A stretch of DNA of 64,000 bases from Segatella copri (GTDB lineage: Bacteria; Bacteroidota; Bacteroidia; Bacteroidales; Bacteroidaceae). The stretch spans positions 1 to 64,000 of the forward strand of contig NZ_NMPZ01000007.1 of NCBI RefSeq assembly GCF_002224675.1, given 5' to 3'. Position numbers and translations under genes: made by a program. The notes beneath the pieces are model-generated. The model made no database searches, was not told where the DNA came from, and was given only the letters and a program-made list of their open reading frames with translations. Below are positions 1 through 64,000 of the stretch, one piece after another; the stretch's first letter is position 1, and each line of letters begins with the position of its first letter.

Positions 1-17
1 ATTTTTTATTTCGTTTT

Positions 18-473
18 TTATTCGTGAGTAGCGAATCTCTGTTCTGCGAGCTTCTCATACTTGGTTCCTGGCTTGCCATAGTTGGTGTAAGGCCAGATGC
101 TGATGCCGCCGCGAGGAGTAAAGATACCTGTTACCTCGATATACTTTGGATCCATCAGCTTGATGAGGTCCTTCATGATGATGTTCACGCAGTCCTCGTG
201 AAAATCACCGTGGTTGCGGAAACTGAAGAGATAGAGCTTCAGACTCTTGCTCTCTACCATCTTCACGTCTGGAATGTAGCTGATGCGAATCTCTGCAAAG
301 TCTGGCTGACCCGTGATAGGGCAGAGGGAGGTAAACTCTGGGCAGTTGAAACGTACCCAGTAATCATTGCCAGGGTGCTTGTTCACGAAGGTCTCCAATA
401 CCTCTGGCGCATAATCCATTCTATATTGGGTCTTGGCACCCAGTGCCTTCAACCCATCTTCTTTTCTATCCAT
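18..473 (-). CDS. queF: NADPH-dependent 7-cyano-7-deazaguanine (preQ0) reductase
   Basis: QueF reduces the nitrile of preQ0 to the amine preQ1 in the cytosol, a step in making the tRNA nucleoside queuosine. The 151-residue length fits the short, unimodular (Bacillus-type) QueF. The family motif [11 protein letters not shown] is present, giving the likely catalytic Cys51 and Asp58, and [13 protein letters not shown] and FHEDC match the NADPH/substrate region. The gene lies 82 bp downstream of a YhhQ-type transporter on the same strand, which supports a small queuosine salvage/synthesis operon. Its downstream end reaches the window edge, so its terminator is not visible. Confidence 0.96.
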
Positions 474-555
474 TGTTTTATTCTAATGTTAAATGTTAAG
501 TGTTAAATGTTAACTTTGTGGGGCGAACTTCTATTGAAAAGACTTTCTTTTTATC

Positions 556-1272
556 CTAGATAGCCCCTAACTTGAAGATGTTGTAGGAGATATTGTTGTC
601 ATACACATCCTCGCCCTCGTGTTTCTTAATCGCATTGACCACACGGATGGTAATAGGCAGCACGATGATTTCATACACGGTCTTCAGTACCACCTGCCAG
701 AGCATCAGCCAAGGCAATTCTGAGGTTGGAACGATTCCGCCCAGGGCAAGAGGGAAGAAGATAAGGCTGTCGCAACTTTCGCCAGCTACCGTACTCCAGA
801 TGGCACGGGCTGAGAAATGCTTGCCGCCATCTCGAATCTTCATCACGCTCATTACGTAGGCGTTGGCAAAGGAACCTACGATGAATGCCACGAAAGAGGC
901 GGCTGCAATGCGGGGAGCCAGACCGAAGATGGCATGGAAGCCGGCATCGTTGGTCCAGTAGGGAGCGGCTGGTATCCAGTCGCAGATGGCACCCAGGGTT
1001 ACGAAGAAGAAGTTCATGGCGAAGCCGGTCCAGATGAGGAGACGGGCTTTCTGGTAGCCCCATACTTCGCATACCACATCATTGATGATGTAACTTACCG
1101 GGAACACGATCAGACCACCGGTCAAAGAGATGGGACCAACAGCGATTTGCTTTGTTTCGAGCACGTTTGCCGCAATGAGACAAACGCAGAAGAGGATGCT
1201 GAAAAGCATGAACAGCACACTCACTTGAGTTGTTTTCTTTTCCATTTTCTTGTTTTTTACGAGGTTTACCAA
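556..1272 (-). CDS. YhhQ/QueP-family queuosine precursor transporter
   Basis: This is an inner-membrane protein of about 238 residues with several hydrophobic segments and the family pattern LIAANVLETKQIAVGP near the N-terminus, followed by an FPVSYIINDVVCEVWGY-type stretch. The family (VUT/YhhQ, DUF165) imports queuosine precursors such as preQ0/preQ1. Adjacency to queF strongly supports this role. Met1 (1272) and Met10 (1245) are both possible starts; Met10 gives the usual short cytosolic N-terminus. A -7-like box TAATTTTG at 1309-1316 (complement) fits either start. Confidence 0.92.
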   Translation of the reverse strand: MVNLVKNKKMEKKTTQVSVLFMLFSILFCVCLIAANVLETKQIAVGPISLTGGLIVFPVSYIINDVVCEVWGYQKARLLIWTGFAMNFFFVTLGAICDWIPAAPYWTNDAGFHAIFGLAPRIAAASFVAFIVGSFANAYVMSVMKIRDGGKHFSARAIWSTVAGESCDSLIFFPLALGGIVPTSELPWLMLWQVVLKTVYEIIVLPITIRVVNAIKKHEGEDVYDNNISYNIFKLGAI

Positions 1273-1308
1273 GCACTCGGATTATACTAACTTTTTTAAT
1301 TCGGGCTG

Positions 1309-1316
1309 CAAAATTA
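1309..1316 (-). promoter_or_regulatory. Bacteroidetes -7 box for the YhhQ-queF operon
   Basis: TAATTTTG on the minus strand matches TAnnTTTG and sits 37 bases upstream of the longest possible start of the transporter. No clear -33 TTG was seen. Confidence 0.55.
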
Positions 1317-1360
1317 CAACATTTCTCTCTAACTGCCAAATCTTTACCCGTTTTTTTGCA

Positions 1361-1399
1361 TAAAAAAAAGCCCCAAGTACTATCACTAGCACTTAGGGC
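1361..1399 (-). terminator. Rho-independent terminator of the hsp20 transcript
   Basis: On the minus strand GCCCTAAGTGC and its partner near GTACTTGGGGC form a stem of about 9-10 bp (1370-1399), followed directly by eight T residues (1362-1369). It lies about 130 bases downstream of the hsp20 stop codon. Confidence 0.85.
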
Positions 1400-1404
1400 G
1401 ATAT

Positions 1405-1525
1405 GTATTAACTAAACCTAACTTATCTAACAATTAAACCTAACTAAACAATCTAACCTAAACTAAACAATCTATTCAACCAAAACCTAACTAAACAATC
1501 TGCTTATGAAAAACTAACCAAAAAC
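1405..1525. repeat. Low-complexity repeats in the hsp20 3' untranslated region
   Basis: The stretch between the hsp20 stop and its terminator is built from variants of CCTAACTAAACAATCT. CTAAACAATCT occurs exactly at 1444-1454, 1463-1473 and 1491-1501. The minus-strand transcript would be a U-rich, nearly C-free tail with little structure. No coding potential is seen. Confidence 0.7.
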
Positions 1526-1527
1526 AC

Positions 1528-1938
1528 TTATCCTATTGAAATCTGGCGTGCAATCTTCTGCTCTTCCTGCTGCATCTTAGGCAACTGGATGGTGAGCACA
1601 CCGTCAGCTACGCTGGCAGAAATCTTCTCCTTGTTGACATCGTCTGGGAGAATCAGGGTCTGCTCAAACTTAGCGTATGAGAACTCGCGACGCAGATAAA
1701 CGTGCTCCTCCTGCTCTGGCTGATGCTTGTTCTCCATCTTGATGTGGAGATCGCCATTCTCATTGAGATTTACCTCAAAGTCGTCCTTGCGCATTCCTGG
1801 AGCTGCAAGTTCTACTGTATATTTTGTCAAAGACTCCTTGACGTTAATGGCAGGGGCTGTAGTATTAGCCTTCTGCATATTACCCTCGTTGAAGAGTCCG
1901 TTAAATACCTCTGGTATCCAAGAATTTCTGTACATCAT
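1528..1938 (-). CDS. Hsp20/alpha-crystallin small heat shock protein
   Basis: This is an ATP-independent holdase that binds unfolding proteins in the cytosol. The 136 residues carry a short N-terminal arm, an alpha-crystallin domain from about residue 32 (YTVELAAPGMRKDDFEV) to 122, and the conserved DGVLTIQLPK segment near the end. The start codon (1938, with a second ATG at 1935) is preceded seven bases upstream by GGAGGT (1946-1951), a strong Shine-Dalgarno match that is unusual for this phylum and supports the start. The gene is monocistronic, with its own terminator. Confidence 0.95.
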   Translation of the reverse strand: MMYRNSWIPEVFNGLFNEGNMQKANTTAPAINVKESLTKYTVELAAPGMRKDDFEVNLNENGDLHIKMENKHQPEQEEHVYLRREFSYAKFEQTLILPDDVNKEKISASVADGVLTIQLPKMQQEEQKIARQISIG

Positions 1939-1945
1939 AATCTTA

Positions 1946-1951
1946 ACCTCC
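1946..1951 (-). promoter_or_regulatory. Strong Shine-Dalgarno site of hsp20
   Basis: GGAGGT on the minus strand, seven bases before ATG 1938. Most other genes in the window lack such a site. Confidence 0.6.
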
Positions 1952-2113
1952 GATTCTATTTTTATTTATTATTATTCGTTATTATTTATGTTGTGTAGCG
2001 AATTACTGATCCGCTTACACTCCCTCATCTAGCAATCCCCGTACCAAAGTGCAAACTTCTGTCATTTCGGCAGTAAATCTGAAGAAATGCAAATAAGCCC
2101 CTAAAAAACGACC

Positions 2114-2152
2114 CAAAAAGCCCGACATTCTGTCGCGAATGCCGGGCCTTTT
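2114..2152 (-). terminator. Terminator after the PiT phosphate transporter
   Basis: The arms CCCGGCATTC and GAATGTCGGG (2121-2146) pair with a six-base loop and are flanked by A and T runs on both sides, so it could work in both directions. It lies 6 bases past the stop of the transporter gene. Confidence 0.85.
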
Positions 2153-2157
2153 ATCAT

Positions 2158-4404
2158 TTATTTCTCCATAAACTTCTTGGCTGCTCTGAGCTGGTGTCTC
2201 ATCACGCTCAGGAACTCCTGGCTCTCCTGAAGTACATTCAGGTAAACCAGCGAAATCTGCATCAGGGAATTATCTGAAAGATGCTGCATGCGGTCGATAT
2301 GCTTCTTGCGAAGTACGCTGAGCTCATCCTTGCAGGCATCTGCCTCGGCGAGAATCTCGTGGTAGTTCTCGTAGCGGCTGGTCTCAATCTGCTCGCAGCT
2401 CATACGCATCAGGTCGTTGATCTTCTGGCGTACAGGAGCAAACTCCTTGGTGTATTCTGCAGGGAGTGGGTTGAAGTTGTTGTCCACGTGCTCCTTGATA
2501 GGGTCGAGCATACGGCGCAGAGAGTAGATGAACTGCTGGTTGCTGTTGGCACCCAGATGGAACCAGGTGTTGCGCTCGATGGCAATCTCCATAGGCGATT
2601 TCTTCAAACCGAGCATCTCCTGGCGACGGAACTTCTTCAGCATATCCTGCTCCTTCTTCAAGTCCTTGTTGGCATGACGGAGATTCTTAGGATTCTCGTT
2701 GGCAAGACCATCCATAATCTGGTTGAACTCGTTGAGTGCAAAGTGGCAGACGAAGCTCTGGGTGCGGGATACCTGGCGACGAAGCAGATCCCATACAATC
2801 TCTGGATCGTGTGAGCGCATCATCAGTTGGAAGGTGCTGCCCTTGCTCTCTTCCTTTGCCTTTTTGTTATACTGGATGTTGCTGCGGATGAGCAGGAAGA
2901 TAACCAATGCCATGAAGCAGCTCTGGATTCCTACACCGCCGAAGTGCATGATGAGGCAGACAATGGCACAGGCTGCGAAAGCTACACCGGCTGTGATAAA
3001 CCATCCACCAATCACACTCAATACACCGGTTACACGGAACACGGCACTCTCACGGCTCCAAGCTCTATCTGCGAGTGAAGAACCCATTGCTACCATAAAG
3101 GTTACGTAGGTGGTAGAGAGTGGCAACTTCAGGTTGGTACCGATGGTGATAAGCATACTTGCCAATACCAGGTTTACGGCTGCACGAACCACGTCGAAGG
3201 CTGCGCTCTCTTCCAGCTCTACATTGTCCTTGTCGAATCGTCTGTTAATCCAGTTCATCAAAGACTTTGGCATAAACTGCTTCAACCAAGAATCTGTAGC
3301 CTGGCAGTTGCGTACAATCACGCGGGCTGCAGAAGAACTTCCGAACATCTCGTCACCCTCGTCCTGACGGCTCAAATCCACAGAAGTCTTGATTACGTTC
3401 TGAGCCTTCTTGGAAGTTGCCATGGCGATGATCATCACGGCACCGGCAGCGAGAAGATAAACTGGAGTAGTCTTGGCGCTATCCATCAGAGAAGTCATCA
3501 TAAACTGGTTTGGAGTAGCACCATTGGCATTTGCCATATAGTCCTGATAAGAGGAAAGACCTGCGAGAGGCACACCGATGAAGTTCACCAGGTCGTTGCC
3601 GGCGAAAGCCATCGCTAGGGCGAAAGTACCCATCAATACGGTAAACTTGAAGATGTTGATGCGGCAGAGATGCAGGAACTCCATCACGATGGCTGAACCC
3701 ACGAAGGTGATGCAGAGCAACAAGCTCAGGTTCTGGTCGATATAATCACGCCATTCTGCAGGCAGATAAGGACTCTTACCCAATCCTTTCATGAAGATGA
3801 AGTAAGAGAGGGCTGTGAAGGCGATACCACCGAAGATGGCAATGCTGTAGCGTGAATGCTTGCGATAATTGAAAGTGAAGACGATACGGGAAAGCCACAT
3901 CACGAAAGCACCGAATACGAAGGCGATGATAACGGATGAGAAGATACCCATGATAACCTCCAAAGCTTTGTTACTGTTGAGCAATACGCCGTAGTTGAGG
4001 CTATCGTCGCCGTACATCTTCAGGGTTGCGAGGATAAAGGCACCTCCCAGGAGCTCGAACACCAGCGAAACGGTGGTTGAGGTTGGCATACCCAGCGTAT
4101 TGAACACATCCAGGATGATCACATCCGTCACCATCACGGCTAGAAAGAGCGTCATCACTTCCTCGAAGGTAAAGTGATCTGGACTCATGATACCGTGTCG
4201 GGCGATATCCATCATTCCCGATGACATAATGGCACCCAGTACCACACCGCAGGAAGCGATGATCAGCACCGTGCGAAACTTTGCCACCTTAGCTCCGATG
4301 GCAGATTGCAGGAAGTTGACAGCATCGTTGCTGACTCCCACGAAGAGATCAAACACTGCCAGACAGAGCAGGAAGATCACGATACAAAGATAAATCGTAC
4401 TCAT
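2158..4404 (-). CDS. PiT-family inorganic phosphate transporter with PhoU-like C-terminal domain
   Basis: This inner-membrane phosphate:cation symporter has 748 residues, longer than a typical PiT (about 500). The N-terminal half has the PiT signature FVGVSNDAVNFLQSAIGAKVA (residues ~23-43) and the second repeat FAGNDLVNFIGVPLAG. About 12 hydrophobic segments follow to residue ~520. The last ~220 residues are soluble, helical and charged and look like the PhoU-type domain fused to PiT in Bacteroidetes. The gene stands alone, with a -7 box TACCTTTG at 4493-4500 (complement) and its own terminator. Confidence 0.93.
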   Translation of the reverse strand: MSTIYLCIVIFLLCLAVFDLFVGVSNDAVNFLQSAIGAKVAKFRTVLIIASCGVVLGAIMSSGMMDIARHGIMSPDHFTFEEVMTLFLAVMVTDVIILDVFNTLGMPTSTTVSLVFELLGGAFILATLKMYGDDSLNYGVLLNSNKALEVIMGIFSSVIIAFVFGAFVMWLSRIVFTFNYRKHSRYSIAIFGGIAFTALSYFIFMKGLGKSPYLPAEWRDYIDQNLSLLLCITFVGSAIVMEFLHLCRINIFKFTVLMGTFALAMAFAGNDLVNFIGVPLAGLSSYQDYMANANGATPNQFMMTSLMDSAKTTPVYLLAAGAVMIIAMATSKKAQNVIKTSVDLSRQDEGDEMFGSSSAARVIVRNCQATDSWLKQFMPKSLMNWINRRFDKDNVELEESAAFDVVRAAVNLVLASMLITIGTNLKLPLSTTYVTFMVAMGSSLADRAWSRESAVFRVTGVLSVIGGWFITAGVAFAACAIVCLIMHFGGVGIQSCFMALVIFLLIRSNIQYNKKAKEESKGSTFQLMMRSHDPEIVWDLLRRQVSRTQSFVCHFALNEFNQIMDGLANENPKNLRHANKDLKKEQDMLKKFRRQEMLGLKKSPMEIAIERNTWFHLGANSNQQFIYSLRRMLDPIKEHVDNNFNPLPAEYTKEFAPVRQKINDLMRMSCEQIETSRYENYHEILAEADACKDELSVLRKKHIDRMQHLSDNSLMQISLVYLNVLQESQEFLSVMRHQLRAAKKFMEK

Positions 4405-5159
4405 ATATTTTATTAATGTGTTTATATACCTTATTATATAGGGGCTTGTCTCAACATAGCTAGATACATTTCTCCCCTTGCTTTTCCGGGTGCAAAGGTA
4501 CGAGTACGATGTTACAGGTGATTTAAACAGGTGTTACAATGTTGTTAAGATGTTGTTGTGCTGGCGATTGAATAAGAAAGTTGCCACCGAAAACAAAGAA
4601 AAGTGCGAAAATATTTGGAAGTTACAGAAGTATTTTATATTTTTGCAGTCGGATAGGGTGCATTTCCTTTCCACTGATTTTTGAGATTTAAGAAGCGTTA
4701 TGCTTATCGAAGTACTGGTAACCTAGGAAATTTCCCGACATACTCTAAGATAGCATAGTGGTTCTCACGCATAGCGTGGGCTGCTATTGTTGCATCTATG
4801 AACATGGGCTTTCCTAGGGCCTCCGATAGAAGATGTGGGCATTGCAGTTCACGCTTCTCTGTTTAACAAAAAGACCTAATGGGACTGAAAAGGCCAAGAA
4901 AGGATTGTATTTTCTTTTCATCCATACATCAAAAAATGACTATGGATCTTGACAGAACCAATCGCCTTTTCTATAAAAATGTCATCATTAACGAAAAGAG
5001 AAAGAAGGACTATCAAGAGCTAGATTCGCTCATTCATTCAAATTCATTCTTCAAGACCTATTGGACTTTGGAGCATTGAAGCCTTACAAACAACAAGACG
5101 ATAGGGTTATCCAAAACCGGACAAGCCTATCGCCTTGTTCATGAGGACTTATATAACCC
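4405..5159. other. Gene-poor gap with possible coding remnants
   Basis: No convincing intact gene lies here. On the minus strand, 4704 to about 4865 is an open stretch of ~54 codons ending in TAA. It reads like real protein (…SEALGKPMFIDATIAAH…) but is preceded by an in-frame stop and has no upstream start, so it looks like the 3' end of a decayed gene. On the plus strand 4879-5079 encodes a charged 66-residue peptide (…KRKKDYQELDSLIHSN…) with no visible promoter. An imperfect inverted repeat at 5092-5139 (AACAAG-CGATAGG / CCTATCG-CTTGTT) has no T-run. I recognise no family. Confidence 0.35.
4493..4500 (-). promoter_or_regulatory. -7 box for the PiT transporter
   Basis: TACCTTTG on the minus strand is a perfect TAnnTTTG match, 89 bases upstream of the start codon. 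Confidence 0.6.
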
Positions 5160-5453
5160 TTATAGGTCAGCCTTCGCCAATTCGCATTCTACGACTTCAA
5201 TAGCATAAAGTTGTAGTTCTTTTTCGCCCTCGATTGCATCCAAGATTCTATCTGCCAGCCACAAGATGAGCAATTCTTTCTCATCAATATGAAAGAATTT
5301 TGCCAGTTGAAGCACTTGACTTCTCTTTGCGCGCCTGTCACCACGTTCAATCTTGCTGAACATGGGGGTATCTATTTCTAAATATGCAGCCACTTGGCGT
5401 TGCAATATTCCTTGTTCGTCTCTAAGAGATCTTATCTTGTTTCCTAATAACAT
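5160..5453 (-). CDS. XRE-family helix-turn-helix transcriptional regulator
   Basis: This small cytosolic DNA-binding protein has 97 residues from the start at 5453. The HTH_3 domain covers about residues 3-60 (GNKIRSLRDEQGILQRQVAA, then DTPMFSKIERGDRRAKR), followed by a short helical tail. An upstream in-frame ATG at 5522 would overlap the neighbouring gene and add a region unlike an HTH protein, so Met24 of that longer frame is preferred. It lies 40 bp downstream of the AlbA_2 protein gene on the same strand, so the two may be co-transcribed. The layout resembles orphan controller proteins of Bacteroidetes restriction systems, but no methylase is present. Confidence 0.85.
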   Translation of the reverse strand: MLLGNKIRSLRDEQGILQRQVAAYLEIDTPMFSKIERGDRRAKRSQVLQLAKFFHIDEKELLILWLADRILDAIEGEKELQLYAIEVVECELAKADL

Positions 5454-5493
5454 TATGAATTCAATTTTGAGTTCGCCTAAAAGCATTGAAAAA

Positions 5494-7041
5494 TCATTCA
5501 ACCACCTTCCACTCGCCTCCATTGCGTGGACCTCCGATTCTAATCAACCGTCCTCTTTGCTTTAATTTCTTGATATGGTAAGCAACTCCATCTACTGTTA
5601 TACCACATACGGATGCTATCTCTTTTGCCGTAACCTTAGGATTATTGCTGATTATTTTTAGAATAGTTTCCGTAGTATCGGCAGAAGTTTCCGTAGTATC
5701 AGCAGGGGTTTCCGTAGTTACAGTGGAAGTTTCCGTAGTTGTTTCCGTAGTATCAGCAGGAGTTCCCGTAGTTCCATTAATATTTCCCTCCAGTTTTAGG
5801 CAAGTTTCTATTCTATCAGGATTACTCTTTTCTTCAACTGTTGGTATGCTCCAACCATTATCCTTCCATCCTTTTGCAATAACATCAGCGCCAGTTCCTC
5901 CTTTCTCACCAATTCCCAAGAATACAAACATCTTTTGGATTACAGGGTTTCTGCATACACTATGTCCTCCTTCATAGTATTCTTCCATGCTGATAAGCAT
6001 TGTACCAGGATTTGACAAAACAATACGGTCGAAGTATCTGTCAATCACAATATTGCCCCTTACCGTATATGCTGCATGAATCAAACTGTTAGCAAAAGCC
6101 TCACGCAAAGCTACATGAGCCGTGGTTGTATTATTCCTCATCTGATTGTTGTCAAGACTGAAAGGCACAGGCAAAGCGTGTTGCAATAAAGGTAAGACAC
6201 GAGTGAAAAACTGATAAAGGTTGGCTTCCCATGTCCCATCGGGATATATACGATTTGTCCAACGTACCTGAAGGTCGTCACTCAAATGCTCACGATAGTC
6301 TGGGAAAAACTCTTGGCAGCACTCTGGGTCGGTAATACTGTTAGTCTTGCCAAACATCAGCATGCCAGCAACAGTGAATCCTTCCGTTGATGTGGCTCTA
6401 TCTTTACGATAGGCACCTATGATTTCCAAAAACTTTTTGTCATCAAGCTCTGTCCAAGGATGGTTTTCATGCTTAATATCGTACGCACGACGATATTGGT
6501 GCAGAGTAGGTATGTCAATGTCATCAATGGAATAGCCTCTTAAAATTCGGGAGTCTGCTGACGCCCTCATGTTATTGGCATCCGAATACATCTGCTTTAT
6601 TTCATCATCTTTACAGAGATAATCACCCTCGTCCCTGCGCTTGTAAGTATGCCCAAACGGGGTAAGTGTAAGGTGTATTGGACGTAAGTCGTATTGAGCA
6701 CGGGGTATTCTGAAGGCAAGCAGACATTGCCCTCCATCAGTCTTTATTTCTTCTATGTCGCTCTCTACCAACAGTGGAATGTTCACACACGACTTATTGT
6801 GTGCGTCATCCCAAAACTGTTTTCTATATTTGGCAACAAGTTCTTCAGAAAGACCATCTGGTGTGAATTTATGATTCTTCTCTTTCACTCCCAACACAAT
6901 CGTTCCACCATTGGTATTGGCTAATGCAGAGAAAGAACGCCAAAATTCAACCTTTGGGAAACCACCTGCTGCTGACTTATACTCCACTTCGGAGTTCTCC
7001 TTCAATTGGAGTTTTAAACGTATTTGATCTGCTATGTTCAT
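5494..7041 (-). CDS. AlbA_2 (Schlafen AAA_4) domain ATP-binding protein with C-terminal wHTH
   Basis: This protein has 515 residues. An AlbA_2/AAA_4 domain lies at about residues 12-140 (ENSEVEYKSAAGG, then NTNGGTIVLGVKE), followed by a middle region and an HATPase_c_4-like part near 310-410 (LREAFANSLIHAAY; NPGTMLISMEEYYEGG; GIGEKGGTGADVI). A Thr/Glu/Asp-rich linker at ~423-458 is built from 7-residue units such as TPADTTE, and a winged helix near 459-515 (VTAKEIASVCGITVDGVAYH) ends the protein. Members are called putative transcriptional regulators or accessory stress/defence proteins; the exact role is unknown. The DNA of the linker is a 21-bp repeat tract. Confidence 0.85.
   Translation of the reverse strand: MNIADQIRLKLQLKENSEVEYKSAAGGFPKVEFWRSFSALANTNGGTIVLGVKEKNHKFTPDGLSEELVAKYRKQFWDDAHNKSCVNIPLLVESDIEEIKTDGGQCLLAFRIPRAQYDLRPIHLTLTPFGHTYKRRDEGDYLCKDDEIKQMYSDANNMRASADSRILRGYSIDDIDIPTLHQYRRAYDIKHENHPWTELDDKKFLEIIGAYRKDRATSTEGFTVAGMLMFGKTNSITDPECCQEFFPDYREHLSDDLQVRWTNRIYPDGTWEANLYQFFTRVLPLLQHALPVPFSLDNNQMRNNTTTAHVALREAFANSLIHAAYTVRGNIVIDRYFDRIVLSNPGTMLISMEEYYEGGHSVCRNPVIQKMFVFLGIGEKGGTGADVIAKGWKDNGWSIPTVEEKSNPDRIETCLKLEGNINGTTGTPADTTETTTETSTVTTETPADTTETSADTTETILKIISNNPKVTAKEIASVCGITVDGVAYHIKKLKQRGRLIRIGGPRNGGEWKVVE
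5665..5775 (-). repeat. 21-bp in-frame tandem repeat in the AlbA_2 gene
   Basis: Variants of TTTCCGTAGTATCAGCAGG repeat about five times in the plus-strand sequence. Seven-codon units keep the frame, so copy-number change would lengthen or shorten the linker before the wHTH. Confidence 0.75.
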
Positions 7042-7101
7042 GTCATTATAATTTAATTCGTCATTTTTATCAATGGTTACAATATTGGCTTTTGATTATA
7101 T

Positions 7102-8073
7102 TTATTCTTTTAGATTAGTCAAATACCAGTATATAGTCTTCTTGAGTCCATCTTCAAATGTACAAACTGGGGTATAGCCAAGTAGTTCTCTTGCCTTTGA
7201 TATGCTTGCCTTAGAGTGCTTTACATCTCCGATTCTATTTGGACCAAATATTGGTACAATGCAATCTATACAATTATCATATGCTGATAAGTTTTTTGTT
7301 ATCAGTTGTTCCAACTCTAAAACTGAAGTATTTTCACCTCCTGCACCATTGTAAATTTGGTTAAAGGCTTTTGGGGATAGCGTCTCCAATGCCAACATAT
7401 TGATATGAATTATATTGTCTATGTAAGTAAAATCACGGCTGTTACTTCCGTCTCCATTTATTATTGGCTGTTCATGTTTTAATAATTTTTTTATGAACAA
7501 AGGTATAACTGCAGCATATGCACTATTAGGGTCCTGACGGCGTCCAAATACATTAAAGTATCTTATGCCTATATACTTTAACCCATAAGTAATTGAGAAA
7601 ACGTGTGCATACAATTCATCAACATATTTTGTAAGTGCATATGGAGAAAGTGGTTTGCCTATAGTGTCTTCTACTTTCGGAATGGTTTCGTTGTCGCCAT
7701 ATGCAGAACTACTTGCAGCAAATATAAACCTGTCTATTTTTGCGTTTTTTGCTGCTACAAGCATATTCAGGAAACCACTAATGTTTACAGCATTAGTGGT
7801 AATAGGGTCATCTATACTTCGTGGAATACTCCCCAAAGCAGCTTCATGAAAAACTACATCTACTCCATTTACTGCTTTTAGACAAGTATCAAGATTCCTA
7901 ATATCTCCTTCTATTAACTTAAATCTATTATTGTCAAGTAAGCCTTGTATATTCTCAATGCGTCCTGTCGAAAAATTGTCAAGGCAAACTACATAATTTC
8001 CCTTCTTGACAAGTTCTTCACAAAGATTGGATCCGATGAACCCAGCTCCTCCTGTTACCAATATTTTTCTCAT
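7102..8073 (-). CDS. NAD-dependent nucleotide-sugar 4-epimerase (TviC/WbpP-like)
   Basis: This cytosolic extended-SDR enzyme has 323 residues. It has the NAD-binding GGAGFIGS motif at residues 8-15, SSS at 121-123, and the catalytic Tyr145/Lys149 pair in YALTK. Overall it resembles UDP-GlcNAc/UDP-GalNAc(A) 4-epimerases such as TviC and WbpP. With the dehydrogenase at the other end of the operon it would supply an N-acetylhexosaminuronic acid, as in Vi antigen synthesis; the exact substrate is inference. It is the last gene of the glycan operon and overlaps the phosphoesterase gene by 4 bp. I see no clear terminator between it and the AlbA_2 gene. Confidence 0.9.
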   Translation of the reverse strand: MRKILVTGGAGFIGSNLCEELVKKGNYVVCLDNFSTGRIENIQGLLDNNRFKLIEGDIRNLDTCLKAVNGVDVVFHEAALGSIPRSIDDPITTNAVNISGFLNMLVAAKNAKIDRFIFAASSSAYGDNETIPKVEDTIGKPLSPYALTKYVDELYAHVFSITYGLKYIGIRYFNVFGRRQDPNSAYAAVIPLFIKKLLKHEQPIINGDGSNSRDFTYIDNIIHINMLALETLSPKAFNQIYNGAGGENTSVLELEQLITKNLSAYDNCIDCIVPIFGPNRIGDVKHSKASISKARELLGYTPVCTFEDGLKKTIYWYLTNLKE

Positions 8074-8825
8074 TTAACTTCTAATAATATATTTTCTATA
8101 AAAATATCCTTCTTGTTTAAAGAAATGCAACTAAAGCCTTCTTGCCCTTGTTTGATTTCATATTTTGGGAGTTTTGTAGAGAAAGCAAATCCAATGCCTG
8201 AAGCTGTACTATAAAGAATATTTTTATCTCTCTTTACAAAGAATGTGTGAACATGTCCCGAAAGGACTAATTTAACATTCTTATGACAACAAAGCATCTC
8301 CCTAAATGTTTCACGGTCTTTGAGTATCTTATTATCTTGCCATCCTCCGATTTCTAACGAAGGATGGTGCAATACGACAATTGATGGTTCAGGATTCTTC
8401 GACAGCAGTCCATCCAGTTCGTTTCTTACATTCATCGTCACAATACCTTTGGAACGATTAGAGTTTGGATCATCATTATCCCTTGCAACAGAATTTACAA
8501 AGTAAAATCTCCAACCACCTAACAGTGCTTGATCACTCAAATGGCAAAATTTTGGTTTAAACGTAGTAAACATAACACTGAGATTATCATGATTTCCTAC
8601 ACACCAATAGGTTGGTATACTTAACTCTGAGAATACCCGATCTGCAAAATAATATGAATTCAAACTACCATCATTAGATATATCTCCCGATACGATTATA
8701 GCATCTACATCTCGCATCATTTTTATTTGTTTTATTGCAGTGAGAAATTTCCTTCTACAGTCCTCTTCCCATACAAGTGCACCATCTGCTGAAAGATGTA
8801 AGTCAGACATATGTATAATTTTCAT
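8070..8825 (-). CDS. Calcineurin-like metallophosphoesterase
   Basis: This predicted cytosolic phosphoesterase has 251 residues and the full metal-site set: SDLHLS at residues 7-12, VSGDISNDG, CVGNHDN, VLHHPS and SGHVHTF. It is of the CpdA/Icc type. It overlaps the genes on both sides by 4 bp, so it belongs to the glycan operon. Its substrate is unknown. A role in removing a phosphate from a sugar, lipid-linked or nucleotide intermediate is inference from context. Confidence 0.88.
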   Translation of the reverse strand: MKIIHMSDLHLSADGALVWEEDCRRKFLTAIKQIKMMRDVDAIIVSGDISNDGSLNSYYFADRVFSELSIPTYWCVGNHDNLSVMFTTFKPKFCHLSDQALLGGWRFYFVNSVARDNDDPNSNRSKGIVTMNVRNELDGLLSKNPEPSIVVLHHPSLEIGGWQDNKILKDRETFREMLCCHKNVKLVLSGHVHTFFVKRDKNILYSTASGIGFAFSTKLPKYEIKQGQEGFSCISLNKKDIFIENILLEVK

Positions 8826-9979
8826 TTTGCTATATTCTTAGGTTGATAAAAATGGTTTAAATCCTGAATTATTAGACGTTTTGCATTTTCAATACCATTT
8901 AGATTAAGTCTAAAATTCTTTTTAGGCTGAAAGCAGAACATCTTACTGAAGATTAAATCCTCCATTGATTCAAGAGATGTAATTTCTGTAATTGGATAAT
9001 ATTTCCCGAAATTTCTAATATTATGAACCTGTTCTTCTTCAACAGCAAAGTCCATGACTGAATAGGCAAATACGTTTTTGTCTTTTCCTTGCATAGATTC
9101 TACCAAAGAATTATAGCCTCCAGAACATATTACACAGTCTGCAGAAGCATGAAGCAAATATAAATCTTTCAGTTTTCTATGAATAGTTACATTCTTTTTA
9201 CTGTATATTTCTGTTTGACCATATGGCCATTGAAGTTGTGAATAATTACCTAGGATAATATCAATCTTCCAATCTGCGAATCTTTTGTCTTTAGCCAATT
9301 CAATACATTTCCTAGAGAACTCTTGACTTATTCTTCCTCCACCAGCCGAACATACCATCCATTTTTTTGTATGTCCTGCTAGATATGCAAAACGTGTTTC
9401 AATTATCTGTTTTGCTGACACCGGATACGTGACACAACCAATATATACAATCTTATTAAGAATTTCTGTAGGAAGCCATGAGTACACTTCTGCAGAAGTG
9501 ACTACTGGATCGCTAGCTAATAGTATCCTATGGTAGTACCTCTTGAGAATTGCAATGTTTCTTGTAGAGAATACATCCTCATGAGTAAGTCTATCCCCAC
9601 CTATATCACTTCTAAGTACAAAATATTTAAGGCAGTTATAGCCTGTAATTATTCTTGCGAGTTCGCAACGTTTCCCAAGAGGTAGATAATCCGTAACAAA
9701 CACATCTGGCATAAAATCCAGAATCAATTTTTCCAATATTTTTATTCTGATTCTGTTAGTTTGCTCATTGGTGTAACAGTTTGCTTCTCGTAACTCGCTG
9801 AAATTTGGAAGAAGATAGTATTGAATACCTTCTGGTATAATATCAGGCATAGCCTTATGCCCAGACACTACTATCACTTGGCATTCTTTGGATAGTCCCC
9901 ATGCGATCTTTATTAACCTCATAAGGTGTCCGAGTCCAGTACCGTCATATGCAAATAGCATTACCTTTTTCATATTCAT
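8822..9979 (-). CDS. MurG/MGT-like glycosyltransferase (GT-B fold)
   Basis: From the start at 9979 the protein has 385 residues. The N-terminus has the GT-B pattern MLFAYDGTGLGHLMRLIKIA, and the C-terminal donor site includes VCSAGGGRIS and ADCVICSGGYNSLVES. A longer frame to 10045 overlaps the upstream gene by 64 bases and lacks family similarity there, so ATG 9979, three bases from the upstream stop, is preferred (ATG 9973 is also possible). It pairs with a second MurG-like enzyme just upstream. Donor and acceptor are unknown. Confidence 0.82.
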   Translation of the reverse strand: MNMKKVMLFAYDGTGLGHLMRLIKIAWGLSKECQVIVVSGHKAMPDIIPEGIQYYLLPNFSELREANCYTNEQTNRIRIKILEKLILDFMPDVFVTDYLPLGKRCELARIITGYNCLKYFVLRSDIGGDRLTHEDVFSTRNIAILKRYYHRILLASDPVVTSAEVYSWLPTEILNKIVYIGCVTYPVSAKQIIETRFAYLAGHTKKWMVCSAGGGRISQEFSRKCIELAKDKRFADWKIDIILGNYSQLQWPYGQTEIYSKKNVTIHRKLKDLYLLHASADCVICSGGYNSLVESMQGKDKNVFAYSVMDFAVEEEQVHNIRNFGKYYPITEITSLESMEDLIFSKMFCFQPKKNFRLNLNGIENAKRLIIQDLNHFYQPKNIAK

Positions 9980-9981
9980 AA

Positions 9982-11031
9982 CTATAAATTCTGGATTTCT
10001 TGTATTGCTTGTTGATTTCCTGGAGCAAAAAAAACTCGTTGGCACTTAGTGCTCGCCGTTTCTTTGATTTGTTCAGCCAATTCTTTTGGCTGAATGCTGA
10101 GAGAAATCGGTTTGATATTGTGTACTTCTAAAGCGTCCAGATTTTGTTTCTGTTCTGCTTTTCTATATTGACAGCCAGACAGAAAGGATAATGCTGGTAT
10201 ACCCAAATATGCCAATTCGCTTAAAGTGTTCCTTCCAGATCTTGTAATAATGAGCCCTGCTTTTGAATAATACTCATGTATATCAAGTATTTTATCATGG
10301 AGTATAGTGTTTTTCCCATGCTTGAATTCATTGAGAGCATCATAAATATTCTTCGATGAGCAAACGATATGCATATTGTATTCTTTTAGATACTCAGATG
10401 CATCCATGCATAATTTAGCTATTTGAATAGTTGATTCAGAAAAGGAATATCCAACATTAACTGTACCTCCACCTAACAAGCAATATATATTGTTTGTACT
10501 ATTGATATTGACATCTAGTATTTCCTTTCTCAGAATAGTGTTCACAGATACTAATTTCTTATAGTTTCCGGTATTTGAAACACTTCTTAACCCATGAACT
10601 ATTGCCAAGTCGGAAAGAGAATACATTGCATTAAAATAGCGCATAGCATCCTGATCATTCTGTTCATTTTCTATGTCTGCAGGGTTTAGCAATGCTACAA
10701 TCTTTAGTTTAGGATATGAGATTTTTAATGCCTGGATTATCAATGGCTCACCATCTATTATTACAATGTCAGGTTGGAAGCTTCGTATTTTTTCATGAAT
10801 ATAAGCTCCAGTAACATTCGTGGGAAGTAACCCAATAGAGCAATAGTCCATTGGTACCACTTCATGCAGGTTTTCATATCCTTTTAGTTCAAGATAGCGA
10901 TTACCTTGGAGATAGGAAATAATTTCAATGCAACAGCCATACTCGTCCCTCAGCGTTTCAAGAAGTGAAACTCCGGAAACAACACGGCCTAATCCTGGAA
11001 ATCCTCTAAATATTCCCAATATTTTTTTCAT
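9982..11031 (-). CDS. MurG-like glycosyltransferase (GT28-type C-terminus)
   Basis: This 349-residue GT-B enzyme begins MKKILGIFRGFPGLGRVVSG. Its C-terminal domain has YCLLGGGTVNVGYS and the donor-site stretch AGLIITRSGRNTLSELAYLG, typical of GT28-like proteins. It overlaps the upstream fusion gene by 4 bp (ATGA), indicating translational coupling. The sugar donor cannot be read from the sequence. Confidence 0.83.
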   Translation of the reverse strand: MKKILGIFRGFPGLGRVVSGVSLLETLRDEYGCCIEIISYLQGNRYLELKGYENLHEVVPMDYCSIGLLPTNVTGAYIHEKIRSFQPDIVIIDGEPLIIQALKISYPKLKIVALLNPADIENEQNDQDAMRYFNAMYSLSDLAIVHGLRSVSNTGNYKKLVSVNTILRKEILDVNINSTNNIYCLLGGGTVNVGYSFSESTIQIAKLCMDASEYLKEYNMHIVCSSKNIYDALNEFKHGKNTILHDKILDIHEYYSKAGLIITRSGRNTLSELAYLGIPALSFLSGCQYRKAEQKQNLDALEVHNIKPISLSIQPKELAEQIKETASTKCQRVFFAPGNQQAIQEIQNL

Positions 11032-12782
11032 TGTTTTTTAAGCATTTTATAAATTTCCGTAATAGAATATCTCTTTAACTGATGTTTGTCAACAACCATT
11101 GATGTTCCACCTTGGTCAACTGTGAATGCGTACTTATAATATTTTTCAACACAGCGGCGAATAAATTTGTTATAAGCGCCATAAGGATAGGCATATGTAT
11201 CACAATATCCGACTATTTGATTCAAAGCTTTCTTTGATTCTAATAGCTCATATTCAATTTCTACATCACTTAGTTTGAGAAGATTTTTGTGGAAAACGCC
11301 ATGTGATGCCACCTCCCATCCTTCTTTTATAAGAAGGTTAATGGCGTTTATGTCAAGATGCTCTCGTAAGATTGCGTCCTTGTTATTCCAGGAATTATCC
11401 TTTCCGATGAGACCAGTGCAAACAAAGACAGTTGCTGTAAATCCCTGCTTCTTTAATATTTCTAGCGCATCATTAGTTAGGCTCTTATAGCCATCATCAA
11501 ATGTACATACAATCCACTTTTTTCTTTCTTCTTTACTCTTTGACAAATAGTCATGCATGGAACATATTCCATATCCCTTTTCTGCAATATATCCAACGAA
11601 ATCTCGAAAAACGTTTGTTGGAGTAGTTATACTATCATGAATGTCCCCCATAACATCATGAAGACCTACACACACAATGCTCTCGACTTCTATTTCATTT
11701 TTAGGAGTTTTGTTATACGACAACATCCCAAGCCACTTTTGTGCTATATATTCCTTGGCACAGTTACTTTTGATAACACCTATAGCTTCTTGATAACGCT
11801 CGGCCAAGTTTGGCATGCAACATAATGCTTTCAAATTGTTTGCCATAACGTCAGGAGTGAAATCCTCAAAAAAGAACTCGGCAAATTGCTCCTGTAGCGT
11901 TTCTGCTATAAATCCTGTTTTGCTACTGATAAACCCGGTTCCACACTGAAGGCTTTCACTGATAGCGTTGGGATGACCTTCACACACTGAAGCCTGAATG
12001 TAGAAATCCCATTCTTTCATGGTATCTTTTAAAATCTCACGTGGTTGATAACCTAGAAATCTTATATTATTTCCAAGATTATGTGCCTTGACTTCATTCT
12101 GGTAATTTTCAAGCAAGTCACTGTCTATTTCTCCAACTAAATCCAAACAGATGTCTGTTTCTGAAATTTCTCTAAACTTTTTAAGCATAAAGATAAGATT
12201 ACCTATGCCTTTTTTCTCATTCAAATGAGAGGCTGCTGTTCCTATGACAATCTTATCATTTAGGTTGTGAAAATTGATTTTCACATAATCACCTTCATAC
12301 TCATTTGGAATGATAATTGTTTTTCCATTTGCTTCAGGACAAAGACTTATAACATTACGAATCATTTCCTTTGAAAGGCATACAATCTTACTCGCCCTAG
12401 TTGTGGCTTCTCGAAGATACCAAGTGTCATCAATAGACCATTTTACAATATTTATGTCACTACCGCGAAGAGATAATATAAACCGTTTACCTAACTTCTC
12501 CGCAAGCATTGCACCGTAATACCCATTGAATCTTCCACCAAAAGCAATAACAACATCAGCATGTTTATATACTAAACTATCATGCTTGAGTTTGTATTCC
12601 TTTCGAATGCCATTCTCTGTATTCGGGTTCATCCCTCCTTTTACGGTATATATAGGATTTTCTGTGGAAGACAAAACTATCACATTATGTTCCTTCCTTA
12701 GAATATCCACAACTCGCTTGCAAGCTAATGCCATACCGCCTCCATCGAGTCCTATTTCTGATGTAACAATAAGTATGTTCAT
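11028..12782 (-). CDS. Fusion of a GT4 glycosyltransferase and a NodB-type polysaccharide deacetylase
   Basis: This is a single 584-residue chain. Residues ~1-360 are a GT-B glycosyltransferase of the GT4 type, with the donor-site EGHPNAISE (E268 and E276, the EX7E pair). Residues ~365-584 are a NodB-homology carbohydrate esterase with TFDDGY at 427-432 and the zinc motif SHGVFH (His494, His498), then YAYPYGAYN. The first half would add a hexosamine-type sugar and the second could remove an N- or O-acetyl group. No signal peptide is seen, so both would act in the cytoplasm, unusual for NodB domains in polysaccharide export. It overlaps both neighbours by 4 bp. Confidence 0.88.
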   Translation of the reverse strand: MNILIVTSEIGLDGGGMALACKRVVDILRKEHNVIVLSSTENPIYTVKGGMNPNTENGIRKEYKLKHDSLVYKHADVVIAFGGRFNGYYGAMLAEKLGKRFILSLRGSDINIVKWSIDDTWYLREATTRASKIVCLSKEMIRNVISLCPEANGKTIIIPNEYEGDYVKINFHNLNDKIVIGTAASHLNEKKGIGNLIFMLKKFREISETDICLDLVGEIDSDLLENYQNEVKAHNLGNNIRFLGYQPREILKDTMKEWDFYIQASVCEGHPNAISESLQCGTGFISSKTGFIAETLQEQFAEFFFEDFTPDVMANNLKALCCMPNLAERYQEAIGVIKSNCAKEYIAQKWLGMLSYNKTPKNEIEVESIVCVGLHDVMGDIHDSITTPTNVFRDFVGYIAEKGYGICSMHDYLSKSKEERKKWIVCTFDDGYKSLTNDALEILKKQGFTATVFVCTGLIGKDNSWNNKDAILREHLDINAINLLIKEGWEVASHGVFHKNLLKLSDVEIEYELLESKKALNQIVGYCDTYAYPYGAYNKFIRRCVEKYYKYAFTVDQGGTSMVVDKHQLKRYSITEIYKMLKKQ

Positions 12783-13414
12783 TTCTTTTCTATCAAATAT
12801 AATGTTTTACTTTTCTTATTTTGAGGATATTTATATGTCTGCCATGATTTAATTTGAAAGTTTGGAAACATTTCATCTACATCTTTATGGGACAAGCGAA
12901 GGTACTTTGGAAATACTTCATCTTCAATTGTATACGAACTATCTATAACTTCCATTATAAAGTATTGGGGATTACCAGCATATTTATAAAAATCCTTCAA
13001 TATTTTTTTATAGCCAACTTTACTATCTACAAGTTCATCGTACACACAATTAACCAATACAAGCACATCACATTCTATATGGCATTTCGCAGGATATTCT
13101 CCCAAAGAAACAATATTTTCTCTTCCAAACAAATCATTTAATCGACGTTTGGCATTTACTGCTAGTAATGGGTCTTTTTCATAAGATGAAACTCTTGAAA
13201 ATCCAAGTTGACAAAATATTGCAGTCACATCACCTTGTCCGCAGCCTATTTCAACTACTCTCTTATTAGAGGGTATTCTACTCATTATTTGATATGTAAT
13301 TTGCCAATATTTAGGGAATGGTGTAATACAATACTGCTCACTCCATGGAGAAACAATAAGATCATCTAGATGATCAAGATTGTATTTTTTTAGCAGTTCT
13401 TCAAGCTCTTCCAT
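12779..13414 (-). CDS. SAM-dependent methyltransferase (class I)
   Basis: From ATG 13414 the protein has 211 residues. The SAM-binding motif I is clear (RVVEIGCGQGDVTAI), followed by an acidic motif II (SSYEKDPLLAV) and VLVLVNCVYDE in the motif IV position. A longer frame to 13495 overlaps the radical SAM gene by more than 100 bases; the start at 13414 leaves a 25-bp overlap and fits the domain boundary better. The target is unknown, likely a sugar or an intermediate of the same operon. Confidence 0.82.
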   Translation of the reverse strand: MEELEELLKKYNLDHLDDLIVSPWSEQYCITPFPKYWQITYQIMSRIPSNKRVVEIGCGQGDVTAIFCQLGFSRVSSYEKDPLLAVNAKRRLNDLFGRENIVSLGEYPAKCHIECDVLVLVNCVYDELVDSKVGYKKILKDFYKYAGNPQYFIMEVIDSSYTIEDEVFPKYLRLSHKDVDEMFPNFQIKSWQTYKYPQNKKSKTLYLIEKK

Positions 13415-14268
13415 GCTTCTCTGAATTGTTGTTTGATACTTTCTTCTCCTTTTGACAAATCCAATATCTTTGTTCCAGAAGAACGCAGAATACATGGTTG
13501 CAGACTCATGTCTGGTAGTATTCTAATCTCTGAGTAATTTCGGCAGCTATCTATATCTTGAGTAAAACATGGTGAGTCGATGTAGAGTACAGAAGTTTGC
13601 TTATCTCCTTTTTTCAGCAGCCATCTAATAGCTCCAGTTCCTTTATCTATACAACTAACGACATATTCTTTAAGTATTGGAAATACAAATGTCTTAAAAT
13701 CCTTGCTTCCTGTGAGACCTATTTGTGGTAAAAGTTTGAGTGGAAGTTCTTCTTGAAGAGCAAATTCTACCATATCCCTAACATCTGCCTCAATATCATT
13801 TTGGATAACACAGTTTAATCCAACTTCCAATCCGGCATTACGAACCATTCGTATATTTGTTATGATTTTATCTATAAAACCATTACCAGTGCTTTGATGA
13901 AACTTCTTAGCTTTTGTATAGGGAAACTGGATGTTAAATTTTAAAGGAATATCCGCTAATTGCTGAACTTGTTCTTTAGTTATCAGAGACAGATTGGAGG
14001 CACAGCATACTTCCCATTCTGCATTTCTATATGCATATCTAATCATCTTAATGAGGTTTTTATCAAGGAAGGGTTCACCTCCACTAAAGCAAATTTCAGA
14101 AATTCCCTCATCCTTTACTGCATCTATGAGGATTTTGAATTTGTCAAAATCCATTGTTTTGATGGTTTTACGAGAAACCTGTCCTTCATTATGACAAAAA
14201 GGGCATCGATAGTTGCAGCTATTGGTGACCAATATTCTTAATTTATCCCAATATATTGTATTGCTCAT
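13390..14268 (-). CDS. Radical SAM enzyme, MoaA-like
   Basis: This protein has 292 residues, with the [4Fe-4S] cluster motif CNYRCPFC (Cys18, Cys22, Cys25) and a GGEP-type SAM-binding motif in ICFSGGEPFLDKNL. The C-terminal part has several cysteines (CFTQDIDSC, then SLQPC) that could hold an extra cluster, as in SPASM/twitch proteins. The reaction is not predictable. It is one of three different radical SAM proteins encoded side by side. It overlaps the next radical SAM gene by 4 bp. Confidence 0.88.
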   Translation of the reverse strand: MSNTIYWDKLRILVTNSCNYRCPFCHNEGQVSRKTIKTMDFDKFKILIDAVKDEGISEICFSGGEPFLDKNLIKMIRYAYRNAEWEVCCASNLSLITKEQVQQLADIPLKFNIQFPYTKAKKFHQSTGNGFIDKIITNIRMVRNAGLEVGLNCVIQNDIEADVRDMVEFALQEELPLKLLPQIGLTGSKDFKTFVFPILKEYVVSCIDKGTGAIRWLLKKGDKQTSVLYIDSPCFTQDIDSCRNYSEIRILPDMSLQPCILRSSGTKILDLSKGEESIKQQFREAWKSLKNC

Positions 14269-15380
14269 ATCAAATAAATCTTTGCGTTATAGTATTGCTC
14301 TAATACTTCCATCTTTTCACCTTTCAGGTCTCTTCCTTCTGAGTTGTACATTTCTTCAGGAAGGAACATAACGTCATTCCTCTTAGGATGGAATTGTTCT
14401 ATGATGTCGCCATGATTCAGAAGCCCTGCAACTGTAACAGAGCCACCATAGAGATGGTTCTTCACAAGGTTTGTTTGAACATTAGGGTAATCTTTGAATG
14501 CTTTAGTAAAATAATCATATCCAGAGACTGGACATATTAGATTAATAAATACATCCTTAGGTAATTGCGAAATAATTTTCTTCTGTCTTGCTATATGCTC
14601 TTCTGCCTCTATAAAATACTCATTATTTCCTCCTCTAAAACAGTCTTTCAATTCAGGCACAGTAAACACGACTTTAGGATAATTAACACTTAACCACTCA
14701 ATGCACTTTTCGTATCCATCAATGCTAGATTGTGACAACACTTTAAGTCGTTGTTGTGATGTAGAAGTATGCTCTATACGGCGAACCAGAATCTGCTTAG
14801 CTTTTTGGTCAATACCTAGGCTATAAAGCAGATCTAAATCTCTTTTTAATTCATCTATATTACCTGTGAACATTAATGTACATTTGTTAACAGGTCCATA
14901 TTTTAATAAGAACATAGTTCGCTCACGTGCTGACCTTGGTATAATGGCTTCTCTCTGCTCCTGCATCGTAATTAGAGACAAGTCAATTCCATAATTAGGG
15001 ATACTGTTCAAAAAATCCACTTTATCTTCATTTATATAGGCACCTGTTGTTACAGTTGTTATTTTCTTTTGGGGGAAATACTCTGATGCCATTTTTATGA
15101 ATTTATATATTTTGGGATGAAGGAATGGGTCTGTATGAGGTGCTACTAATACACCTGCTCCAAGACGAACATAATTTACCTTTGGATTGATATACTCAAA
15201 TCCTTTCAATAAATCATCTTCATCTATTTGCGGAATTCTCGGATAATGCCCTAGATATGAATCTGTATGAACTTTACAGAAAACACAACCAATACCGCAA
15301 TATTGACTACTAATTGGTATATTCCCGAATGTTGCTATTTCCATGGAAAAAGCTTCAAACTGCTCTTTATTTAATATCAT
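14265..15380 (-). CDS. Radical SAM enzyme
   Basis: This protein has 371 residues, with the cluster motif CGIGCVFC (Cys28, Cys32, Cys35). The following region (VRLGAGVLVAPHTDPFLHPK) fits the SAM-binding part of the barrel. It is distinct from its two radical SAM neighbours and has no obvious SPASM cysteines at its end. The gene starts 7 bp after the neighbouring radical SAM/SPASM gene ends. I do not recognise a characterised subfamily. Confidence 0.83.
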   Translation of the reverse strand: MILNKEQFEAFSMEIATFGNIPISSQYCGIGCVFCKVHTDSYLGHYPRIPQIDEDDLLKGFEYINPKVNYVRLGAGVLVAPHTDPFLHPKIYKFIKMASEYFPQKKITTVTTGAYINEDKVDFLNSIPNYGIDLSLITMQEQREAIIPRSARERTMFLLKYGPVNKCTLMFTGNIDELKRDLDLLYSLGIDQKAKQILVRRIEHTSTSQQRLKVLSQSSIDGYEKCIEWLSVNYPKVVFTVPELKDCFRGGNNEYFIEAEEHIARQKKIISQLPKDVFINLICPVSGYDYFTKAFKDYPNVQTNLVKNHLYGGSVTVAGLLNHGDIIEQFHPKRNDVMFLPEEMYNSEGRDLKGEKMEVLEQYYNAKIYLI

Positions 15381-15386
15381 AATAAT

Positions 15387-16223
15387 CTAATAAATATCAT
15401 AATCTTGGAAATCATTGCAACGAGCGCATATTGAGATACGTTTCCCATCAAGAAGAGATAATTTTATCTTTTCCATTTCCGAATTATTCCAACAATCTAA
15501 AAGATTATCAGTCATGACATTCCCAAAACAAGTATCATACAAAAAGTCATCGCAACATAGTAAAATATTTCCTGAGTACCCTATAGTAATCTTACGGAAT
15601 GGATAATTGCAAAAACCGAAGTCACCAGGATTAAACTCTTGCGGTATGTTACCGGCATAGTTTGGTAAAACCTCATCCGTTCTTCTTTTTTGAAAAGACA
15701 CCTTAGGATTGTTCCAATATGCAGAGTAGATAGGTTCAATATACTTTGACCATTTTTCAGGATATTTGTCCCTATCACCTCGATAATCATTGATGTTAAT
15801 ATTATCCAAACCAAGTTTGAAGAATTTGTCGAGTCTATCAACTGTTAATAAAGTACCATTTGTTGTCATGTCAAGAAAGAAACGAGGTGATTTTTGACGT
15901 GCATAAACAATCATGTCTTCCATCCTATCTTCTAATAATGGCTCGTTTGAAAGCATGAGTGCTATTCTTCCATTATAATTTATATCTGAGAGTTGATCTA
16001 TAATTTGTTTGTAGCACTCCCATGACATAATTTCTAAAGTCTTTTTATTGAAAGCATGCGGACAGAACTTACAATGATTATTACAATCTGTACGTGTTTC
16101 AATTAATACCTGCCGAAAGATAGGAAAACAACCATGCCTGTCATAGTATTCCTTGATTTTAGCAATATCTGAATCATGACGAATATTTGATCTTACTGAA
16201 TTATTATTTTTCTGTATAATCAT
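15387..16223 (-). CDS. Radical SAM/SPASM enzyme
   Basis: This protein has 278 residues, with the cluster motif CNNHCKFC (Cys47, Cys51, Cys54). A C-terminal SPASM-like region has cysteines in FGFCNYPF, ILLCCDDF, DTCFGNV, LLDCWNN and ISICARC. SPASM proteins often modify peptides or sugars using auxiliary clusters. No small precursor-peptide gene is found in this tightly packed operon, so a sugar or nucleotide-sugar substrate is more likely; this is inference. It overlaps the dehydrogenase gene by 4 bp. Confidence 0.87.
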   Translation of the reverse strand: MIIQKNNNSVRSNIRHDSDIAKIKEYYDRHGCFPIFRQVLIETRTDCNNHCKFCPHAFNKKTLEIMSWECYKQIIDQLSDINYNGRIALMLSNEPLLEDRMEDMIVYARQKSPRFFLDMTTNGTLLTVDRLDKFFKLGLDNININDYRGDRDKYPEKWSKYIEPIYSAYWNNPKVSFQKRRTDEVLPNYAGNIPQEFNPGDFGFCNYPFRKITIGYSGNILLCCDDFLYDTCFGNVMTDNLLDCWNNSEMEKIKLSLLDGKRISICARCNDFQDYDIY

Positions 16224-17427
16224 AATAATTGTTCAATTTTAAGAGTTAAATTTGAAATAGAATTATCTATATTCAGATTCTGAAAAGCATCATGGGGTAC
16301 AGCTTCCAAAATACCTATATAGTGACAATGTGTATACTCTTCCTTCGTGACCAAATGAATACCATACATTTTTTCTGCTGCATTTTTGTTTACTAAGGGA
16401 TCATATACGTCTACTTTATAACCTTGTATTTCAAGTTCTTTTACAATGTTTGCCACTTTTGTATTTCTAATATCTGTACTGTTCTTTTTATATGCGAACC
16501 CTATTATGAGAATTTTTTTGTTCTCTGTTGTCGCATCTAAGTCACGAACTCTTTTAAGAAACCGATCCACAACTTTTGAGACCTTATTTTCGTTGACTTT
16601 TCTTGCCATAGACACTAAAGGTAATGCCATTCCAATATCGCTTGCTTTTTGCAGTAAATAATATGGGTCTACACTAATACAATGTCCTCCGACAAGTCCA
16701 GGATAAACTTGTGAAAAATTCCATTTTGTTGCAGCTGCTGCAATAACATCATTTATATCAACACCAATTTGTGTGCAAAAATCAGAATATTCATTTGCAA
16801 AGGCGATAAGTATGTCTCGTTGCGTATTCTCCATCAATTTCGCAGCCTCTGCAATTTTTATGCTTGCAACTGTCTCTACCTTTAACCCTGGTATTGTTTT
16901 ATAAATATTTGCAATTTTTTTTTAGTTTGTTCATCACAACCTGCAACAATCTTTATGGTTTTTGTGAGTGTATGTTTCGAATCACCAACATTAACACGTT
17001 CAGGTGAATAACCATAGAAAAAGTCTTTCCCTGCTTGTAATTTTGTTTTAGCTTCTATCATTGGGATACAGTAATCCTCGGTCATTGTAGGATACACTGT
17101 AGATTCGAATATAATAATGTCATTTTCCTTAACTATATAGCCAAGCTTTAAACATACATCTGATAAACAAGTCAAATCAGGTCTGTCGTTTTTATCAATC
17201 GGAGTCGGTACTGTAACTATATAAACATTTGAGGATGCAATCTCGTTAATATTTGATGTTAAAAGTAATCGAATATCAGAGTTAACTAATTTCTGACGAA
17301 CTGTATTAATTCTTTCCTCTGAAATATCATATCCTCTTACTTCATTTTCCTTATTAATGCTAAAAGCTTCCAGTAATGGTAATCCTACATATCCGACTCC
17401 GATTATCGCAATTTTATGATCATACAT
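16220..17427 (-). pseudogene. UDP-N-acetylhexosamine (or UDP-hexose) 6-dehydrogenase, frameshifted at an A9 run
   Basis: Two frames together make one ~402-residue enzyme of the UDP-glucose/GDP-mannose dehydrogenase family. The first part (17427 down to 16882) begins MYDHKIAIIGVGYVG, the NAD fold. The second (to 16220) has the catalytic motif GGHCISVDPYY and the C-terminal UDP-binding part. The break is at nine A residues on the coding strand (16915-16923). With ten As the reading continues EQTKKKIANIYKTIPGLKVE, matching the family; with nine it stops after ~18 codons. It could be phase variation, slippage-rescued expression, a true mutation or a sequencing error. The enzyme would make a uronic acid precursor used with the TviC-like epimerase. 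Confidence 0.85.
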
Positions 17428-17445
17428 GTTTGTTGTGAGTTTATA

Positions 17446-18168
17446 TTATTTTGAAATAGACAAAGCAGATGTTGGAATGTATGCAGATGCAACTAAACAC
17501 CCTTCGAATATTTCCACGACTACTCTTTGTTGTCCTGCAATCCTTGCCACTCTACCACGAATATCTTTAAAATCTCCCTCAATAACAGAGACTATATCTC
17601 CTAATTTATACTGGATAATTTCTGTTGTGACAGGAATTATATATGGATTCTTTATGGATGTTAATTTTATGAAGTTAGCCATTGCTTCTTCACGGATTGT
17701 GAGCGGTGGATTGCAATCGGGATTGTCTTGACGATGGATTGTGTGGTCAAAGTAGTAGCTAAGTAAAGCTCTGCTTTCATTTGTCACAACCTTATTGTCG
17801 TGAATCACGGTTTCTACTTGTTCTGCTGTAGCATGAACAAAGAGAAATGAGGGGAGAAGAGGCTCTGTTATGATTCGCTTCTTACCTTGTTTTCTTACCT
17901 CTTTATATCGTAAAGGAACATAACATTCGAGTCCATTAGCTTCCACCAATGCTTTTGCCTTGATAATACGCCCATACGAAACACGCAGAACAAACCATTG
18001 CTTGTTTTCAAATGGCACATTCTCTACCGACACCCCACCTTTGTTCTTTGAGATGGAGGGCGTACAAGAGGTAAGTCTTGCACTTGGACACGATGAACCT
18101 GTGTCGGTAGGTTGCCCATTATACAATGAAGCATTAGCCGTTAAAGGCTGTTTGATTTTATCTTCCAA
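17446..18168 (-). CDS. UpxY-family transcription antiterminator (NusG-like)
   Basis: This protein has 240 residues. An NGN domain begins near residue 53 (NKQWFVLRVSYGRIIKAKAL) and a KOW-like segment lies near 190-225 (KLGDIVSVIEGDFKDIRGRV). About 50 residues of variable N-terminus precede it. UpxY proteins let RNA polymerase read through long capsule/exopolysaccharide operons in Bacteroidales and are usually the first gene. Here it is the first gene of the minus-strand glycan operon, 18 bp before the dehydrogenase. A -7 box TACCTTTG lies at 18237-18244 (complement). No inverted repeats flanking the promoter were found, so I see no sign of promoter inversion. Confidence 0.9.
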   Translation of the reverse strand: MEDKIKQPLTANASLYNGQPTDTGSSCPSARLTSCTPSISKNKGGVSVENVPFENKQWFVLRVSYGRIIKAKALVEANGLECYVPLRYKEVRKQGKKRIITEPLLPSFLFVHATAEQVETVIHDNKVVTNESRALLSYYFDHTIHRQDNPDCNPPLTIREEAMANFIKLTSIKNPYIIPVTTEIIQYKLGDIVSVIEGDFKDIRGRVARIAGQQRVVVEIFEGCLVASAYIPTSALSISK

Positions 18169-18236
18169 TGTTATATCCAGAGGTTAGATGAAAAACCGAA
18201 TGACTTTTCTTTTTAAGAATTGTCAAATATTGACCA

Positions 18237-18244
18237 CAAAGGTA
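18237..18244 (-). promoter_or_regulatory. -7 box for the UpxY-led glycan operon
   Basis: TACCTTTG on the minus strand fits TAnnTTTG perfectly and gives a predicted leader of about 60 bases before ATG 18168, where UpxY proteins are known to act on the 5' untranslated RNA. Confidence 0.6.
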
Positions 18245-18574
18245 AGAATAAAGATTGAGATTAAAGACTTTTAGAGTGGAAATCTTTGTGTTTAGGTTGG
18301 TTTTTAACATTTGAGAATACTTGGCGAATTTCCTCTGATAGACGATCACAAGAAACAAGTATATATATAATAGGTGTAATAGGACTATATTCTATCTTTT
18401 ATCCCCCAAAACAATATTTTGTTATTGAAAATACATAATGGGAGCATAAATATCTATATTTAGCTTGTTTTGACTTGCTTTTAAGCCTTAAATTATCCTC
18501 CATATTTGTACCATAAAAGTTTTAAAGTATTGACTATCAAAGCACTTTATTTTCTTTAAGAAGTAAGTTAGAAA
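18245..18574. other. Divergent AT-rich intergenic region
   Basis: This lies between the minus-strand UpxY gene and the plus-strand lipoprotein gene. It is AT-rich like the glycan operon. I find no coding sequence, and no clear TAnnTTTG box for the lipoprotein gene. Confidence 0.4.
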
Positions 18575-19291
18575 ATGAAAGAGTGTAAATATTGGATAGT
18601 TGTATTGCTACAGCTATGCTTTCTTTCTATCAGTTGTGGAGAAAAGAGGACAAAACAAGTTGCTCCTGCTCAAGATCATGTCATTTTGAAATTTGAAAAT
18701 AATGAAGATGGAAAGTATTCGCAAGCGATGATAGCACAAATCATCAAACATTTTCATCTGCCAAATAATACTGTTGTAACAGTTGAGGATGTTGATGCAA
18801 TCTTGTTGAGAAGTGTTGATGGGGGAGATGGCATTTATGGCGGTGACGTAGTTAGCATTTGGAAGTATTATAAGAAGCAGAATGATATTCAAGAAATAGT
18901 TACGGCGCATCCTATGGCAGATTTGTTATGGTATAATCCTGATAAAAAATATGGTGTAACGATAGGGCTAGATTCTGTTTTTGTGGCAAGTGAAGCCATG
19001 CTTGTCCCTCTAAATCCTGATGTGGTAGTTGTAAATGGAACAATAGACAAGATGAATACAATTTATACTTTTATAGTAGATAAGGATGCGGGAAAGGCAA
19101 TATTGTTACCATCTAATCTCGGCTGTGTAGGTTTTACATCTGAAGATGGATTACCAATCTGCCAGTCTTATCGTCATTATTCTGATACTAGGTTTGGTAG
19201 GTATTCTGTGGTATCTGTTTATGATTTGGATGGAAACCTCGTCAAGGAAATGTCGTTTGAAGATTATAAAAAAGACACTAGTGATTTCTAA
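18575..19291 (+). CDS. Hypothetical lipoprotein
   Basis: The 238-residue protein has an N-terminal signal (WIVVLLQLCFLSISC) ending in a lipobox at Cys21, so it is likely an envelope lipoprotein. The mature part has no cysteine cluster or catalytic motif that I recognise; it mixes beta-rich stretches with an acidic segment (VDGGDGIYGGD). It is transcribed away from the glycan operon and shares its AT-rich composition, so it may have arrived with it. No function is assigned. Confidence 0.7.
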   Translation: MKECKYWIVVLLQLCFLSISCGEKRTKQVAPAQDHVILKFENNEDGKYSQAMIAQIIKHFHLPNNTVVTVEDVDAILLRSVDGGDGIYGGDVVSIWKYYKKQNDIQEIVTAHPMADLLWYNPDKKYGVTIGLDSVFVASEAMLVPLNPDVVVVNGTIDKMNTIYTFIVDKDAGKAILLPSNLGCVGFTSEDGLPICQSYRHYSDTRFGRYSVVSVYDLDGNLVKEMSFEDYKKDTSDF

Positions 19292-19590
19292 ATGGACAGA
19301 AAAGCGGCATCTTATTTTGCAAAATTCAGATTTGGATTTTTATATAGCCTCAAACGGTGTAGCTTTGAAAGCTGATTTTGAAAATCTTTAGACGGCAAAA
19401 AGTTGCCCGCCTAGGGGCAATATTGTGCCCTAGTAAGACAATAAGTGAAATGTCCCCATTCGCATTTGAAATCTACAGGATGGCGCATAAAACTTACAGA
19501 CTTTCCATCCGTTCTTTAGTAAGAAAAATTATAATTATCGCTATTGTTGCTTGAAGGGTATGAAGAGAAATGATATGTAAAAAATAAAAT
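19292..19590. other. Intergenic region without a clear gene
   Basis: Only short open stretches occur. A GC-richer hairpin-like piece near 19407-19430 (GCCCGCCTAGGGGCAATATT…GCCC) might end the lipoprotein transcript, but it has no T-run. Nothing else is seen. Confidence 0.35.
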
Positions 19591-19642
19591 GAAACACCGT
19601 TTGGAATCTTCATTAAACAAGAAAATTTCAAACGGTGTTTTA
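19591..19642 (-). terminator. Terminator after the first AAA-ATPase/PD-(D/E)XK gene
   Basis: The arms AAACACCGTTTG and CAAACGGTGTTT pair across the interval, with A/T-rich flanks on both sides. It lies 8 bases past the stop at 19650. Confidence 0.75.
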
Positions 19643-19649
19643 TTTGTTC

Positions 19650-21254
19650 TTAAGCCTCTGAAGAAATCTGCAGCTTCCAGCCATCAATTGTACCTGTCTC
19701 AGATGAGAAGTTGCAGCCTATCTGGTATATCTTTCTTTTGTCGGCGGCATACTCACGAGCATATCCTTTTGTTTCGATTTGTTTCAAAGCATCAAGGGCT
19801 GAACCATCACGCTTAAACTCAAAGATATAAACAAAATTAGGGGTCTCTACGATACAGTCTACTCGTCCCTCGCTTTGCTCTTTCTCAATCAAGACAGTAA
19901 AGCAACTTATCATGCGAATCACCAAATAAAATGTGTATTGGAAATAGCGCTCTTTTTCCCGCTCGTCGTCCTTGCGTCGCTGACTATATGGGATGCTGGC
20001 GAAGAAGGAGGTTAGTAGCTTCTCCAATTTGTCGCAATCTCCCGTCTTCATAGTGTTAACTACCTCTATAACCCATGCGTCTGGTGACTCCTTGGGTCTC
20101 AGATAATTGGCTGCCACCATGGTTACGAAACCCGCTTTTACCTCGTCGTTTGGAAAATCCAAGAGATAGGAATCGGTATCCATGTTCCAATCCTTAATGG
20201 TGAGATAACCGCTCTGGTAAATCATAGGTAGGGGAGCCTCTATATCTGCCTTGTAGTCAATGAAACTGCTCGTTGGATAATACTTTCCTGTCAACTCGTT
20301 GAGGTTTTCGTCGGAATGAGCCAATAAGCGAACCAGATAGGTTGGCGAACCTGTACGGAACCAGAAATCACTCAGGATTTTCTTGCTCAGTGAGTTCAAG
20401 ATGCTGAAAGGATTGTAGATGTCGAGCATGCTTGGACTGAAGTGATAACCATCATACTTGCGCTTGAGTCGATATTTCATCTCATCTTCAGATACTTTAT
20501 ATCTTACGGACATTGCCTTGATTTGTTCATCGAAGGTTGAGTATAATTCTTCCTCTGTGATTCCGCAAAGTGCCTCGTAGTGGTCGTCCATACTAATGTC
20601 GTTAGGCTGGTTGAAACCACTAAACACACTAACTTGCGAGAACTTGGTGACACCAGTCAATAGCACGAATTTCAAATCTCTGTCAGCTGCTTTGAAGACG
20701 CTGTAGAATCCTTTCATGATTTCACGGTGTCTATCTTCCAACAAACGCTCGTTACCTTCAGAATCGAAGGTCTTTAATCCTGTGTCCAAGACATCCAGTA
20801 AAGGTTTGTCATATTCGTCAATCAAGACAACGGCGCCCTGTCCTGTCTTTTCATGAGCAGTTCTCAATACAGCCATAAATCGGTCTCCCAAGGTGGTGGC
20901 TAATGGATCCCTTCCGTAAATCAACTCTTGGGTTTCAACAAAAGTCAACAAAGTCTTTTCCAATTCGCCTGCTTGTGTGAAATCCTTACCATTGAAGTCT
21001 ATATGGAAAACAGGATATTGCTTCCATTCTTTTTCTAATTGTTCGATGGCAAGTCCTTTAAACAGTTCTTTCTGTCCTTGGAAGTAGCATTCCAGAGTAG
21101 AAATCAACAACGACTTTCCGAATCGTCTTGGACGACTCAGAAAATATATTTTCCCATTATGTACTAAATCATAGAGGATTTTGGTTTTGTCGAGATAAAC
21201 ATAACCGCCATCTATAATTTCGCTAAAGTCTTGTATTCCTATAGGGTATTTCAT
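19650..21254 (-). CDS. AAA-ATPase-like / PD-(D/E)XK nuclease domain protein (copy 1)
   Basis: This protein has 534 residues. The N-terminal AAA-ATPase_like domain includes a Walker A variant RPRRFGKSLLIST near residues 40-52 and VVLIDEYDKPLLD as Walker B. The C-terminal PD-(D/E)XK domain ends with GRVDCIVETPNFVYIFEFKRDG. The family is greatly expanded in Bacteroidetes and its role is unsettled. A near-identical paralogue in the same orientation lies at 39283-40893. A -7 box TAACTTTG at 21280-21287 (complement) gives a very short leader. Confidence 0.9.
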   Translation of the reverse strand: MKYPIGIQDFSEIIDGGYVYLDKTKILYDLVHNGKIYFLSRPRRFGKSLLISTLECYFQGQKELFKGLAIEQLEKEWKQYPVFHIDFNGKDFTQAGELEKTLLTFVETQELIYGRDPLATTLGDRFMAVLRTAHEKTGQGAVVLIDEYDKPLLDVLDTGLKTFDSEGNERLLEDRHREIMKGFYSVFKAADRDLKFVLLTGVTKFSQVSVFSGFNQPNDISMDDHYEALCGITEEELYSTFDEQIKAMSVRYKVSEDEMKYRLKRKYDGYHFSPSMLDIYNPFSILNSLSKKILSDFWFRTGSPTYLVRLLAHSDENLNELTGKYYPTSSFIDYKADIEAPLPMIYQSGYLTIKDWNMDTDSYLLDFPNDEVKAGFVTMVAANYLRPKESPDAWVIEVVNTMKTGDCDKLEKLLTSFFASIPYSQRRKDDEREKERYFQYTFYLVIRMISCFTVLIEKEQSEGRVDCIVETPNFVYIFEFKRDGSALDALKQIETKGYAREYAADKRKIYQIGCNFSSETGTIDGWKLQISSEA

Positions 21255-21279
21255 ATTGTTGCTTTATTTGAATTTTTGG

Positions 21280-21287
21280 CAAAGTTA
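21280..21287 (-). promoter_or_regulatory. -7 box for AAA-ATPase/PD-(D/E)XK copy 1
   Basis: TAACTTTG on the minus strand lies 25 bases before ATG 21254. The same box and surroundings recur before copy 2 at 40919-40926. Confidence 0.6.
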
Positions 21288-21351
21288 CGAAAAATATTGG
21301 TATATGCAAAAGAAAGCAGAATAAATTGTTTTCCTTTTCAGATAAAAACAT

Positions 21352-21359
21352 TAACTTTG
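21352..21359 (+). promoter_or_regulatory. -7 box for the HAD hydrolase gene
   Basis: TAACTTTG fits TAnnTTTG. It lies 12 bases before ATG 21372 and 21 before ATG 21381, which argues against the longer frame starting at 21231. Confidence 0.6.
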
Positions 21360-21371
21360 CAACTAAAAGAA

Positions 21372-22112
21372 ATGAAAAGTATGGAAAAACTGAAAGATAT
21401 CAGGGCGATAGCCTTCGATGCCGACGATACGCTCTGGGCATTGCAGAATTACTTTGAGGATGTAGAGCATGAATATTGCGAGCTTCTTTCTGCTTATGGC
21501 AAGGAGAAGGAGATTTCTGCAGCCCTCTTTGAAACGGAAAGTCGGAATATGGCAGACTTGGGATATGGCTGCAAGGCTTTCACCCTTTCGCTGGTAGAAA
21601 ATGCCATCAAGGTGAGTCATGGTAAGGTGGAGGCGAATGTCATTGCTCAGATTCTGGATCTGGGCAAGAGCCTCCTGCATCTTGATGCCAAACCGCTGGA
21701 GGGTGTTGAGGCTACTCTTGCCCGCATCCGTGAAATGAGAGTAGGGCAGGAGGATGGTTCTTCCGGTGAAAGAAGATACAGGTTGGCTGTCTTTACCAAG
21801 GGAGAACTGATGGATCAGGAGAATAAGTTGTGGCGTTCGGGGCTGCAGCGCTATTTTGATGTGGTAAGTATCGTGAGCGATAAGAAGCCCGAGGCTTACC
21901 GCCGTCTTTGCCGGGAAATGGAAGTGAAGCCCGAAGAGCTTCTTATGGTGGGCAACAGCTTTAAGAGCGATATTGCGCCGGCATTGAAAATCGGAGCCTC
22001 TGCCGTCCATATCCCTTTTCATACCACCTGGGCGCACGAAAAGATAGAGGAGTTTGAACATCCCAACCTCCGCCGCATCTCCCGCTTTGCGCAGCTGCTG
22101 GACATCCTGTAG
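21372..22112 (+). CDS. HAD-superfamily hydrolase
   Basis: This is a cytosolic phosphatase-like protein of about 246 residues. The HAD motif I is AFDADDTLW (nucleophile Asp in DADDT), motif II is around LAVFTKGE, and motifs III/IV are VSDKKPEAYRR and MVGNSFKSDIAPALKIG. This resembles the YjjG/FMN-type phosphatases in size. The frame is open back to 21231, but the promoter box and conserved start place translation at 21372 or 21381. The substrate is unknown. Confidence 0.87.
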   Translation: MKSMEKLKDIRAIAFDADDTLWALQNYFEDVEHEYCELLSAYGKEKEISAALFETESRNMADLGYGCKAFTLSLVENAIKVSHGKVEANVIAQILDLGKSLLHLDAKPLEGVEATLARIREMRVGQEDGSSGERRYRLAVFTKGELMDQENKLWRSGLQRYFDVVSIVSDKKPEAYRRLCREMEVKPEELLMVGNSFKSDIAPALKIGASAVHIPFHTTWAHEKIEEFEHPNLRRISRFAQLLDIL

Positions 22113-22358
22113 CTTCCTTGGGGCAATATGTGCATCCCGGCAGTGTTAGCTTCAATTCTTCCCGCTACTTCAATGAGTACGATTATACCGAATCAGCTGA
22201 TGAGGAAATTGAGGGAAGTTAAGGGGAGTGATAACTTCTCTAACTTCCCCACATTATATAAAAAGGATAAAGAGAGGGCGAAAAAGCAAGTTTTATATGT
22301 TTTTTCGCCTCATTTGCATTTATTAACTTTTTTTTAGACAACTTATTAAAATTTATCG
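22113..22358. other. Intergenic region upstream of the PUL
   Basis: It contains a hairpin at 22213-22249 (GGGAAGTTA / TAACTTCCC, with an inner pair) that may end the HAD transcript but lacks a T-run. The rest is AT-rich and non-coding as far as I can see. Confidence 0.4.
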
Positions 22359-22366
22359 TAAATTTG
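22359..22366 (+). promoter_or_regulatory. -7 box for the susC-led PUL
   Basis: TAAATTTG fits TAnnTTTG and implies a leader of about 130 bases before the SusC start at 22506. No -33 box is clear. No ECF sigma/anti-sigma, HTCS or SusR-type regulator gene is present next to the PUL. Confidence 0.55.
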
Positions 22367-22505
22367 CAACCAGTTATTAAAATACGATAAGCTAAGCAAT
22401 AAGAATCATTAATAGAAATATATATATATAGTCAGACTATTATATAATTAAGAATCTGATTATCTCTATAAAACTACATAATATAACAATTAAAACCAAA
22501 CAATT

Positions 22506-25500
22506 ATGAGCAAAAAAAGTCAGTTTGGCATGACCCTATTACTATCTACGATTTTAGTAGGTGGCGCCAATGCGAGTACTGTTCCTTCCTCAAGTACATT
22601 TGGTGTAGCCCAGGTAACACAGCAGGGCGCTGTTTGCAAGGGTGTGGTAAAGGACGCTGCTGGTGAACCAATTATTGGTGCAACGGTCAAGGTGAAAGGT
22701 TCCGAAAAGACAGGAGCTGTAACTGACCTGGATGGTGTATTTACCCTTTCTGGTGTAGAAAAAGGACAGACTGTTGTTGTTTCCTACATTGGTTATGTAA
22801 CACAGGAAGTGAAGTTCAAAGGTCAACCTTTGGATGTTGTAATCTATGAAGATTCTAAAACCCTCAACGAAGTAGTTGTAGTAGGTTACGGTACTACTTC
22901 TAAGAGAAAGACCACATCTGCCATCTCTTCTGTAAAGGCAGATGACATCGCTAAGGTACCTGTACCTAATATTACACAGAGTTTGGCAGGACGTGCTCCT
23001 GGTCTTATCGTGCAGCAGTCAGGTGGTGGTATCAATGCCAAGGCATCTATCAGTATCCGTGGTGGTGGCACACCTCTCTACGTTATCGATAACATTATCT
23101 GTGAGGAGCGTGACTTCCAGAACTTGAATACAGATGATATCGACCAGGTAACTGTATTGAAGGATGCTTCTGCTACCGCTATCTACGGTGCTCGAGCAGC
23201 CAACGGTATCATCATGGTAACTACCAAGAAGGGTGCTACAGGCAAGTTGAATATTGACTATAGCTTCAACTACACACTCTCTCAGCCAGCCGACTTGCAG
23301 GATAAGGTAGATTCTTACACAGCAGCTACCTATCTGAACCGCGGTCTGGAATATGACGGACGTGCCCCTCAGTACTCTCAGGAAGAACTGGAACTCTTCC
23401 GCAACGGTTCTGATCCAAAGGGTCATCCTAATGTAGATTGGCAGGACGTATGTATGCGTACTTTCGCTCCTGAAATGCGCCACAATCTCTCTGTTGCAGG
23501 TGGTAATGATGTAATGAAGATCTACACTGGTCTGGGTTACTACAACCAGGAGTCTATCTATCGCACCAACTCCAACAACATGCAGCGCTACAACTTCCGT
23601 ACCAATATGGAGGCTTACTTCAAGCAGATTGGTTTGAAGGTACAGACAGGTGTAGATGCTTACATCGTGGATACCAAGGAACCTGCAACTGCTTCTGGCC
23701 GTGGATACTACAATGTATGGTCTCACATCCAGAACAAGCGCCCTTGGGAGCCTGCTTACAACCAGTACGGACAGATTTACAGCGGTACTACCGATAACCC
23801 ACTCGTTGACATCAGCGGTGATGGCGGTTACTATAAGGAACAAATCAGTTCTGTACGCGGTAACCTCAACCTGATCTGGGAGGTGCCATGGGTGAAGGGA
23901 CTTACCCTGAAGGCGCTCGCCAGCTACGGTATCGTGAACGACCACAACAAGACCTGGGAGAAGTCTGCACAGACATACGATTGGGAGGGCAATCCTGCTA
24001 CAGCCAACAAGCCTAGCCTGAGCAAGAACGTTTACTACCGCAGCAACTTCAATACTCAGTTCTTCGTTGACTACTCTCGTACCTTCTTTGAGAAGCATAC
24101 AGTAGGTGCAACCTTCGGTGTTGAGGCCAGCGGTTCAGATTACGACAACTCATCTCTGGCTCGTAACTCATACCTCTTCGACGTTGACCAGATGAATTCA
24201 GGTCCTGTAGATACAGCTACCAACGGTTCATCAGAGGGTGTAGGTTATCGCCGTGCAGCCTTTATCGGCCGTTTGAAGTACGACTATGATTCTCGCTACA
24301 TGTTCGAGGTGAATATGCGTCATGACGGTAGTGACTACTTCCCAAAGAACAAGCGTTGGGGAACCTTCTTCTCTGGCTCTGCAGCATGGGCAGTATCTGA
24401 TGAGGCATTCTACAAGAACCTCGGTATCGACAAGGTGCTCAACCTCTTGAAGATCCGTTCTTCTTACGGTGAGATCGGTCAGGACAGTAATGTAAATCGT
24501 TTCGCTTATGTATCTTCTTATGGTATGAATACCCGTGGTGCTTACCTCGGCGGCAAGTGGTACTCAAGCTTCTATGAGGGTAATCTTATCAGTCCAGATA
24601 TGACCTGGTACACCACCAAGGACTTCAACATCGGTGTTGACTTCGCTACACTCAACAGTCGCTTGTCAGGATCTATCGATTACTTTGCCAAGGTTACAAC
24701 AGGTTACATCGCTTCACCTTCAAACGTAGGTTATACAGCTCCTCTGGGCAAGAACCTTCCTTACGTGAAGTCAGACGGTGAGAGCATCCGCCGTGGTGCT
24801 GAGTTCGTACTCCAGTGGAAGGACAACATCGGTGACTTGAAGTATGGTGTTTCTGCCAACTTCACTTTCTACGATGACCGTTGGAACATCAACCCTAACG
24901 AGAGCGAGACTTCATTGAAGAACCCATATAAGCGCAGCACACAGGTAGGTGCTTACTCTGGTGTTTACTACAAGAACCTCGGCTTCTACAAGAATTATGA
25001 GGACGTCATGAACAGTCCTAAGCGTAATGGCTCAACCAACCTGATGGCCGGTGACTTGAAGTACTACGACTTCAACGGTGACGGTAAGATTGATGGTGAT
25101 GACCAGTATCGCCAGGGTTCAGGTGGAACTCCACAGTCTAACTATGGTTTCAATGTAGATTTGGAATACAAGGGCTGGTCGCTCAATATGTTGTGGCAGG
25201 GTGCTACCAACTATAACCTCTATATAGATAGCATTCTTCAGGGTGGTAACAGTAACTATTTGCCAGTGATTTACGATTTCCAGAAGGATATCTGGGCACC
25301 TGACAATACCAACAGTCTCTACCCACGTCAGCATGCATCAGCAGGTTTCAACGGCAACAACAACTTCGTAAGCTCTAACTTCTGGTTGGTTGATGCTCAC
25401 TACCTGCGCTTGAAGACCCTCTCTATCGGTTACGACTTGAAGCGTACCGTTCTCAGCAAGCTGGGATGGTTTACCAAGTGTAATGTATCTCTCGCAGGCT

Positions 25501-25622
25501 ACAACCTCCTTACCTTCAGCCCTGCCAAGAAGTGGGGATTCGATCCTGAGTCAGGTTCTGGTAGTGGTTATACATATCCGATTTCAAGAGTATATACAAT
25601 CAGCGTGAACATCGGCTTCTAA
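22506..25622 (+). CDS. SusC/RagA-family TonB-linked outer membrane transporter
   Basis: This 1038-residue protein imports oligosaccharides across the outer membrane with its SusD partner and TonB energy. A signal peptide occupies about residues 1-23. A carboxypeptidase-D-like N-terminal domain follows (VCKGVVKDAAGEPIIGATVKVKG), then the SusC pattern LNEVVVVGYGTTSKR and the plug (NITQSLAGRAPGLIVQQSGG; YGARAANGIIMVTTKKG). The rest is a 22-strand barrel ending in an aromatic residue (VNIGF). It is followed 31 bp later by SusD. Confidence 0.96.
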   Translation: MSKKSQFGMTLLLSTILVGGANASTVPSSSTFGVAQVTQQGAVCKGVVKDAAGEPIIGATVKVKGSEKTGAVTDLDGVFTLSGVEKGQTVVVSYIGYVTQEVKFKGQPLDVVIYEDSKTLNEVVVVGYGTTSKRKTTSAISSVKADDIAKVPVPNITQSLAGRAPGLIVQQSGGGINAKASISIRGGGTPLYVIDNIICEERDFQNLNTDDIDQVTVLKDASATAIYGARAANGIIMVTTKKGATGKLNIDYSFNYTLSQPADLQDKVDSYTAATYLNRGLEYDGRAPQYSQEELELFRNGSDPKGHPNVDWQDVCMRTFAPEMRHNLSVAGGNDVMKIYTGLGYYNQESIYRTNSNNMQRYNFRTNMEAYFKQIGLKVQTGVDAYIVDTKEPATASGRGYYNVWSHIQNKRPWEPAYNQYGQIYSGTTDNPLVDISGDGGYYKEQISSVRGNLNLIWEVPWVKGLTLKALASYGIVNDHNKTWEKSAQTYDWEGNPATANKPSLSKNVYYRSNFNTQFFVDYSRTFFEKHTVGATFGVEASGSDYDNSSLARNSYLFDVDQMNSGPVDTATNGSSEGVGYRRAAFIGRLKYDYDSRYMFEVNMRHDGSDYFPKNKRWGTFFSGSAAWAVSDEAFYKNLGIDKVLNLLKIRSSYGEIGQDSNVNRFAYVSSYGMNTRGAYLGGKWYSSFYEGNLISPDMTWYTTKDFNIGVDFATLNSRLSGSIDYFAKVTTGYIASPSNVGYTAPLGKNLPYVKSDGESIRRGAEFVLQWKDNIGDLKYGVSANFTFYDDRWNINPNESETSLKNPYKRSTQVGAYSGVYYKNLGFYKNYEDVMNSPKRNGSTNLMAGDLKYYDFNGDGKIDGDDQYRQGSGGTPQSNYGFNVDLEYKGWSLNMLWQGATNYNLYIDSILQGGNSNYLPVIYDFQKDIWAPDNTNSLYPRQHASAGFNGNNNFVSSNFWLVDAHYLRLKTLSIGYDLKRTVLSKLGWFTKCNVSLAGYNLLTFSPAKKWGFDPESGSGSGYTYPISRVYTISVNIGF

Positions 25623-25653
25623 ATTCTAACAATAATTAAAAAGCATATTCATT

Positions 25654-27510
25654 ATGAAACATAAACATATATTGCCAATTCTGTTGATGGGAGCCCTCGG
25701 CCTTCAGAGCTGCAGCGATTTCCTCGACACCAAGCCAACAGAAGGCTATCCTGAAACAACTGTTTGGGAGACACAGGGTACTGTTGATGCATTCGTCATC
25801 GGAAACTATGGCAATGCATTCGGCCTTTACGAATGGTTCTCTACATGGGACAAGACATTCACCAACAACATGGTGAACTGCCGTGCCGACTGTCCAGGCG
25901 AGGCTCGTGGCCTTATCGAGAACACCTACGATTGTGGTTTGAACAGCCGTTTTACCTCTATCCGTAACTGTAACCTCATCATCGAGAAGATGAAGGAATC
26001 ATCTATTCCTGAGGCTTACAAGGCACGCTACACAGCAGAGGCAAAGATGATGCGCGCCATGATTTACTTCGACCTGGCTCGCAAGGCTGGCCGTTATATC
26101 TGGGTGGACCGTGTACTCAACACCAACGATGAGTTCAATCTTCCTCTTACCAAGGATATCGTAGAGAGCTACCAGCACGTACTGACCGATTTGCGTGAGG
26201 CTATTCCTAACTTGCCAGAAGAGGCAGAGGCTGGTCGCCTGACAAAGAATGCCGGCTATGCATTCCTCTCTGAGGTTTGCCTTACAGCTGCAGCCTATAC
26301 CAACGACAATGCATCTCTGCAGGCAGGCAAGAGCCTTTATCAGGAGGCTATCGACGCAGTTGACGCCCTCAAAGGTGTTTCACTCGATGCCAACTATGAG
26401 AGTATCTTCAACCAGGACGGTGCTTACTCTTCACCAGAGATCATTCTGGCTCAGTACTGGAGCAAGGACAATACAACCGTACAGGGTACTGATATGATCA
26501 ACCTCATCCCTAACCTGCTCAACTCAAACCTTGAGAAGAACGGTTGCGGACCTTTGTTCAAGAATCCAGATATCTTTGAGTGCTGGCTCGACCACACTCC
26601 AAGCCAGAACCTCGTAGATGACTATCTGGTTATCGACCAGGAGACAGGTAAGGCAGTACGCTGGTATGAGGCTTCACAATTCGTCAACAACACCACTCCT
26701 ATCAGCCGCGATGAGGCTATTGCCAGCATCGAGCACAAGGATGATGCAGAGTTTGACGGTGGTCAGTACTTCAAGGCATTCAAGGTAAAGACTGCTGGTA
26801 CCAACATCAGCGACCTGATGTATCAGCACCGTGACAAGCGTTTCGACGCTTCTATCGTTCACGACGGTTCTACATACCTCGGCGAGAACATCACCACTTA
26901 CACTCGTGGTAACTTCAGCCGCTGGGCAACCAACCGTTACGCTAACGACCACGTGCCTCTGACCAACTACGCTATGCGCAAGTACATCTATACCAACTGG
27001 GATCCACGTCCATTCTACAATGTATATACGGATTACCACAAGGTTATCTTCCGCTATGGCCGTTGCTTGCTCAACAAGGCAGAGGCTCAGCTTCGTCTGA
27101 ACAAGGTATCTGATGCAGTAGCTACTCTCAACCTGACTCGCCAGACTCATGGTGGTCTTCCAGCTTCTGAGGCAAGTACACTTGCTGATGCATGGAAGGA
27201 CTACAAGATTGAGCGCCGCGTAGAACTCTTCTGGGAGGGTGACTGGTACTTCAGTCTCCTGCGTTGGGGTAAGTATGGTCAGGAGGCTAACGATGGTAAG
27301 GCTCCTGGTAGCGTAATCAATGAGCTTACAGAACCTGCAACATTCATCGAGATCAAGCCAGACCACTCTGCTTTCTATATCGGTAATGTTCAGCTTTCTA
27401 ACGACAAGCGTGCATTCGATACCCGCTCTTATCTCTTCCCTATTCCTAAGTCATTGATTCAGGCAAACTCTGCCATCAACGAATCAGACCAGAACCCAGG
27501 ATGGGAGTAA
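25654..27510 (+). CDS. SusD/RagB-family outer membrane glycan-binding lipoprotein
   Basis: This 618-residue surface lipoprotein caps the SusC barrel and binds glycan. The signal peptide ends at a lipobox (LGLQSCSDFLDTKP; Cys20). Typical SusD features are KARYTAEAKMMRAMIYFDLARKAG and the closing region IERRVELFWEGDWYFSLLRWGK. It is paired with the SusC gene upstream and is followed 30 bp later by a small lipoprotein. Confidence 0.96.
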   Translation: MKHKHILPILLMGALGLQSCSDFLDTKPTEGYPETTVWETQGTVDAFVIGNYGNAFGLYEWFSTWDKTFTNNMVNCRADCPGEARGLIENTYDCGLNSRFTSIRNCNLIIEKMKESSIPEAYKARYTAEAKMMRAMIYFDLARKAGRYIWVDRVLNTNDEFNLPLTKDIVESYQHVLTDLREAIPNLPEEAEAGRLTKNAGYAFLSEVCLTAAAYTNDNASLQAGKSLYQEAIDAVDALKGVSLDANYESIFNQDGAYSSPEIILAQYWSKDNTTVQGTDMINLIPNLLNSNLEKNGCGPLFKNPDIFECWLDHTPSQNLVDDYLVIDQETGKAVRWYEASQFVNNTTPISRDEAIASIEHKDDAEFDGGQYFKAFKVKTAGTNISDLMYQHRDKRFDASIVHDGSTYLGENITTYTRGNFSRWATNRYANDHVPLTNYAMRKYIYTNWDPRPFYNVYTDYHKVIFRYGRCLLNKAEAQLRLNKVSDAVATLNLTRQTHGGLPASEASTLADAWKDYKIERRVELFWEGDWYFSLLRWGKYGQEANDGKAPGSVINELTEPATFIEIKPDHSAFYIGNVQLSNDKRAFDTRSYLFPIPKSLIQANSAINESDQNPGWE

Positions 27511-27540
27511 TATTATTAATAAACAAAAAATCGAATAGAA

Positions 27541-28017
27541 ATGAAAAAGATATCTCTTTCAACACTCAAATGGGTGTTTCTGTTGGTTTGCATGCCTCTT
27601 CTCACAGCATGTAATTGGGAGGATCTGCCTGCTTATGAGGAGGCGGAAATCAGCGCCGTACAGCTCTACCACCGTTGGGCAAGTACAGACAAGGACCCTA
27701 TCACTGGCGAGCCTGTGGTAAAGGAAAAGCGTTTGAACTGCCAGAGTGCTGTTGACTCTGAGAATGGCGTCATCAACGTAAGTGTTTCCGTTCCTGATGC
27801 TGGCGGCGACTTCACAGAAGAAGTACGCAACCAGGTAACTCAGAGCAAGTTGTGGGGTCAGGTAACTGTTTCTACAGCAGCTCGTATTACTCCTGTTGAG
27901 GGAACTGCTAACTTGGGTACTCCAGACGATTGGACCAAGGAACGCAAGTTCAGCGTAAAGGCTGCCAATGGCAACACAAAGATCTGGACTATTAAAATTG
28001 TTAGTTTTAATAAATAA
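27541..28017 (+). CDS. Small PUL-associated lipoprotein, DUF5018-like
   Basis: This 158-residue lipoprotein has its lipobox at LLTAC (Cys24). The mature part has a beta-sandwich look and ends with ANGNTKIWTIKIVSFNK, as seen in DUF5018-like domains attached to SusD-type operons. It sits third in the PUL, the usual place of a surface glycan-binding or assembly lipoprotein. The glycan-binding role is inference. Confidence 0.75.
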   Translation: MKKISLSTLKWVFLLVCMPLLTACNWEDLPAYEEAEISAVQLYHRWASTDKDPITGEPVVKEKRLNCQSAVDSENGVINVSVSVPDAGGDFTEEVRNQVTQSKLWGQVTVSTAARITPVEGTANLGTPDDWTKERKFSVKAANGNTKIWTIKIVSFNK

Positions 28018-28057
28018 GCTTGCCAGCTCCTATTTCAGGAGTTAGACAGAAAAAGGG

Positions 28058-28096
28058 GAAAGCCCGGAATCTTCTCTGATTTCGGGCTTTCTTAAA
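28058..28096 (+). terminator. Hairpin between the PUL lipoprotein and GH110 genes
   Basis: A 14-bp stem (GAAAGCCCGGAATC / GATTTCGGGCTTTC, 28058-28091, one G-U) with a six-base loop, followed by TTAAAA. It may terminate or attenuate the susCD transcript before the GH110 gene, so the enzyme could be made at a lower level. Confidence 0.6.
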
Positions 28097-28126
28097 ATTA
28101 AGAATAATAGAAAAGGTATCATTATA

Positions 28127-29791
28127 ATGAAGAATACTATCAAAGAAAGACTGATTGTCCTGTCGCTTTTACTGTTGTCGTTCATTTCTGTAAGTGCTGC
28201 TGAGAAGGTTATCAGCGTCAGCCAGAACGGAAATGCAGCCAATGCTATCCGCAGCGCATTGGAAAAGGCTGCTGCCATGAAGGGAAGTCCAGTAACTTTG
28301 AAGCTGGAACTCGGTGTATGGAACATTACCCGTGAGGAATCTACCGTGCGCAAATATTATATTTCGAATACTACGTCAGAGGTTGAGTGTGCAGATCCTT
28401 CAAAGCACATCGCCCTGCTGCTGCGTGGCCTTCGAAATGTAACCATCGACGGTAATGGCTCTACACTGATGCTCGACGGCGAGATGTCGGCATTTGTCAT
28501 CGACAACTGTCAGAACATCACACTCCGTAATCTTAATATTGACAATGCTCATCCTACCCAGACCGAAATGACCGTGGAGGCTGATGGTAAGGACTATATG
28601 ATATGCCGCACTCATCCTACTTCACAATACCGCATCAAGGACGGTAAAGTAGAATGGTACGGACGTGGCTGGGCTTTCAGCAGAGGTATTGCGCAGTGGT
28701 ATGATCCTATCAAGGATATTACCTGGCGTGACTGGAGTCCTACCGACAATGTGGTAGAGGCTCGCGAGATGGAGCCTGGTAAGCTCTATATCAAATACAA
28801 CAAGAAGCCTACCGTTCCTGTAGGTACTGTCTTCCAGATGCGCGACGCTATCCGCCGTGAGGCTTGCGGACTTATCTGGGAGTCAAAGAATGTTCGTCTG
28901 GACAATGTACGTATCTATTATCTCAGCAACTTCGGTGTTGTAGGTCAGGTTTCTGAAAACATTTCTATCCACCGCTGCTGGTTTGCACCAGAAGAGGGAA
29001 GTGGCAGAACCAATGCGGGATTTGCCGACTTTATCCAGATTTCCGGCTGCCGTGGACTGGTGGATATTACCGATACCAAGTTTGCCGGTGCTCATGATGA
29101 CCCTATCAATGTGCATGGAACTCATTTGCAGATTGTTCGTGCAACCTCTGCCAACAAGCTGCTCCTGCGCTATATGCATCATCAGACCTATGGTTTCCAG
29201 TCATTCCACAGCGGCGATGACATTGAAATAGTAAATCCTGAAACACTTCTTGCTGAGGGTGCCTTCAAGGTAAAGAGTGCCAAGATGGTTTCTCCTCGCG
29301 AGATAGAGATAACGCTCACCAAGCCAGTACCAGCGAATCTATTGAAGAATGGAACACGTGTAGTGGAGAACATCACCTGGACTCCTCGTGTACACATTGC
29401 ACGTTGCCACTTCAGCCGTATTCCTACTCGTGGTATTCTCATTACCACCCGTCAGCCATCTGTTATCGAGGATAACTATTTCTACGGAATGCAGATGAGT
29501 GCTATTCTCGTGGCAGACGATGCTCGCAGCTGGTTTGAATCGGGTCCGGTTCACAATCTCATCATCCGCAACAATACTTTCAATCGTTGCGCTAGTTCTA
29601 CCATCTGGATCAATCCAGAAAACCGCAAGAAGGCTGGTGCTGTTCACCGCAACATCACCATCGAGAACAATGTATTCACTCTGCGTTCTCAGGATGACAA
29701 GCCTCTTGTTTATGATTCGGTAGATAACTTGAAGGTGAAGAACAATATTGTGATCAGCCCAAATGGTGAGACAACAAAATTGAGTTATTAG
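28127..29791 (+). CDS. GH110 alpha-1,3-galactosidase
   Basis: This predicted secreted or periplasmic enzyme has 554 residues, with a signal peptide of about 24 residues (ending VSAAEK). The chain is a right-handed parallel beta-helix, with conserved GH110 stretches: VTIDGNGSTLMLDGEMSAFV, FADFIQISGCRGLVDITD, and FAGAHDDPINVHGTHL, where the acidic HDDPINVHG is the family's most recognisable site. GH110 enzymes remove alpha-1,3-linked galactose from B-type or linear alpha-Gal structures. Branched versus linear preference cannot be told here. It is the only glycosidase of this PUL. Confidence 0.87.
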   Translation: MKNTIKERLIVLSLLLLSFISVSAAEKVISVSQNGNAANAIRSALEKAAAMKGSPVTLKLELGVWNITREESTVRKYYISNTTSEVECADPSKHIALLLRGLRNVTIDGNGSTLMLDGEMSAFVIDNCQNITLRNLNIDNAHPTQTEMTVEADGKDYMICRTHPTSQYRIKDGKVEWYGRGWAFSRGIAQWYDPIKDITWRDWSPTDNVVEAREMEPGKLYIKYNKKPTVPVGTVFQMRDAIRREACGLIWESKNVRLDNVRIYYLSNFGVVGQVSENISIHRCWFAPEEGSGRTNAGFADFIQISGCRGLVDITDTKFAGAHDDPINVHGTHLQIVRATSANKLLLRYMHHQTYGFQSFHSGDDIEIVNPETLLAEGAFKVKSAKMVSPREIEITLTKPVPANLLKNGTRVVENITWTPRVHIARCHFSRIPTRGILITTRQPSVIEDNYFYGMQMSAILVADDARSWFESGPVHNLIIRNNTFNRCASSTIWINPENRKKAGAVHRNITIENNVFTLRSQDDKPLVYDSVDNLKVKNNIVISPNGETTKLSY

Positions 29792-29955
29792 TCATCTTAT
29801 ACGGGATAACTTAGAATTGAATAACTATCAAATTAGTTTAATTGTACTAGGTTAGATCTATAGAATAGGCTTATTGTAAGATTAGTTTTATAAGATTTAG
29901 TGTTAAATTTGGTTTATTTATTGACTTATACAAATCAAATAATGAAAACTAAGCG

Positions 29956-29995
29956 TATGCCCTTTTGCTGCGAAGCAAGAGGGCATATCTTTTTT
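29956..29995 (+). terminator. Strong Rho-independent terminator after GH110
   Basis: The arms TATGCCCTTTTGCT and AGCAAGAGGGCATA (14 bp, one G-U) with loop GCGA are followed by TCTTTTTT. It lies 165 bases after the GH110 stop. Confidence 0.88.
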
Positions 29996-30004
29996 ATTTA
30001 ACTC

Positions 30005-30246
30005 AAGTTTCGCATGTAAGCTCCACACGCCCTGAAAGGGCAGAAGCCCCTAGCCCAGGGCATCGCCCTGGGTTATTATGGACGCAACCCTGTCGCCCTG
30101 TAAGGGCAAAAGCTTTAAAGAACCGGGCTATTTATAAGGCTTTTGCCCTTACAGGGCGCCTTGCTGATTGCTTTTATACCCAGGGCGTTGCCCTGGGCTA
30201 GGGGCTTTTGGGCCTTCAGCCCGTACTTAAACCACATGCGAAACTT
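30005..30246. mobile_element. 242-bp palindromic element with 13-bp terminal inverted repeats
   Basis: AAGTTTCGCATGT at 30005-30017 and its exact complement ACATGCGAAACTT at 30234-30246 bound the element. Inside are mirrored hairpin modules (GCCCTGAAAGGGC, CCCAGGGC…GCCCTGGG, GCCCTTACAGGGC). It has no coding capacity and looks like a MITE- or REP-type repeat. The same modules recur in the array at 42482-42708. Confidence 0.65.
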
Positions 30247-30423
30247 CAATTATTTTAAGGTTCAACATCTAGTTTCGCCGCAAAATTACGCTTTTTTCCT
30301 GAAACGACCAAATAAAAAGCGGGAAAACTGGCTGATAGACATTCATAACTCTTTCTATCACATAATGCAAATCCCCCAGCCCGCAGTTTGCAGGTTGGGG
30401 GATGATTCTTTCTGTTCCCATTC

Positions 30424-30849
30424 CTATACCTCCAGCAGCGGCTGGAGCTTGGTGGCATCGAAGCAGGGACATGCCTTCTGCACGCCAGGCAGGTCACGAT
30501 GACCCAGTATCACCTTGATGTCAGGAAAACGGTGGTGGAGGTTGATGATCAGCCAGAACATCGCATCCTTCTGGGCCGCCGTTCGGGTGTCGGCTATGCA
30601 GCCATTGGCATCCAGTCCGCCCTCATAACAGATGCCGATGGAGTTGGCGTTGGCTCCACGGGCATGCGCACCCATTCGCTCTACCGGACGGCACTCATGT
30701 ACCTTGCCGTCGCGCGTAATATAATAATGATAGCCGATGTCAAACCAGCCGTTCACCTCCACATGGTCGTGGCGCAGCTGCTCTACTGTGTAAGGGTGAT
30801 TGCAGCGGCTACCGCTGCAATGCACCACAATCATATCAATCTTTCTCAT
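30424..30849 (-). CDS. N-acetylmuramoyl-L-alanine amidase (Amidase_2, T7-lysozyme-like)
   Basis: This 141-residue protein cuts the amide bond between muramic acid and the peptide in peptidoglycan. Zinc ligands are visible in MIVVHCSGSR (His10 region), GWFDIGYHYYITRDG, and GHRDLPGVQKACPCFD near the end. There is no signal peptide, as in phage-type amidases. In Bacteroidales this gene commonly follows a smalltalk protein and an HU-like protein, as here. Its cell role in that cluster is unsettled. Confidence 0.93.
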   Translation of the reverse strand: MRKIDMIVVHCSGSRCNHPYTVEQLRHDHVEVNGWFDIGYHYYITRDGKVHECRPVERMGAHARGANANSIGICYEGGLDANGCIADTRTAAQKDAMFWLIINLHHRFPDIKVILGHRDLPGVQKACPCFDATKLQPLLEV

Positions 30850-30902
30850 AGTCTATCAAATAAAACCAGATACTCATTGTTAAACCCTAGTGTCGGTGCT
30901 CC

Positions 30903-31007
30903 CTAAAAAGAGCAGGAAGAAACTCCCATAGCCCCCAAAAGGGCCGTTAATACCGTCACCACAAACTTGATGACCTCATTCCATGTCTGCTTGTTCTTGA
31001 TACTCAT
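30903..31007 (-). CDS. Smalltalk protein (34 residues)
   Basis: This very short gene translates to MSIKNKQTWNEVIKFVVTVL followed by TALLGAMGVSSCSF. It matches the pattern of the Bacteroidales smalltalk family: a charged start, one membrane-spanning helix and a short C-terminus with a cysteine. It lies 27 bp after the HU-like gene and 53 bp before the amidase gene, its usual setting. The function is unknown. Confidence 0.88.
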   Translation of the reverse strand: MSIKNKQTWNEVIKFVVTVLTALLGAMGVSSCSF

Positions 31008-31034
31008 ATACTTAATCTTTTAATAATTAATGGT

Positions 31035-31697
31035 TTACAAACTTACATTGTCACCGTTGCCGGAATCCTCGCCGGTGTTGCCGGTATTCTCACCTGTGCC
31101 GCCTGTTCCCTGGCTGTTGCCGCCACTGTTCTCACCAGTGCTGCCGGTGCCCTGTGATGTGCCGCCTCCGGTGGTGCTTCCTGGCTTGCCGGTCTCGTCT
31201 GTGCCGTCGCCAGCCGCCTCGTCCTTCTTGTACTTCTTTGCCTCCTCGATGTTGAGCGTCTTGGCGCCCGCCTTCTCTGCCTTCATGGCTGCAATCTGCA
31301 GAGCTCTGGATGCCACCTGCTTGTAATCCAGCTCGCTGAACTTGTTCTTCACACCCTCTCCAGGAATATACTGGATGTTTGCCCCGGTGATGTTGACGTC
31401 GCTGCGGAAGTCGGCAGGATTATCTACTCCTGTACTTGTAAGCTGGAGTCGGAACTTGCCCAGCTCACCAAACTCCACCTGGTTGCCGCGCTGAAGCTCT
31501 GTTACCAGGTTATCTACGGCGCTCACCAATACTGCGGTGCAGTCTGCACGGGATACGGTGGTCTGCTTCTCGATCAATCCTGCAAACATCTTGAGCGAGA
31601 TAGAATCGTTGATCTGTGTGCAAGCATAATACTTGCTGTCCGAGGTCTTGTCACCCGGCTTTGCCAAATGCTTTGCTAAACTAAAACTTACTGACAT
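31035..31697 (-). CDS. HU-family (DNABII-like) DNA-binding protein with a Gly/Thr/Asn-rich tail
   Basis: This protein has 220 residues. An HU/IHF-like domain covers about residues 15-125, with the pattern VETELQRGNQVEFGELGKFR, typical of the Bacteroidetes HU-HIG type. The last ~50 residues are a low-complexity tail of GTGGTGENTG-like units, so the protein is probably extended at that end. It is first in the HU-smalltalk-amidase operon. A -7 box TATCTTTG lies at 31762-31769 (complement), right beside the tandem repeats. Confidence 0.9.
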   Translation of the reverse strand: MSVSFSLAKHLAKPGDKTSDSKYYACTQINDSISLKMFAGLIEKQTTVSRADCTAVLVSAVDNLVTELQRGNQVEFGELGKFRLQLTSTGVDNPADFRSDVNITGANIQYIPGEGVKNKFSELDYKQVASRALQIAAMKAEKAGAKTLNIEEAKKYKKDEAAGDGTDETGKPGSTTGGGTSQGTGSTGENSGGNSQGTGGTGENTGNTGEDSGNGDNVSL

Positions 31698-31761
31698 AAT
31701 ACTAAAAATTTAAAAGATGAATAACTCTTGTTGTGTATCGGACTCTTCCCGATTACATATG

Positions 31762-31769
31762 CAAAGATA
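31762..31769 (-). promoter_or_regulatory. -7 box for the HU-smalltalk-amidase operon
   Basis: TATCTTTG on the minus strand, 65 bases before ATG 31697. The direct repeats start about 30 bases further upstream, so they could also be an operator for this promoter. Confidence 0.6.
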
Positions 31770-31797
31770 CGACATCCGGCAGGGGCGATTTGCACAC

Positions 31798-31866
31798 TTT
31801 GGTCCAAGATGGTTCACTTTCGTCCTTTTTGGTTCACTTTGGTTCAAGATGGTACTCTTTCGTCTG
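31798..31866. repeat. Three and a half 20-bp direct repeats
   Basis: Units start at 31798, 31818, 31838 and 31858 (partial). They share TTTSGTYC at the start and GGTTCAC or GGTACTC at the end. Confidence 0.8.
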
Positions 31867-32036
31867 TGTCATATATGATGATCGCTTGCGTCATATATGA
31901 TACTCGCCAGCGTCATATATGATACTTGCCAGCGTCATATATGATGCAAGCTCATGCCGTATATGGCGTAGGCTCATGCCATATTGGGTGTAGGCTGATG
32001 CCCGATATGCCTCCTGCAAGCACCCTATATGCCGAT
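31867..32036. repeat. Eight 22-bp iteron-like repeats with a palindromic core
   Basis: The core TCATATATGA is exact at 31869-31878, 31891-31900, 31913-31922 and 31935-31944. Four further units keep the exact 22-bp phase but with diverged cores (centres near 31961.5, 31983.5, 32005.5 and 32027.5, each with TATA-, ATAT- or similar middles). Length, count and position fit iterons of a Rep_3-type origin. Confidence 0.85.
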
Positions 32037-32061
32037 ATCCGAAAACATCTTTCCTGGCGTT

Positions 32062-32166
32062 GCTACACTCTCGGGGAGTGGGTGGTTTTTATGCTACCAT
32101 TTCGGCGAGAAACAGCTACCATCTCGGCGAATGGGGGTGGCTGAAGCTACACTCTCAGCGAGAGGT
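32062..32166. repeat. Four GCTACCATCTCGGCGA-type repeats
   Basis: Copies begin at 32062, 32093, 32115 and 32146, with spacings of 31, 22 and 31 bases. They share GCTACMMTYTCRGSGAG. This is a third repeat family in the same intergenic region. Confidence 0.75.
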
Positions 32167-32215
32167 TGAATGTTAAGTGCTTGATAATTAGATGGATAGA
32201 TTTGAGAAAATGGCC

Positions 32216-32273
32216 CTTATACTATACCATATATAGTAATATATATACTTTATTATACTTTTTATACTATACG
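32216..32273. other. AT-rich tract beside the iterons
   Basis: It is nearly all A and T, with repeated TATACT/ATATAGTA motifs. In an iteron origin such a tract would be the unwinding region; that role is inference. Confidence 0.5.
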
Positions 32274-32363
32274 TAAACGCGCGTGAAAAATCTTTTTTTT
32301 TAGAAAATTTGATGGAAAATGTATTTTTTCTTCGTTTTTTTTGGTTATTTCAAAAAAAGGTGT

Positions 32364-32371
32364 TACTTTTG
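32364..32371 (+). promoter_or_regulatory. -7 box upstream of the Rep-like gene
   Basis: TACTTTTG fits TAnnTTTG. It implies a ~400-base leader before ATG 32776, holding the direct repeats at 32397-32441 and the folded segment at 32502-32646. Confidence 0.55.
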
Positions 32372-32396
32372 CAATCGGTTAGCTGAAATGACATCA

Positions 32397-32441
32397 AAAG
32401 CTATGGCAAAAAGCTTTGACAACAAAGCTATGGCAAAAAGC
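32397..32441 (+). repeat. Pair of 18-bp direct repeats in the Rep leader
   Basis: AAAGCTATGGCAAAAAGC occurs exactly at 32397-32414 and 32424-32441, 27 bases apart. Confidence 0.8.
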
Positions 32442-32501
32442 AGTATTGTTATGAGGCTGATACAAGTGAGGGTTTTTCAATCGCCCTGAGAGAATAGGTA
32501 C

Positions 32502-32646
32502 ACTCATTCTTTTCCTATCTCTTATGGGTTTGGTATAGGATCCTTACCTGGACATTCTGTGTCCGATTGTTTCGAAAAAAGAATAATCGGCACGGAATGG
32601 ATGGTAAGATGGTATATACCATACGAGCGCTAAAAAAAGAATGAGT
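32502..32646 (+). ncRNA. Candidate structured leader RNA upstream of the Rep-like gene
   Basis: A perfect 12-bp closing stem (ACTCATTCTTTT at 32502-32513, AAAAGAATGAGT at 32635-32646) encloses 121 bases with further hairpins. These are GGACA/TGTCC at 32550-32564, GATT…AATC at 32565-32588, and the perfect palindrome ATGGTATATACCAT at 32609-32622. It lies in the predicted 5' leader, about 130 bases before the start codon. I recognise no known RNA family; a replication-control or attenuation role is a guess. Confidence 0.45.
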
Positions 32647-32775
32647 AAAAGCTCCCAAAGGAAGCTATAAGTAGGCGCTCTGATTGTTATCTTCACCTAT
32701 CCTTCTGTGTCGATTTCCTTTTAAAATATGAATTTGCCTACCTTGAAAAGGGCAGACAGCTAACAAGGAAAAAAG

Positions 32776-33939
32776 ATGACTACACCTAGAAACAATGTAA
32801 TCTCCCTGCTGGGAGTTCAAGGACTGTCGCGAAACAATTATTCCGTTGTGCAGCTCAAGGTAGTTTTGACCATTATTGGCCATGCTCAGAAAGTGATTAA
32901 GGACTACGTGGTAGATGGTCAAATGCCTAATAAGTCTATGCGTAAGCGTTTGACAGCCAGGCAGATGGCAGATGGCTATGTTGTAGTCGTCATCCGCTTG
33001 TCGGATCTATGCGCCCATACCAGCCGCTATAGTCAGGTTAAGAATGCGATAGTGGATATGGCGAAGCGCAAGCCGATAGCCATCCCCTACAAGTGTGATG
33101 TGAACCAGGTGACCTATTACGCTGAATTTCCAAGACTTTTCTCTTGTGAATTCATCAGGATGGGAGGTCATCTGGCGGTGGAGTTCCGTTTCTCCAACGA
33201 TCTGCTGGACTACTTCTACAGTTTCGACAAGGGGGTAGCCCATGTGCATCTGGATGTGGTGAATCACTGCTGCAGTGCGTCATCCATCAAGCTCTACATC
33301 ATTACCCTCTGCTGGGCGTTGAAGGGATATACCAAGATAGATCCCAAGAAGTTTGTGGCGCTGATGCACGGCAGGGAGAATTATTACAAATACTTCAGCG
33401 ATCTGATGTCGAAGAGCCTCCAGCCGGCACTCGACGACCAGAAGCGACTCTACGACTGTGGCATGGTAGATCAGTATCTCACGCTATCTACCTATTATTC
33501 CGAGGAGGATGCCCTGAGAGCTGAGCAGCGCTGCGTGGGGTGGCCTACCTACCTGGTTTTTACGGTCCACTGCCGTGAGGATGAAGTGCAGGAAGATAAG
33601 ATTCCGGAGGAATTGCGCTCTCAACGTATCCAGTTGAAAATCAAGCTGATGAATCGTTATGATGTAAGCGAGGCTACTGCGAAGGAGCTGAGCAGTCATC
33701 TCTTTCTGGGAATGTTGGGCGACTTTGTGGTGTGGTTTGAGCGCAAGGAAAAGTATGTTGCCGAGCGCATCCGTCTGCATCAGCCTATGAAAAAGGCAGC
33801 ATATATCGTGAGTGCCCTCCGTGGTTTCTTCAAGGATAGAGGCAGTCTGCCTGTGAAATCTTCCGGAGCATCCTCTCCGGATCCTGTTCCCGTAGCCAAG
33901 CCTTTTCCTCCTGTTCCGTCTAACCTCAAAAATGACTAG
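32776..33939 (+). CDS. Rep_3/RepB-like replication initiation protein
   Basis: This 387-residue protein has the two-winged-helix organisation of Rep_3 initiators. The first part includes LSRNNYSVVQLKVVLTIIGH, VVVVIRLSDLCAHTSRYSQVKNAI and a MAKRKPIAIPY turn. The second includes LAVEFRFSNDLLDYFYSF, SSIKLYIITLCWALKG and YKYFSDLMSKSLQPALDD. The C-terminus is Pro/Ser-rich. Iteron-like repeats and an AT-rich tract upstream support an initiator function. It is followed 3 bp later by a DUF4248 gene. Whether it is active in a chromosome, or marks an integrated element, cannot be told. Confidence 0.72.
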   Translation: MTTPRNNVISLLGVQGLSRNNYSVVQLKVVLTIIGHAQKVIKDYVVDGQMPNKSMRKRLTARQMADGYVVVVIRLSDLCAHTSRYSQVKNAIVDMAKRKPIAIPYKCDVNQVTYYAEFPRLFSCEFIRMGGHLAVEFRFSNDLLDYFYSFDKGVAHVHLDVVNHCCSASSIKLYIITLCWALKGYTKIDPKKFVALMHGRENYYKYFSDLMSKSLQPALDDQKRLYDCGMVDQYLTLSTYYSEEDALRAEQRCVGWPTYLVFTVHCREDEVQEDKIPEELRSQRIQLKIKLMNRYDVSEATAKELSSHLFLGMLGDFVVWFERKEKYVAERIRLHQPMKKAAYIVSALRGFFKDRGSLPVKSSGASSPDPVPVAKPFPPVPSNLKND

Positions 33940-33942
33940 CTT

Positions 33943-34176
33943 ATGCAAGATGCCAATCACAATAACAATATGATGATGGGCAAGGCAGATCTCGCCTTGC
34001 AGTATTTTCCGATGGCGGGCGACAAGATTACGGCTCGCCGACACCTGATGTCATGGATCAAGCGCTGTCCACCCCTATGGGAGGGCATCCGCCAACTGGG
34101 CTATCATCAGCGGTGTCAATACTTTTCTCCCAAAATGGTGCAATTGATTTACCATTTCCTGGGAGAGCCTGGCTAA
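33943..34176 (+). CDS. DUF4248-family protein
   Basis: This 77-residue protein carries the family pattern LALQYFPMAGDKITARRHLM, then SWIKRCPPLWEGIRQLGY and the end MVQLIYHFLGEPG. The HTH-like look suggests a DNA-binding accessory. It is almost directly joined to the Rep-like gene, so the two are likely co-translated. DUF4248 genes often occur near HU-like and smalltalk genes in Bacteroidales. Confidence 0.8.
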   Translation: MQDANHNNNMMMGKADLALQYFPMAGDKITARRHLMSWIKRCPPLWEGIRQLGYHQRCQYFSPKMVQLIYHFLGEPG

Positions 34177-34290
34177 AGGCTGAATAGTGAAAATTATTTG
34201 TCATTACAGCAGTTTACAGGCTATTTTAGCCAAAAATCTCCCTATAAGCCAGAAAAAACTGTGCTTATAGGGAGATTTAAGCTATAAGAA

Positions 34291-34322
34291 GAGGGTGCGT
34301 CATGGACTTATGACGCACCCTC
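34291..34322. terminator. Hairpin with loop GGACTT (copy A)
   Basis: The 13-bp arms GAGGGTGCGTCAT and ATGACGCACCCTC enclose GGACTT. The same hairpin with the loop reversed (AAGTCC) lies at 41010-41041. Confidence 0.75.
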
Positions 34323-34334
34323 TCTCATTATATT

Positions 34335-34467
34335 TTATGCTTCTTCTTCAGTTTCCTCGTCCTTCAATGACTCCAGAATCTCTACGAAAGGACTGTGGAA
34401 GGTACTGAAGAGATGGAGAATCTCCTTGCGCTGCTCCTCATCCTCTTCCCAAAGGCTGATCTCGCCC
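34335..34467 (-). pseudogene. Truncated 3' fragment of the gene duplicated at 41054-42346
   Basis: The fragment encodes GEISLWEEDEEQRKEILHLF and the closing ESLKDEETEEEA, nearly identical to the end of the intact 430-residue protein. Similarity stops at about 34467, where the inverted-repeat element's flank begins. The frame runs on into the element for ~40 codons, which is not real coding. Its terminator hairpin is duplicated with it. Confidence 0.85.
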
Positions 34468-34686
34468 GTAGCGTCGGATATGCCCTTTCCTCCGTTAGGC
34501 GTCCCGGCGGATTTGCAATCCGCCGTCAAAAAATGACCTAACCTCTTTATGCTCTGGGGATTTGCAATCCCCAGCAACCAGGCTGTTGCCAGCATATCGA
34601 TGGGATAGGGGATTGCAAATCCCCCGGCTTAATAGGTCGAACCTTTTTTACGACGGATAACATATCCGTCGGGACGCCTAACGGAG
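34468..34686. mobile_element. Inverted-repeat (MITE/REP-like) element, copy A
   Basis: The 23-bp ends CTCCGTTAGGCGTCCCG-GCGGAT (34490-34512) and its complement (34664-34686) match at 22 of 23 positions. Between them are nested hairpins such as GGCGGATTTGCAATCCGCC and CTGGGGATTTGCAATCCCCAG. The shared flank CGTAGCGtCGGATATGCCC extends left to ~34467. A second copy lies at ~38783-39000. It has no coding capacity. Confidence 0.75.
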
Positions 34687-35209
34687 TACAGTCTGGAACG
34701 AAAGAAATTCATTTCATAGAATGCGCATGAAAATGCCGCGCCTCGGCGGAAGTTATGTCGCCGCCGGGGCGTTTTCTAAAAAGACAGTTCGAGATATAAT
34801 AGGTAGGCTAGTGATAGTCTGTGGTAAATAATCGCAAGAATTAGAGTCTATTGATTGCGGGTGTATGTGAATATGCCTCCTTCATATTCAAGGAAGCAGA
34901 TTAATGTGTGTAGAATCTGCAAGATTAATTTTATAGTTTTAATAAGTAGGTTGTACAGTGGTACATCTATTTACATCTTTTACTTATAATTATCCCCTGC
35001 CTGCTTGTGAAAGCCGGCAGGGCTTTTGATCCGAAAATCCAAAAGATATCATATATCTATAAATTAAATATAAATATCAGCAGTATCGTCAGATACGGGC
35101 TTTTTTAGGTTTACTTTTAGTAATAAGCAAAACCCCCATCCCGCTTGAGAAAGTAGGATGGGGGATTTCTGTTTATCTGTTATTCAAGTACTGAAATGGG
35201 TTTGGAATA
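34687..35209. other. Non-coding interval after the element
   Basis: It has a GC-rich inverted stretch near 34755-34785 (GCCGCGCCTCGGCGG…CGCCGCCGGGGCG) and a plus-strand terminator-like hairpin near 34996-35025 (CCCTGCC / GGCAGGG, then CTTTT). The terminator for the Rpn gene lies at 35128-35168. No gene is seen. Confidence 0.45.
35128..35168 (-). terminator. Terminator after the Rpn-type gene
   Basis: CCCCCATCC and GGATGGGGG pair with a loop of ~12 bases, with an A-run (minus-strand T-run) on the left. Nearly the same sequence is found at 39022-39063. Confidence 0.75.
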
Positions 35210-36193
35210 TCAGTTAGATAATATTTCCAGTATTTTCTCCTCTCCGATATTCAAAGTCTTTGCTATCATTTCTGCATTCATGCCCGACTTCGATAATGCC
35301 AAGACAGCTGCGCGCAAGGATGCATCCTTCTCTTCAAGTGACGCCTTCTGCTCTTCAAGTGCCGCATCCTTCTCTTCAATTGCCGCTTTCTGCTCTTCAA
35401 TTGCCGCCTTCTGCTTTTCGAGTTCTTTTTTCTGCGTCATGATAGTAGTATCCCTGTCTTCCAGGGCCTGGAAGAACTCATCCTCTGCATTCATCCTGTT
35501 TCTGATGTCAGGATTAGCCGCCGCCGACTGGAGACGATGGAGTATATGCGTCATTTCGGCATCATCCCCATATTTGTTCTCATCCAACTCAAGCATTCGC
35601 TGGTCGTCCGGATAAATCTGCGACTGGTCGAATACGCTCAGTATTTTCTCCAGTCTATTGTTTACCCTTCCTCTCAGTCGCGGAATCTGGACAATGATGC
35701 TGTCATGCTGCAGACTCTCTACAAATGGGTCTGGCTCCTCCTGGTGTACTTCATTTCCCTCATAGTCATATATCTTATGTCTGGCATAGATGACGGGTTC
35801 CGTGAATTGTCCCACGTTATGCCCCAGCAGATACACCGCCACGGTAGGCAGGGCATACTTGCCCTTGGTCTCCTTGCGCATATTCTCCTTGTTGTTATAC
35901 TGCACAGCCAGGTATTGGCGGAAGCGCAAGGTTTCCGTCTCCAGCCATGTTTTCTGCAATTCTATCAGAATCAGATTCTTACTGCCGTCATCTTCCAATA
36001 CGGTTGCAGCAAAGTCAACACGAAACATAGAGATGGCATCACGGGCAATATTGGGATACTCATGACGACGCATTTCTACAGCAATCACCGTTTTCTGCAA
36101 GAGTGCAGAAAGCAGAGTCTTGGCTATTCGCTCATCTTCCATCATATACTTGAAGACGGCATCGTAAAGTGGGTTGGCTACGTATATCATCAT
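35210..36193 (-). CDS. Rpn-family PD-(D/E)XK nuclease with coiled-coil tail
   Basis: This protein has 327 residues. The N-terminus (NPLYDAVFKYMMEDERIAKT) and the catalytic pattern FRVDFAATV…LILIELQKTW fit Rpn/PDDEXK-transposase-like nucleases, with Asp, Glu and Gln-Lys in place. Residues ~265-300 are a coiled coil of 7-residue units such as EEQKAAI, EEKDAAL and EEKDASL. The last part (LNIGEEKILEIL) resembles the helical end of DUF4351-type proteins. A -7 box TATCTTTG lies at 36227-36234 (complement). The cellular role is not known. Confidence 0.85.
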   Translation of the reverse strand: MMIYVANPLYDAVFKYMMEDERIAKTLLSALLQKTVIAVEMRRHEYPNIARDAISMFRVDFAATVLEDDGSKNLILIELQKTWLETETLRFRQYLAVQYNNKENMRKETKGKYALPTVAVYLLGHNVGQFTEPVIYARHKIYDYEGNEVHQEEPDPFVESLQHDSIIVQIPRLRGRVNNRLEKILSVFDQSQIYPDDQRMLELDENKYGDDAEMTHILHRLQSAAANPDIRNRMNAEDEFFQALEDRDTTIMTQKKELEKQKAAIEEQKAAIEEKDAALEEQKASLEEKDASLRAAVLALSKSGMNAEMIAKTLNIGEEKILEILSN

Positions 36194-36226
36194 ATTCTAT
36201 CCTCCATGATTAATTAAATATATATG

Positions 36227-36234
36227 CAAAGATA
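36227..36234 (-). promoter_or_regulatory. -7 box for the Rpn-type gene
   Basis: TATCTTTG on the minus strand, 33 bases before ATG 36193. Confidence 0.55.
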
Positions 36235-36303
36235 CGCTGAATATTTGTAACCTCCAAATTTTTAGGCAGTTTTTTTGCTTTATTCCGAGAATGCTTCGCT
36301 TAC

Positions 36304-37365
36304 TTACTTCTGCCGAGGCTGGATCTCGTAGGATGGATTGTTGCGGATCTCCCAGCGGTCGAGCTTAGTGCCGTTGGTCAGGATCAGCTTCTCCTTCTGG
36401 TAGGTTACGATGGTCTGGGATGGCAGGCTCACTCGGCCGTCGCCCGCAAAACTGCGGATTGGCTGAGAGAAGTCTCGCTTCTGAATATCAGCCAGGGTGT
36501 ATTCTGCCAGCTGCATCTTGCCGTCCTTCTCCATCGATACGAAGAACTTCTCCTTGTCATCGGTCTTCGAGATGGAACGGATCTTCTCTGTTGCATTCTG
36601 GGTAATCTTGGCTGGCGCATCTCCCTTCTTCTCAATGATGTCCTGCACCTTCCAGGCATAGATGGTACCTGTACGAGGAATGAAACTGTAGAGCGAATCG
36701 CCTATCGCTTCCATATCATAGGATTCAGACTGCGGCTCAAACTTGCTGCCGATGAAATAACTGTCTGTAGCCAGCTTGGCATAGACATTGTTGTTGTTGG
36801 CAGCATCCATATCCAGCGCCTCACGGTCGAAGACCCTGATATTCATCTCCTTGGAATCTCTTACGAATACCAGACGAGGGGTGGCGCACACGCATCCTGC
36901 CCAGGATACATTGCTGCCTTGCCAGTTGCCTGTGCCTAGACGGTTGAGATACTTGCCCGTCTTCTTCTCGAAGATCTGCACCTCGCGGCTGTCGCCGGCT
37001 GCCACGAAGAGGTGGTCGCCCTCGGCATATACATCACGTGCCAGTGTGCGGTCGCCATTGCTCATGCTGCGCTTCAGCTCCAGCGTTTCTGCATCGAATA
37101 CATCGATGCATTTGCCGGCAAAGTTGGCTACATACAGTTCTTCGCCATCGCTGAAGAGATTTACGGCATTCAGCTGTCGGCCTCCGATATCCTCAGATGT
37201 GCGTGAGAGGTAGCCGTCCAGGTAGAAATGGTCTGCCACCTTGATGGTATCCACCGGCTGCGGCACAACTCGGTCTTCTGTAATCTCTCTATATTCTGTC
37301 TGGTCGCAGGATGCCATTGCCAGCATCATCAGTCCTGCGCTGATCATCATTACGTCTTTTCTCAT
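36304..37365 (-). CDS. Predicted beta-propeller lipoprotein
   Basis: This 353-residue lipoprotein has its lipobox at MLAMASC (Cys20). The mature part shows repeated blade-like units (LYVANFAGKCIDVFDAETLE; LFVAAGDSREVQIFEKKTGK), pointing to a beta-propeller. It lies 15 bp after a zinc-metallopeptidase lipoprotein gene, so the pair form one operon. No specific family is recognised. A surface binding or scaffold role is only a suggestion. Confidence 0.75.
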   Translation of the reverse strand: MRKDVMMISAGLMMLAMASCDQTEYREITEDRVVPQPVDTIKVADHFYLDGYLSRTSEDIGGRQLNAVNLFSDGEELYVANFAGKCIDVFDAETLELKRSMSNGDRTLARDVYAEGDHLFVAAGDSREVQIFEKKTGKYLNRLGTGNWQGSNVSWAGCVCATPRLVFVRDSKEMNIRVFDREALDMDAANNNNVYAKLATDSYFIGSKFEPQSESYDMEAIGDSLYSFIPRTGTIYAWKVQDIIEKKGDAPAKITQNATEKIRSISKTDDKEKFFVSMEKDGKMQLAEYTLADIQKRDFSQPIRSFAGDGRVSLPSQTIVTYQKEKLILTNGTKLDRWEIRNNPSYEIQPRQK

Positions 37366-37380
37366 TTCTCTTTTTCCTCC

Positions 37381-38670
37381 TTACTTCTTGTTGTCCTTGA
37401 GCGGATTCTCGGTGAAGTACTTCACCAGTCGGCTCTTCTTGTAAAAACTATCGATATTCTTCTGCAATACGGCATCATCCTGGAAAATCTGCATGATGTC
37501 GCAGTCACGATACTGCGCATTCTCCGGTTTGTGGAAACCCAGCAGGTTCCGGTCGGTATATGGCAGGTCGCCCTTCTTGCTCAGCCACATGTGCAACTGC
37601 CAGATGAACTCAGTCCAGCCTACGTTCACACCTTCCGGAGTCTTTGCCGCATAGGTCATGTTGCTGTTGTGACTGTAATCCATGCAGTGCATGAACTCGT
37701 GGGTGATGGATTCCCAACCGCTGAAGGATGCATAGTGACCGTAGAAGTTCCAGTCGGTAATGCCCCAGGTGGCACCGCCGCCCAGTCCGCCATAGGCAGG
37801 TGAGGTCTGTCCGAGCACGAAGTTCTTCTTAGCCTTGAATCTCTCCATCTCGCTCTGGTACTTTTCGGCAGTGAATGTCACCTTCTCGTTGTCGTAGAGG
37901 TCGCCGCCCATCACCTTCTTGAAGTTTGCCATCACATACTTGTACTCCGGGGTGGTCATCATATAGGCATAGTTGGTGAGTATCACCACCCACTCTCGGG
38001 CATAGATAGGTCTCATCTCGCGGAAGTTGTATGATTCGCCCACGGTAGGAGTCCATCCGAAGTTGGAGAAGCTGCAGTTCCACTGGGCATCAATTTTCTG
38101 GAGCATCTTGAAGTGTTCATCATCGCTGGTGAGTCGTGCCTTCATCTGGTTCATATCGAGATATGGACAAAGGAAGCTCACGAAATTTCCGCTTTTCTTC
38201 TTCCATACGTTTCTTCTGCCAATAAAGGATGGCTTGAACGAGAAGCGGGAGAAGGCAGGAACGGTTTCGAAAAAGGCCACGGGGATATACTCGTCAGCCT
38301 CCGGAATATACATCTCGAGGGTGACGTTGGAGACTGGTTTCGCACTCCAGCTGGTGATGACGAGCGAATCGCCCACTGCCGATTTCTTCACGCTGATCAG
38401 GTTGTTGGTCTGGAAGGTGTAGTCTGCCTTGCCGACGATCTCAGTTGAAGGGTCGGATAGATTCAGGATGTGCTTGGCGAACTCAGCCGGCAGCTTGTCG
38501 AAAGCCACGGTGTCTTTCTTGAAGTTCTGCTGGAAGGGCTGCTGGATGTCGTTGTACACAATCTTGTCTTCGTAGTCTGTGGAGCAGGAAGCCATCAGGG
38601 TCATCGCTGCCACGAGCGTAGTACCAGCTACCAGAGCCGGAATCTTTCGATGTTTTTTCTGTTTCATCAT
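37381..38670 (-). CDS. Zinc metallopeptidase-like lipoprotein (HExxH; substrate-import-associated type)
   Basis: This 429-residue lipoprotein has a signal ending MTLMASC (Cys29). The gluzincin motif HEFMH lies in ESITHEFMHCMDYSHNSN, about residue 330. The size and layout match the Bacteroidetes zinc metallohydrolase lipoproteins usually found next to SusC/SusD genes. No SusC/D pair is adjacent here; the nearest is ~10 kb away on the other strand. A -7 box TATCTTTG at 38723-38730 (complement) starts this two-gene operon. Confidence 0.85.
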   Translation of the reverse strand: MMKQKKHRKIPALVAGTTLVAAMTLMASCSTDYEDKIVYNDIQQPFQQNFKKDTVAFDKLPAEFAKHILNLSDPSTEIVGKADYTFQTNNLISVKKSAVGDSLVITSWSAKPVSNVTLEMYIPEADEYIPVAFFETVPAFSRFSFKPSFIGRRNVWKKKSGNFVSFLCPYLDMNQMKARLTSDDEHFKMLQKIDAQWNCSFSNFGWTPTVGESYNFREMRPIYAREWVVILTNYAYMMTTPEYKYVMANFKKVMGGDLYDNEKVTFTAEKYQSEMERFKAKKNFVLGQTSPAYGGLGGGATWGITDWNFYGHYASFSGWESITHEFMHCMDYSHNSNMTYAAKTPEGVNVGWTEFIWQLHMWLSKKGDLPYTDRNLLGFHKPENAQYRDCDIMQIFQDDAVLQKNIDSFYKKSRLVKYFTENPLKDNKK

Positions 38671-38722
38671 TTTGGGTTTTTTACTGTATAATCATTTACT
38701 ATTTCATTAAAATATTTGCTTG

Positions 38723-38730
38723 CAAAGATA
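38723..38730 (-). promoter_or_regulatory. -7 box for the metallopeptidase-propeller operon
   Basis: TATCTTTG on the minus strand, 52 bases before ATG 38670. Confidence 0.6.
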
Positions 38731-38782
38731 CTGAAAATAATTCAAAATACCAAATATTTAGAAGAATATTTCGTCTAGTCCG

Positions 38783-39000
38783 TAGCGCCGGATATGCCCG
38801 TCCTCCGTTAGGCGTCCCGGCGGATTTGTAATCCGCCGTCAAAAATGTCCTAACCTCTTTATGCTCTGGGGATATGTTATCCCCAGCCCCCAGGCTGTAG
38901 CCGGCATTTCGATGGGATAGGGGGATTACAAATCCCCCGGCTTAATAGGTCGAACCTTTTTTTACGACGGATTGCAAATCCGTCGGGACGCCTAACTGAA
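38783..39000. mobile_element. Inverted-repeat (MITE/REP-like) element, copy B
   Basis: The left end at 38803-38825 is identical to copy A. The right end (38978-39000) is diverged in its last few bases (CTAACTGAA). Internal hairpins are conserved in position but have changed loops (GGCGGATTTGTAATCCGCC). The left flank CGTAGCGcCGGATATGCCC is shared with copy A. Confidence 0.75.
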
Positions 39001-39021
39001 GATAACCCTTATTGCATAAGC

Positions 39022-39063
39022 AAAATCCCCATCCAGCTTGAAAAAGCAGGATGGGGATTTTTT
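39022..39063 (-). terminator. Terminator after AAA-ATPase/PD-(D/E)XK copy 2
   Basis: AATCCCCATCC and GGATGGGGATT pair with an A/T-rich loop and are followed by T-runs on both strands. It is 220 bases past the stop. It closely resembles the hairpin at 35128-35168. Confidence 0.65.
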
Positions 39064-39282
39064 AATCTTATACTGCTATTTAAAGCCAACGTATAGCCAT
39101 CTTTCTGCCGTTGTACATAACTTGTCTGTGCTTAAATTATCTTAACAGTATGAGGGTGAAGGAAAAAAGCCTTTAAGGATAAAAATAAAAACCCTTAAGG
39201 AAAAATATCACATCTCTGCAATTCCCATTTTCCGGGCGTTTGAGAAGATTGAGTTGAATATAGAACTATATTTACATCATTA
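39064..39282. other. Non-coding spacer
   Basis: It contains a short repeat of CCTTAAGG-like sequence near 39170-39200 (GCCTTTAAGG and CCCTTAAGG). No gene is seen. Confidence 0.4.
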
Positions 39283-40893
39283 TCAGGTGAGAGAGTTGGA
39301 CGATGCTTTTGACTTCCAATCGTCAATCGTTCCCGTCTTAGACGAGAAGTTGCAGCCAATCTGGTAAATCGTTCTGTTGTCTGTAGCATACTCACGGGCA
39401 TATCCTTTTTCCTCGATTTGCTTCAAAGCTTCAGAAGCTGAACCATCACGCTTAAATTCGAAGATGTAAACAAACATTGGGGTCTCAACAATGCAATCAA
39501 CTCGTCCTTCACTTTGCTCCTTTTCTATTAGGACGGTAAAGCAGCTTATCATGCGAATCACCAGATAGAAGGTATATTGGAAGTATCGTTCTTTTTCCCG
39601 CTCGTCATCTTTGCGTCGTTGGCTATAGGGTATGCTGGCGAAGAAGGATGTGAGTAGCTTCTCCAATTTGTCGCAATCTCCCGTCTTCATAGTGCTTACT
39701 ACCTCTATAACCCATGCATCTGGTGACTCCTTGGGTTTCAGATAATTGGCTGCCACCATGGTTACGAAACCTGCTTTTACCTCGTCGTTTGGAAAATTCA
39801 AGAGATAGGAATCGGTATCCATATTCCAATCCTTAATGGTGAGATAACCACTCTGATAGATCATCGGTAGGGGAGCCTCGGTATCAGCCTTGTAATCTAT
39901 AAAACTGCTGGTAGGATAGTATTTTCCTGTCAGTTCATTGAGATTTTCGTCGAAGTGAGCTAATAAGCGGACCAGATAAGTAGGCGAACCTGTACGGAAC
40001 CAGAAATCACTCAGGATTTTCTTGCTCAGTGAGTTCAAGATGCTGAACGGGTTGTAGATGTCGAGCATGCTTGGGCTGAAATGATAACCGTCATACTTGC
40101 GCTTGAGTCGATGTTTCATCTCATCCTCAGATACTTTATATCTTACGGACATTGCCTTGATTTGTTCATCGAAGGTTGAGTATAATTCTTCCTCTGTGAT
40201 TCCGCAAAGTGCCTCGTAGCGGTCGTCCATACTGATGTCGTCAGGTTGGTTGAAACCGCTGAATACGCTTACTTGCGAGAACTTGGTAACACCTGTTAAT
40301 AACACGAATTTCAGATCTCTGTCAGCTGCCTTGAAAACACTATAGAATCCTTTCATGATTTCACGGTGTCTATCTTCCAGTAATCGCTCGTTGCCTTCAG
40401 AATCGAAGGTCTTTAACCCTGTGTCCAAAACATCCAGTAAAGGCTTGTCATATTCATCGATCAAGACTACGGCGCCCAGTCCTGTCTTTTCGTGGGCAAT
40501 TCTCAATACAGCCATGAAACGGTCTCCCAAGGTGGTGGCTAATGGGTCTCTTCCGTAAATCAATTCTTGTTTTTCAACAAAAGTCAGCAAAGTCTTTTCC
40601 AATTCGCCTGCTTGTGTGAAATCCTTGCCGTTGAAATCTATATGGAAAACAGGGTATTGCTTCCATTCTTTTTCTAATGAATCGATGGCAAGTCCTTTAA
40701 ACAGTTCTTTCTTTCCTTGGAAGTAGCATTCCAGGGTAGAAATCAACAATGACTTTCCGAATCGTCTTGGACGACTCAGAAAGTATATATGCCCATTGTG
40801 TACTAAATCATAAATCAAGTCTGTCTTGTCAAGATAGACATAACCGTCATTTCTGATTTTTTCAAAGTCTTGTATTCCTATAGGGTATTTCAT
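39283..40893 (-). CDS. AAA-ATPase-like / PD-(D/E)XK nuclease domain protein (copy 2)
   Basis: This 536-residue paralogue of the protein at 19650-21254 is nearly identical along its length, with the same RPRRFGKSLLIST, VVLIDEYDKPLLD and VDCIVETPMFVYIFEFKRDG motifs. Most differences are near the two ends. The DNA similarity extends upstream through the start and the -7 box (TAACTTTG, 40919-40926 complement). The two copies form ~1.6-kb direct repeats about 19.6 kb apart. The function is unsettled. Confidence 0.9.
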   Translation of the reverse strand: MKYPIGIQDFEKIRNDGYVYLDKTDLIYDLVHNGHIYFLSRPRRFGKSLLISTLECYFQGKKELFKGLAIDSLEKEWKQYPVFHIDFNGKDFTQAGELEKTLLTFVEKQELIYGRDPLATTLGDRFMAVLRIAHEKTGLGAVVLIDEYDKPLLDVLDTGLKTFDSEGNERLLEDRHREIMKGFYSVFKAADRDLKFVLLTGVTKFSQVSVFSGFNQPDDISMDDRYEALCGITEEELYSTFDEQIKAMSVRYKVSEDEMKHRLKRKYDGYHFSPSMLDIYNPFSILNSLSKKILSDFWFRTGSPTYLVRLLAHFDENLNELTGKYYPTSSFIDYKADTEAPLPMIYQSGYLTIKDWNMDTDSYLLNFPNDEVKAGFVTMVAANYLKPKESPDAWVIEVVSTMKTGDCDKLEKLLTSFFASIPYSQRRKDDEREKERYFQYTFYLVIRMISCFTVLIEKEQSEGRVDCIVETPMFVYIFEFKRDGSASEALKQIEEKGYAREYATDNRTIYQIGCNFSSKTGTIDDWKSKASSNSLT

Positions 40894-40918
40894 GTTGTTG
40901 CTTTTATTGAATTTTTGG

Positions 40919-40926
40919 CAAAGTTA
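40919..40926 (-). promoter_or_regulatory. -7 box for AAA-ATPase/PD-(D/E)XK copy 2
   Basis: TAACTTTG on the minus strand, 25 bases before ATG 40893, identical in spacing to copy 1. Confidence 0.6.
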
Positions 40927-41009
40927 CGAAAAAAAATGGTATATGCAAAATAATGTGGAATAAAATGTCTTTATTTTCAGATAAAAACAACAATTTTAGG
41001 CTATAAGAA

Positions 41010-41041
41010 GAGGGTGCGTCATAAGTCCATGACGCACCCTC
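41010..41041 (-). terminator. Hairpin with loop AAGTCC (copy B), after the acidic protein gene
   Basis: The 13-bp arms are the same as at 34291-34322, but the six-base loop is the exact reverse complement (AAGTCC versus GGACTT). It lies 12 bases past the stop of the gene at 41054. Confidence 0.75.
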
Positions 41042-41053
41042 TCTCATTATATT

Positions 41054-42346
41054 TTATGCTTCTTCTTCAGTTTCTTCATCCTTCAATGACTCCAGAATCT
41101 CTACGAAAGGACTGTGGAAGGTGCTGAAGAGATGGAGTATCTCCTTGCGCTGCTCCTCATCCTCATCCCAAAGGCTGATCTCACCCTTCTGGTGAGCCTT
41201 GATGAGCTTGGCGCAACGCTTGATCTTGCGCTTGTTGTTGCGAGCCTGCAACTGGTCGCCCTGGATAGGCTTCTGGCTTACATACGAGAAAGCTACAAGC
41301 TGGTTCATGAACATGTCAAACATCGGATCATCATGACTCCAGTCGCTGTCCTTCAGCCAGAACCACTGGAAGGCATACTTCTGCTCCATGGCAATGAGGC
41401 TCTGTCCCAGGGTATCGATGTCGATGCCCTTTGCCATCTGCTCCTTGATGAAGGCAACGAGACTATCTGGGGTAATCTCCAGTTCCACCTCGTGGGTGAT
41501 GCTGCTGCCGGCAATGTTGATGCGCCAACGATAGTTCTTGTTCTTGATCAGGGCAGAATGGGCATTCATCATCAACTCGCTCAATTTTCCCTCAGACGGA
41601 ATCTGATCTACTACGGCAAGGCGCTGGCGCTGGTCGCGAACCACCAGCTGGGCATCCTCATGACGGAGCACGCAGATATAAACCAGTTTGTTGTCGTCCA
41701 ACTGCAAGGTGAAGCGGTCGTTGTTGTCATTACCTACAAATTCATAGCGATACTCATCTACCTTGTCGTGAGCCACCTCCAGTTCATTGTGTACCTTGTT
41801 GCCCTCACTGTCGTAGAGCGAGAAGCCGATGTATGGAATCTGAATATTGAGAGAGAAAGGATTTCCCTCTTCCGGAATCAGGGTGAGGCGCAAGCCTTCG
41901 TCACCGAAGTCCTCCTTCTTGCAGACGAAGCCATCGTCGGTCTTCTCCGCCTTTTCTACCTTCACGTCGCCATGGCGCCAGTAGATATCAAAAGTGATGG
42001 TGTTTTCGTCCTCGCTGGTCACCTGAATGAAATCATCGATGTCCTGTCCCAGATAGATAACCTTGGCAGGTTCATATACCTCGGTATCATCATCTTCCAG
42101 AGGTTTTACCCACATTTCTCCCGGCATTGGGTCATCTTCCCATTCTTCCTCTTCTGCGGCAGCAGTAGATTTGAAGACCAGGAAGATCATTCTCTGTTCC
42201 TCTCTGCTTCCGTCTTCCTTGCAAAGGAAAACCTTCGATTCCTTTGGGATGAAGAAAGGAGTAGATAGATACGGGTTCTTACATAATGCTGTGTATTCCA
42301 CCTCTGTCCAGATTGGCAAGGTGTGCTTGTTCGTATTATTTGTCAT
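41054..42346 (-). CDS. Hypothetical acidic cytosolic protein
   Basis: This 430-residue protein has no signal peptide or membrane segment. It is rich in Asp and Glu, with acidic clusters near residue 70 (AAAEEEEWEDDPMPGEMW) and at the C-terminus (ESLKDEETEEEA). The middle has beta-rich stretches with regular spacing. I do not recognise the family. A -7 box TATCTTTG (42399-42406, complement) precedes it. A truncated copy of its 3' end lies at 34335-34467, so this is the intact donor or sister copy. Confidence 0.75.
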   Translation of the reverse strand: MTNNTNKHTLPIWTEVEYTALCKNPYLSTPFFIPKESKVFLCKEDGSREEQRMIFLVFKSTAAAEEEEWEDDPMPGEMWVKPLEDDDTEVYEPAKVIYLGQDIDDFIQVTSEDENTITFDIYWRHGDVKVEKAEKTDDGFVCKKEDFGDEGLRLTLIPEEGNPFSLNIQIPYIGFSLYDSEGNKVHNELEVAHDKVDEYRYEFVGNDNNDRFTLQLDDNKLVYICVLRHEDAQLVVRDQRQRLAVVDQIPSEGKLSELMMNAHSALIKNKNYRWRINIAGSSITHEVELEITPDSLVAFIKEQMAKGIDIDTLGQSLIAMEQKYAFQWFWLKDSDWSHDDPMFDMFMNQLVAFSYVSQKPIQGDQLQARNNKRKIKRCAKLIKAHQKGEISLWDEDEEQRKEILHLFSTFHSPFVEILESLKDEETEEEA

Positions 42347-42398
42347 ATCTGTTTTTTTGTATTATCCAATTGATTGAACTAAATTTCAAAAACGGATG

Positions 42399-42406
42399 CA
42401 AAGATA
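42399..42406 (-). promoter_or_regulatory. -7 box for the acidic protein gene
   Basis: TATCTTTG on the minus strand, 52 bases before ATG 42346. Confidence 0.55.
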
Positions 42407-42481
42407 CTGAGAAAAGCAGACAATACAAAATTTTACGGCCATTTTTTGTTGTTTTTGCTTTAAAAGTTTGTGTTAAGGGAA

Positions 42482-42708
42482 AGCTTTTGCCCTTTCAGGG
42501 CGTATGGTTTGAGCCCGTTGTAACCCAGGGTGATGCCCTGGGCTAGGAGCTTTTGCCCTTTCAGGGCGTATGGTTTAAGCCCGTTGTAACCCAGGGTGAT
42601 GCCCTGGGCTAGGAGCTTTTGCCCTTTCAGGGCGTATGGTTTAAGCCCGTTGTAACCCAGGGTGATGCCCTGGGCTAGGAGCTTTTGCCCTTATAGGGCG
42701 TATGGATA
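42482..42708. repeat. 66-bp tandem array of palindromic modules
   Basis: AGCTTTTGCCC recurs at 42482, 42548, 42614 and 42680, exactly 66 bases apart. There are three full units and a partial fourth. Each unit holds two small palindromes, GCCCTTTCAGGGC and CCCAGGGTGATGCCCTGGG. The first unit differs from the next two by one base (GTTTGAGCCC versus GTTTAAGCCC). The modules match those in the element at 30005-30246. Confidence 0.88.
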
Positions 42709-42831
42709 TTAGTCTGGTGAAACAAACAGCTCTATACCTTTGGCTCTGCGCAAGTGAGTTAATAATTAATAATTTCAGTGCCGAAACCATAATAAATTGT
42801 GGGAAATGACTGATTTCTCGAATTTTTTGTC
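42709..42831. other. Non-coding spacer before the carboxyltransferase gene
   Basis: AT-rich, with no feature other than the promoter box that follows. Confidence 0.4.
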
Positions 42832-42839
42832 TAATTTTG
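42832..42839 (+). promoter_or_regulatory. -7 box for the carboxyltransferase-HD-LptD group
   Basis: TAATTTTG fits TAnnTTTG, 100 bases before ATG 42940. Confidence 0.55.
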
Positions 42840-42939
42840 CACCTTGGTATAGAATGCCTTGGCTTGTAATGAGGCTCGGGGCAGGAGATACACATTATTT
42901 TATATATAAATTTAGGAAACAAGAAATTTAATAATAAGA

Positions 42940-44715
42940 ATGAAGAAGAAAATTCAGTTCAGTCTCGTTTACCGAGACATGTGGCAGAGTTCTGGTAAGT
43001 TCCAGCCACGTAAGGATCAGTTGGCTAAGATTGCCCCAGTTATCATTGAAATGGGTTGCTTTAGCCGTGTAGAGACCAATGGTGGTGCTTTCGAGCAGGT
43101 TAACCTCCTCGCTGGCGAGAATCCTAATGATGCAGTTCGTGCATTCTGTAAGCCATTCAACGAGGTGGGCATCAAGACTCACATGCTCGACCGTGGATTG
43201 AACGCTCTTCGTATGTATCCTGTGCCAGACGATGTACGTGCCTTGATGTACAAGGTGAAGGCTAAGCAGGGTACCAACATCACCCGTATCTTCGATGGCT
43301 TGAACGATGTTCGTAACATCATTCCTTCTATCAAGTGGGCTAAGGAAGGTGGCATGACTCCACAGTGTGCACTCTGTATCACCAACTCTCCAGTACATAC
43401 ACTCGAATATTATATGAACATCGCCGACCAGCTCATCGCTGCCGGTGCTGAGGAAATCTGCTTGAAGGATATGGCTGGTATCGGTCAGCCTGCATTCCTC
43501 GGTAAGCTTACCAAGATGATCAAGGACAAGTATCCTGAGATCATCATCCAGTACCACGGTCACTCTGGTCCTGGTCTCTCTATGGCTTCTATCCTCGAGG
43601 TCTGCAACAATGGTGCCGACATCATCGATACAGCCATCGAGCCATTGTCATGGGGTAAGGTTCATCCAGACGTTATCTCTGTTATCAGCATGTTGAAGAA
43701 CGAGGGCTTTGAGGTGCCTGAGATCAACATGAGCGCTTATATGAAGGCTCGTGCCATGACTCAGGAGTTCATCGACGAGTGGCTCGGCTACTTCATCAAC
43801 CCAGGTAACAAGATCATGTCTTCATTGTTGCTCGGTTGTGGTCTCCCTGGCGGTATGATGGGTTCTATGATGGCAGACCTCGGCGGTATGCGTCAGACCA
43901 TCAACAACATCCGCAAGAAGAAGGGTGAGGAAGAGTTGTCTATGGACGACCTTCTGATCAAGCTCTTCGACGAGGTAGAGTATGTATGGCCACGCGTTGG
44001 TTATCCTCCATTGGTAACACCATTCAGCCAGTATGTAAAGAACATCTCATTGATGAACCTCCTCACCATGGAGCAGGGCAAGGGCCGCTTCGTAATGATG
44101 GATGATTCTATGTGGGGTATGATCCTCGGTAAGAGTGGTAAGATTCCTGGAAAGATTGATCCAGAACTCGTAGAGCTTGCCAAGAAGCAGGGTCGTGAGT
44201 TTACAGATGTAGATGCTCATACATTGCTTACTAATGCACTCGACGACTTCAAGAAGGAGATGGACGAGAACGGTTGGGAGTATGGTCAGGACGATGAGGA
44301 GCTCTTCGAACTCGCTATGCACCCAGAGCAGTATCGCAACTTCAAGAGCGGTCAGGCTAAGAAGAACTTCCTGGCTGACCTCCAGAAGGCAAAGGATGCC
44401 AAGCTCGGCAGCACCTTGACTCCAGCTCAGCTCGCAGAGTTCAAGCATGCCAAGGCTGATGCTATCGTAGCACCAGTAGCCGGTCAGATTTTCTGGGAGT
44501 TCCAGGGCGAGGGCGAGTGCCAGCCAGCTGTAGAGCCATTCATCGGTAAGGAGTACAAGGAAGGTGATGCCTTCTGCTACATCCTCGCTCCATGGGGTGA
44601 GTTTGAGACAGTTCCTGCCGCTTTGGGTGGTAAGCTCGTGGAAATCAATGCTAAGCAGGGCAGCAAGATCCGCAAGGGTGATGTCATCGCTTACATTGAG
44701 CGCAACGCTGAGTAA
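42940..44715 (+). CDS. Biotin-dependent carboxyltransferase-type protein (oxaloacetate decarboxylase alpha / pyruvate carboxylase subunit B-like)
   Basis: This protein has 591 residues. The carboxyltransferase TIM barrel spans ~1-300 with YRDMWQSSG, the likely carboxylated lysine in EEICLKDMAGIGQP, and the metal site QYHGHSGPG. A PYC_OADA-like region follows to ~500. The end (from ~507, DAIVAPVAGQIFWEF) is folded like a biotinyl domain. The usual (A/S)MKM biotinylation motif is replaced by ILAPWGEFETVPA, with no lysine at that place. It may therefore use a separate biotin carrier or act in a changed way. It is followed 11 bp later by an HD gene. Confidence 0.85.
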   Translation: MKKKIQFSLVYRDMWQSSGKFQPRKDQLAKIAPVIIEMGCFSRVETNGGAFEQVNLLAGENPNDAVRAFCKPFNEVGIKTHMLDRGLNALRMYPVPDDVRALMYKVKAKQGTNITRIFDGLNDVRNIIPSIKWAKEGGMTPQCALCITNSPVHTLEYYMNIADQLIAAGAEEICLKDMAGIGQPAFLGKLTKMIKDKYPEIIIQYHGHSGPGLSMASILEVCNNGADIIDTAIEPLSWGKVHPDVISVISMLKNEGFEVPEINMSAYMKARAMTQEFIDEWLGYFINPGNKIMSSLLLGCGLPGGMMGSMMADLGGMRQTINNIRKKKGEEELSMDDLLIKLFDEVEYVWPRVGYPPLVTPFSQYVKNISLMNLLTMEQGKGRFVMMDDSMWGMILGKSGKIPGKIDPELVELAKKQGREFTDVDAHTLLTNALDDFKKEMDENGWEYGQDDEELFELAMHPEQYRNFKSGQAKKNFLADLQKAKDAKLGSTLTPAQLAEFKHAKADAIVAPVAGQIFWEFQGEGECQPAVEPFIGKEYKEGDAFCYILAPWGEFETVPAALGGKLVEINAKQGSKIRKGDVIAYIERNAE

Positions 44716-44726
44716 ACATTGAATTT

Positions 44727-45272
44727 ATGGATTATCAAGCAATTATTGATAAGTATTATCCTGAGGATACGGAGCTTCGCCGTATCCTCATCACACATAG
44801 TCAATCTGTAGCGCGAAAAGCGCTACAGATTGTTTCGTCTCATCCCGAACTGCATCTGGATGCCCGGTTTATAGAGGAAGCAGCCATGCTTCACGATATC
44901 GGAATCTTTCAGACCGATGCTCCTGGCATTCACTGTTTCGGTTCGCAGCCTTACATCTGTCATGGCCGACTGGGTGCCGAACTGCTGCGCAAGGAAGGTT
45001 ATGAGCGACATGCTCGGGTATGCGAGCGCCACACCGGTGCCGGCATTACGAAAGAGCAGATCGAGAAGCAGCAACTGCCACTGCCTCACCAGGATTTTCT
45101 GCCGGAAACCATGGAGGAGAAGGTAATCTGCTATGCTGACAAATTCTTCAGCAAGACTCATCTCGACAAAGAAAAGAGTATCGAAAAGGCAGAGAAAAGT
45201 CTCGCTAAGTTTGGCGAGGAAGGAGTAAAGCGCTTCCAGGAATGGGAGCGGATGTTTGAAAATAAAATATAA
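44727..45272 (+). CDS. HD-domain phosphohydrolase
   Basis: This 181-residue protein has the HD metal site in EAAMLHDIGIFQTD (His-Asp near residue 55), an upstream histidine in LITHSQSVARKAL, and later H residues in VCERHTGAGI. It belongs to the HDIG-type phosphohydrolases that act on nucleotides or phosphoesters. Adjacent genes suggest co-transcription with the carboxyltransferase gene and LptD. The substrate is unknown. Confidence 0.87.
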   Translation: MDYQAIIDKYYPEDTELRRILITHSQSVARKALQIVSSHPELHLDARFIEEAAMLHDIGIFQTDAPGIHCFGSQPYICHGRLGAELLRKEGYERHARVCERHTGAGITKEQIEKQQLPLPHQDFLPETMEEKVICYADKFFSKTHLDKEKSIEKAEKSLAKFGEEGVKRFQEWERMFENKI

Positions 45273-45319
45273 TTTTCTGAAGTTTTATCGGGTTTATGAA
45301 ACTCGAATATTTATTCTGA

Positions 45320-48169
45320 ATGAGAAAACAATCAACTATAGCTGTTCTGATGTTTGCATCCATCGCTGCCATGATGGTTGCAAACCCGGGTATGCCTGCA
45401 GGAAAACACAAGAAGAAGCAGGCTGATTCCACTGCCGTGGCTGTGGGCGACTCCGTCTTTGTCGATTCGCTCGGCAATGAAATCATCAGTACGGAGACCG
45501 ATACCACCCAGATGGATTCCCTGCAGAAGGCTATATGGAAACATAATAAGGTGGTGGATGACAGTATCCGACTCGACAGTATCAACAGAAAGAAGTCGGG
45601 TGGCATCGACGCACCTGTACAGTATCAGGCCGACGACTCGCTGGTATATGATGCCCACCACAAGGTGGCGCATCTCTATGGAAACTCGAACGTGAAGTAC
45701 GAGAACATGGATCTTACCTCCGACCGCATCTCCATGGATCTGGACAAGAGCAATGTGAGAGCCAGCGGTACCAAGGACTCGATGGCTGATGGAGGCATCA
45801 AGGGAAAACCGGTCTTCAAGATGGGCAATGATACCTATGATACCGATACCATCAAGTTCAACTTCAAGAGCAAGAAGGCCCTTATTAATAATGTATATAC
45901 CGAGCAGCAGGATGGATTCCTCACCGGTATGAAGTCGAAGCGAGATTCTTCGGGTGTCATCTATCTGCAGCATGGCAGATATACCACCTGCGATGATCCG
46001 CATCCAGACTTCTACATCTCGCTCTCCAGAGCCAAGGTGCGCCCGGGCAAGGATGTCATCTTCGGTCCCGCCTATCTCGTGGTCTGCGATGTGCCGATGC
46101 CGCTGGGTATCCCATACGGATTCTTCCCGTTCACCAAGAGCTACAGCAGCGGTTTCATCATGCCTACCTATGGTGATGAGAGCGACCGCGGTTTCTATCT
46201 CCGTGACGGTGGATATTATTTCGCCATCAGCGACAAGTGGGATCTGAAACTGCTGGGAGAAATCTACACCAAGGGTTCGTGGGGACTTTCTGCAGCCAGC
46301 AACTACCGCAAGCGATACAAGTATTCCGGTTCCTTCTTCTTCAGTTACCAGGATACGCAGACGGGTGACAAGGGAATGCCTGACTTCACCAAGCAGGAGA
46401 GTTTCAAGGTGCAGTGGAGTCACCGACAGGATTCCAAGGCAAATCCGTTCAGTTCGCTTTCGGCAAGCGTCAACTTCGCCACATCGAGCTATGAGCGCAA
46501 CAACCTCAACTCGCTCTATAATCCTCAGACGATGACGCAGAGTACGAGAACCTCTTCCGTAAGCTGGAGCACCACTTTCTCGAGCATCGGAATGTCGCTC
46601 AGTTCTACGGCAAACCTCTCGCAGAATATGCGTAACTCATCCATTGCGATGACCTTGCCCGACCTGAACATCAGCATCTCCCGCTTCTATCCTTTCCGCA
46701 GAAAGAAGATGGTGGGTGATGAGAAATGGTACGAGAAGATAGCCATGAGCTATACCGGACATATCTCCAACAGTATCAATACCAAGGAGGATAAGCTGAT
46801 GCACAGTTCGCTCATCAAGGACTGGCGAAACGGATGGCAGCATCAGATTCCGGTGAGTGCATCCTTCACCCTCTTCAAATATCTCAACGTGAATCCTTCG
46901 TTCAACTTCACCGACCGTATGTACACCAACAAGGTGGAGAAATCGTGGGATGCCACTGCGCAGAAAGAGGTTTGCGATACCACCTACGGATTCCACAACG
47001 TATATAACTGGAACATGAGCATAGGACTCTCTACCAAGCTTTACGGCTTCTGGATTCCTAACCGCAAGCTGTTCGGCAACAGGATAGACAGGATCCGCCA
47101 CGTGATTACCCCGACGGTAAGCTTCAGCTATGCACCTGATTTCGGAGCATCGCATTACGGCTATTGGGATACTTATCAGAAGACTGATGCCGACGGCAAT
47201 GTATCGCTGGTAAGTTATTCGCCATATCAGAATGCCCTCTACGGCGTGCCGGGAAAGGGAAAGAGCGGAAACATCTCTTTCACCATCGGCAACAACCTGG
47301 AGATGAAATGGAGGGATAAGAACGACAGCTTGAAGAAGGTGAGCCTCATTGATGCGTTTGATGTGAGTATGAGCTACAACACCGCAGCCAAGGTGCGCCC
47401 TTGGAGTGATATGAACATCAACCTGCGACTGAAGTGGTGGAAGAACTATACCTTCAACATGAACGCCGTGTTTGCCACCTACGCCTACGAGATGGACGAG
47501 AACGGCAACGTATATGTCGGCAACCACACCGAGTGGGGCAAGGGCAGGTTCGGACGATTCCAGGGTATGTCGCAGAACTTCTCGTTCACCCTGAATCCTG
47601 AGAAACTGAAGAAACTCTTCGGTGGAGGCAGTGATGAGGACGACAAGGACAAGAACAAGCGCAAGGACGATGACGATGAAGGTATGGATACCGACATAGA
47701 GAGCAACGTGGACGACAGTATGGAGAAGGGAAAGACGGGAGCCAAGAAGAGCGGTGGCGGAAAAGCCAAGACCGACTCGGACGGCTATATGGCATTCAAA
47801 ATGCCATGGTCGCTCACCTTCGGATATGGTATCACCATGCGTGAGGATACCCGAAGAGAGAAGTTCAACGAAAAATCGATGAGATATCCATACAAGTTCA
47901 CCCAGAACCTGAATATGAGCGGTAACGTTCGTATCAGCGACGGATGGAACATCAGCTTCTCTTCCGGTTATGATTTTGATAATCATAAGCTGAGTATGAC
48001 CACCGCGAGTCTGGCCCGTGACCTGCACTGCTTCAACATGAGCTGTTCGGTAGTGCTGGCGCCATATACCAGCTATAACTTCACCTTCCGATGCAATGCA
48101 GCCACATTGACGGATGCCCTGAAGTATGACAAGCGAAGCGGTTATTCGAATGCTGTACAGTGGTATTAA
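45320..48169 (+). CDS. lptD: LPS-assembly outer membrane protein LptD
   Basis: This 949-residue outer membrane barrel inserts lipopolysaccharide into the outer leaflet. A signal-like N-terminus (~1-25) is followed by an OstA/jellyroll part (~100-210: LVYDAHHKVAHLYGNSNVKY; MDLTSDRISMDL) and a long barrel with many aromatic strand ends. A charged, low-complexity insert of ~45 residues (DEDDKDKNKRKDDDDEG…) lies near 770-815. The gene is last of its group and has a strong terminator 30 bp downstream. It lies 47 bp after the HD gene. Confidence 0.88.
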   Translation: MRKQSTIAVLMFASIAAMMVANPGMPAGKHKKKQADSTAVAVGDSVFVDSLGNEIISTETDTTQMDSLQKAIWKHNKVVDDSIRLDSINRKKSGGIDAPVQYQADDSLVYDAHHKVAHLYGNSNVKYENMDLTSDRISMDLDKSNVRASGTKDSMADGGIKGKPVFKMGNDTYDTDTIKFNFKSKKALINNVYTEQQDGFLTGMKSKRDSSGVIYLQHGRYTTCDDPHPDFYISLSRAKVRPGKDVIFGPAYLVVCDVPMPLGIPYGFFPFTKSYSSGFIMPTYGDESDRGFYLRDGGYYFAISDKWDLKLLGEIYTKGSWGLSAASNYRKRYKYSGSFFFSYQDTQTGDKGMPDFTKQESFKVQWSHRQDSKANPFSSLSASVNFATSSYERNNLNSLYNPQTMTQSTRTSSVSWSTTFSSIGMSLSSTANLSQNMRNSSIAMTLPDLNISISRFYPFRRKKMVGDEKWYEKIAMSYTGHISNSINTKEDKLMHSSLIKDWRNGWQHQIPVSASFTLFKYLNVNPSFNFTDRMYTNKVEKSWDATAQKEVCDTTYGFHNVYNWNMSIGLSTKLYGFWIPNRKLFGNRIDRIRHVITPTVSFSYAPDFGASHYGYWDTYQKTDADGNVSLVSYSPYQNALYGVPGKGKSGNISFTIGNNLEMKWRDKNDSLKKVSLIDAFDVSMSYNTAAKVRPWSDMNINLRLKWWKNYTFNMNAVFATYAYEMDENGNVYVGNHTEWGKGRFGRFQGMSQNFSFTLNPEKLKKLFGGGSDEDDKDKNKRKDDDDEGMDTDIESNVDDSMEKGKTGAKKSGGGKAKTDSDGYMAFKMPWSLTFGYGITMREDTRREKFNEKSMRYPYKFTQNLNMSGNVRISDGWNISFSSGYDFDNHKLSMTTASLARDLHCFNMSCSVVLAPYTSYNFTFRCNAATLTDALKYDKRSGYSNAVQWY

Positions 48170-48198
48170 GCCACCCTGAACGATATGAAATAGCAAGA

Positions 48199-48244
48199 CG
48201 AGGATAGCAAGTATTGAAAAAATGCTGGCTATCCTCGTTTTTTA
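48199..48244 (+). terminator. Terminator after lptD
   Basis: The arms CGAGGATAGC (48199-48208) and GCTATCCTCG (48228-48237) are followed by a run of T residues. Confidence 0.88.
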
Positions 48245-48278
48245 TGACCCTATATTTGGATATGTCGATTTTTAATCG

Positions 48279-48286
48279 TATTTTTG
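48279..48286 (+). promoter_or_regulatory. Promoter of the GH95 gene
   Basis: TATTTTTG fits the -7 box. TTTG at 48255-48258, 20 bases upstream, fits the -33 box, giving a near-ideal Bacteroidetes housekeeping promoter. Confidence 0.7.
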
Positions 48287-48331
48287 TAGCGATTATCTGA
48301 AAATAAGTAATCAGACTAAATATAATATATA

Positions 48332-50788
48332 ATGAACAAGAAAACCGTATCTATTTTAACCTTTGCGATGCTGGGGGCACTTTCTGCCACCGCACAGCAG
48401 AAGACAGCATTGTCTTACTGGTTCGACACGCCTGTTACCCTGAAGGGACAGCAAGTTTGGTATGGAGGCCATCCTGAGAAATGGACTCACAAGAAGCCAA
48501 TCTCGGCTGGTGATACCGCCCGCAATCCGGATTCGGATTGGGAGTCAAAGTCATTGCCTATCGGTAACGGAAGCATCGGTGCCAATATCCTGGGATCGGT
48601 GGAGGCGGAACGTATCACCCTGAATGAGAAGACGCTCTGGCGTGGCGGTCCGAACACCAAGAAGGGCGCTGCCTACTATTGGGATGTGAACAAGAATTCT
48701 GCCCATGTGATGCAGGAAATCAGAGATGCCTTTGCAGCCAACGACTGGGAGAAGGCTTCACAGCTCACCCGCAAGAACTTCAACAGTCCGGTGCCATACG
48801 AGTCTTATGCCGAGGATCCATTCCGTTTCGGTAGCTTTACCACGATGGGCGAGGCGTATATCGAAACCGGATTGAGCACCGTGGGTATGTCGAAATATCG
48901 CCGTGCCCTGTCGCTCGATTCAGCTTTGGCTACCGTTTCTTTCGTCAAGGATGAAGTGAGCTATCAGCGTGAATATTTCATCTCTTATCCAGCCAATGTG
49001 ATGGCTATCCGCTACAAGGCTTCCCGTCCTGGTAAGCAGAATCTCGTATTCTCTTATGCGCCTAACCCTGTCTCTACAGGCAAGATGGTGGCTGACGGCA
49101 AGAACGGTCTGCTCTGGGATGCCCGTCTCGATAACAACGATATGCAGTATGCCATCCGCATCCGTGCCATCAACAAGGGCGGTAGCCTTTCTAACGAAGG
49201 TGGAAAGCTGACCGTAAAGGGTGCCGACGAGGTGGTATTCCTCATTTCTGCCGATACCGATTACAAGGCAAACTATAACCCTGATTACAACGATCCTAAG
49301 ACCTACGTGGGCGTGGATCCGCTGGCCACTACCCAGAACTGGGTGAGCAAGGCTGAGGGCAAGGGTTATGCGCAGCTGCTGGATGAGCATTACAAGGATT
49401 ACAGCCGTCTGTTCAATCGCGTGAGCCTGAATCTGAATGATGCGGCTAATGCCAACGATATGCCTATCGATGAGCGCCTGGCTAACTACCGCAAGGGTGC
49501 CAAGGATTTCTATCTGGAGCAGCTCTACTATCAGTTTGGACGCTATCTCCTCATCGCCTCTTCACGTCCTGGAAACATGCCAGCCAACCTGCAGGGTGTA
49601 TGGCACAACAACGTGGATGGTCCTTGGCGTGTTGACTACCATAACAACATCAATCTCCAGATGAACTACTGGCCAGCCTGCACCACCAACCTGAGCGAGT
49701 GTGAGCTTCCGCTCTTCGACTTCATCCAGACACAGGTGAAGCCGGGTGAAAAGACAGCCAAGTCATATTACGGTACCCGTGGCTGGACCACATCTGTATC
49801 CAGCAATATCTTCGGTTTCACTTCTCCGCTGGCAAGCGAGGATATGTCTTGGAACTTCTCTCCATTTGCCGGTCCATGGTTGGCTACCCATCTCTGGGAT
49901 TATTACGACTATACCCGCGATAAGAAGTTCCTGAGCGAGACAGCCTACGATATCATCAAGGGAAGTGCCAACTTCGCAACAGATTATCTGTGGCACCGCA
50001 AGGATGGCGTCTATACAGCGGCTCCTTCCACCTCTCCGGAGCACGGACCGATAGACGAGGGTGCCACCTTCGCCCATGCCGTGATTCGTGAGATTCTGCT
50101 CGATGCCGTAGAGGCGAGCAAGATTCTGGGCAAGGATGCCAAGGATCGCAAGCAGTGGGAAGATGCTCTGAAGCACATTGCTCCTTATCAGATTGGCCGT
50201 TACGGACAGTTGATGGAGTGGTCGAAGGATATTGATGATCCTAAGGATGAGCATCGCCATGTGAACCATCTCTTCGGTCTGCATCCGGGCCGCACCATTT
50301 CGCCTATCACCACTCCTGTGCTGGCGAAGGCTTCCAAGGTGGTGTTGGAGCATCGTGGCGATGGTGCCACGGGATGGTCTATGGGTTGGAAGCTGAACCA
50401 GTGGGCTCGTCTGCATGATGGCAATCATGCCTACAAGCTTTATGGTAATCTTCTGAAGAATGGAACATTGGACAATCTCTGGGATACGCACGCCCCATTC
50501 CAGATAGATGGTAACTTTGGCGGTACAGCGGGTATCACCGAGATGCTGATGCAGAGTCACATGGGCTTTATCCATCTCCTGCCAGCCCTGCCAGATGCAT
50601 GGCAGAAGGGTTCCATCAAGGGTCTCCGTGCCAAGGGCAACTTCACGGTGGATATCTATTGGGACAACGGCCGCCTTACCAAGGCTGTCATTCTCTCCGG
50701 CTCCGGCGAACCTTGTCAGGTAAGATATGGAGATAAGGTGAAGAAGATGAAGACCCAGAAGGGCAAGACCTATGAGGTTAGATTTTAA
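48332..50788 (+). CDS. GH95 alpha-L-fucosidase (or alpha-L-galactosidase)
   Basis: This 818-residue enzyme has a signal peptide of about 21 residues (ending SATAQQ). Family features include LPIGNGSIGANILGSVEAER, LNEKTLWRGGPN, NMPANLQGVWHNN and WRVDYHNNINLQMNYWPA, then DGATGWSMGWKLNQWARL and PFQIDGNFGGTAGITEMLMQ. GH95 enzymes remove alpha-1,2-fucose from host or plant glycans; some act on alpha-L-galactose. The gene is alone, with its own promoter and terminator. A fucose-isomerase-like gene lies ~4.6 kb downstream. Confidence 0.95.
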   Translation: MNKKTVSILTFAMLGALSATAQQKTALSYWFDTPVTLKGQQVWYGGHPEKWTHKKPISAGDTARNPDSDWESKSLPIGNGSIGANILGSVEAERITLNEKTLWRGGPNTKKGAAYYWDVNKNSAHVMQEIRDAFAANDWEKASQLTRKNFNSPVPYESYAEDPFRFGSFTTMGEAYIETGLSTVGMSKYRRALSLDSALATVSFVKDEVSYQREYFISYPANVMAIRYKASRPGKQNLVFSYAPNPVSTGKMVADGKNGLLWDARLDNNDMQYAIRIRAINKGGSLSNEGGKLTVKGADEVVFLISADTDYKANYNPDYNDPKTYVGVDPLATTQNWVSKAEGKGYAQLLDEHYKDYSRLFNRVSLNLNDAANANDMPIDERLANYRKGAKDFYLEQLYYQFGRYLLIASSRPGNMPANLQGVWHNNVDGPWRVDYHNNINLQMNYWPACTTNLSECELPLFDFIQTQVKPGEKTAKSYYGTRGWTTSVSSNIFGFTSPLASEDMSWNFSPFAGPWLATHLWDYYDYTRDKKFLSETAYDIIKGSANFATDYLWHRKDGVYTAAPSTSPEHGPIDEGATFAHAVIREILLDAVEASKILGKDAKDRKQWEDALKHIAPYQIGRYGQLMEWSKDIDDPKDEHRHVNHLFGLHPGRTISPITTPVLAKASKVVLEHRGDGATGWSMGWKLNQWARLHDGNHAYKLYGNLLKNGTLDNLWDTHAPFQIDGNFGGTAGITEMLMQSHMGFIHLLPALPDAWQKGSIKGLRAKGNFTVDIYWDNGRLTKAVILSGSGEPCQVRYGDKVKKMKTQKGKTYEVRF

Positions 50789-50793
50789 TCAAT

Positions 50794-50849
50794 AAAAAAT
50801 GTGGTTGATAAAACGGATTTGTTTTTCCGTTTTGTCAACCACATTTTTT
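50794..50849. terminator. Bidirectional terminator between GH95 and the helicase gene
   Basis: AAAAAATGTGGTTGA pairs with TCAACCACATTTTTT and an inner AAAACGGA/TCCGTTTT extends the stem. The two genes converge on it. Confidence 0.9.
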
Positions 50850-50853
50850 ATGA

Positions 50854-52590
50854 TTATTCGTTGAGATGCTTCAGCCTTCTCTTTGCCTCGGGATGGCTAG
50901 GGTAGAGGGTGAGCGCCTTCTTGTAATTGGTGATGGCAGCTTCTTTCATGCCCTCCTTCTCGCATTCCTTGCCCATGATAACATACTCCGTAGCTAGGCG
51001 CTTCAGGAATTTCTCCTGCTTCTTCTTTTCTTCATCCTTTTGCTTGATAACTTCACGCAACCGCTCGTTCTCTGCCTGCAACTCATTCACCTTGTTCAGC
51101 TTCTTGCGGATGAAGCGCTTGGCAAGCGGATGCTCGATGTCGTAACGGCTGTGGATGGCTAGGAAGAAATTATCCAAGGCGGTTTGCATGTCACCCTTGT
51201 CATACGCTTTTACAGCATCGTGATACTGCCTGTCTGCCTTGCTCTGCATCAGCGCCGTGTGGATGGTGTTCTGGTTGTTATACTGGCGGGCAAACTGCTT
51301 CACCTCGTTGCGCACGAATATCTCGCTGGGACGGATAGGTTCCTGCAGACTGATTCCCTCCAGACTGGTGCATCTCGACAAAGCCACGTAAGTCTGACCG
51401 CCTGCAAAAACTCCTCCCGTGAAATCAATCTTCACCTGATTGAAAGTCAGACCCTGGCTCTTGTGTACGGTAATTGCCCAGGCAAGTCGGATAGGATATT
51501 GTTCGTATCTGCCTATTTCCTCTTCCTCAATCTTCTTTTCCACCTCATTGAAATGATAGCGCATGTTGCTCCAGGCGGCAGGTTCTACCATAACATCCTG
51601 TCCATTCTCGGTGCGCACATATATCTTGGCATCATCTTCATCATCGAACCCGATGATGGTGCCCAGAGTACCGTTCACCCATTGGTGCTCGATATCATTC
51701 TTGATAAAGATAATCTGTGCTCCGGTCTTCAGGTACAGTTCGATAGGGGTAGGCAGACTGCTTTCCGGAAACTCGCCCTGGATATTGCCCCGGAAGAGTG
51801 TTGGCTCTCCTGGCAGGAGCTTGAGCTGGTTCTCGTTGATGAAATCCACGGTGTCGCGGCGGGTGGAGAGGGTGATGGCAAGCTTGGAATCACTCTCGTC
51901 GAGCTGGGCGCCTACCCGCTGGTTGAGCAGCTGAAGGTCTTGACTCTGCGCCTGACTGGTTCGGATATGGTCGAGGATTCCGATGAAGACAGGGTCGCTC
52001 TGGCGATAAACTTTCTTGAGTTCGATGCTGACGAGCTGGAACTGCTGGAAGATCTTGGCATCGAAGAAGAAGCTGCTGCGATAGAAAGGATTCAGCAGTT
52101 TGCGGTCCTCCTCCTTTACCACCGGTTCCAACTGATAGATGTCGCCCACCAGCAGAAGTTGCTTTCCTCCGAACGGCTCCCTCATATTGCGGCAATACAC
52201 ACGCAGCACCTTGTCGATGAAATCGATGATGTCGGCACGCACCATACTGATCTCATCGATGATGATGAGTTCCACTTCACGGATAATCTTGATTTTCTCG
52301 GAATTATACTTCAATGTATTCCGGATGTTGCGCACGGAATACATACTGTCGTTGGGCAGCAGGGGGTGGAAGGGCAGCTTGAAGAAACTGTGCAGGGTGC
52401 TTCCGCCGGCATTGATGGCTGCGATGCCTGTAGGTGCCAGAACGATGTGTTTCTTCTTGGTATTGGCTGCGATGTACCGCAGAAAAGTAGATTTACCCGT
52501 CCCCGCCTTTCCGGTGAGGAAAAGCGAACGACGGGTAAACTGTATGATTTGGAGTGCATTCTGCAGCTCCGCATTGTCGAGATCAATCAT
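50854..52590 (-). CDS. PIF1-like superfamily 1 DNA helicase with TPR tail
   Basis: This 578-residue ATP-dependent helicase has Walker A GKAGTGKST (residues 27-35), ELIIIDEISM as Walker B, and further SF1 motifs (FLTGK; VHKSQGLTFNQVKID; VALSRC). The last ~110 residues form a coiled coil and a TPR-like region (AAITNYKKALTLYPSHPEAK). It lies 9 bp downstream of the PBP1A gene, so the two are likely co-transcribed. The link to cell-wall synthesis is only positional. Confidence 0.88.
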   Translation of the reverse strand: MIDLDNAELQNALQIIQFTRRSLFLTGKAGTGKSTFLRYIAANTKKKHIVLAPTGIAAINAGGSTLHSFFKLPFHPLLPNDSMYSVRNIRNTLKYNSEKIKIIREVELIIIDEISMVRADIIDFIDKVLRVYCRNMREPFGGKQLLLVGDIYQLEPVVKEEDRKLLNPFYRSSFFFDAKIFQQFQLVSIELKKVYRQSDPVFIGILDHIRTSQAQSQDLQLLNQRVGAQLDESDSKLAITLSTRRDTVDFINENQLKLLPGEPTLFRGNIQGEFPESSLPTPIELYLKTGAQIIFIKNDIEHQWVNGTLGTIIGFDDEDDAKIYVRTENGQDVMVEPAAWSNMRYHFNEVEKKIEEEEIGRYEQYPIRLAWAITVHKSQGLTFNQVKIDFTGGVFAGGQTYVALSRCTSLEGISLQEPIRPSEIFVRNEVKQFARQYNNQNTIHTALMQSKADRQYHDAVKAYDKGDMQTALDNFFLAIHSRYDIEHPLAKRFIRKKLNKVNELQAENERLREVIKQKDEEKKKQEKFLKRLATEYVIMGKECEKEGMKEAAITNYKKALTLYPSHPEAKRRLKHLNE

Positions 52591-52599
52591 ATTTTATTT

Positions 52600-55146
52600 T
52601 TAAAGGTCGTCGAAGTTGACAGGCTGTTCTGTTGGCTTTGTCTTCTTCTTCTCTTTCTTTTCTTCTGTAGCTCCTGAAGCAGAAGATTCTCCTTCCGACT
52701 TGACTGCAGGAACCTCCTTGGTAATAGGATTGCCGTTTTCGTCGAGGATGATTTCCTCTGTGAATGCGGTGCTATCCACACGGGTGGTATCTACCTTTGG
52801 TTTTGGTGCATAGCTTGCGCAGATATACATATCTCGTGTAATGTCGCCATCCTGTGGCTTGTCGAACTTGGCGTGATACTGCTGGAAGGCAGGATCGCCG
52901 AATACAGACTGCATGAAGTAACCGCATATTGGCAATGCTGTTCGGGAACCCTGACCCAAGGCTCCGGTGCGGAAGTGGAGACAGCGGTATTCGCCGCCTA
53001 CCCAGGCACCAACCACCAGTTTAGGACTTACACACATGAACCAGGCATCTGAGTGGTTGTTGGTCGTACCCGTCTTTCCGCCAAATTCGGTGTCACGGTA
53101 GTTGCCTACATAGCCCCAAAGGCTCTGCGATGTACCGCCCGGCTCCTTCATACCGCCCTGCAGCAACTGCTGCATCAGGAAGGCACTCTTGTAAGGAATC
53201 ACCTGCTCTTCTGTAGAAGGACCTTCATATACCACCTTGCCGTCGTGGTCCACAATCTTGGTAACCAATACCGGGTCGTGGTGCTTACCATTGTTTGCAA
53301 TAGTACTGTAGGCACAGGCCATCTCCAGCAGGTTGACATCGCTTGAACCCAAGGCAAGGGCTGGTGTGTCATCCAGTGGACTGTTGATACCCATCTTCTG
53401 GGCGGTTTCGATGATGCGCTTGATGCCCATCTCCTGTCCCAGGCGTACTGCCACGGAGTTGATACTCTTGGCGAAGGCACTCTTCAATGGGATGCTGTCA
53501 CCCGAGAAAGAACCGTTGGCGTTGGATGGTCTCCAGATGGTCATCTCGTGCTTCTTCTTGTCATATACCTCCATCGAGATATATTCGTCGCGGCGCTTGT
53601 CGCAAGGAGTCAATCCCTGGTTCATTGCCTCTGTATAGACGAAGAGCTTGAAGGTAGAACCCGGCTGGCGCTCGGCTGTTACCTTGTCATACTTCCAGTG
53701 GTCGAAGTCGATGTCGCCCACCCATGCCTTCACGGCTCCCGTCTGTGGCTCCATAGCCACGAAAGCACTGTGCATGAAGGTAGTCATATACTTGATACTA
53801 TCTTCAGAAGTCATGTTGATAGTGATGCTTCCCTTGTCGTAATCGAATACCTTAACCGGGTGAACCCACTCCTTATAATAGTAGTTCACGGAGTCTGGAT
53901 TGTTAGGGAAACGAGCCACCAGATCCTTGTAGAATGGCTGTCGCTCGGCGATGCCCTGGATGAAGTTTGGAATCACCTGGTGGTTCTCATCCTGCCAAGG
54001 TTCCTGTCCCATCCATTTTCCCTTTCCTGCCTGTGTGCGGCGGATGCTCCAGTGGTTGTTGAAGTTCTGCTGTACCTGCTTCATCTGCTTGCGGGCAGCC
54101 TCCTCGGCATACTTCTGCATGCGGGTATCTATGGTGGTGTAGATCGTCAGACCACTGGTGTAGAGATCGTAACCTTCCTCCTTGCACCAGTCTTTCAGGT
54201 AGTTGGCTACAGCCTCACGGAAGTATTTAGCCTGTCCATCGTAGTTTTCCTCTACCTTGAAGTCGAGTTTGATAGGCTCAGCCTTCAGCTGGTTGTATTC
54301 TGCATGTGACAGATCGCCGTGTGTCACCATATTATATAATACGGTGTTGCGGCGTGCCAGACTGTTCTCCGGATTGGTACGTGGATTGTAATAGGTGGTA
54401 GCCTTCAGCATACCCACGAGTACGGCAGCCTGGTCGGTGGTCAACTCCTTAGGAGTGGTATTGAAGTAAGTCTTGGCGGCAGTCTTGATACCGTAAGAGT
54501 TACTACCGAAATCCACGGTGTTGGCATACATGGTGATGATTTCCTTCTTCGAGAAAACCGTCTCCAGCTTCACGGCGATGATCCACTCCTTGCTCTTGAT
54601 GATGAGCAGGCGGAGTACAGGCACCTTGCCGAGCAATCCCGTAGAATACTGCGAACGGACGCGGAACATATTCTTTGCCAGCTGCTGCGTGATGGTAGAA
54701 GCACCACGGCCATTGTGATGCAGGAGAGCATCCTTGGCAGCAGCGAAAACGCCGATAGGGTCGATACCGATATGCTTGTAGAAACGCTCATCCTCGGTAT
54801 CTACCAGAGCCTTGAAGAAGGCAGGGTTCACCTCGTCGTATTCTACAGGAGTACGATTCTCATTGAAATACTTACCGATGAGCTTGCCATCGGCACTATA
54901 AATCAAGGAAGCCTCGGAAGTCTGAGGATTCAGAATACCTGAAAAATAACCAGGTGACTTACCGAAAAGCCATAAGAAGTTAATATCGACAGCACCTAAA
55001 TAAAGGATAAAGGCGACAATACAACTTGCCAAGGCGACTACCGTCTTGGTGTACCACGCTCTTCCCTGATACAATGTCTTGTACCAAGGCCAAAAGGCGC
55101 AAAGCTTTTGCCATATCCAGGCAAAGATAGTCTTGACTTTGTTCAT
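52600..55146 (-). CDS. Penicillin-binding protein 1A (bifunctional transglycosylase/transpeptidase)
   Basis: This inner-membrane cell-wall synthase has ~848 residues from ATG 55146. One membrane segment lies near 35-55. The GT51 transglycosylase has DTEDERFYKHIGID and GRGASTITQQLAKNMF. The transpeptidase has the serine motif GSTFK, SINS and KTGTTNNHSDAWF. The C-terminus is Lys/Glu-rich and low complexity. The longer frame starts at 55182, but the -7 box TACCTTTG at 55172-55179 (complement) puts transcription after it, so 55146 is the start. Confidence 0.94.
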   Translation of the reverse strand: MNKVKTIFAWIWQKLCAFWPWYKTLYQGRAWYTKTVVALASCIVAFILYLGAVDINFLWLFGKSPGYFSGILNPQTSEASLIYSADGKLIGKYFNENRTPVEYDEVNPAFFKALVDTEDERFYKHIGIDPIGVFAAAKDALLHHNGRGASTITQQLAKNMFRVRSQYSTGLLGKVPVLRLLIIKSKEWIIAVKLETVFSKKEIITMYANTVDFGSNSYGIKTAAKTYFNTTPKELTTDQAAVLVGMLKATTYYNPRTNPENSLARRNTVLYNMVTHGDLSHAEYNQLKAEPIKLDFKVEENYDGQAKYFREAVANYLKDWCKEEGYDLYTSGLTIYTTIDTRMQKYAEEAARKQMKQVQQNFNNHWSIRRTQAGKGKWMGQEPWQDENHQVIPNFIQGIAERQPFYKDLVARFPNNPDSVNYYYKEWVHPVKVFDYDKGSITINMTSEDSIKYMTTFMHSAFVAMEPQTGAVKAWVGDIDFDHWKYDKVTAERQPGSTFKLFVYTEAMNQGLTPCDKRRDEYISMEVYDKKKHEMTIWRPSNANGSFSGDSIPLKSAFAKSINSVAVRLGQEMGIKRIIETAQKMGINSPLDDTPALALGSSDVNLLEMACAYSTIANNGKHHDPVLVTKIVDHDGKVVYEGPSTEEQVIPYKSAFLMQQLLQGGMKEPGGTSQSLWGYVGNYRDTEFGGKTGTTNNHSDAWFMCVSPKLVVGAWVGGEYRCLHFRTGALGQGSRTALPICGYFMQSVFGDPAFQQYHAKFDKPQDGDITRDMYICASYAPKPKVDTTRVDSTAFTEEIILDENGNPITKEVPAVKSEGESSASGATEEKKEKKKTKPTEQPVNFDDL

Positions 55147-55171
55147 AATCGTTTTTCTGTTTTTGTCGGTG

Positions 55172-55179
55172 CAAAGGTA
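55172..55179 (-). promoter_or_regulatory. -7 box for the PBP1A-helicase operon
   Basis: TACCTTTG on the minus strand, 25 bases before ATG 55146. It decides the start codon of the gene. Confidence 0.6.
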
Positions 55180-55359
55180 CAATAATAATTTGAAAAACCA
55201 TCAATCTTTGTGTTTTTATTTGTTATAAAGTCTCAATCGATGTGTATGAAATGTTACAGGAACTTTATCGGATGTTTCATTCCGGCGGAAATCTTCTGTT
55301 TTTAACTTTTTTCACCATAAAAAAACTCTTAAAATGCTTGCTGAAACAAAAAATATTAG

Positions 55360-55367
55360 TACCTTTG
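55360..55367 (+). promoter_or_regulatory. Promoter of the fucose-isomerase-like gene
   Basis: TACCTTTG preceded by TTG at 55338-55340, 19 bases upstream. Predicted leader about 60 bases. Confidence 0.65.
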
Positions 55368-55431
55368 CGCTCAGCAAAAACAAGCAAAAACAAGTAAATT
55401 ATATAAAAACTTAATATAAAACACAAGAATT

Positions 55432-56910
55432 ATGGTAAGCAACAACATTCCACAAGTAAAGCTCGGTATTATTGCCGTTAGCCGTGACTGTTTTCCAATC
55501 GCGCTTTCTACTCAGCGCCGTGAGAACATCGTAAAAGAGTACAAAGGTGAGATTTTCAACTGTCAGACTACAGTTGAGAACGAGAAAGATATGCTCAAGG
55601 CTGTGGCTGAAGTGAAGGAGCAGGGCTGCAACGCTCTGGTTGTATTCCTTGGTAACTTCGGTCCTGAGACCCCTGAGACTTTGATTGCAAAGAACTTCGA
55701 TGGTCCTGTTATGTTCGTAGCAGCTGCTGAAGGTGATGGCGACATGATCAATGGTCGTGGTGATGCATACTGCGGTATGCTCAACTGCTCTTACAACCTC
55801 GGTATGCGCCACTTGAAGGGTTATATTCCAGAGTACCCTGTTGGTACAGCAGAGGAAGTAGCTAAGATGATTGCAGACTTCGTACCGGTAGCTCGCGTCA
55901 TCATCGGTTTGAAGGGCTTGAAGATTATCACATTCGGTCCACGTCCACAGGACTTCTTCGCCTGCAACGCTCCTATCAAGGGCTTGTATGAACTGGGTGT
56001 AGAGATTGAGGAAAACTCAGAGCTCGACCTCCTCGTAGCTTATAAGGAGCACGCGAACGATCCACGTATCGACGAGGTTTGCGCTGATATGGCCAAGGAG
56101 ATGGGCGAGGGATGCTACTATCCTGACCTCAGCCGCAGAATGGCACAGTTTGAGTTGACATTGCTCGACTGGGCAGAGGCTCACAAGGGTTCTCGCCAGT
56201 ATGTAGCATTCGCCGACAAGTGCTGGCCAGCCTTCCCAAGCCAGTTCGGTTTCGAGCCTTGCTATGTTAACAGCCGTCTCGTTAGCCGCGGTATTCCTGT
56301 AGCTTGCGAGGTTGATATCTATGGTGCATTGTCTGAGTACATCGGTATGTGTGCTTCTGATGATACTGTAACATTGCTCGACATCAACAACTCTGTTCCT
56401 CAGTATATCTATGATGAGGACATCAAGGGTAAGTACGATTACAAGTTGACTGATACCTTCATGGGCTTCCACTGCGGTAACACTCCACAGTGCAAGATGT
56501 GCTCTAGCCGTAAGATCAAGTATCAGTTGATCCAGAACCGTTTGTTGGAGAATGGTGGTACACCAGACTTCACCCGTGGTACTTTGGAGGGTGACATCGC
56601 TGCATCTGACATCACATTCTATCGTCTGCAGTGCGATTCAGAGGGTAACCTCCGTTCTTACATCGCAGAGGGTGAGGTTCTCGATGTTCCTACACGTTCA
56701 TTCGGTGGTATCGGTATCTTCGCCATCAATGAGATGGGCCGCTTCTATCGCCACGTCTTGGTTCAGAAGGGCTATCCACACCACGGTGCCGTAGCTTTCT
56801 CTCACGTAGGCAAGACCCTGTTCGAGGTATTCAAGTATCTTGGCATCAAGGATATCGCTTACAACCAGCCAGCTAGCCTGCCTTATCCAACCGAGAATCC
56901 TTGGAAGTAA
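55432..56910 (+). CDS. L-fucose/L-arabinose isomerase-family protein
   Basis: This 492-residue cytosolic enzyme is expected to interconvert an aldose and a ketose (L-fucose to L-fuculose or similar). It belongs to the FucI/AraA-type fold: GCNALVVFLGNFGPETPETL and FVAAAEGDGDMINGRGDAYC in the N-terminal part, and FMGFHCGNTPQCKMCSS and GGIGIFAINEMGRFYRHVLV in the C-terminal part. It is shorter than E. coli FucI (about 590). No fuculose kinase or aldolase is adjacent. The substrate is inferred partly from the nearby GH95 fucosidase. Confidence 0.83.
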   Translation: MVSNNIPQVKLGIIAVSRDCFPIALSTQRRENIVKEYKGEIFNCQTTVENEKDMLKAVAEVKEQGCNALVVFLGNFGPETPETLIAKNFDGPVMFVAAAEGDGDMINGRGDAYCGMLNCSYNLGMRHLKGYIPEYPVGTAEEVAKMIADFVPVARVIIGLKGLKIITFGPRPQDFFACNAPIKGLYELGVEIEENSELDLLVAYKEHANDPRIDEVCADMAKEMGEGCYYPDLSRRMAQFELTLLDWAEAHKGSRQYVAFADKCWPAFPSQFGFEPCYVNSRLVSRGIPVACEVDIYGALSEYIGMCASDDTVTLLDINNSVPQYIYDEDIKGKYDYKLTDTFMGFHCGNTPQCKMCSSRKIKYQLIQNRLLENGGTPDFTRGTLEGDIAASDITFYRLQCDSEGNLRSYIAEGEVLDVPTRSFGGIGIFAINEMGRFYRHVLVQKGYPHHGAVAFSHVGKTLFEVFKYLGIKDIAYNQPASLPYPTENPWK

Positions 56911-56917
56911 AAATATG

Positions 56918-56962
56918 AAGGGCAAAAGCTTTGAATTTAGAAAGCTTTTGCCCTTTCTTCTT
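56918..56962 (+). terminator. Terminator after the fucose-isomerase-like gene
   Basis: AAGGGCAAAAGCTTT and AAAGCTTTTGCCCTT form a perfect 15-bp stem (56918-56955), then TCTTCTTTT. Confidence 0.9.
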
Positions 56963-57016
56963 TTATTAAAAAATAAAATATTCCCTGCAATTCTTGGCAA
57001 TCTCCGAAATATATGC

Positions 57017-57024
57017 TAAGTTTG
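57017..57024 (+). promoter_or_regulatory. Promoter box four bases before the GNAT start
   Basis: TAAGTTTG fits TAnnTTTG, with TTG at 56994-56996, 20 bases upstream. Transcription would start at or within a few bases of ATG 57029. Confidence 0.6.
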
Positions 57025-57028
57025 CACC

Positions 57029-57463
57029 ATGAAAGAACCTAGATTGATAGAATTAACAGAATTGAAGCCAGGTTATTTGGCAAGTATCAATAACCTATTG
57101 TCGCAGTTGAGTGATAGCGTACATACTATCACCGAGGAAGAATTGAACTCTTTGCTCTCCTCATCCCAAAGTCATCTCTATGTCTTGGAATCCGATGGAC
57201 AATTCATCGGTATGACCACCCTCTGCCTTTATCAATGCCCTACCGGATGGAAGGCATGGATAGAAGATGTGGTGGTGGATAGAAACTTTCGCGGCAAGGG
57301 ATATGGCAAGCTGATGATTCTGCAGGTGATGGAACTGTGCAGGAAGAGGGGAGAGGTAACGCTGATGCTCACCTCGCGCCCATCCCGTGTCGTTGCCAAC
57401 CAGCTCTATCAGAGCCTGGGCTTTGAAAAGAGAGAAACCAACGTCTATAAAATGAAATTCTAA
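57029..57463 (+). CDS. GNAT-family N-acetyltransferase
   Basis: This 144-residue cytosolic acetyltransferase has the acetyl-CoA binding motif VVVDRNFRGKGYGKLMIL (R/QxxGxG/A) near residues 89-106, followed by VANQLYQSLGFEKRETNVYK. The acceptor is unknown. The promoter box lies so close to the start that the mRNA may be leaderless. It is a single gene between two terminators. Confidence 0.92.
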   Translation: MKEPRLIELTELKPGYLASINNLLSQLSDSVHTITEEELNSLLSSSQSHLYVLESDGQFIGMTTLCLYQCPTGWKAWIEDVVVDRNFRGKGYGKLMILQVMELCRKRGEVTLMLTSRPSRVVANQLYQSLGFEKRETNVYKMKF

Positions 57464-57477
57464 AATATCAGAAAGTT

Positions 57478-57509
57478 CCCTCACAGACCTCTATCTGTGA
57501 GGGATTTTT
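57478..57509 (+). terminator. Terminator after the GNAT gene
   Basis: CCCTCACAGA and TCTGTGAGGG (57478-57503) pair perfectly, followed by ATTTTTG. Confidence 0.9.
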
Positions 57510-57596
57510 GTTTCCAGAACCTCCGCCGCTAAAAGAAACGGCAATTTTGAACATTTTGTGATATTTTGTGAATAGTGATAATCGACAGAAAAGCAG

Positions 57597-57604
57597 TATC
57601 TTTG
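57597..57604 (+). promoter_or_regulatory. -7 box for the tripartite efflux operon
   Basis: TATCTTTG, 46 bases before ATG 57650. It rules out the longer frame starting at 57575. Confidence 0.6.
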
Positions 57605-57649
57605 CACCAGACATCAATCATATTGTATATCATAAGAAACATATTAAAA

Positions 57650-58975
57650 ATGAACAAGAAAAAGATATTGTGTTTTTGTCTGGCTCTCGGAGCTTTTTCT
57701 GCAATGATGGCGCAGGAAACTCTGTCGCTGAGCCAGTGTCTGCAGATGGCGGTGGAGAATAACCTGTCGCTGCAGAAAAGCAGGAATGAGATTGCAAAGG
57801 GAAAGTATTCCATCAGCGAGAACCAGGCGAAGCTGTTGCCGCAGATTAATGCCGTGGCACAGTTGAACGATAACTTCACCCCTCCCGTTTCCGTGACGGA
57901 TGGTTCTGCCTACGGCAAACCTTACAATGTAACCAAAACCCTGCAGTATAATGCTTCGGTAGGCTTGCAGCTCCAGATGCCACTCTACAACCAGATGGTG
58001 AATACTGCCATCGATATTGCCAAGATAGCAGACCATCTCAACCAGCTCTCTTACGAGAAGGCACGTGAAGATCTCATCGTGCAGACTGCCAAGATGTATT
58101 ACATGGCGCAGAATACGGCTGAGCAGATTCGACTGGTGAACGACAACATCAAGCGCCTGGAAGAACTCTATGGCATCACCCAGGCTTTCTACGATAACCA
58201 GATGACTCTGGAGGTGGATGTGAAGCGTGTGAAACTCAACATCGAGAATCTCACCGTACAGCGTGATAACGCCATTGCCATGCTCGATCAGCAATATACC
58301 ATGCTCAAGTATGTGATAGATTATCCTGCAGAAAAGCAAATCAAGGTAAGTGATGTGAATCCGGGAGAGATAGAGACCGTGAAAGCCAACGGACTGAATA
58401 CGGGACTCTACGAACTCCAGCTTCTGGAGAAGAGAAAGGAACTTGCCCAGAAGCAGACAAAGCTCGCCAAGGACGGTTATCTGCCATCGGTGAGCCTTAC
58501 CGGAAGCCTGATGTATTCTGCCTTTACCGATAAGATTGAACATTGGATTCATTCGGGCGAATCAAACCACTGGTATGGTTCCAACGGCATCGGCATCCAG
58601 CTGAGAGTGCCAGTCTTTGATGGTTTCGAGAAGCGTTCCAAGATAAGACGTGCCAAGGTGGAGGAGGAGAATGCCCGCATCGGATACGAGGATGCGCTGA
58701 AGGGCATGCAGGCAAACTATATGAACGCCGTGAGCGAGGTGAACAACAGTCAGCGCAACTACAAGAAGCAGTTTGATAATTACACCCTGGCGCAGGATGT
58801 ATATAGCGTAACTGCCGACCAATATAAGGAAGGTGTAGGAACGATGACCGCCGTTCTCCAGGATGAGATGCGCATGAGCGAAGCCATGAACAATTATCTC
58901 ACCGCCTACTATAAATATAAGGTGGCGAATCTCTCGCTCCTGAAACTCACCGGACAGTTGGATCAGGTAAAATAG
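57650..58975 (+). CDS. TolC-family outer membrane efflux protein
   Basis: From ATG 57650 the protein has 441 residues, with a signal peptide (KKILCFCLALGAFSAMMAQE). It has the two-fold TolC repeat pattern, for example LSLSQCLQMAVENNLSLQKS, and helical periodicity throughout. It forms the outer membrane channel of a tripartite pump. HlyD and MFS genes follow on the same strand (39- and 22-bp gaps), as in emrAB-tolC operons. Confidence 0.93.
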   Translation: MNKKKILCFCLALGAFSAMMAQETLSLSQCLQMAVENNLSLQKSRNEIAKGKYSISENQAKLLPQINAVAQLNDNFTPPVSVTDGSAYGKPYNVTKTLQYNASVGLQLQMPLYNQMVNTAIDIAKIADHLNQLSYEKAREDLIVQTAKMYYMAQNTAEQIRLVNDNIKRLEELYGITQAFYDNQMTLEVDVKRVKLNIENLTVQRDNAIAMLDQQYTMLKYVIDYPAEKQIKVSDVNPGEIETVKANGLNTGLYELQLLEKRKELAQKQTKLAKDGYLPSVSLTGSLMYSAFTDKIEHWIHSGESNHWYGSNGIGIQLRVPVFDGFEKRSKIRRAKVEEENARIGYEDALKGMQANYMNAVSEVNNSQRNYKKQFDNYTLAQDVYSVTADQYKEGVGTMTAVLQDEMRMSEAMNNYLTAYYKYKVANLSLLKLTGQLDQVK

Positions 58976-59014
58976 CAAAGGAATCATTAAGAAATAATCA
59001 ATCAGAATATAACA

Positions 59015-60148
59015 ATGGAACAGAACGAAAACAACAAGATAGAAACCGCTCGTGAGGATAATGCTGCAACCATTCAGACTTCTCACGAAGAAATGCAGAA
59101 GAAATTGAAGAAGCAGCGTATCCGTCAGATCATCGCCAGTCTTATCGGCGTAGCCATTCTCGCCTTCGGACTCTGGAAGATCGTCTGCCTCTTCCTGGAT
59201 TATAATGCCCATGAAACCAGCAATGATGCGCAGATAGAGCAGTATATCTCCCCAGTAAACCTGCGTGCATCGGGCTATGTAGCCAAGGTTTGCTTCAAAG
59301 AGCACGAGGAGGTGCACAAGGGTGATACGCTCCTGGTTCTTGACGACCGTGAGTATCGCATCCGACTGATGGAGGCTGAGGCGGCACTGAAGGATGCCAA
59401 GGCGGGTGCCAACGTCATCGATGCTACCCAGCAGACCACCCAGACTTCGGCTTCCGTCTATTCGGCATCTATCGATGAGATAGAGGTGCGCCTTGCCAAA
59501 CTTGCCAAAGACTGCGAGCGCTATCGCAACCTGGTAGAGAAGAAGGCGGCTACACCTATCCAGCTGGAGCAGCTGGAAGTGGAATATGCGGCTACCAAGA
59601 AGAAACTGGAGTCGGTAAAGCGACAGCAGGCTGCTGCCTATAAGGGCGTGAACGAGGTGGTTACCCGCAAGCAGAATGTGGCTGCTGCCATCCAACGGGC
59701 TGAGGCTGCGGTGGAGATGGCGAAGCTGAACCTCTCTTATTGTGTGGTTGTTGCACCATGCGATGGTAAGTTGGGTCGCCGCACCCTGGAAGAGGGACAG
59801 ATGGTAAGCGCCGGAACCACCATCACCTATATCCTTCCTAATGCCCAAAAGTGGGTCATCGCCAACTATAAGGAAACTCAGGTAGAGAATCTCTATGTGG
59901 GGCAGAAGGTACGCATGACGGTGGATGCCATCAGCAACAAGGAGTTTGAGGGCACCGTTACCGCTATCTCCGGTGCTACCGGTTCCAAGTATTCTCTTGT
60001 TCCTACCGATAACTCAGCCGGTAATTTCGTGAAGATTCAGCAGCGTGTGCCTGTAAGAATCGACTTCACTAACCTCAGCAAGGAAGACAATGCCCGCCTG
60101 GCAGCAGGTATGATGGTGATTGTGAAGGCTGAGAGAAATAAAAAGTAG
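59015..60148 (+). CDS. HlyD/EmrA-family membrane fusion protein
   Basis: This 377-residue periplasmic adaptor has one N-terminal membrane segment (ASLIGVAILAFGLWKIVCLF, ~residues 41-60). A lipoyl-like half (NLRASGYVAKVCFKEHEEV) and a coiled-coil hairpin (~120-230) are followed by the second lipoyl half (CVVVAPCDGKLGRRTLEEGQ). It bridges the MFS pump downstream and the TolC channel upstream. The transported substrate is unknown. Confidence 0.92.
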   Translation: MEQNENNKIETAREDNAATIQTSHEEMQKKLKKQRIRQIIASLIGVAILAFGLWKIVCLFLDYNAHETSNDAQIEQYISPVNLRASGYVAKVCFKEHEEVHKGDTLLVLDDREYRIRLMEAEAALKDAKAGANVIDATQQTTQTSASVYSASIDEIEVRLAKLAKDCERYRNLVEKKAATPIQLEQLEVEYAATKKKLESVKRQQAAAYKGVNEVVTRKQNVAAAIQRAEAAVEMAKLNLSYCVVVAPCDGKLGRRTLEEGQMVSAGTTITYILPNAQKWVIANYKETQVENLYVGQKVRMTVDAISNKEFEGTVTAISGATGSKYSLVPTDNSAGNFVKIQQRVPVRIDFTNLSKEDNARLAAGMMVIVKAERNKK

Positions 60149-60170
60149 CTAGAAGGAAATGAAGTAATAT

Positions 60171-61865
60171 ATGGAAGAAGAATATAAGAATTATCCGTTC
60201 TATGACTGGGTGCCGAAACCGCTGGGCATCATCTTCATGATCATCCTCTTCGTGCCGATGATTACGATGAGTGGTGTCTATTCCGCCAACAGTGGAGAGA
60301 TGATGAGCGGACTGGGCATCCAGTCGGAATACATCGCCTTTGCGGGCTTCTGTACGTCGATAGGAATGGCGGCTTTCTCGCCGTTCTTCTACGAACTGGT
60401 GTGCATCCGGAGAGAGAAGATGATGTGTATCGTGGGATTCTCCATACTCTTTTTGCTCAGTTTTGTCTGCGCCCAGACCGATTCGCTGTTCATCCTCGGC
60501 TTGTGCAGTCTGCTGATGGGCTTTGTTCGCCAGACGCTTCTGATGGCGCATCTCTTTGTACTCATCCGGTATGGTTTCGGCATCGAGGCAACGAAGAATA
60601 TCACGCCGGGTTGCGAGCCTACCACCGAGGAGGCTTGGGATGCGGTGGATTCAGAAAAAATGGTGTCCCAGCCGGTTATCTATCTTTTCTTCATGATCAT
60701 CGGACAGTTGGGTACCTGGCTCACGGCTTGGCTTGCCTATGCTTACGAGTGGCAGTATGTGTATCATTTCATGATGGCATTCATGCTGGCGGGCATCATC
60801 ATCGTGTTCTTCACCATGCCTTATCATAAGTATCCGATGCCGAAGTTCCCGATTACGATGTCGAAGTTTGGCAATGTCACGGTGTTCAGCATCATGCTCT
60901 GCTCGTTTGCCTATGTAATGGTGTTCGGCAAGACGCTGGACTGGTTTGATGATCCTACCATCCGTTATTCTACGGTGGTTTGTCTCATCTTCACCGCCCT
61001 GTTTATCTATCTGGAGAAGACCCGCCGCTCACCTTATTTTATCATGGAGGTGTTCCAGCTCAGGGTTATCAATTACGGCATCATGCTGTTCTTCCTCCTG
61101 ATGGTCTGCAACTCCAGTGCCATGTTTGTGAATGTATTCACCAATGTGGGAATGAAGATAGACAACTGGCAGAATGCCACCCTGGGCAACTGGGTGATGG
61201 TGGGATATACCGTGGGCTTGATTTTCGCGGTCATCGCCAGAGCCAAGAATGTTCATCTGAAGTGGATGTACTGTATGGGCTTCCTCTTTATCGGAGGCTA
61301 CGCCCTCTTTATGTACTTCGAGGTACAGAACGACGGCATGTATGATCGTATGAAATGGCCTATCATCATCCGTTCCACGGGAATGATGCTGCTCTATTCG
61401 CTCATCTCCACGATAGCCAATCAGCGCATGCCTTACCGCTTCATGTCCACCTGGGTCTGCATCATGCTCACCGTTCGTATGGTCATCGCCCCATGCATCG
61501 GTTCGGCGCTCTACACCAATGTGCTTCAGCATCGCCAGCAGTATTACGTAACCCGCTTTGCACAGGATTACGACCGCACCAGCTTGGAGACGGCAAAGAC
61601 CTATGACCAGACGGTAAGAGGCATGCAGTATCAGGGCAAGACGGAGACCGAGGCGCAGAACATGGCTGCCATGAGTGTGAAGGGAAAGGTACAGGTTCAG
61701 GCTACGCTGGTATCCATCAAGGAGATGGCAGGCTGGACCTTCTATGGCTGTCTGGTATGTGCCGGACTGATGCTCGTGATACCTTGGCGCAAGCGCAACA
61801 TCAAGGAGCTGACCCGTGAGTATCTGCTGAAGAATGTGAATGTGAAAAACCTGGGAAGAAGATAA
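60171..61865 (+). CDS. MFS transporter of a tripartite efflux system (EmrB-like position)
   Basis: This inner-membrane protein has 564 residues and about 14 hydrophobic segments, consistent with a DHA2-type MFS pump. There is a short cytosolic start (MEEEYKNYPFYDWVPKPLG) and a periplasmic-looking loop near 455-510. It ends 15 bp from the convergent MFS gene on the minus strand. The sequence differs from classic EmrB, so the assignment rests on topology and operon position. Confidence 0.87.
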   Translation: MEEEYKNYPFYDWVPKPLGIIFMIILFVPMITMSGVYSANSGEMMSGLGIQSEYIAFAGFCTSIGMAAFSPFFYELVCIRREKMMCIVGFSILFLLSFVCAQTDSLFILGLCSLLMGFVRQTLLMAHLFVLIRYGFGIEATKNITPGCEPTTEEAWDAVDSEKMVSQPVIYLFFMIIGQLGTWLTAWLAYAYEWQYVYHFMMAFMLAGIIIVFFTMPYHKYPMPKFPITMSKFGNVTVFSIMLCSFAYVMVFGKTLDWFDDPTIRYSTVVCLIFTALFIYLEKTRRSPYFIMEVFQLRVINYGIMLFFLLMVCNSSAMFVNVFTNVGMKIDNWQNATLGNWVMVGYTVGLIFAVIARAKNVHLKWMYCMGFLFIGGYALFMYFEVQNDGMYDRMKWPIIIRSTGMMLLYSLISTIANQRMPYRFMSTWVCIMLTVRMVIAPCIGSALYTNVLQHRQQYYVTRFAQDYDRTSLETAKTYDQTVRGMQYQGKTETEAQNMAAMSVKGKVQVQATLVSIKEMAGWTFYGCLVCAGLMLVIPWRKRNIKELTREYLLKNVNVKNLGRR

Positions 61866-61879
61866 AGGCAAGAAAGCCA

Positions 61880-63097
61880 TCAACTCTTCTGGGTATTCGG
61901 CAAGAATCCTGCTATGATGCCGAGCAATGGCAGGAAGGCACTCACCTGGAAGATAAACTCAATACTGGTCTTGTCGGCTAACCAGCCGAAGAACGCTGAG
62001 CCAAGTCCTCCCAGTCCGAACATCAGGCCGAAGAAAATGCCTGCTATCAATCCCACTTTATCTGGCATCAGGTCGGTGGCATATACCACGATGGAAGAGA
62101 ATGCCGAGGCGATGATTAAGCCAGAAAGGAAGGTACAGATGATGGTCCATGTGAAGTTCACAAAAGGCATGGCGATGGCAAAGGGTGCTGCTCCCAGAAT
62201 GGAGAACCAGATGACATACTTTCTGCCAAACTTGTCACCCAGCATTCCTCCTGCCACCGTACCTATGGCAAAGGCGGCAAGGAATACGAAGAGGCACAGC
62301 TGCGAGGTCTGTACAGATACGCCGAACTTATCCATCAGGAAGAAGGTGAAGTAACTCGTAATGCATGCCGTATAGAAATATTTGGAGAACACGAGCATGA
62401 TGAGGATGAACAGAGCCCAATACTTCACCCTTTTAGAGATATGGGTATTAAGAAGGGGCTGTTTCTGAGGATGGTTCACCACGTAAGCCAGTCGTGCCTT
62501 ATACCAGACTCCCAATCTTACCATGATGATGGCGGCAAGCAGGGCTGCAAGGGCAAACCAGGAGATGGCATGCTGGCCGAAAGGCAGGATGATGATGGCG
62601 GCAAGCAAAGGTCCTATTGCAGATCCTCCATTGCCACCCACCTGGAAGATGGATTGTGCCAGACTCTTCTTGCCTCCCGATGCCATCTGGGCCACTCTCG
62701 ATGCTGTGGGATGAAACACGGACGAACCCAGGCCGACAACGCTCACTGCCAGGAGAATCAGGAAATAATTCTCGGCGAAAGCCAGCAGGAGCAGGCCCAC
62801 CAATGTGAAGCACATGCCGATGGAGAGGGCATAGGGACGGGGATGCTTATCGGCATAAAGTCCTGTGAAAGGTTGCAGGATGGAAGATGTCATCTGGAAG
62901 ACCAGTGTGATGATACCAATCTGTGCAAACGAGAAGTCGAACTTATCCTTCACAATCGGATAGATGGAAGGGATAATCGACTGAATCATATCGTTCAGGA
63001 AATGAGAAATGCTACAGATGATGAGCATGGAATACACCGTACCCTCTACCATCGTAGGATTTCCCTTGATTTTACTGCCTATTGACTTGATGTTCAT
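61880..63097 (-). CDS. MFS transporter, fosmidomycin-resistance (Fsr)-like
   Basis: This 405-residue inner-membrane protein has 12 predicted membrane segments. Fsr-type stretches are ICSISHFLNDMIQSIIPSIY, LQPFTGLYADKHPRPYALSI and GLGSSVFHPTASRVAQMASGG. It is a single gene, divergent from an AraC regulator with ~300 bp between. A -7 box TACCTTTG lies at 63206-63213 (complement). A drug-export role is inferred from the family. Confidence 0.91.
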   Translation of the reverse strand: MNIKSIGSKIKGNPTMVEGTVYSMLIICSISHFLNDMIQSIIPSIYPIVKDKFDFSFAQIGIITLVFQMTSSILQPFTGLYADKHPRPYALSIGMCFTLVGLLLLAFAENYFLILLAVSVVGLGSSVFHPTASRVAQMASGGKKSLAQSIFQVGGNGGSAIGPLLAAIIILPFGQHAISWFALAALLAAIIMVRLGVWYKARLAYVVNHPQKQPLLNTHISKRVKYWALFILIMLVFSKYFYTACITSYFTFFLMDKFGVSVQTSQLCLFVFLAAFAIGTVAGGMLGDKFGRKYVIWFSILGAAPFAIAMPFVNFTWTIICTFLSGLIIASAFSSIVVYATDLMPDKVGLIAGIFFGLMFGLGGLGSAFFGWLADKTSIEFIFQVSAFLPLLGIIAGFLPNTQKS

Positions 63098-63205
63098 TTC
63101 TTTTGTTTTTTGTCTTTTTTATTTTCTTATTTGAAAATCAACATTTTATGTTGTTTTTATTCAGTCAGATACGATTGAGTAGTGCATTATATTGTACATT
63201 TCCTG

Positions 63206-63213
63206 CAAAGGTA
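63206..63213 (-). promoter_or_regulatory. -7 box for the Fsr-like transporter
   Basis: TACCTTTG on the minus strand. Its ~100-base leader is longer than at most other genes in the window. Confidence 0.55.
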
Positions 63214-63395
63214 ATAAATATTTCTAGATTACGCAAGAAAAGGTGCAATATAATGTTCTTTTTTTTAAAAATTATAAGTTCATGGTCTTTGATCCGGAAG
63301 CGCTGGGAATCTGCTAAAATATCATAAATAATCGGGATTGTTATCAGATGGAATTGATATTTTTGTTATCTTCGCAGTTCAAGCAATTTGAAAAA

Positions 63396-64000
63396 ATGGA
63401 GATAACAGACAATATAATCATATATGAGGCTTATGATTTTCCTCATTTTCTGATGCAGCCTTTCTATTCTGATTATGTCGGAATAGTAGTTTGTCATCAA
63501 GGGATGTTCCGTTTCTGTGTAGATGGAACATCCTTTGTTGCGTCTATGGGAGAGACCGTTTTTCTCTCTCCCGGAATCCTGTTTCATGTGCAGGAAGTCT
63601 CTGCAGACTTCCGATACACGTTGCTTTTTTATCGTGTGGAACAGATTCTCCACATGCTGGGAAATACCGTAGTCAGCATGCGGCTTTATTCTACGCTCTA
63701 TCCCCAGTCGTGCACGGTGGCTCATACGGGATATGAGGAGATGCTGACCTCTTATGCCCGGATGCTTTTGGATTTAGAGCAGAAGGAGAAGCATGACACT
63801 TACAGTTTGCATGAGCAGAAGTTGCTTCTGATGGCGGTAACCTATCGTCTTTGCAGCATTTTTTCTGCTTCGTTCCAAAAGGAAGGTAAGGAGATGCGAC
63901 GTAAGATAGAGACTTTCGAGATGTTGGTGAAGCTGATAGAGGAGAACTTCATGCGTGAGCGTACGGTAGCTTTCTATGCCGACCAGCTTTGTCTCACTCC
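63396..64000 (+). CDS. AraC-family transcriptional regulator (partial, cut by window end)
   Basis: Translation from ATG 63396 gives MEITDNIIIYEAYDFPHFLM and stays open to the window edge (~201 residues). The first ~150 residues look like an AraC-type cupin sensor domain (GMFRFCVDGTSFVASMGETV; FLSPGILFHV). The last visible part (KLIEENFMRERTVAFYADQL) is the start of the AraC DNA-binding domain; the rest lies outside. A possible -7 box TATTTTTG is at 63358-63365. It is divergent from the Fsr-like transporter gene, which it may control. Confidence 0.85.
   Translation, partial: MEITDNIIIYEAYDFPHFLMQPFYSDYVGIVVCHQGMFRFCVDGTSFVASMGETVFLSPGILFHVQEVSADFRYTLLFYRVEQILHMLGNTVVSMRLYSTLYPQSCTVAHTGYEEMLTSYARMLLDLEQKEKHDTYSLHEQKLLLMAVTYRLCSIFSASFQKEGKEMRRKIETFEMLVKLIEENFMRERTVAFYADQLCLT

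Follow-up and report, generated by a model that had tools for sequence, protein, structure and literature searches.

A leader RNA of about 400 nt upstream of a replication-initiator-like (rep) gene of Segatella copri consists of four strands, X-A-B-A′, with competing pairings that are kept in related genes. The rep-like gene lies at positions 32776–33939 (plus strand) of the window, by which we mean the whole stretch of 64,000 nucleotides analysed, and the leader RNA occupies approximately 32376–32775. The competing pairings, their recurrence in relatives, the compensatory changes within them and a G-U bias of the rep-sense strand were all computed from up to five Rep-family leaders, namely that of the window (W), L003, L035, L036 and L004. 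We tentatively read this leader as a cis-acting RNA switch in which B:A′ is most likely the off state and A:B a pre-emptor that would keep rep on, a reading suggested by sequence and predicted folds that we consider quite possible, though short of probable.

The rep-like gene is followed by a DUF4248 gene (33943–34176, plus strand). The same module holds an HU-HIG DNA-binding gene that is divergent to rep (31035–31697, minus strand) and a phage-endolysin-like N-acetylmuramoyl-L-alanine amidase gene (30424–30849, minus strand), all three being assigned by domain matches. The window lies on a contig of 157,897 bases, one of the 87 that make up a 3.9-Mb genome, among genes of an ordinary chromosomal kind, as read from the open reading frames (ORFs). 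Judged by this gene content, the locus is chromosomal rather than an extrachromosomal multicopy replicon, which makes the 'copy control' proposed in an earlier, sequence-only reading of this DNA doubtful. After the DUF4248 gene, at 34291–34322 of the window, there is a strong inverted repeat, GAGGGTGCGTCAT/ATGACGCACCCTC, and similar palindromes occur in L036 at about 660–800 and 2878–2910; it may be a dispersed repeat doubling as a terminator.

The leader is preceded by TTTG-20 nt-TACTTTTG (32340–32371, plus strand), an exact match to what we take to be the Bacteroidales −33/−7 promoter consensus. With the RNA predicted from this promoter to start at 32376 and the rep ATG at 32776, the leader has the length of about 400 bases that had been proposed for it. 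Long untranslated leaders stand before the rep genes of W, L003 and L035, with distances of 412, 366 and 365 nt, respectively, from the promoter −7 element to the ATG; for L004, about 350 nt was taken as the leader. Two exact 18-bp repeats already pointed out in this region are indeed present (32397–32414 and 32424–32441, plus strand), with a third, 72% copy between them. The two exact copies belong to a 33-codon upstream ORF (32388–32489), in which they are in frame at a distance of 27 nt and each encode KAMAKS. The repeats are absent from the leaders of the relatives, as judged from inspection of the sequences and a four-leader alignment, and the 33-codon ORF is not conserved there either.

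The element at 32502–32646 (145 nt) folds as RNA with an energy of −56.2 kcal/mol (z −7.34), and none of 200 shuffles is as good, bearing out the earlier proposal of a structured RNA at this place. Over 32376–32800 the fold has a z of −6.08 (0 of 100 shuffles as good), and the opposite strand of the same interval gives −4.79. The leader has nothing in common with Rfam families: none of 4227 matched the window at gathering score, and the best sub-threshold match in 32200–32800 reached 20.8 bits against a cut-off of 41.2. Both the 12-bp helix (ACTCATTCTTTT at 32502–32513 with AAAAGAATGAGT at 32635–32646) and the 14-bp palindrome (ATGGTATATACCAT, 32609–32622) that the sequence-only reading described are in the sequence. 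Its picture of a closing helix around several hairpins holds for the helix and fails for the inner layout, as the element on its own folds into one long interrupted hairpin. When the full leader is folded, the 12-bp helix is itself displaced, its 5′ strand lying in the loop of a hairpin between X and A (GAGAGAATAGG/CCTATCTCTT, arms 32488–32498 and 32514–32523, plus strand). The structure originally reported is thus one of several competing pairings. L003 and L035 each have their own hairpin at the position between X and A.

The four strands all lie on the plus strand of the window. Strand X (region 1, 32438–32498), placed by helix search and folds and free of double changes, has a core, AAGTGAGGGT (32464–32473), that pairs with A. 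Strand A (region 2, 32502–32572; fold, helix search and covariation) is the 5′ arm of the 145-nt hairpin. Strand B (region 3, 32577–32646; helix search, covariation and a scan of upstream regions) is common to A:B and B:A′, and strand A′ (region 4, 32685–32722; helix search and covariation), the alternative partner of B, ends 53 nt before the start codon.

At the DNA level, similarity to the leader outside its own genome is limited to the promoter region, in 29 other genomes of 200 (30 of 200 including its own); the matches all start at query position 1–11 and end by 64. Homologues were therefore reached through the Rep protein. They are L003, at contig C2 of the same genome (G000; Rep 39% identity), L035 in genome G044 (43%), L036, a second copy in G044 whose rep frame is broken, and L004, at contig C6 of G000 (27%), in which a different leader sequence has the same X-A-B-A′ chain. 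Protein-based scans of genome contigs and viral contigs revealed no further relative, and a search with two viral DNA patterns gave no match. Plasmids (72,556 records) contained no DNA match for the leader plus rep of W or L035, and phages none for the window's own leader and rep gene; with the G044 copy as query, two gut 'phage' scaffolds matched in part and plasmids not at all. A covariance model, run with the stricter filters of Infernal on 299 genomes, recovered the element in 2, and there only at the loci already known. It scored 79.7–109 bits in the sense orientation and 18.2–48.9 in the opposite one, a difference that we do not count as evidence on the strand, the model itself having been made from sense-strand sequence.

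These results bear on the alternative that the leader is the precursor of a stable non-coding RNA that works in trans or serves as a replication primer. Such an RNA would suit the very stable hairpin and the leader cores of L036, which are intact although the rep frame is broken. Yet in all four unbroken Rep loci the initiator gene follows the element, and the covariance model matched nowhere but at the known loci; we consider this explanation highly improbable.

In a helix search, the two best helices of all five Rep-family leaders are A:B and B:A′ with B as their common strand, and the upstream strand X can also pair with A. Each leader was scored by the lower of its A:B and B:A′ values and compared with 40 dinucleotide shuffles. 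W (53), L035 (41), L036 (46) and L004 (55) score above all 40 shuffles; L003 (35) is not above chance, three of its 40 shuffles reaching the score. When 40 upstream regions were scanned, in slightly shorter stretches than in the helix search, the Rep-family leaders ranked 1, 2, 4, 5 and 6 by z, each with none of 60 shuffles as high. The third rank went to L149, a primase-type locus discussed below, and the seventh to L128, which is not a leader of the DUF4248 module. The 40 regions comprised 38 loci with at least 250 nt upstream, together with L004 and L036. These 38 came from 50 loci, 10 of which had no upstream gene by rule and one of which (L056) had no DUF4248 match, so that 38 of the remaining 39 were used; many of the genes scanned lie outside any DUF4248 module.

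Constrained folding shows how the strands compete. A penalty on A:B makes B:A′ and X:A appear jointly in all five leaders, X:A with 30, 10, 9, 9 and 21 pairs in W, L003, L035, L036 and L004, respectively; a penalty on B:A′ makes A:B appear, again in every leader. The energies of the A:B and B:A′ states (kcal/mol) are −127.7 and −124.8 in W, −111.9 and −114.9 in L003, −115.3 and −107.4 in L035, −112.3 and −100.2 in L036, and −123.6 and −125.2 in L004. The two states of W thus differ by about 3 kcal/mol; W and L003 are near balance, on opposite sides, and the G044 leaders prefer A:B by 8–12 kcal/mol. The unconstrained minimum of L004 (−133.8) holds 31 A:B pairs and 25 B:A′ pairs at once, so that exclusion is only partial in this leader.

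The predicted state of the start region (−20 to +10) complicates the assignment of on and off. In every one of the five leaders its predicted openness is higher in the B:A′ state, with unpaired values in the A:B and B:A′ states of 0.44 and 0.56 in W, 0.58 and 0.87 in L003, 0.50 and 0.56 in L035, 0.44 and 0.72 in L036, and 0.37 and 0.49 in L004. If control were translational, this would be the opposite of B:A′ being off, and it lowers the attenuation reading while raising one in which the same switch acts on translation or mRNA stability, with B:A′ as the on state and a protein (Rep itself, for instance), a ribosome or temperature selecting between states. The switch itself is equally well supported either way, and the gain in openness is largest in L003 and L036. 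Translational control is harder to reconcile with an A′ strand that ends about 50–70 nt upstream of the start codon and with the small difference in openness in W, L035 and L004 (0.06–0.12). It would also leave the U-rich run after A′ without a role, and the upstream ORFs are not conserved. On balance we regard it as rather unlikely, and we retain attenuation as the preferred reading.

Covariation was evaluated on the four leaders that could be aligned, of which one duplicates another, with L004 and the primase-type leaders L161 and L162 compared by architecture only; the argument is carried by three to four independent sequences. Compensatory changes in relatives, on which the sequence-only reading had staked its proposal, were found, in a small number of leaders: pairing is kept through double changes in 4 of 26 A:B pairs and 3 of 18 B:A′ pairs. 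Overall, 95.1% of 103 cells are paired in A:B and 94.4% of 72 cells in B:A′, against 33.7–45.8% in slid controls with partners shifted by 1–3 columns. Among 500 shuffles, the percentage paired was reached by 2 (A:B) and 6 (B:A′), the covariation score by 10 and 6, and the double-change count by 48 and 39. The shared strand is well illustrated by column 224 of B, which two leaders have as C and two as U; column 190 of A and column 349 of A′ change with it, each being G or A. For X:A, 94.4% of 36 cells are paired; there is no double-changed pair and the shuffles are uninformative (500 of 500), so that what speaks for this helix is pairing alone. A comparison of the two G044 copies over 53 core pairs of X:A, A:B and B:A′ showed no difference, while the sequence linking B to A′ is scrambled; their outer closing helix, the counterpart of the 12-bp helix, shows two compensatory changes and one broken pair.

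The type of mismatch tolerated in the helices points to RNA of the rep-sense strand over DNA repeats. The helices of the four Rep-type leaders contain 34 G-U against 15 A-C oppositions, a difference reached by none of 60 shuffle sets, with G-U and A-C scored alike in both finding and aligning the helices. Earlier counts were 51 versus 11, on segments from a G-U-friendly score, and 46 versus 18, with symmetric scoring; the G-U-friendly score used in finding segments was the reason for a symmetric recount, and we rely on 34 versus 15. This excess argues against the possibility that the repeats act in DNA, either as inverted or direct sites of a replication origin or as an operator bound by Rep. 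Rep_3 initiators do use repeats near their own gene, and some primase-type loci of the same kind carry near-perfect, DNA-like inverted repeats. However, A′ in L003 and W still pairs with B despite a sequence that departs from A, and the L004 leader has the same layout in a different sequence. Tandem iterons of the Rep_3 origin type were not found in the leader, which has only the two 18-bp repeats and their 72% copy. An action in DNA therefore seems improbable to us.

We propose the following working of an attenuator-type switch. The rep mRNA would start with the four strands X-A-B-A′. In state 1, A would pair with B in the 145-nt hairpin; in state 2, X:A would free B, which could then form B:A′ about 50–70 nt before the start codon and leave a U-rich run behind a G+C-rich stem. 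B:A′ would be the off state, terminating transcription intrinsically or reducing rep expression through a pause; A:B, as pre-emptor, would keep rep on. This would amount to attenuation of the 1:2/2:3/3:4 kind. In W, the U-rich run recognized by T count, ATTTCCTTTT (32713–32722, plus strand), follows the G+C-richer end of B:A′. Over the 10 nt beyond A′ there are 7, 6, 5, 6 and 6 T in W, L003, L035, L004 and L149, respectively, a sum of 30 compared with 14.4 at random positions (0 of 100,000 draws as high), in windows placed by eye after the sequences had been inspected; in L035 and L036 the 10 nt behind B are rich in T as well (6 and 5, respectively). The U-rich run follows the G+C-rich end of the stem, but the loop of about 70 nt is long for an intrinsic terminator and a consensus terminator scan does not list B:A′, so that we infer termination at B:A′, as we do which state is on and what would flip the switch.

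Trp-type attenuators are built on a four-strand chain of 1:2, 2:3 and 3:4 pairings with two competing folds, and the leader described here shares this arrangement. Unlike them, it would control a replication initiator and has no conserved leader peptide: no conserved upstream ORF was found among the five leaders, whose ORFs differ in place and sequence, the near-identical G044 copies aside. An attenuator or other cis-regulatory RNA is the best fit among the three roles that had been offered for the element.

The leader appears functionally closest to the rep leaders of pT181 (repC) and pIP501 (repR), which form mutually exclusive pre-emptor and terminator-type stems before the rep start codon (PMC5703833). 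Common to these leaders and ours are a long untranslated rep leader, mutually exclusive arms (only partly so in L004) and, before the start codon, what may be a terminator-like structure. In contrast to them, our leader stands before an initiator with a Rep_3 domain in a chromosomal module, its B:A′ loop spans about 70 nt and no conserved antisense promoter was found at it; no sequence relation between the two has been established. The same anatomy, a long rep leader with pre-emptor and terminator arms (PMC5703833), would fit countertranscript control, whereby an antisense RNA from the opposite strand would bind X/A during transcription and force B:A′. Against this, an opposite-strand promoter match occurs in only one of the five leaders, near its 5′ end and pointing outwards, and copy-number feedback would have no obvious use at a chromosomal locus. 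We judge such control improbable, and the antisense-target option of the sequence-only reading is left without support. Because no antisense promoter was found and the locus is chromosomal, we do not claim membership in the pT181/pIP501 group.

The initiator downstream of this leader is recognizable by domain and predicted fold. Its Rep3_N domain scores 25.2 bits, above the Pfam cut-off of 22.4; in the family, two of four members reach the Pfam model at E 0.1. The AlphaFold model (pLDDT 69) is RepE-like: a PDB structure search placed entries named RepE at ranks 1, 2, 6, 8, 10 and 11 and another Rep at rank 9, the other four of the first eleven being co-crystal entries with no protein name in their titles. 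E values of these eleven ranks run from 2.9e-4 to 2.3e-2, four being at 0.001 or better. The best structure match has 10% sequence identity, and no PDB sequence matched the Rep profile at E 0.1. The protein thus resembles Rep_3 initiators such as RepE of F in its domain, which passes the Pfam cut-off, and in a predicted fold nearest to Rep structures; it differs from RepE in this low identity and in being chromosomal, beside DUF4248, HU-HIG and amidase genes.

The genome of the window has seven DUF4248 genes, and three of these loci (contigs C7, C2 and C6) include a Rep gene of this family. The C6 locus has its DUF4248 and amidase genes pointing away from rep and yielded no HU gene over the 8 kb inspected. 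The other four loci carry other genes, with no match to the Rep profile. DUF4248 occurs in 32 of 120 genomes of the genus. At E 1e-20, the window's Rep family is present in 2 of 398 genomes (G000 and G044); with the Rep profile at E 1e-8, matches extend to 50 of 398, and the 48 outside G000 and G044 are all below 130 bits. Five loci with such matches (L037–L041) showed by eye no comparable leader upstream and were set aside as Rep genes of other elements. A distant Rep-DUF4248 locus of G377 (L094) was also rejected: its inverted repeats lie approximately 305–224 nt before the gene, upstream of a promoter 110 nt before the gene, and it has no such leader. In one gut 'phage' scaffold (L160, MT838134.1, 1–502), the module promoter region runs directly into a shortened DUF4248 gene, the leader and rep being missing. 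In L056 (2700–4400), a second module copy in G044 with a broken rep, the sequence before the promoter has the reverse orientation with respect to the leader. DUF4248 genes are often accompanied by an HU-HIG gene, an endolysin-like amidase gene and the gene of a replication initiator, either a Rep or a primase, and this gene set looks like a reduced phage satellite or an integrated replicon.

Primase-type initiators provide a second setting for the layout. The L149 gene, in another genome, encodes BT4734-like (PrimPol) and VapE domains, and the leaders of L149/L161 (G166) and of its 83% orthologue L162 (G233) have an A-B-A′ layout in a sequence unrelated to the Rep leaders. Helix scores are 49/47 for L149/L161 and 51/43 for L162, and G-U exceeds A-C by 12 to 3 in L161 and by 15 to 6 in L162. 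Between L161 and L162, B:A′ shows one compensatory, three wobble and one broken pair, and A:B one compensatory, three wobble and five broken pairs. The A-B-A′ chain was not found in the other primase-type leaders examined, several of which have near-perfect inverted repeats instead. The repeats of L163, L166, L050, L123, L053 and L175 are long and nearly Watson-Crick, with no clear joint G-U excess, and we do not count them as the same element.

Long, almost perfect inverted repeats occur in some primase-type DUF4248 loci and close relatives, as in L050 (contig C19 of G000, 3540–3775), L123, L163 (1352–1502) and L166 (1239–1441). Short repeated motifs, GGTGAAC and GGTGACA, precede the gene in L050, L123 and L166, and one motif of L050 is identical to the phage P4 origin iteron, GGTGAACAG. 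The inverted repeats of L050, L123, L163 and L166 are perhaps replication origins. A very strong A-B-A′-like set of repeats, with scores of 91 and 69 and CTTTACAG at its ends, lies at about 3375–3650 of L128, outside the DUF4248 module and between a lipoprotein-like gene and another gene; it is perhaps a small mobile element.

To our knowledge, few leader attenuators seem to have been described in Bacteroidales. Searches of the literature for this gene set, for rep leaders in this group and for Bacteroidales leader attenuators returned no paper, and among the available passages of three papers that mention DUF4248 (PMC6231650, PMC10394638 and PMC10434189) none describes such a leader. We entertain as a possibility, albeit a doubtful one, that, in Prevotella-like bacteria, the replication initiators of a chromosomal module with DUF4248, HU and endolysin genes are governed by a new class of switch RNA. 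This RNA would stand before two unrelated types of initiator, Rep_3 and PrimPol/VapE primase, that share no leader sequence, the X-A-B-A′ chain having either arisen twice or been kept through compensatory turnover, and it would bring a plasmid- or satellite-style control of replication onto the chromosome. Should this be so, a replication initiator on the chromosome of a gut commensal is under the control of a plasmid-style RNA switch, the initiator sits in a four-gene module of Rep, DUF4248, HU and an endolysin-like amidase, and Bacteroidales would have a new RNA family. The leader offers a handle for asking when, and whether, this module replicates DNA.
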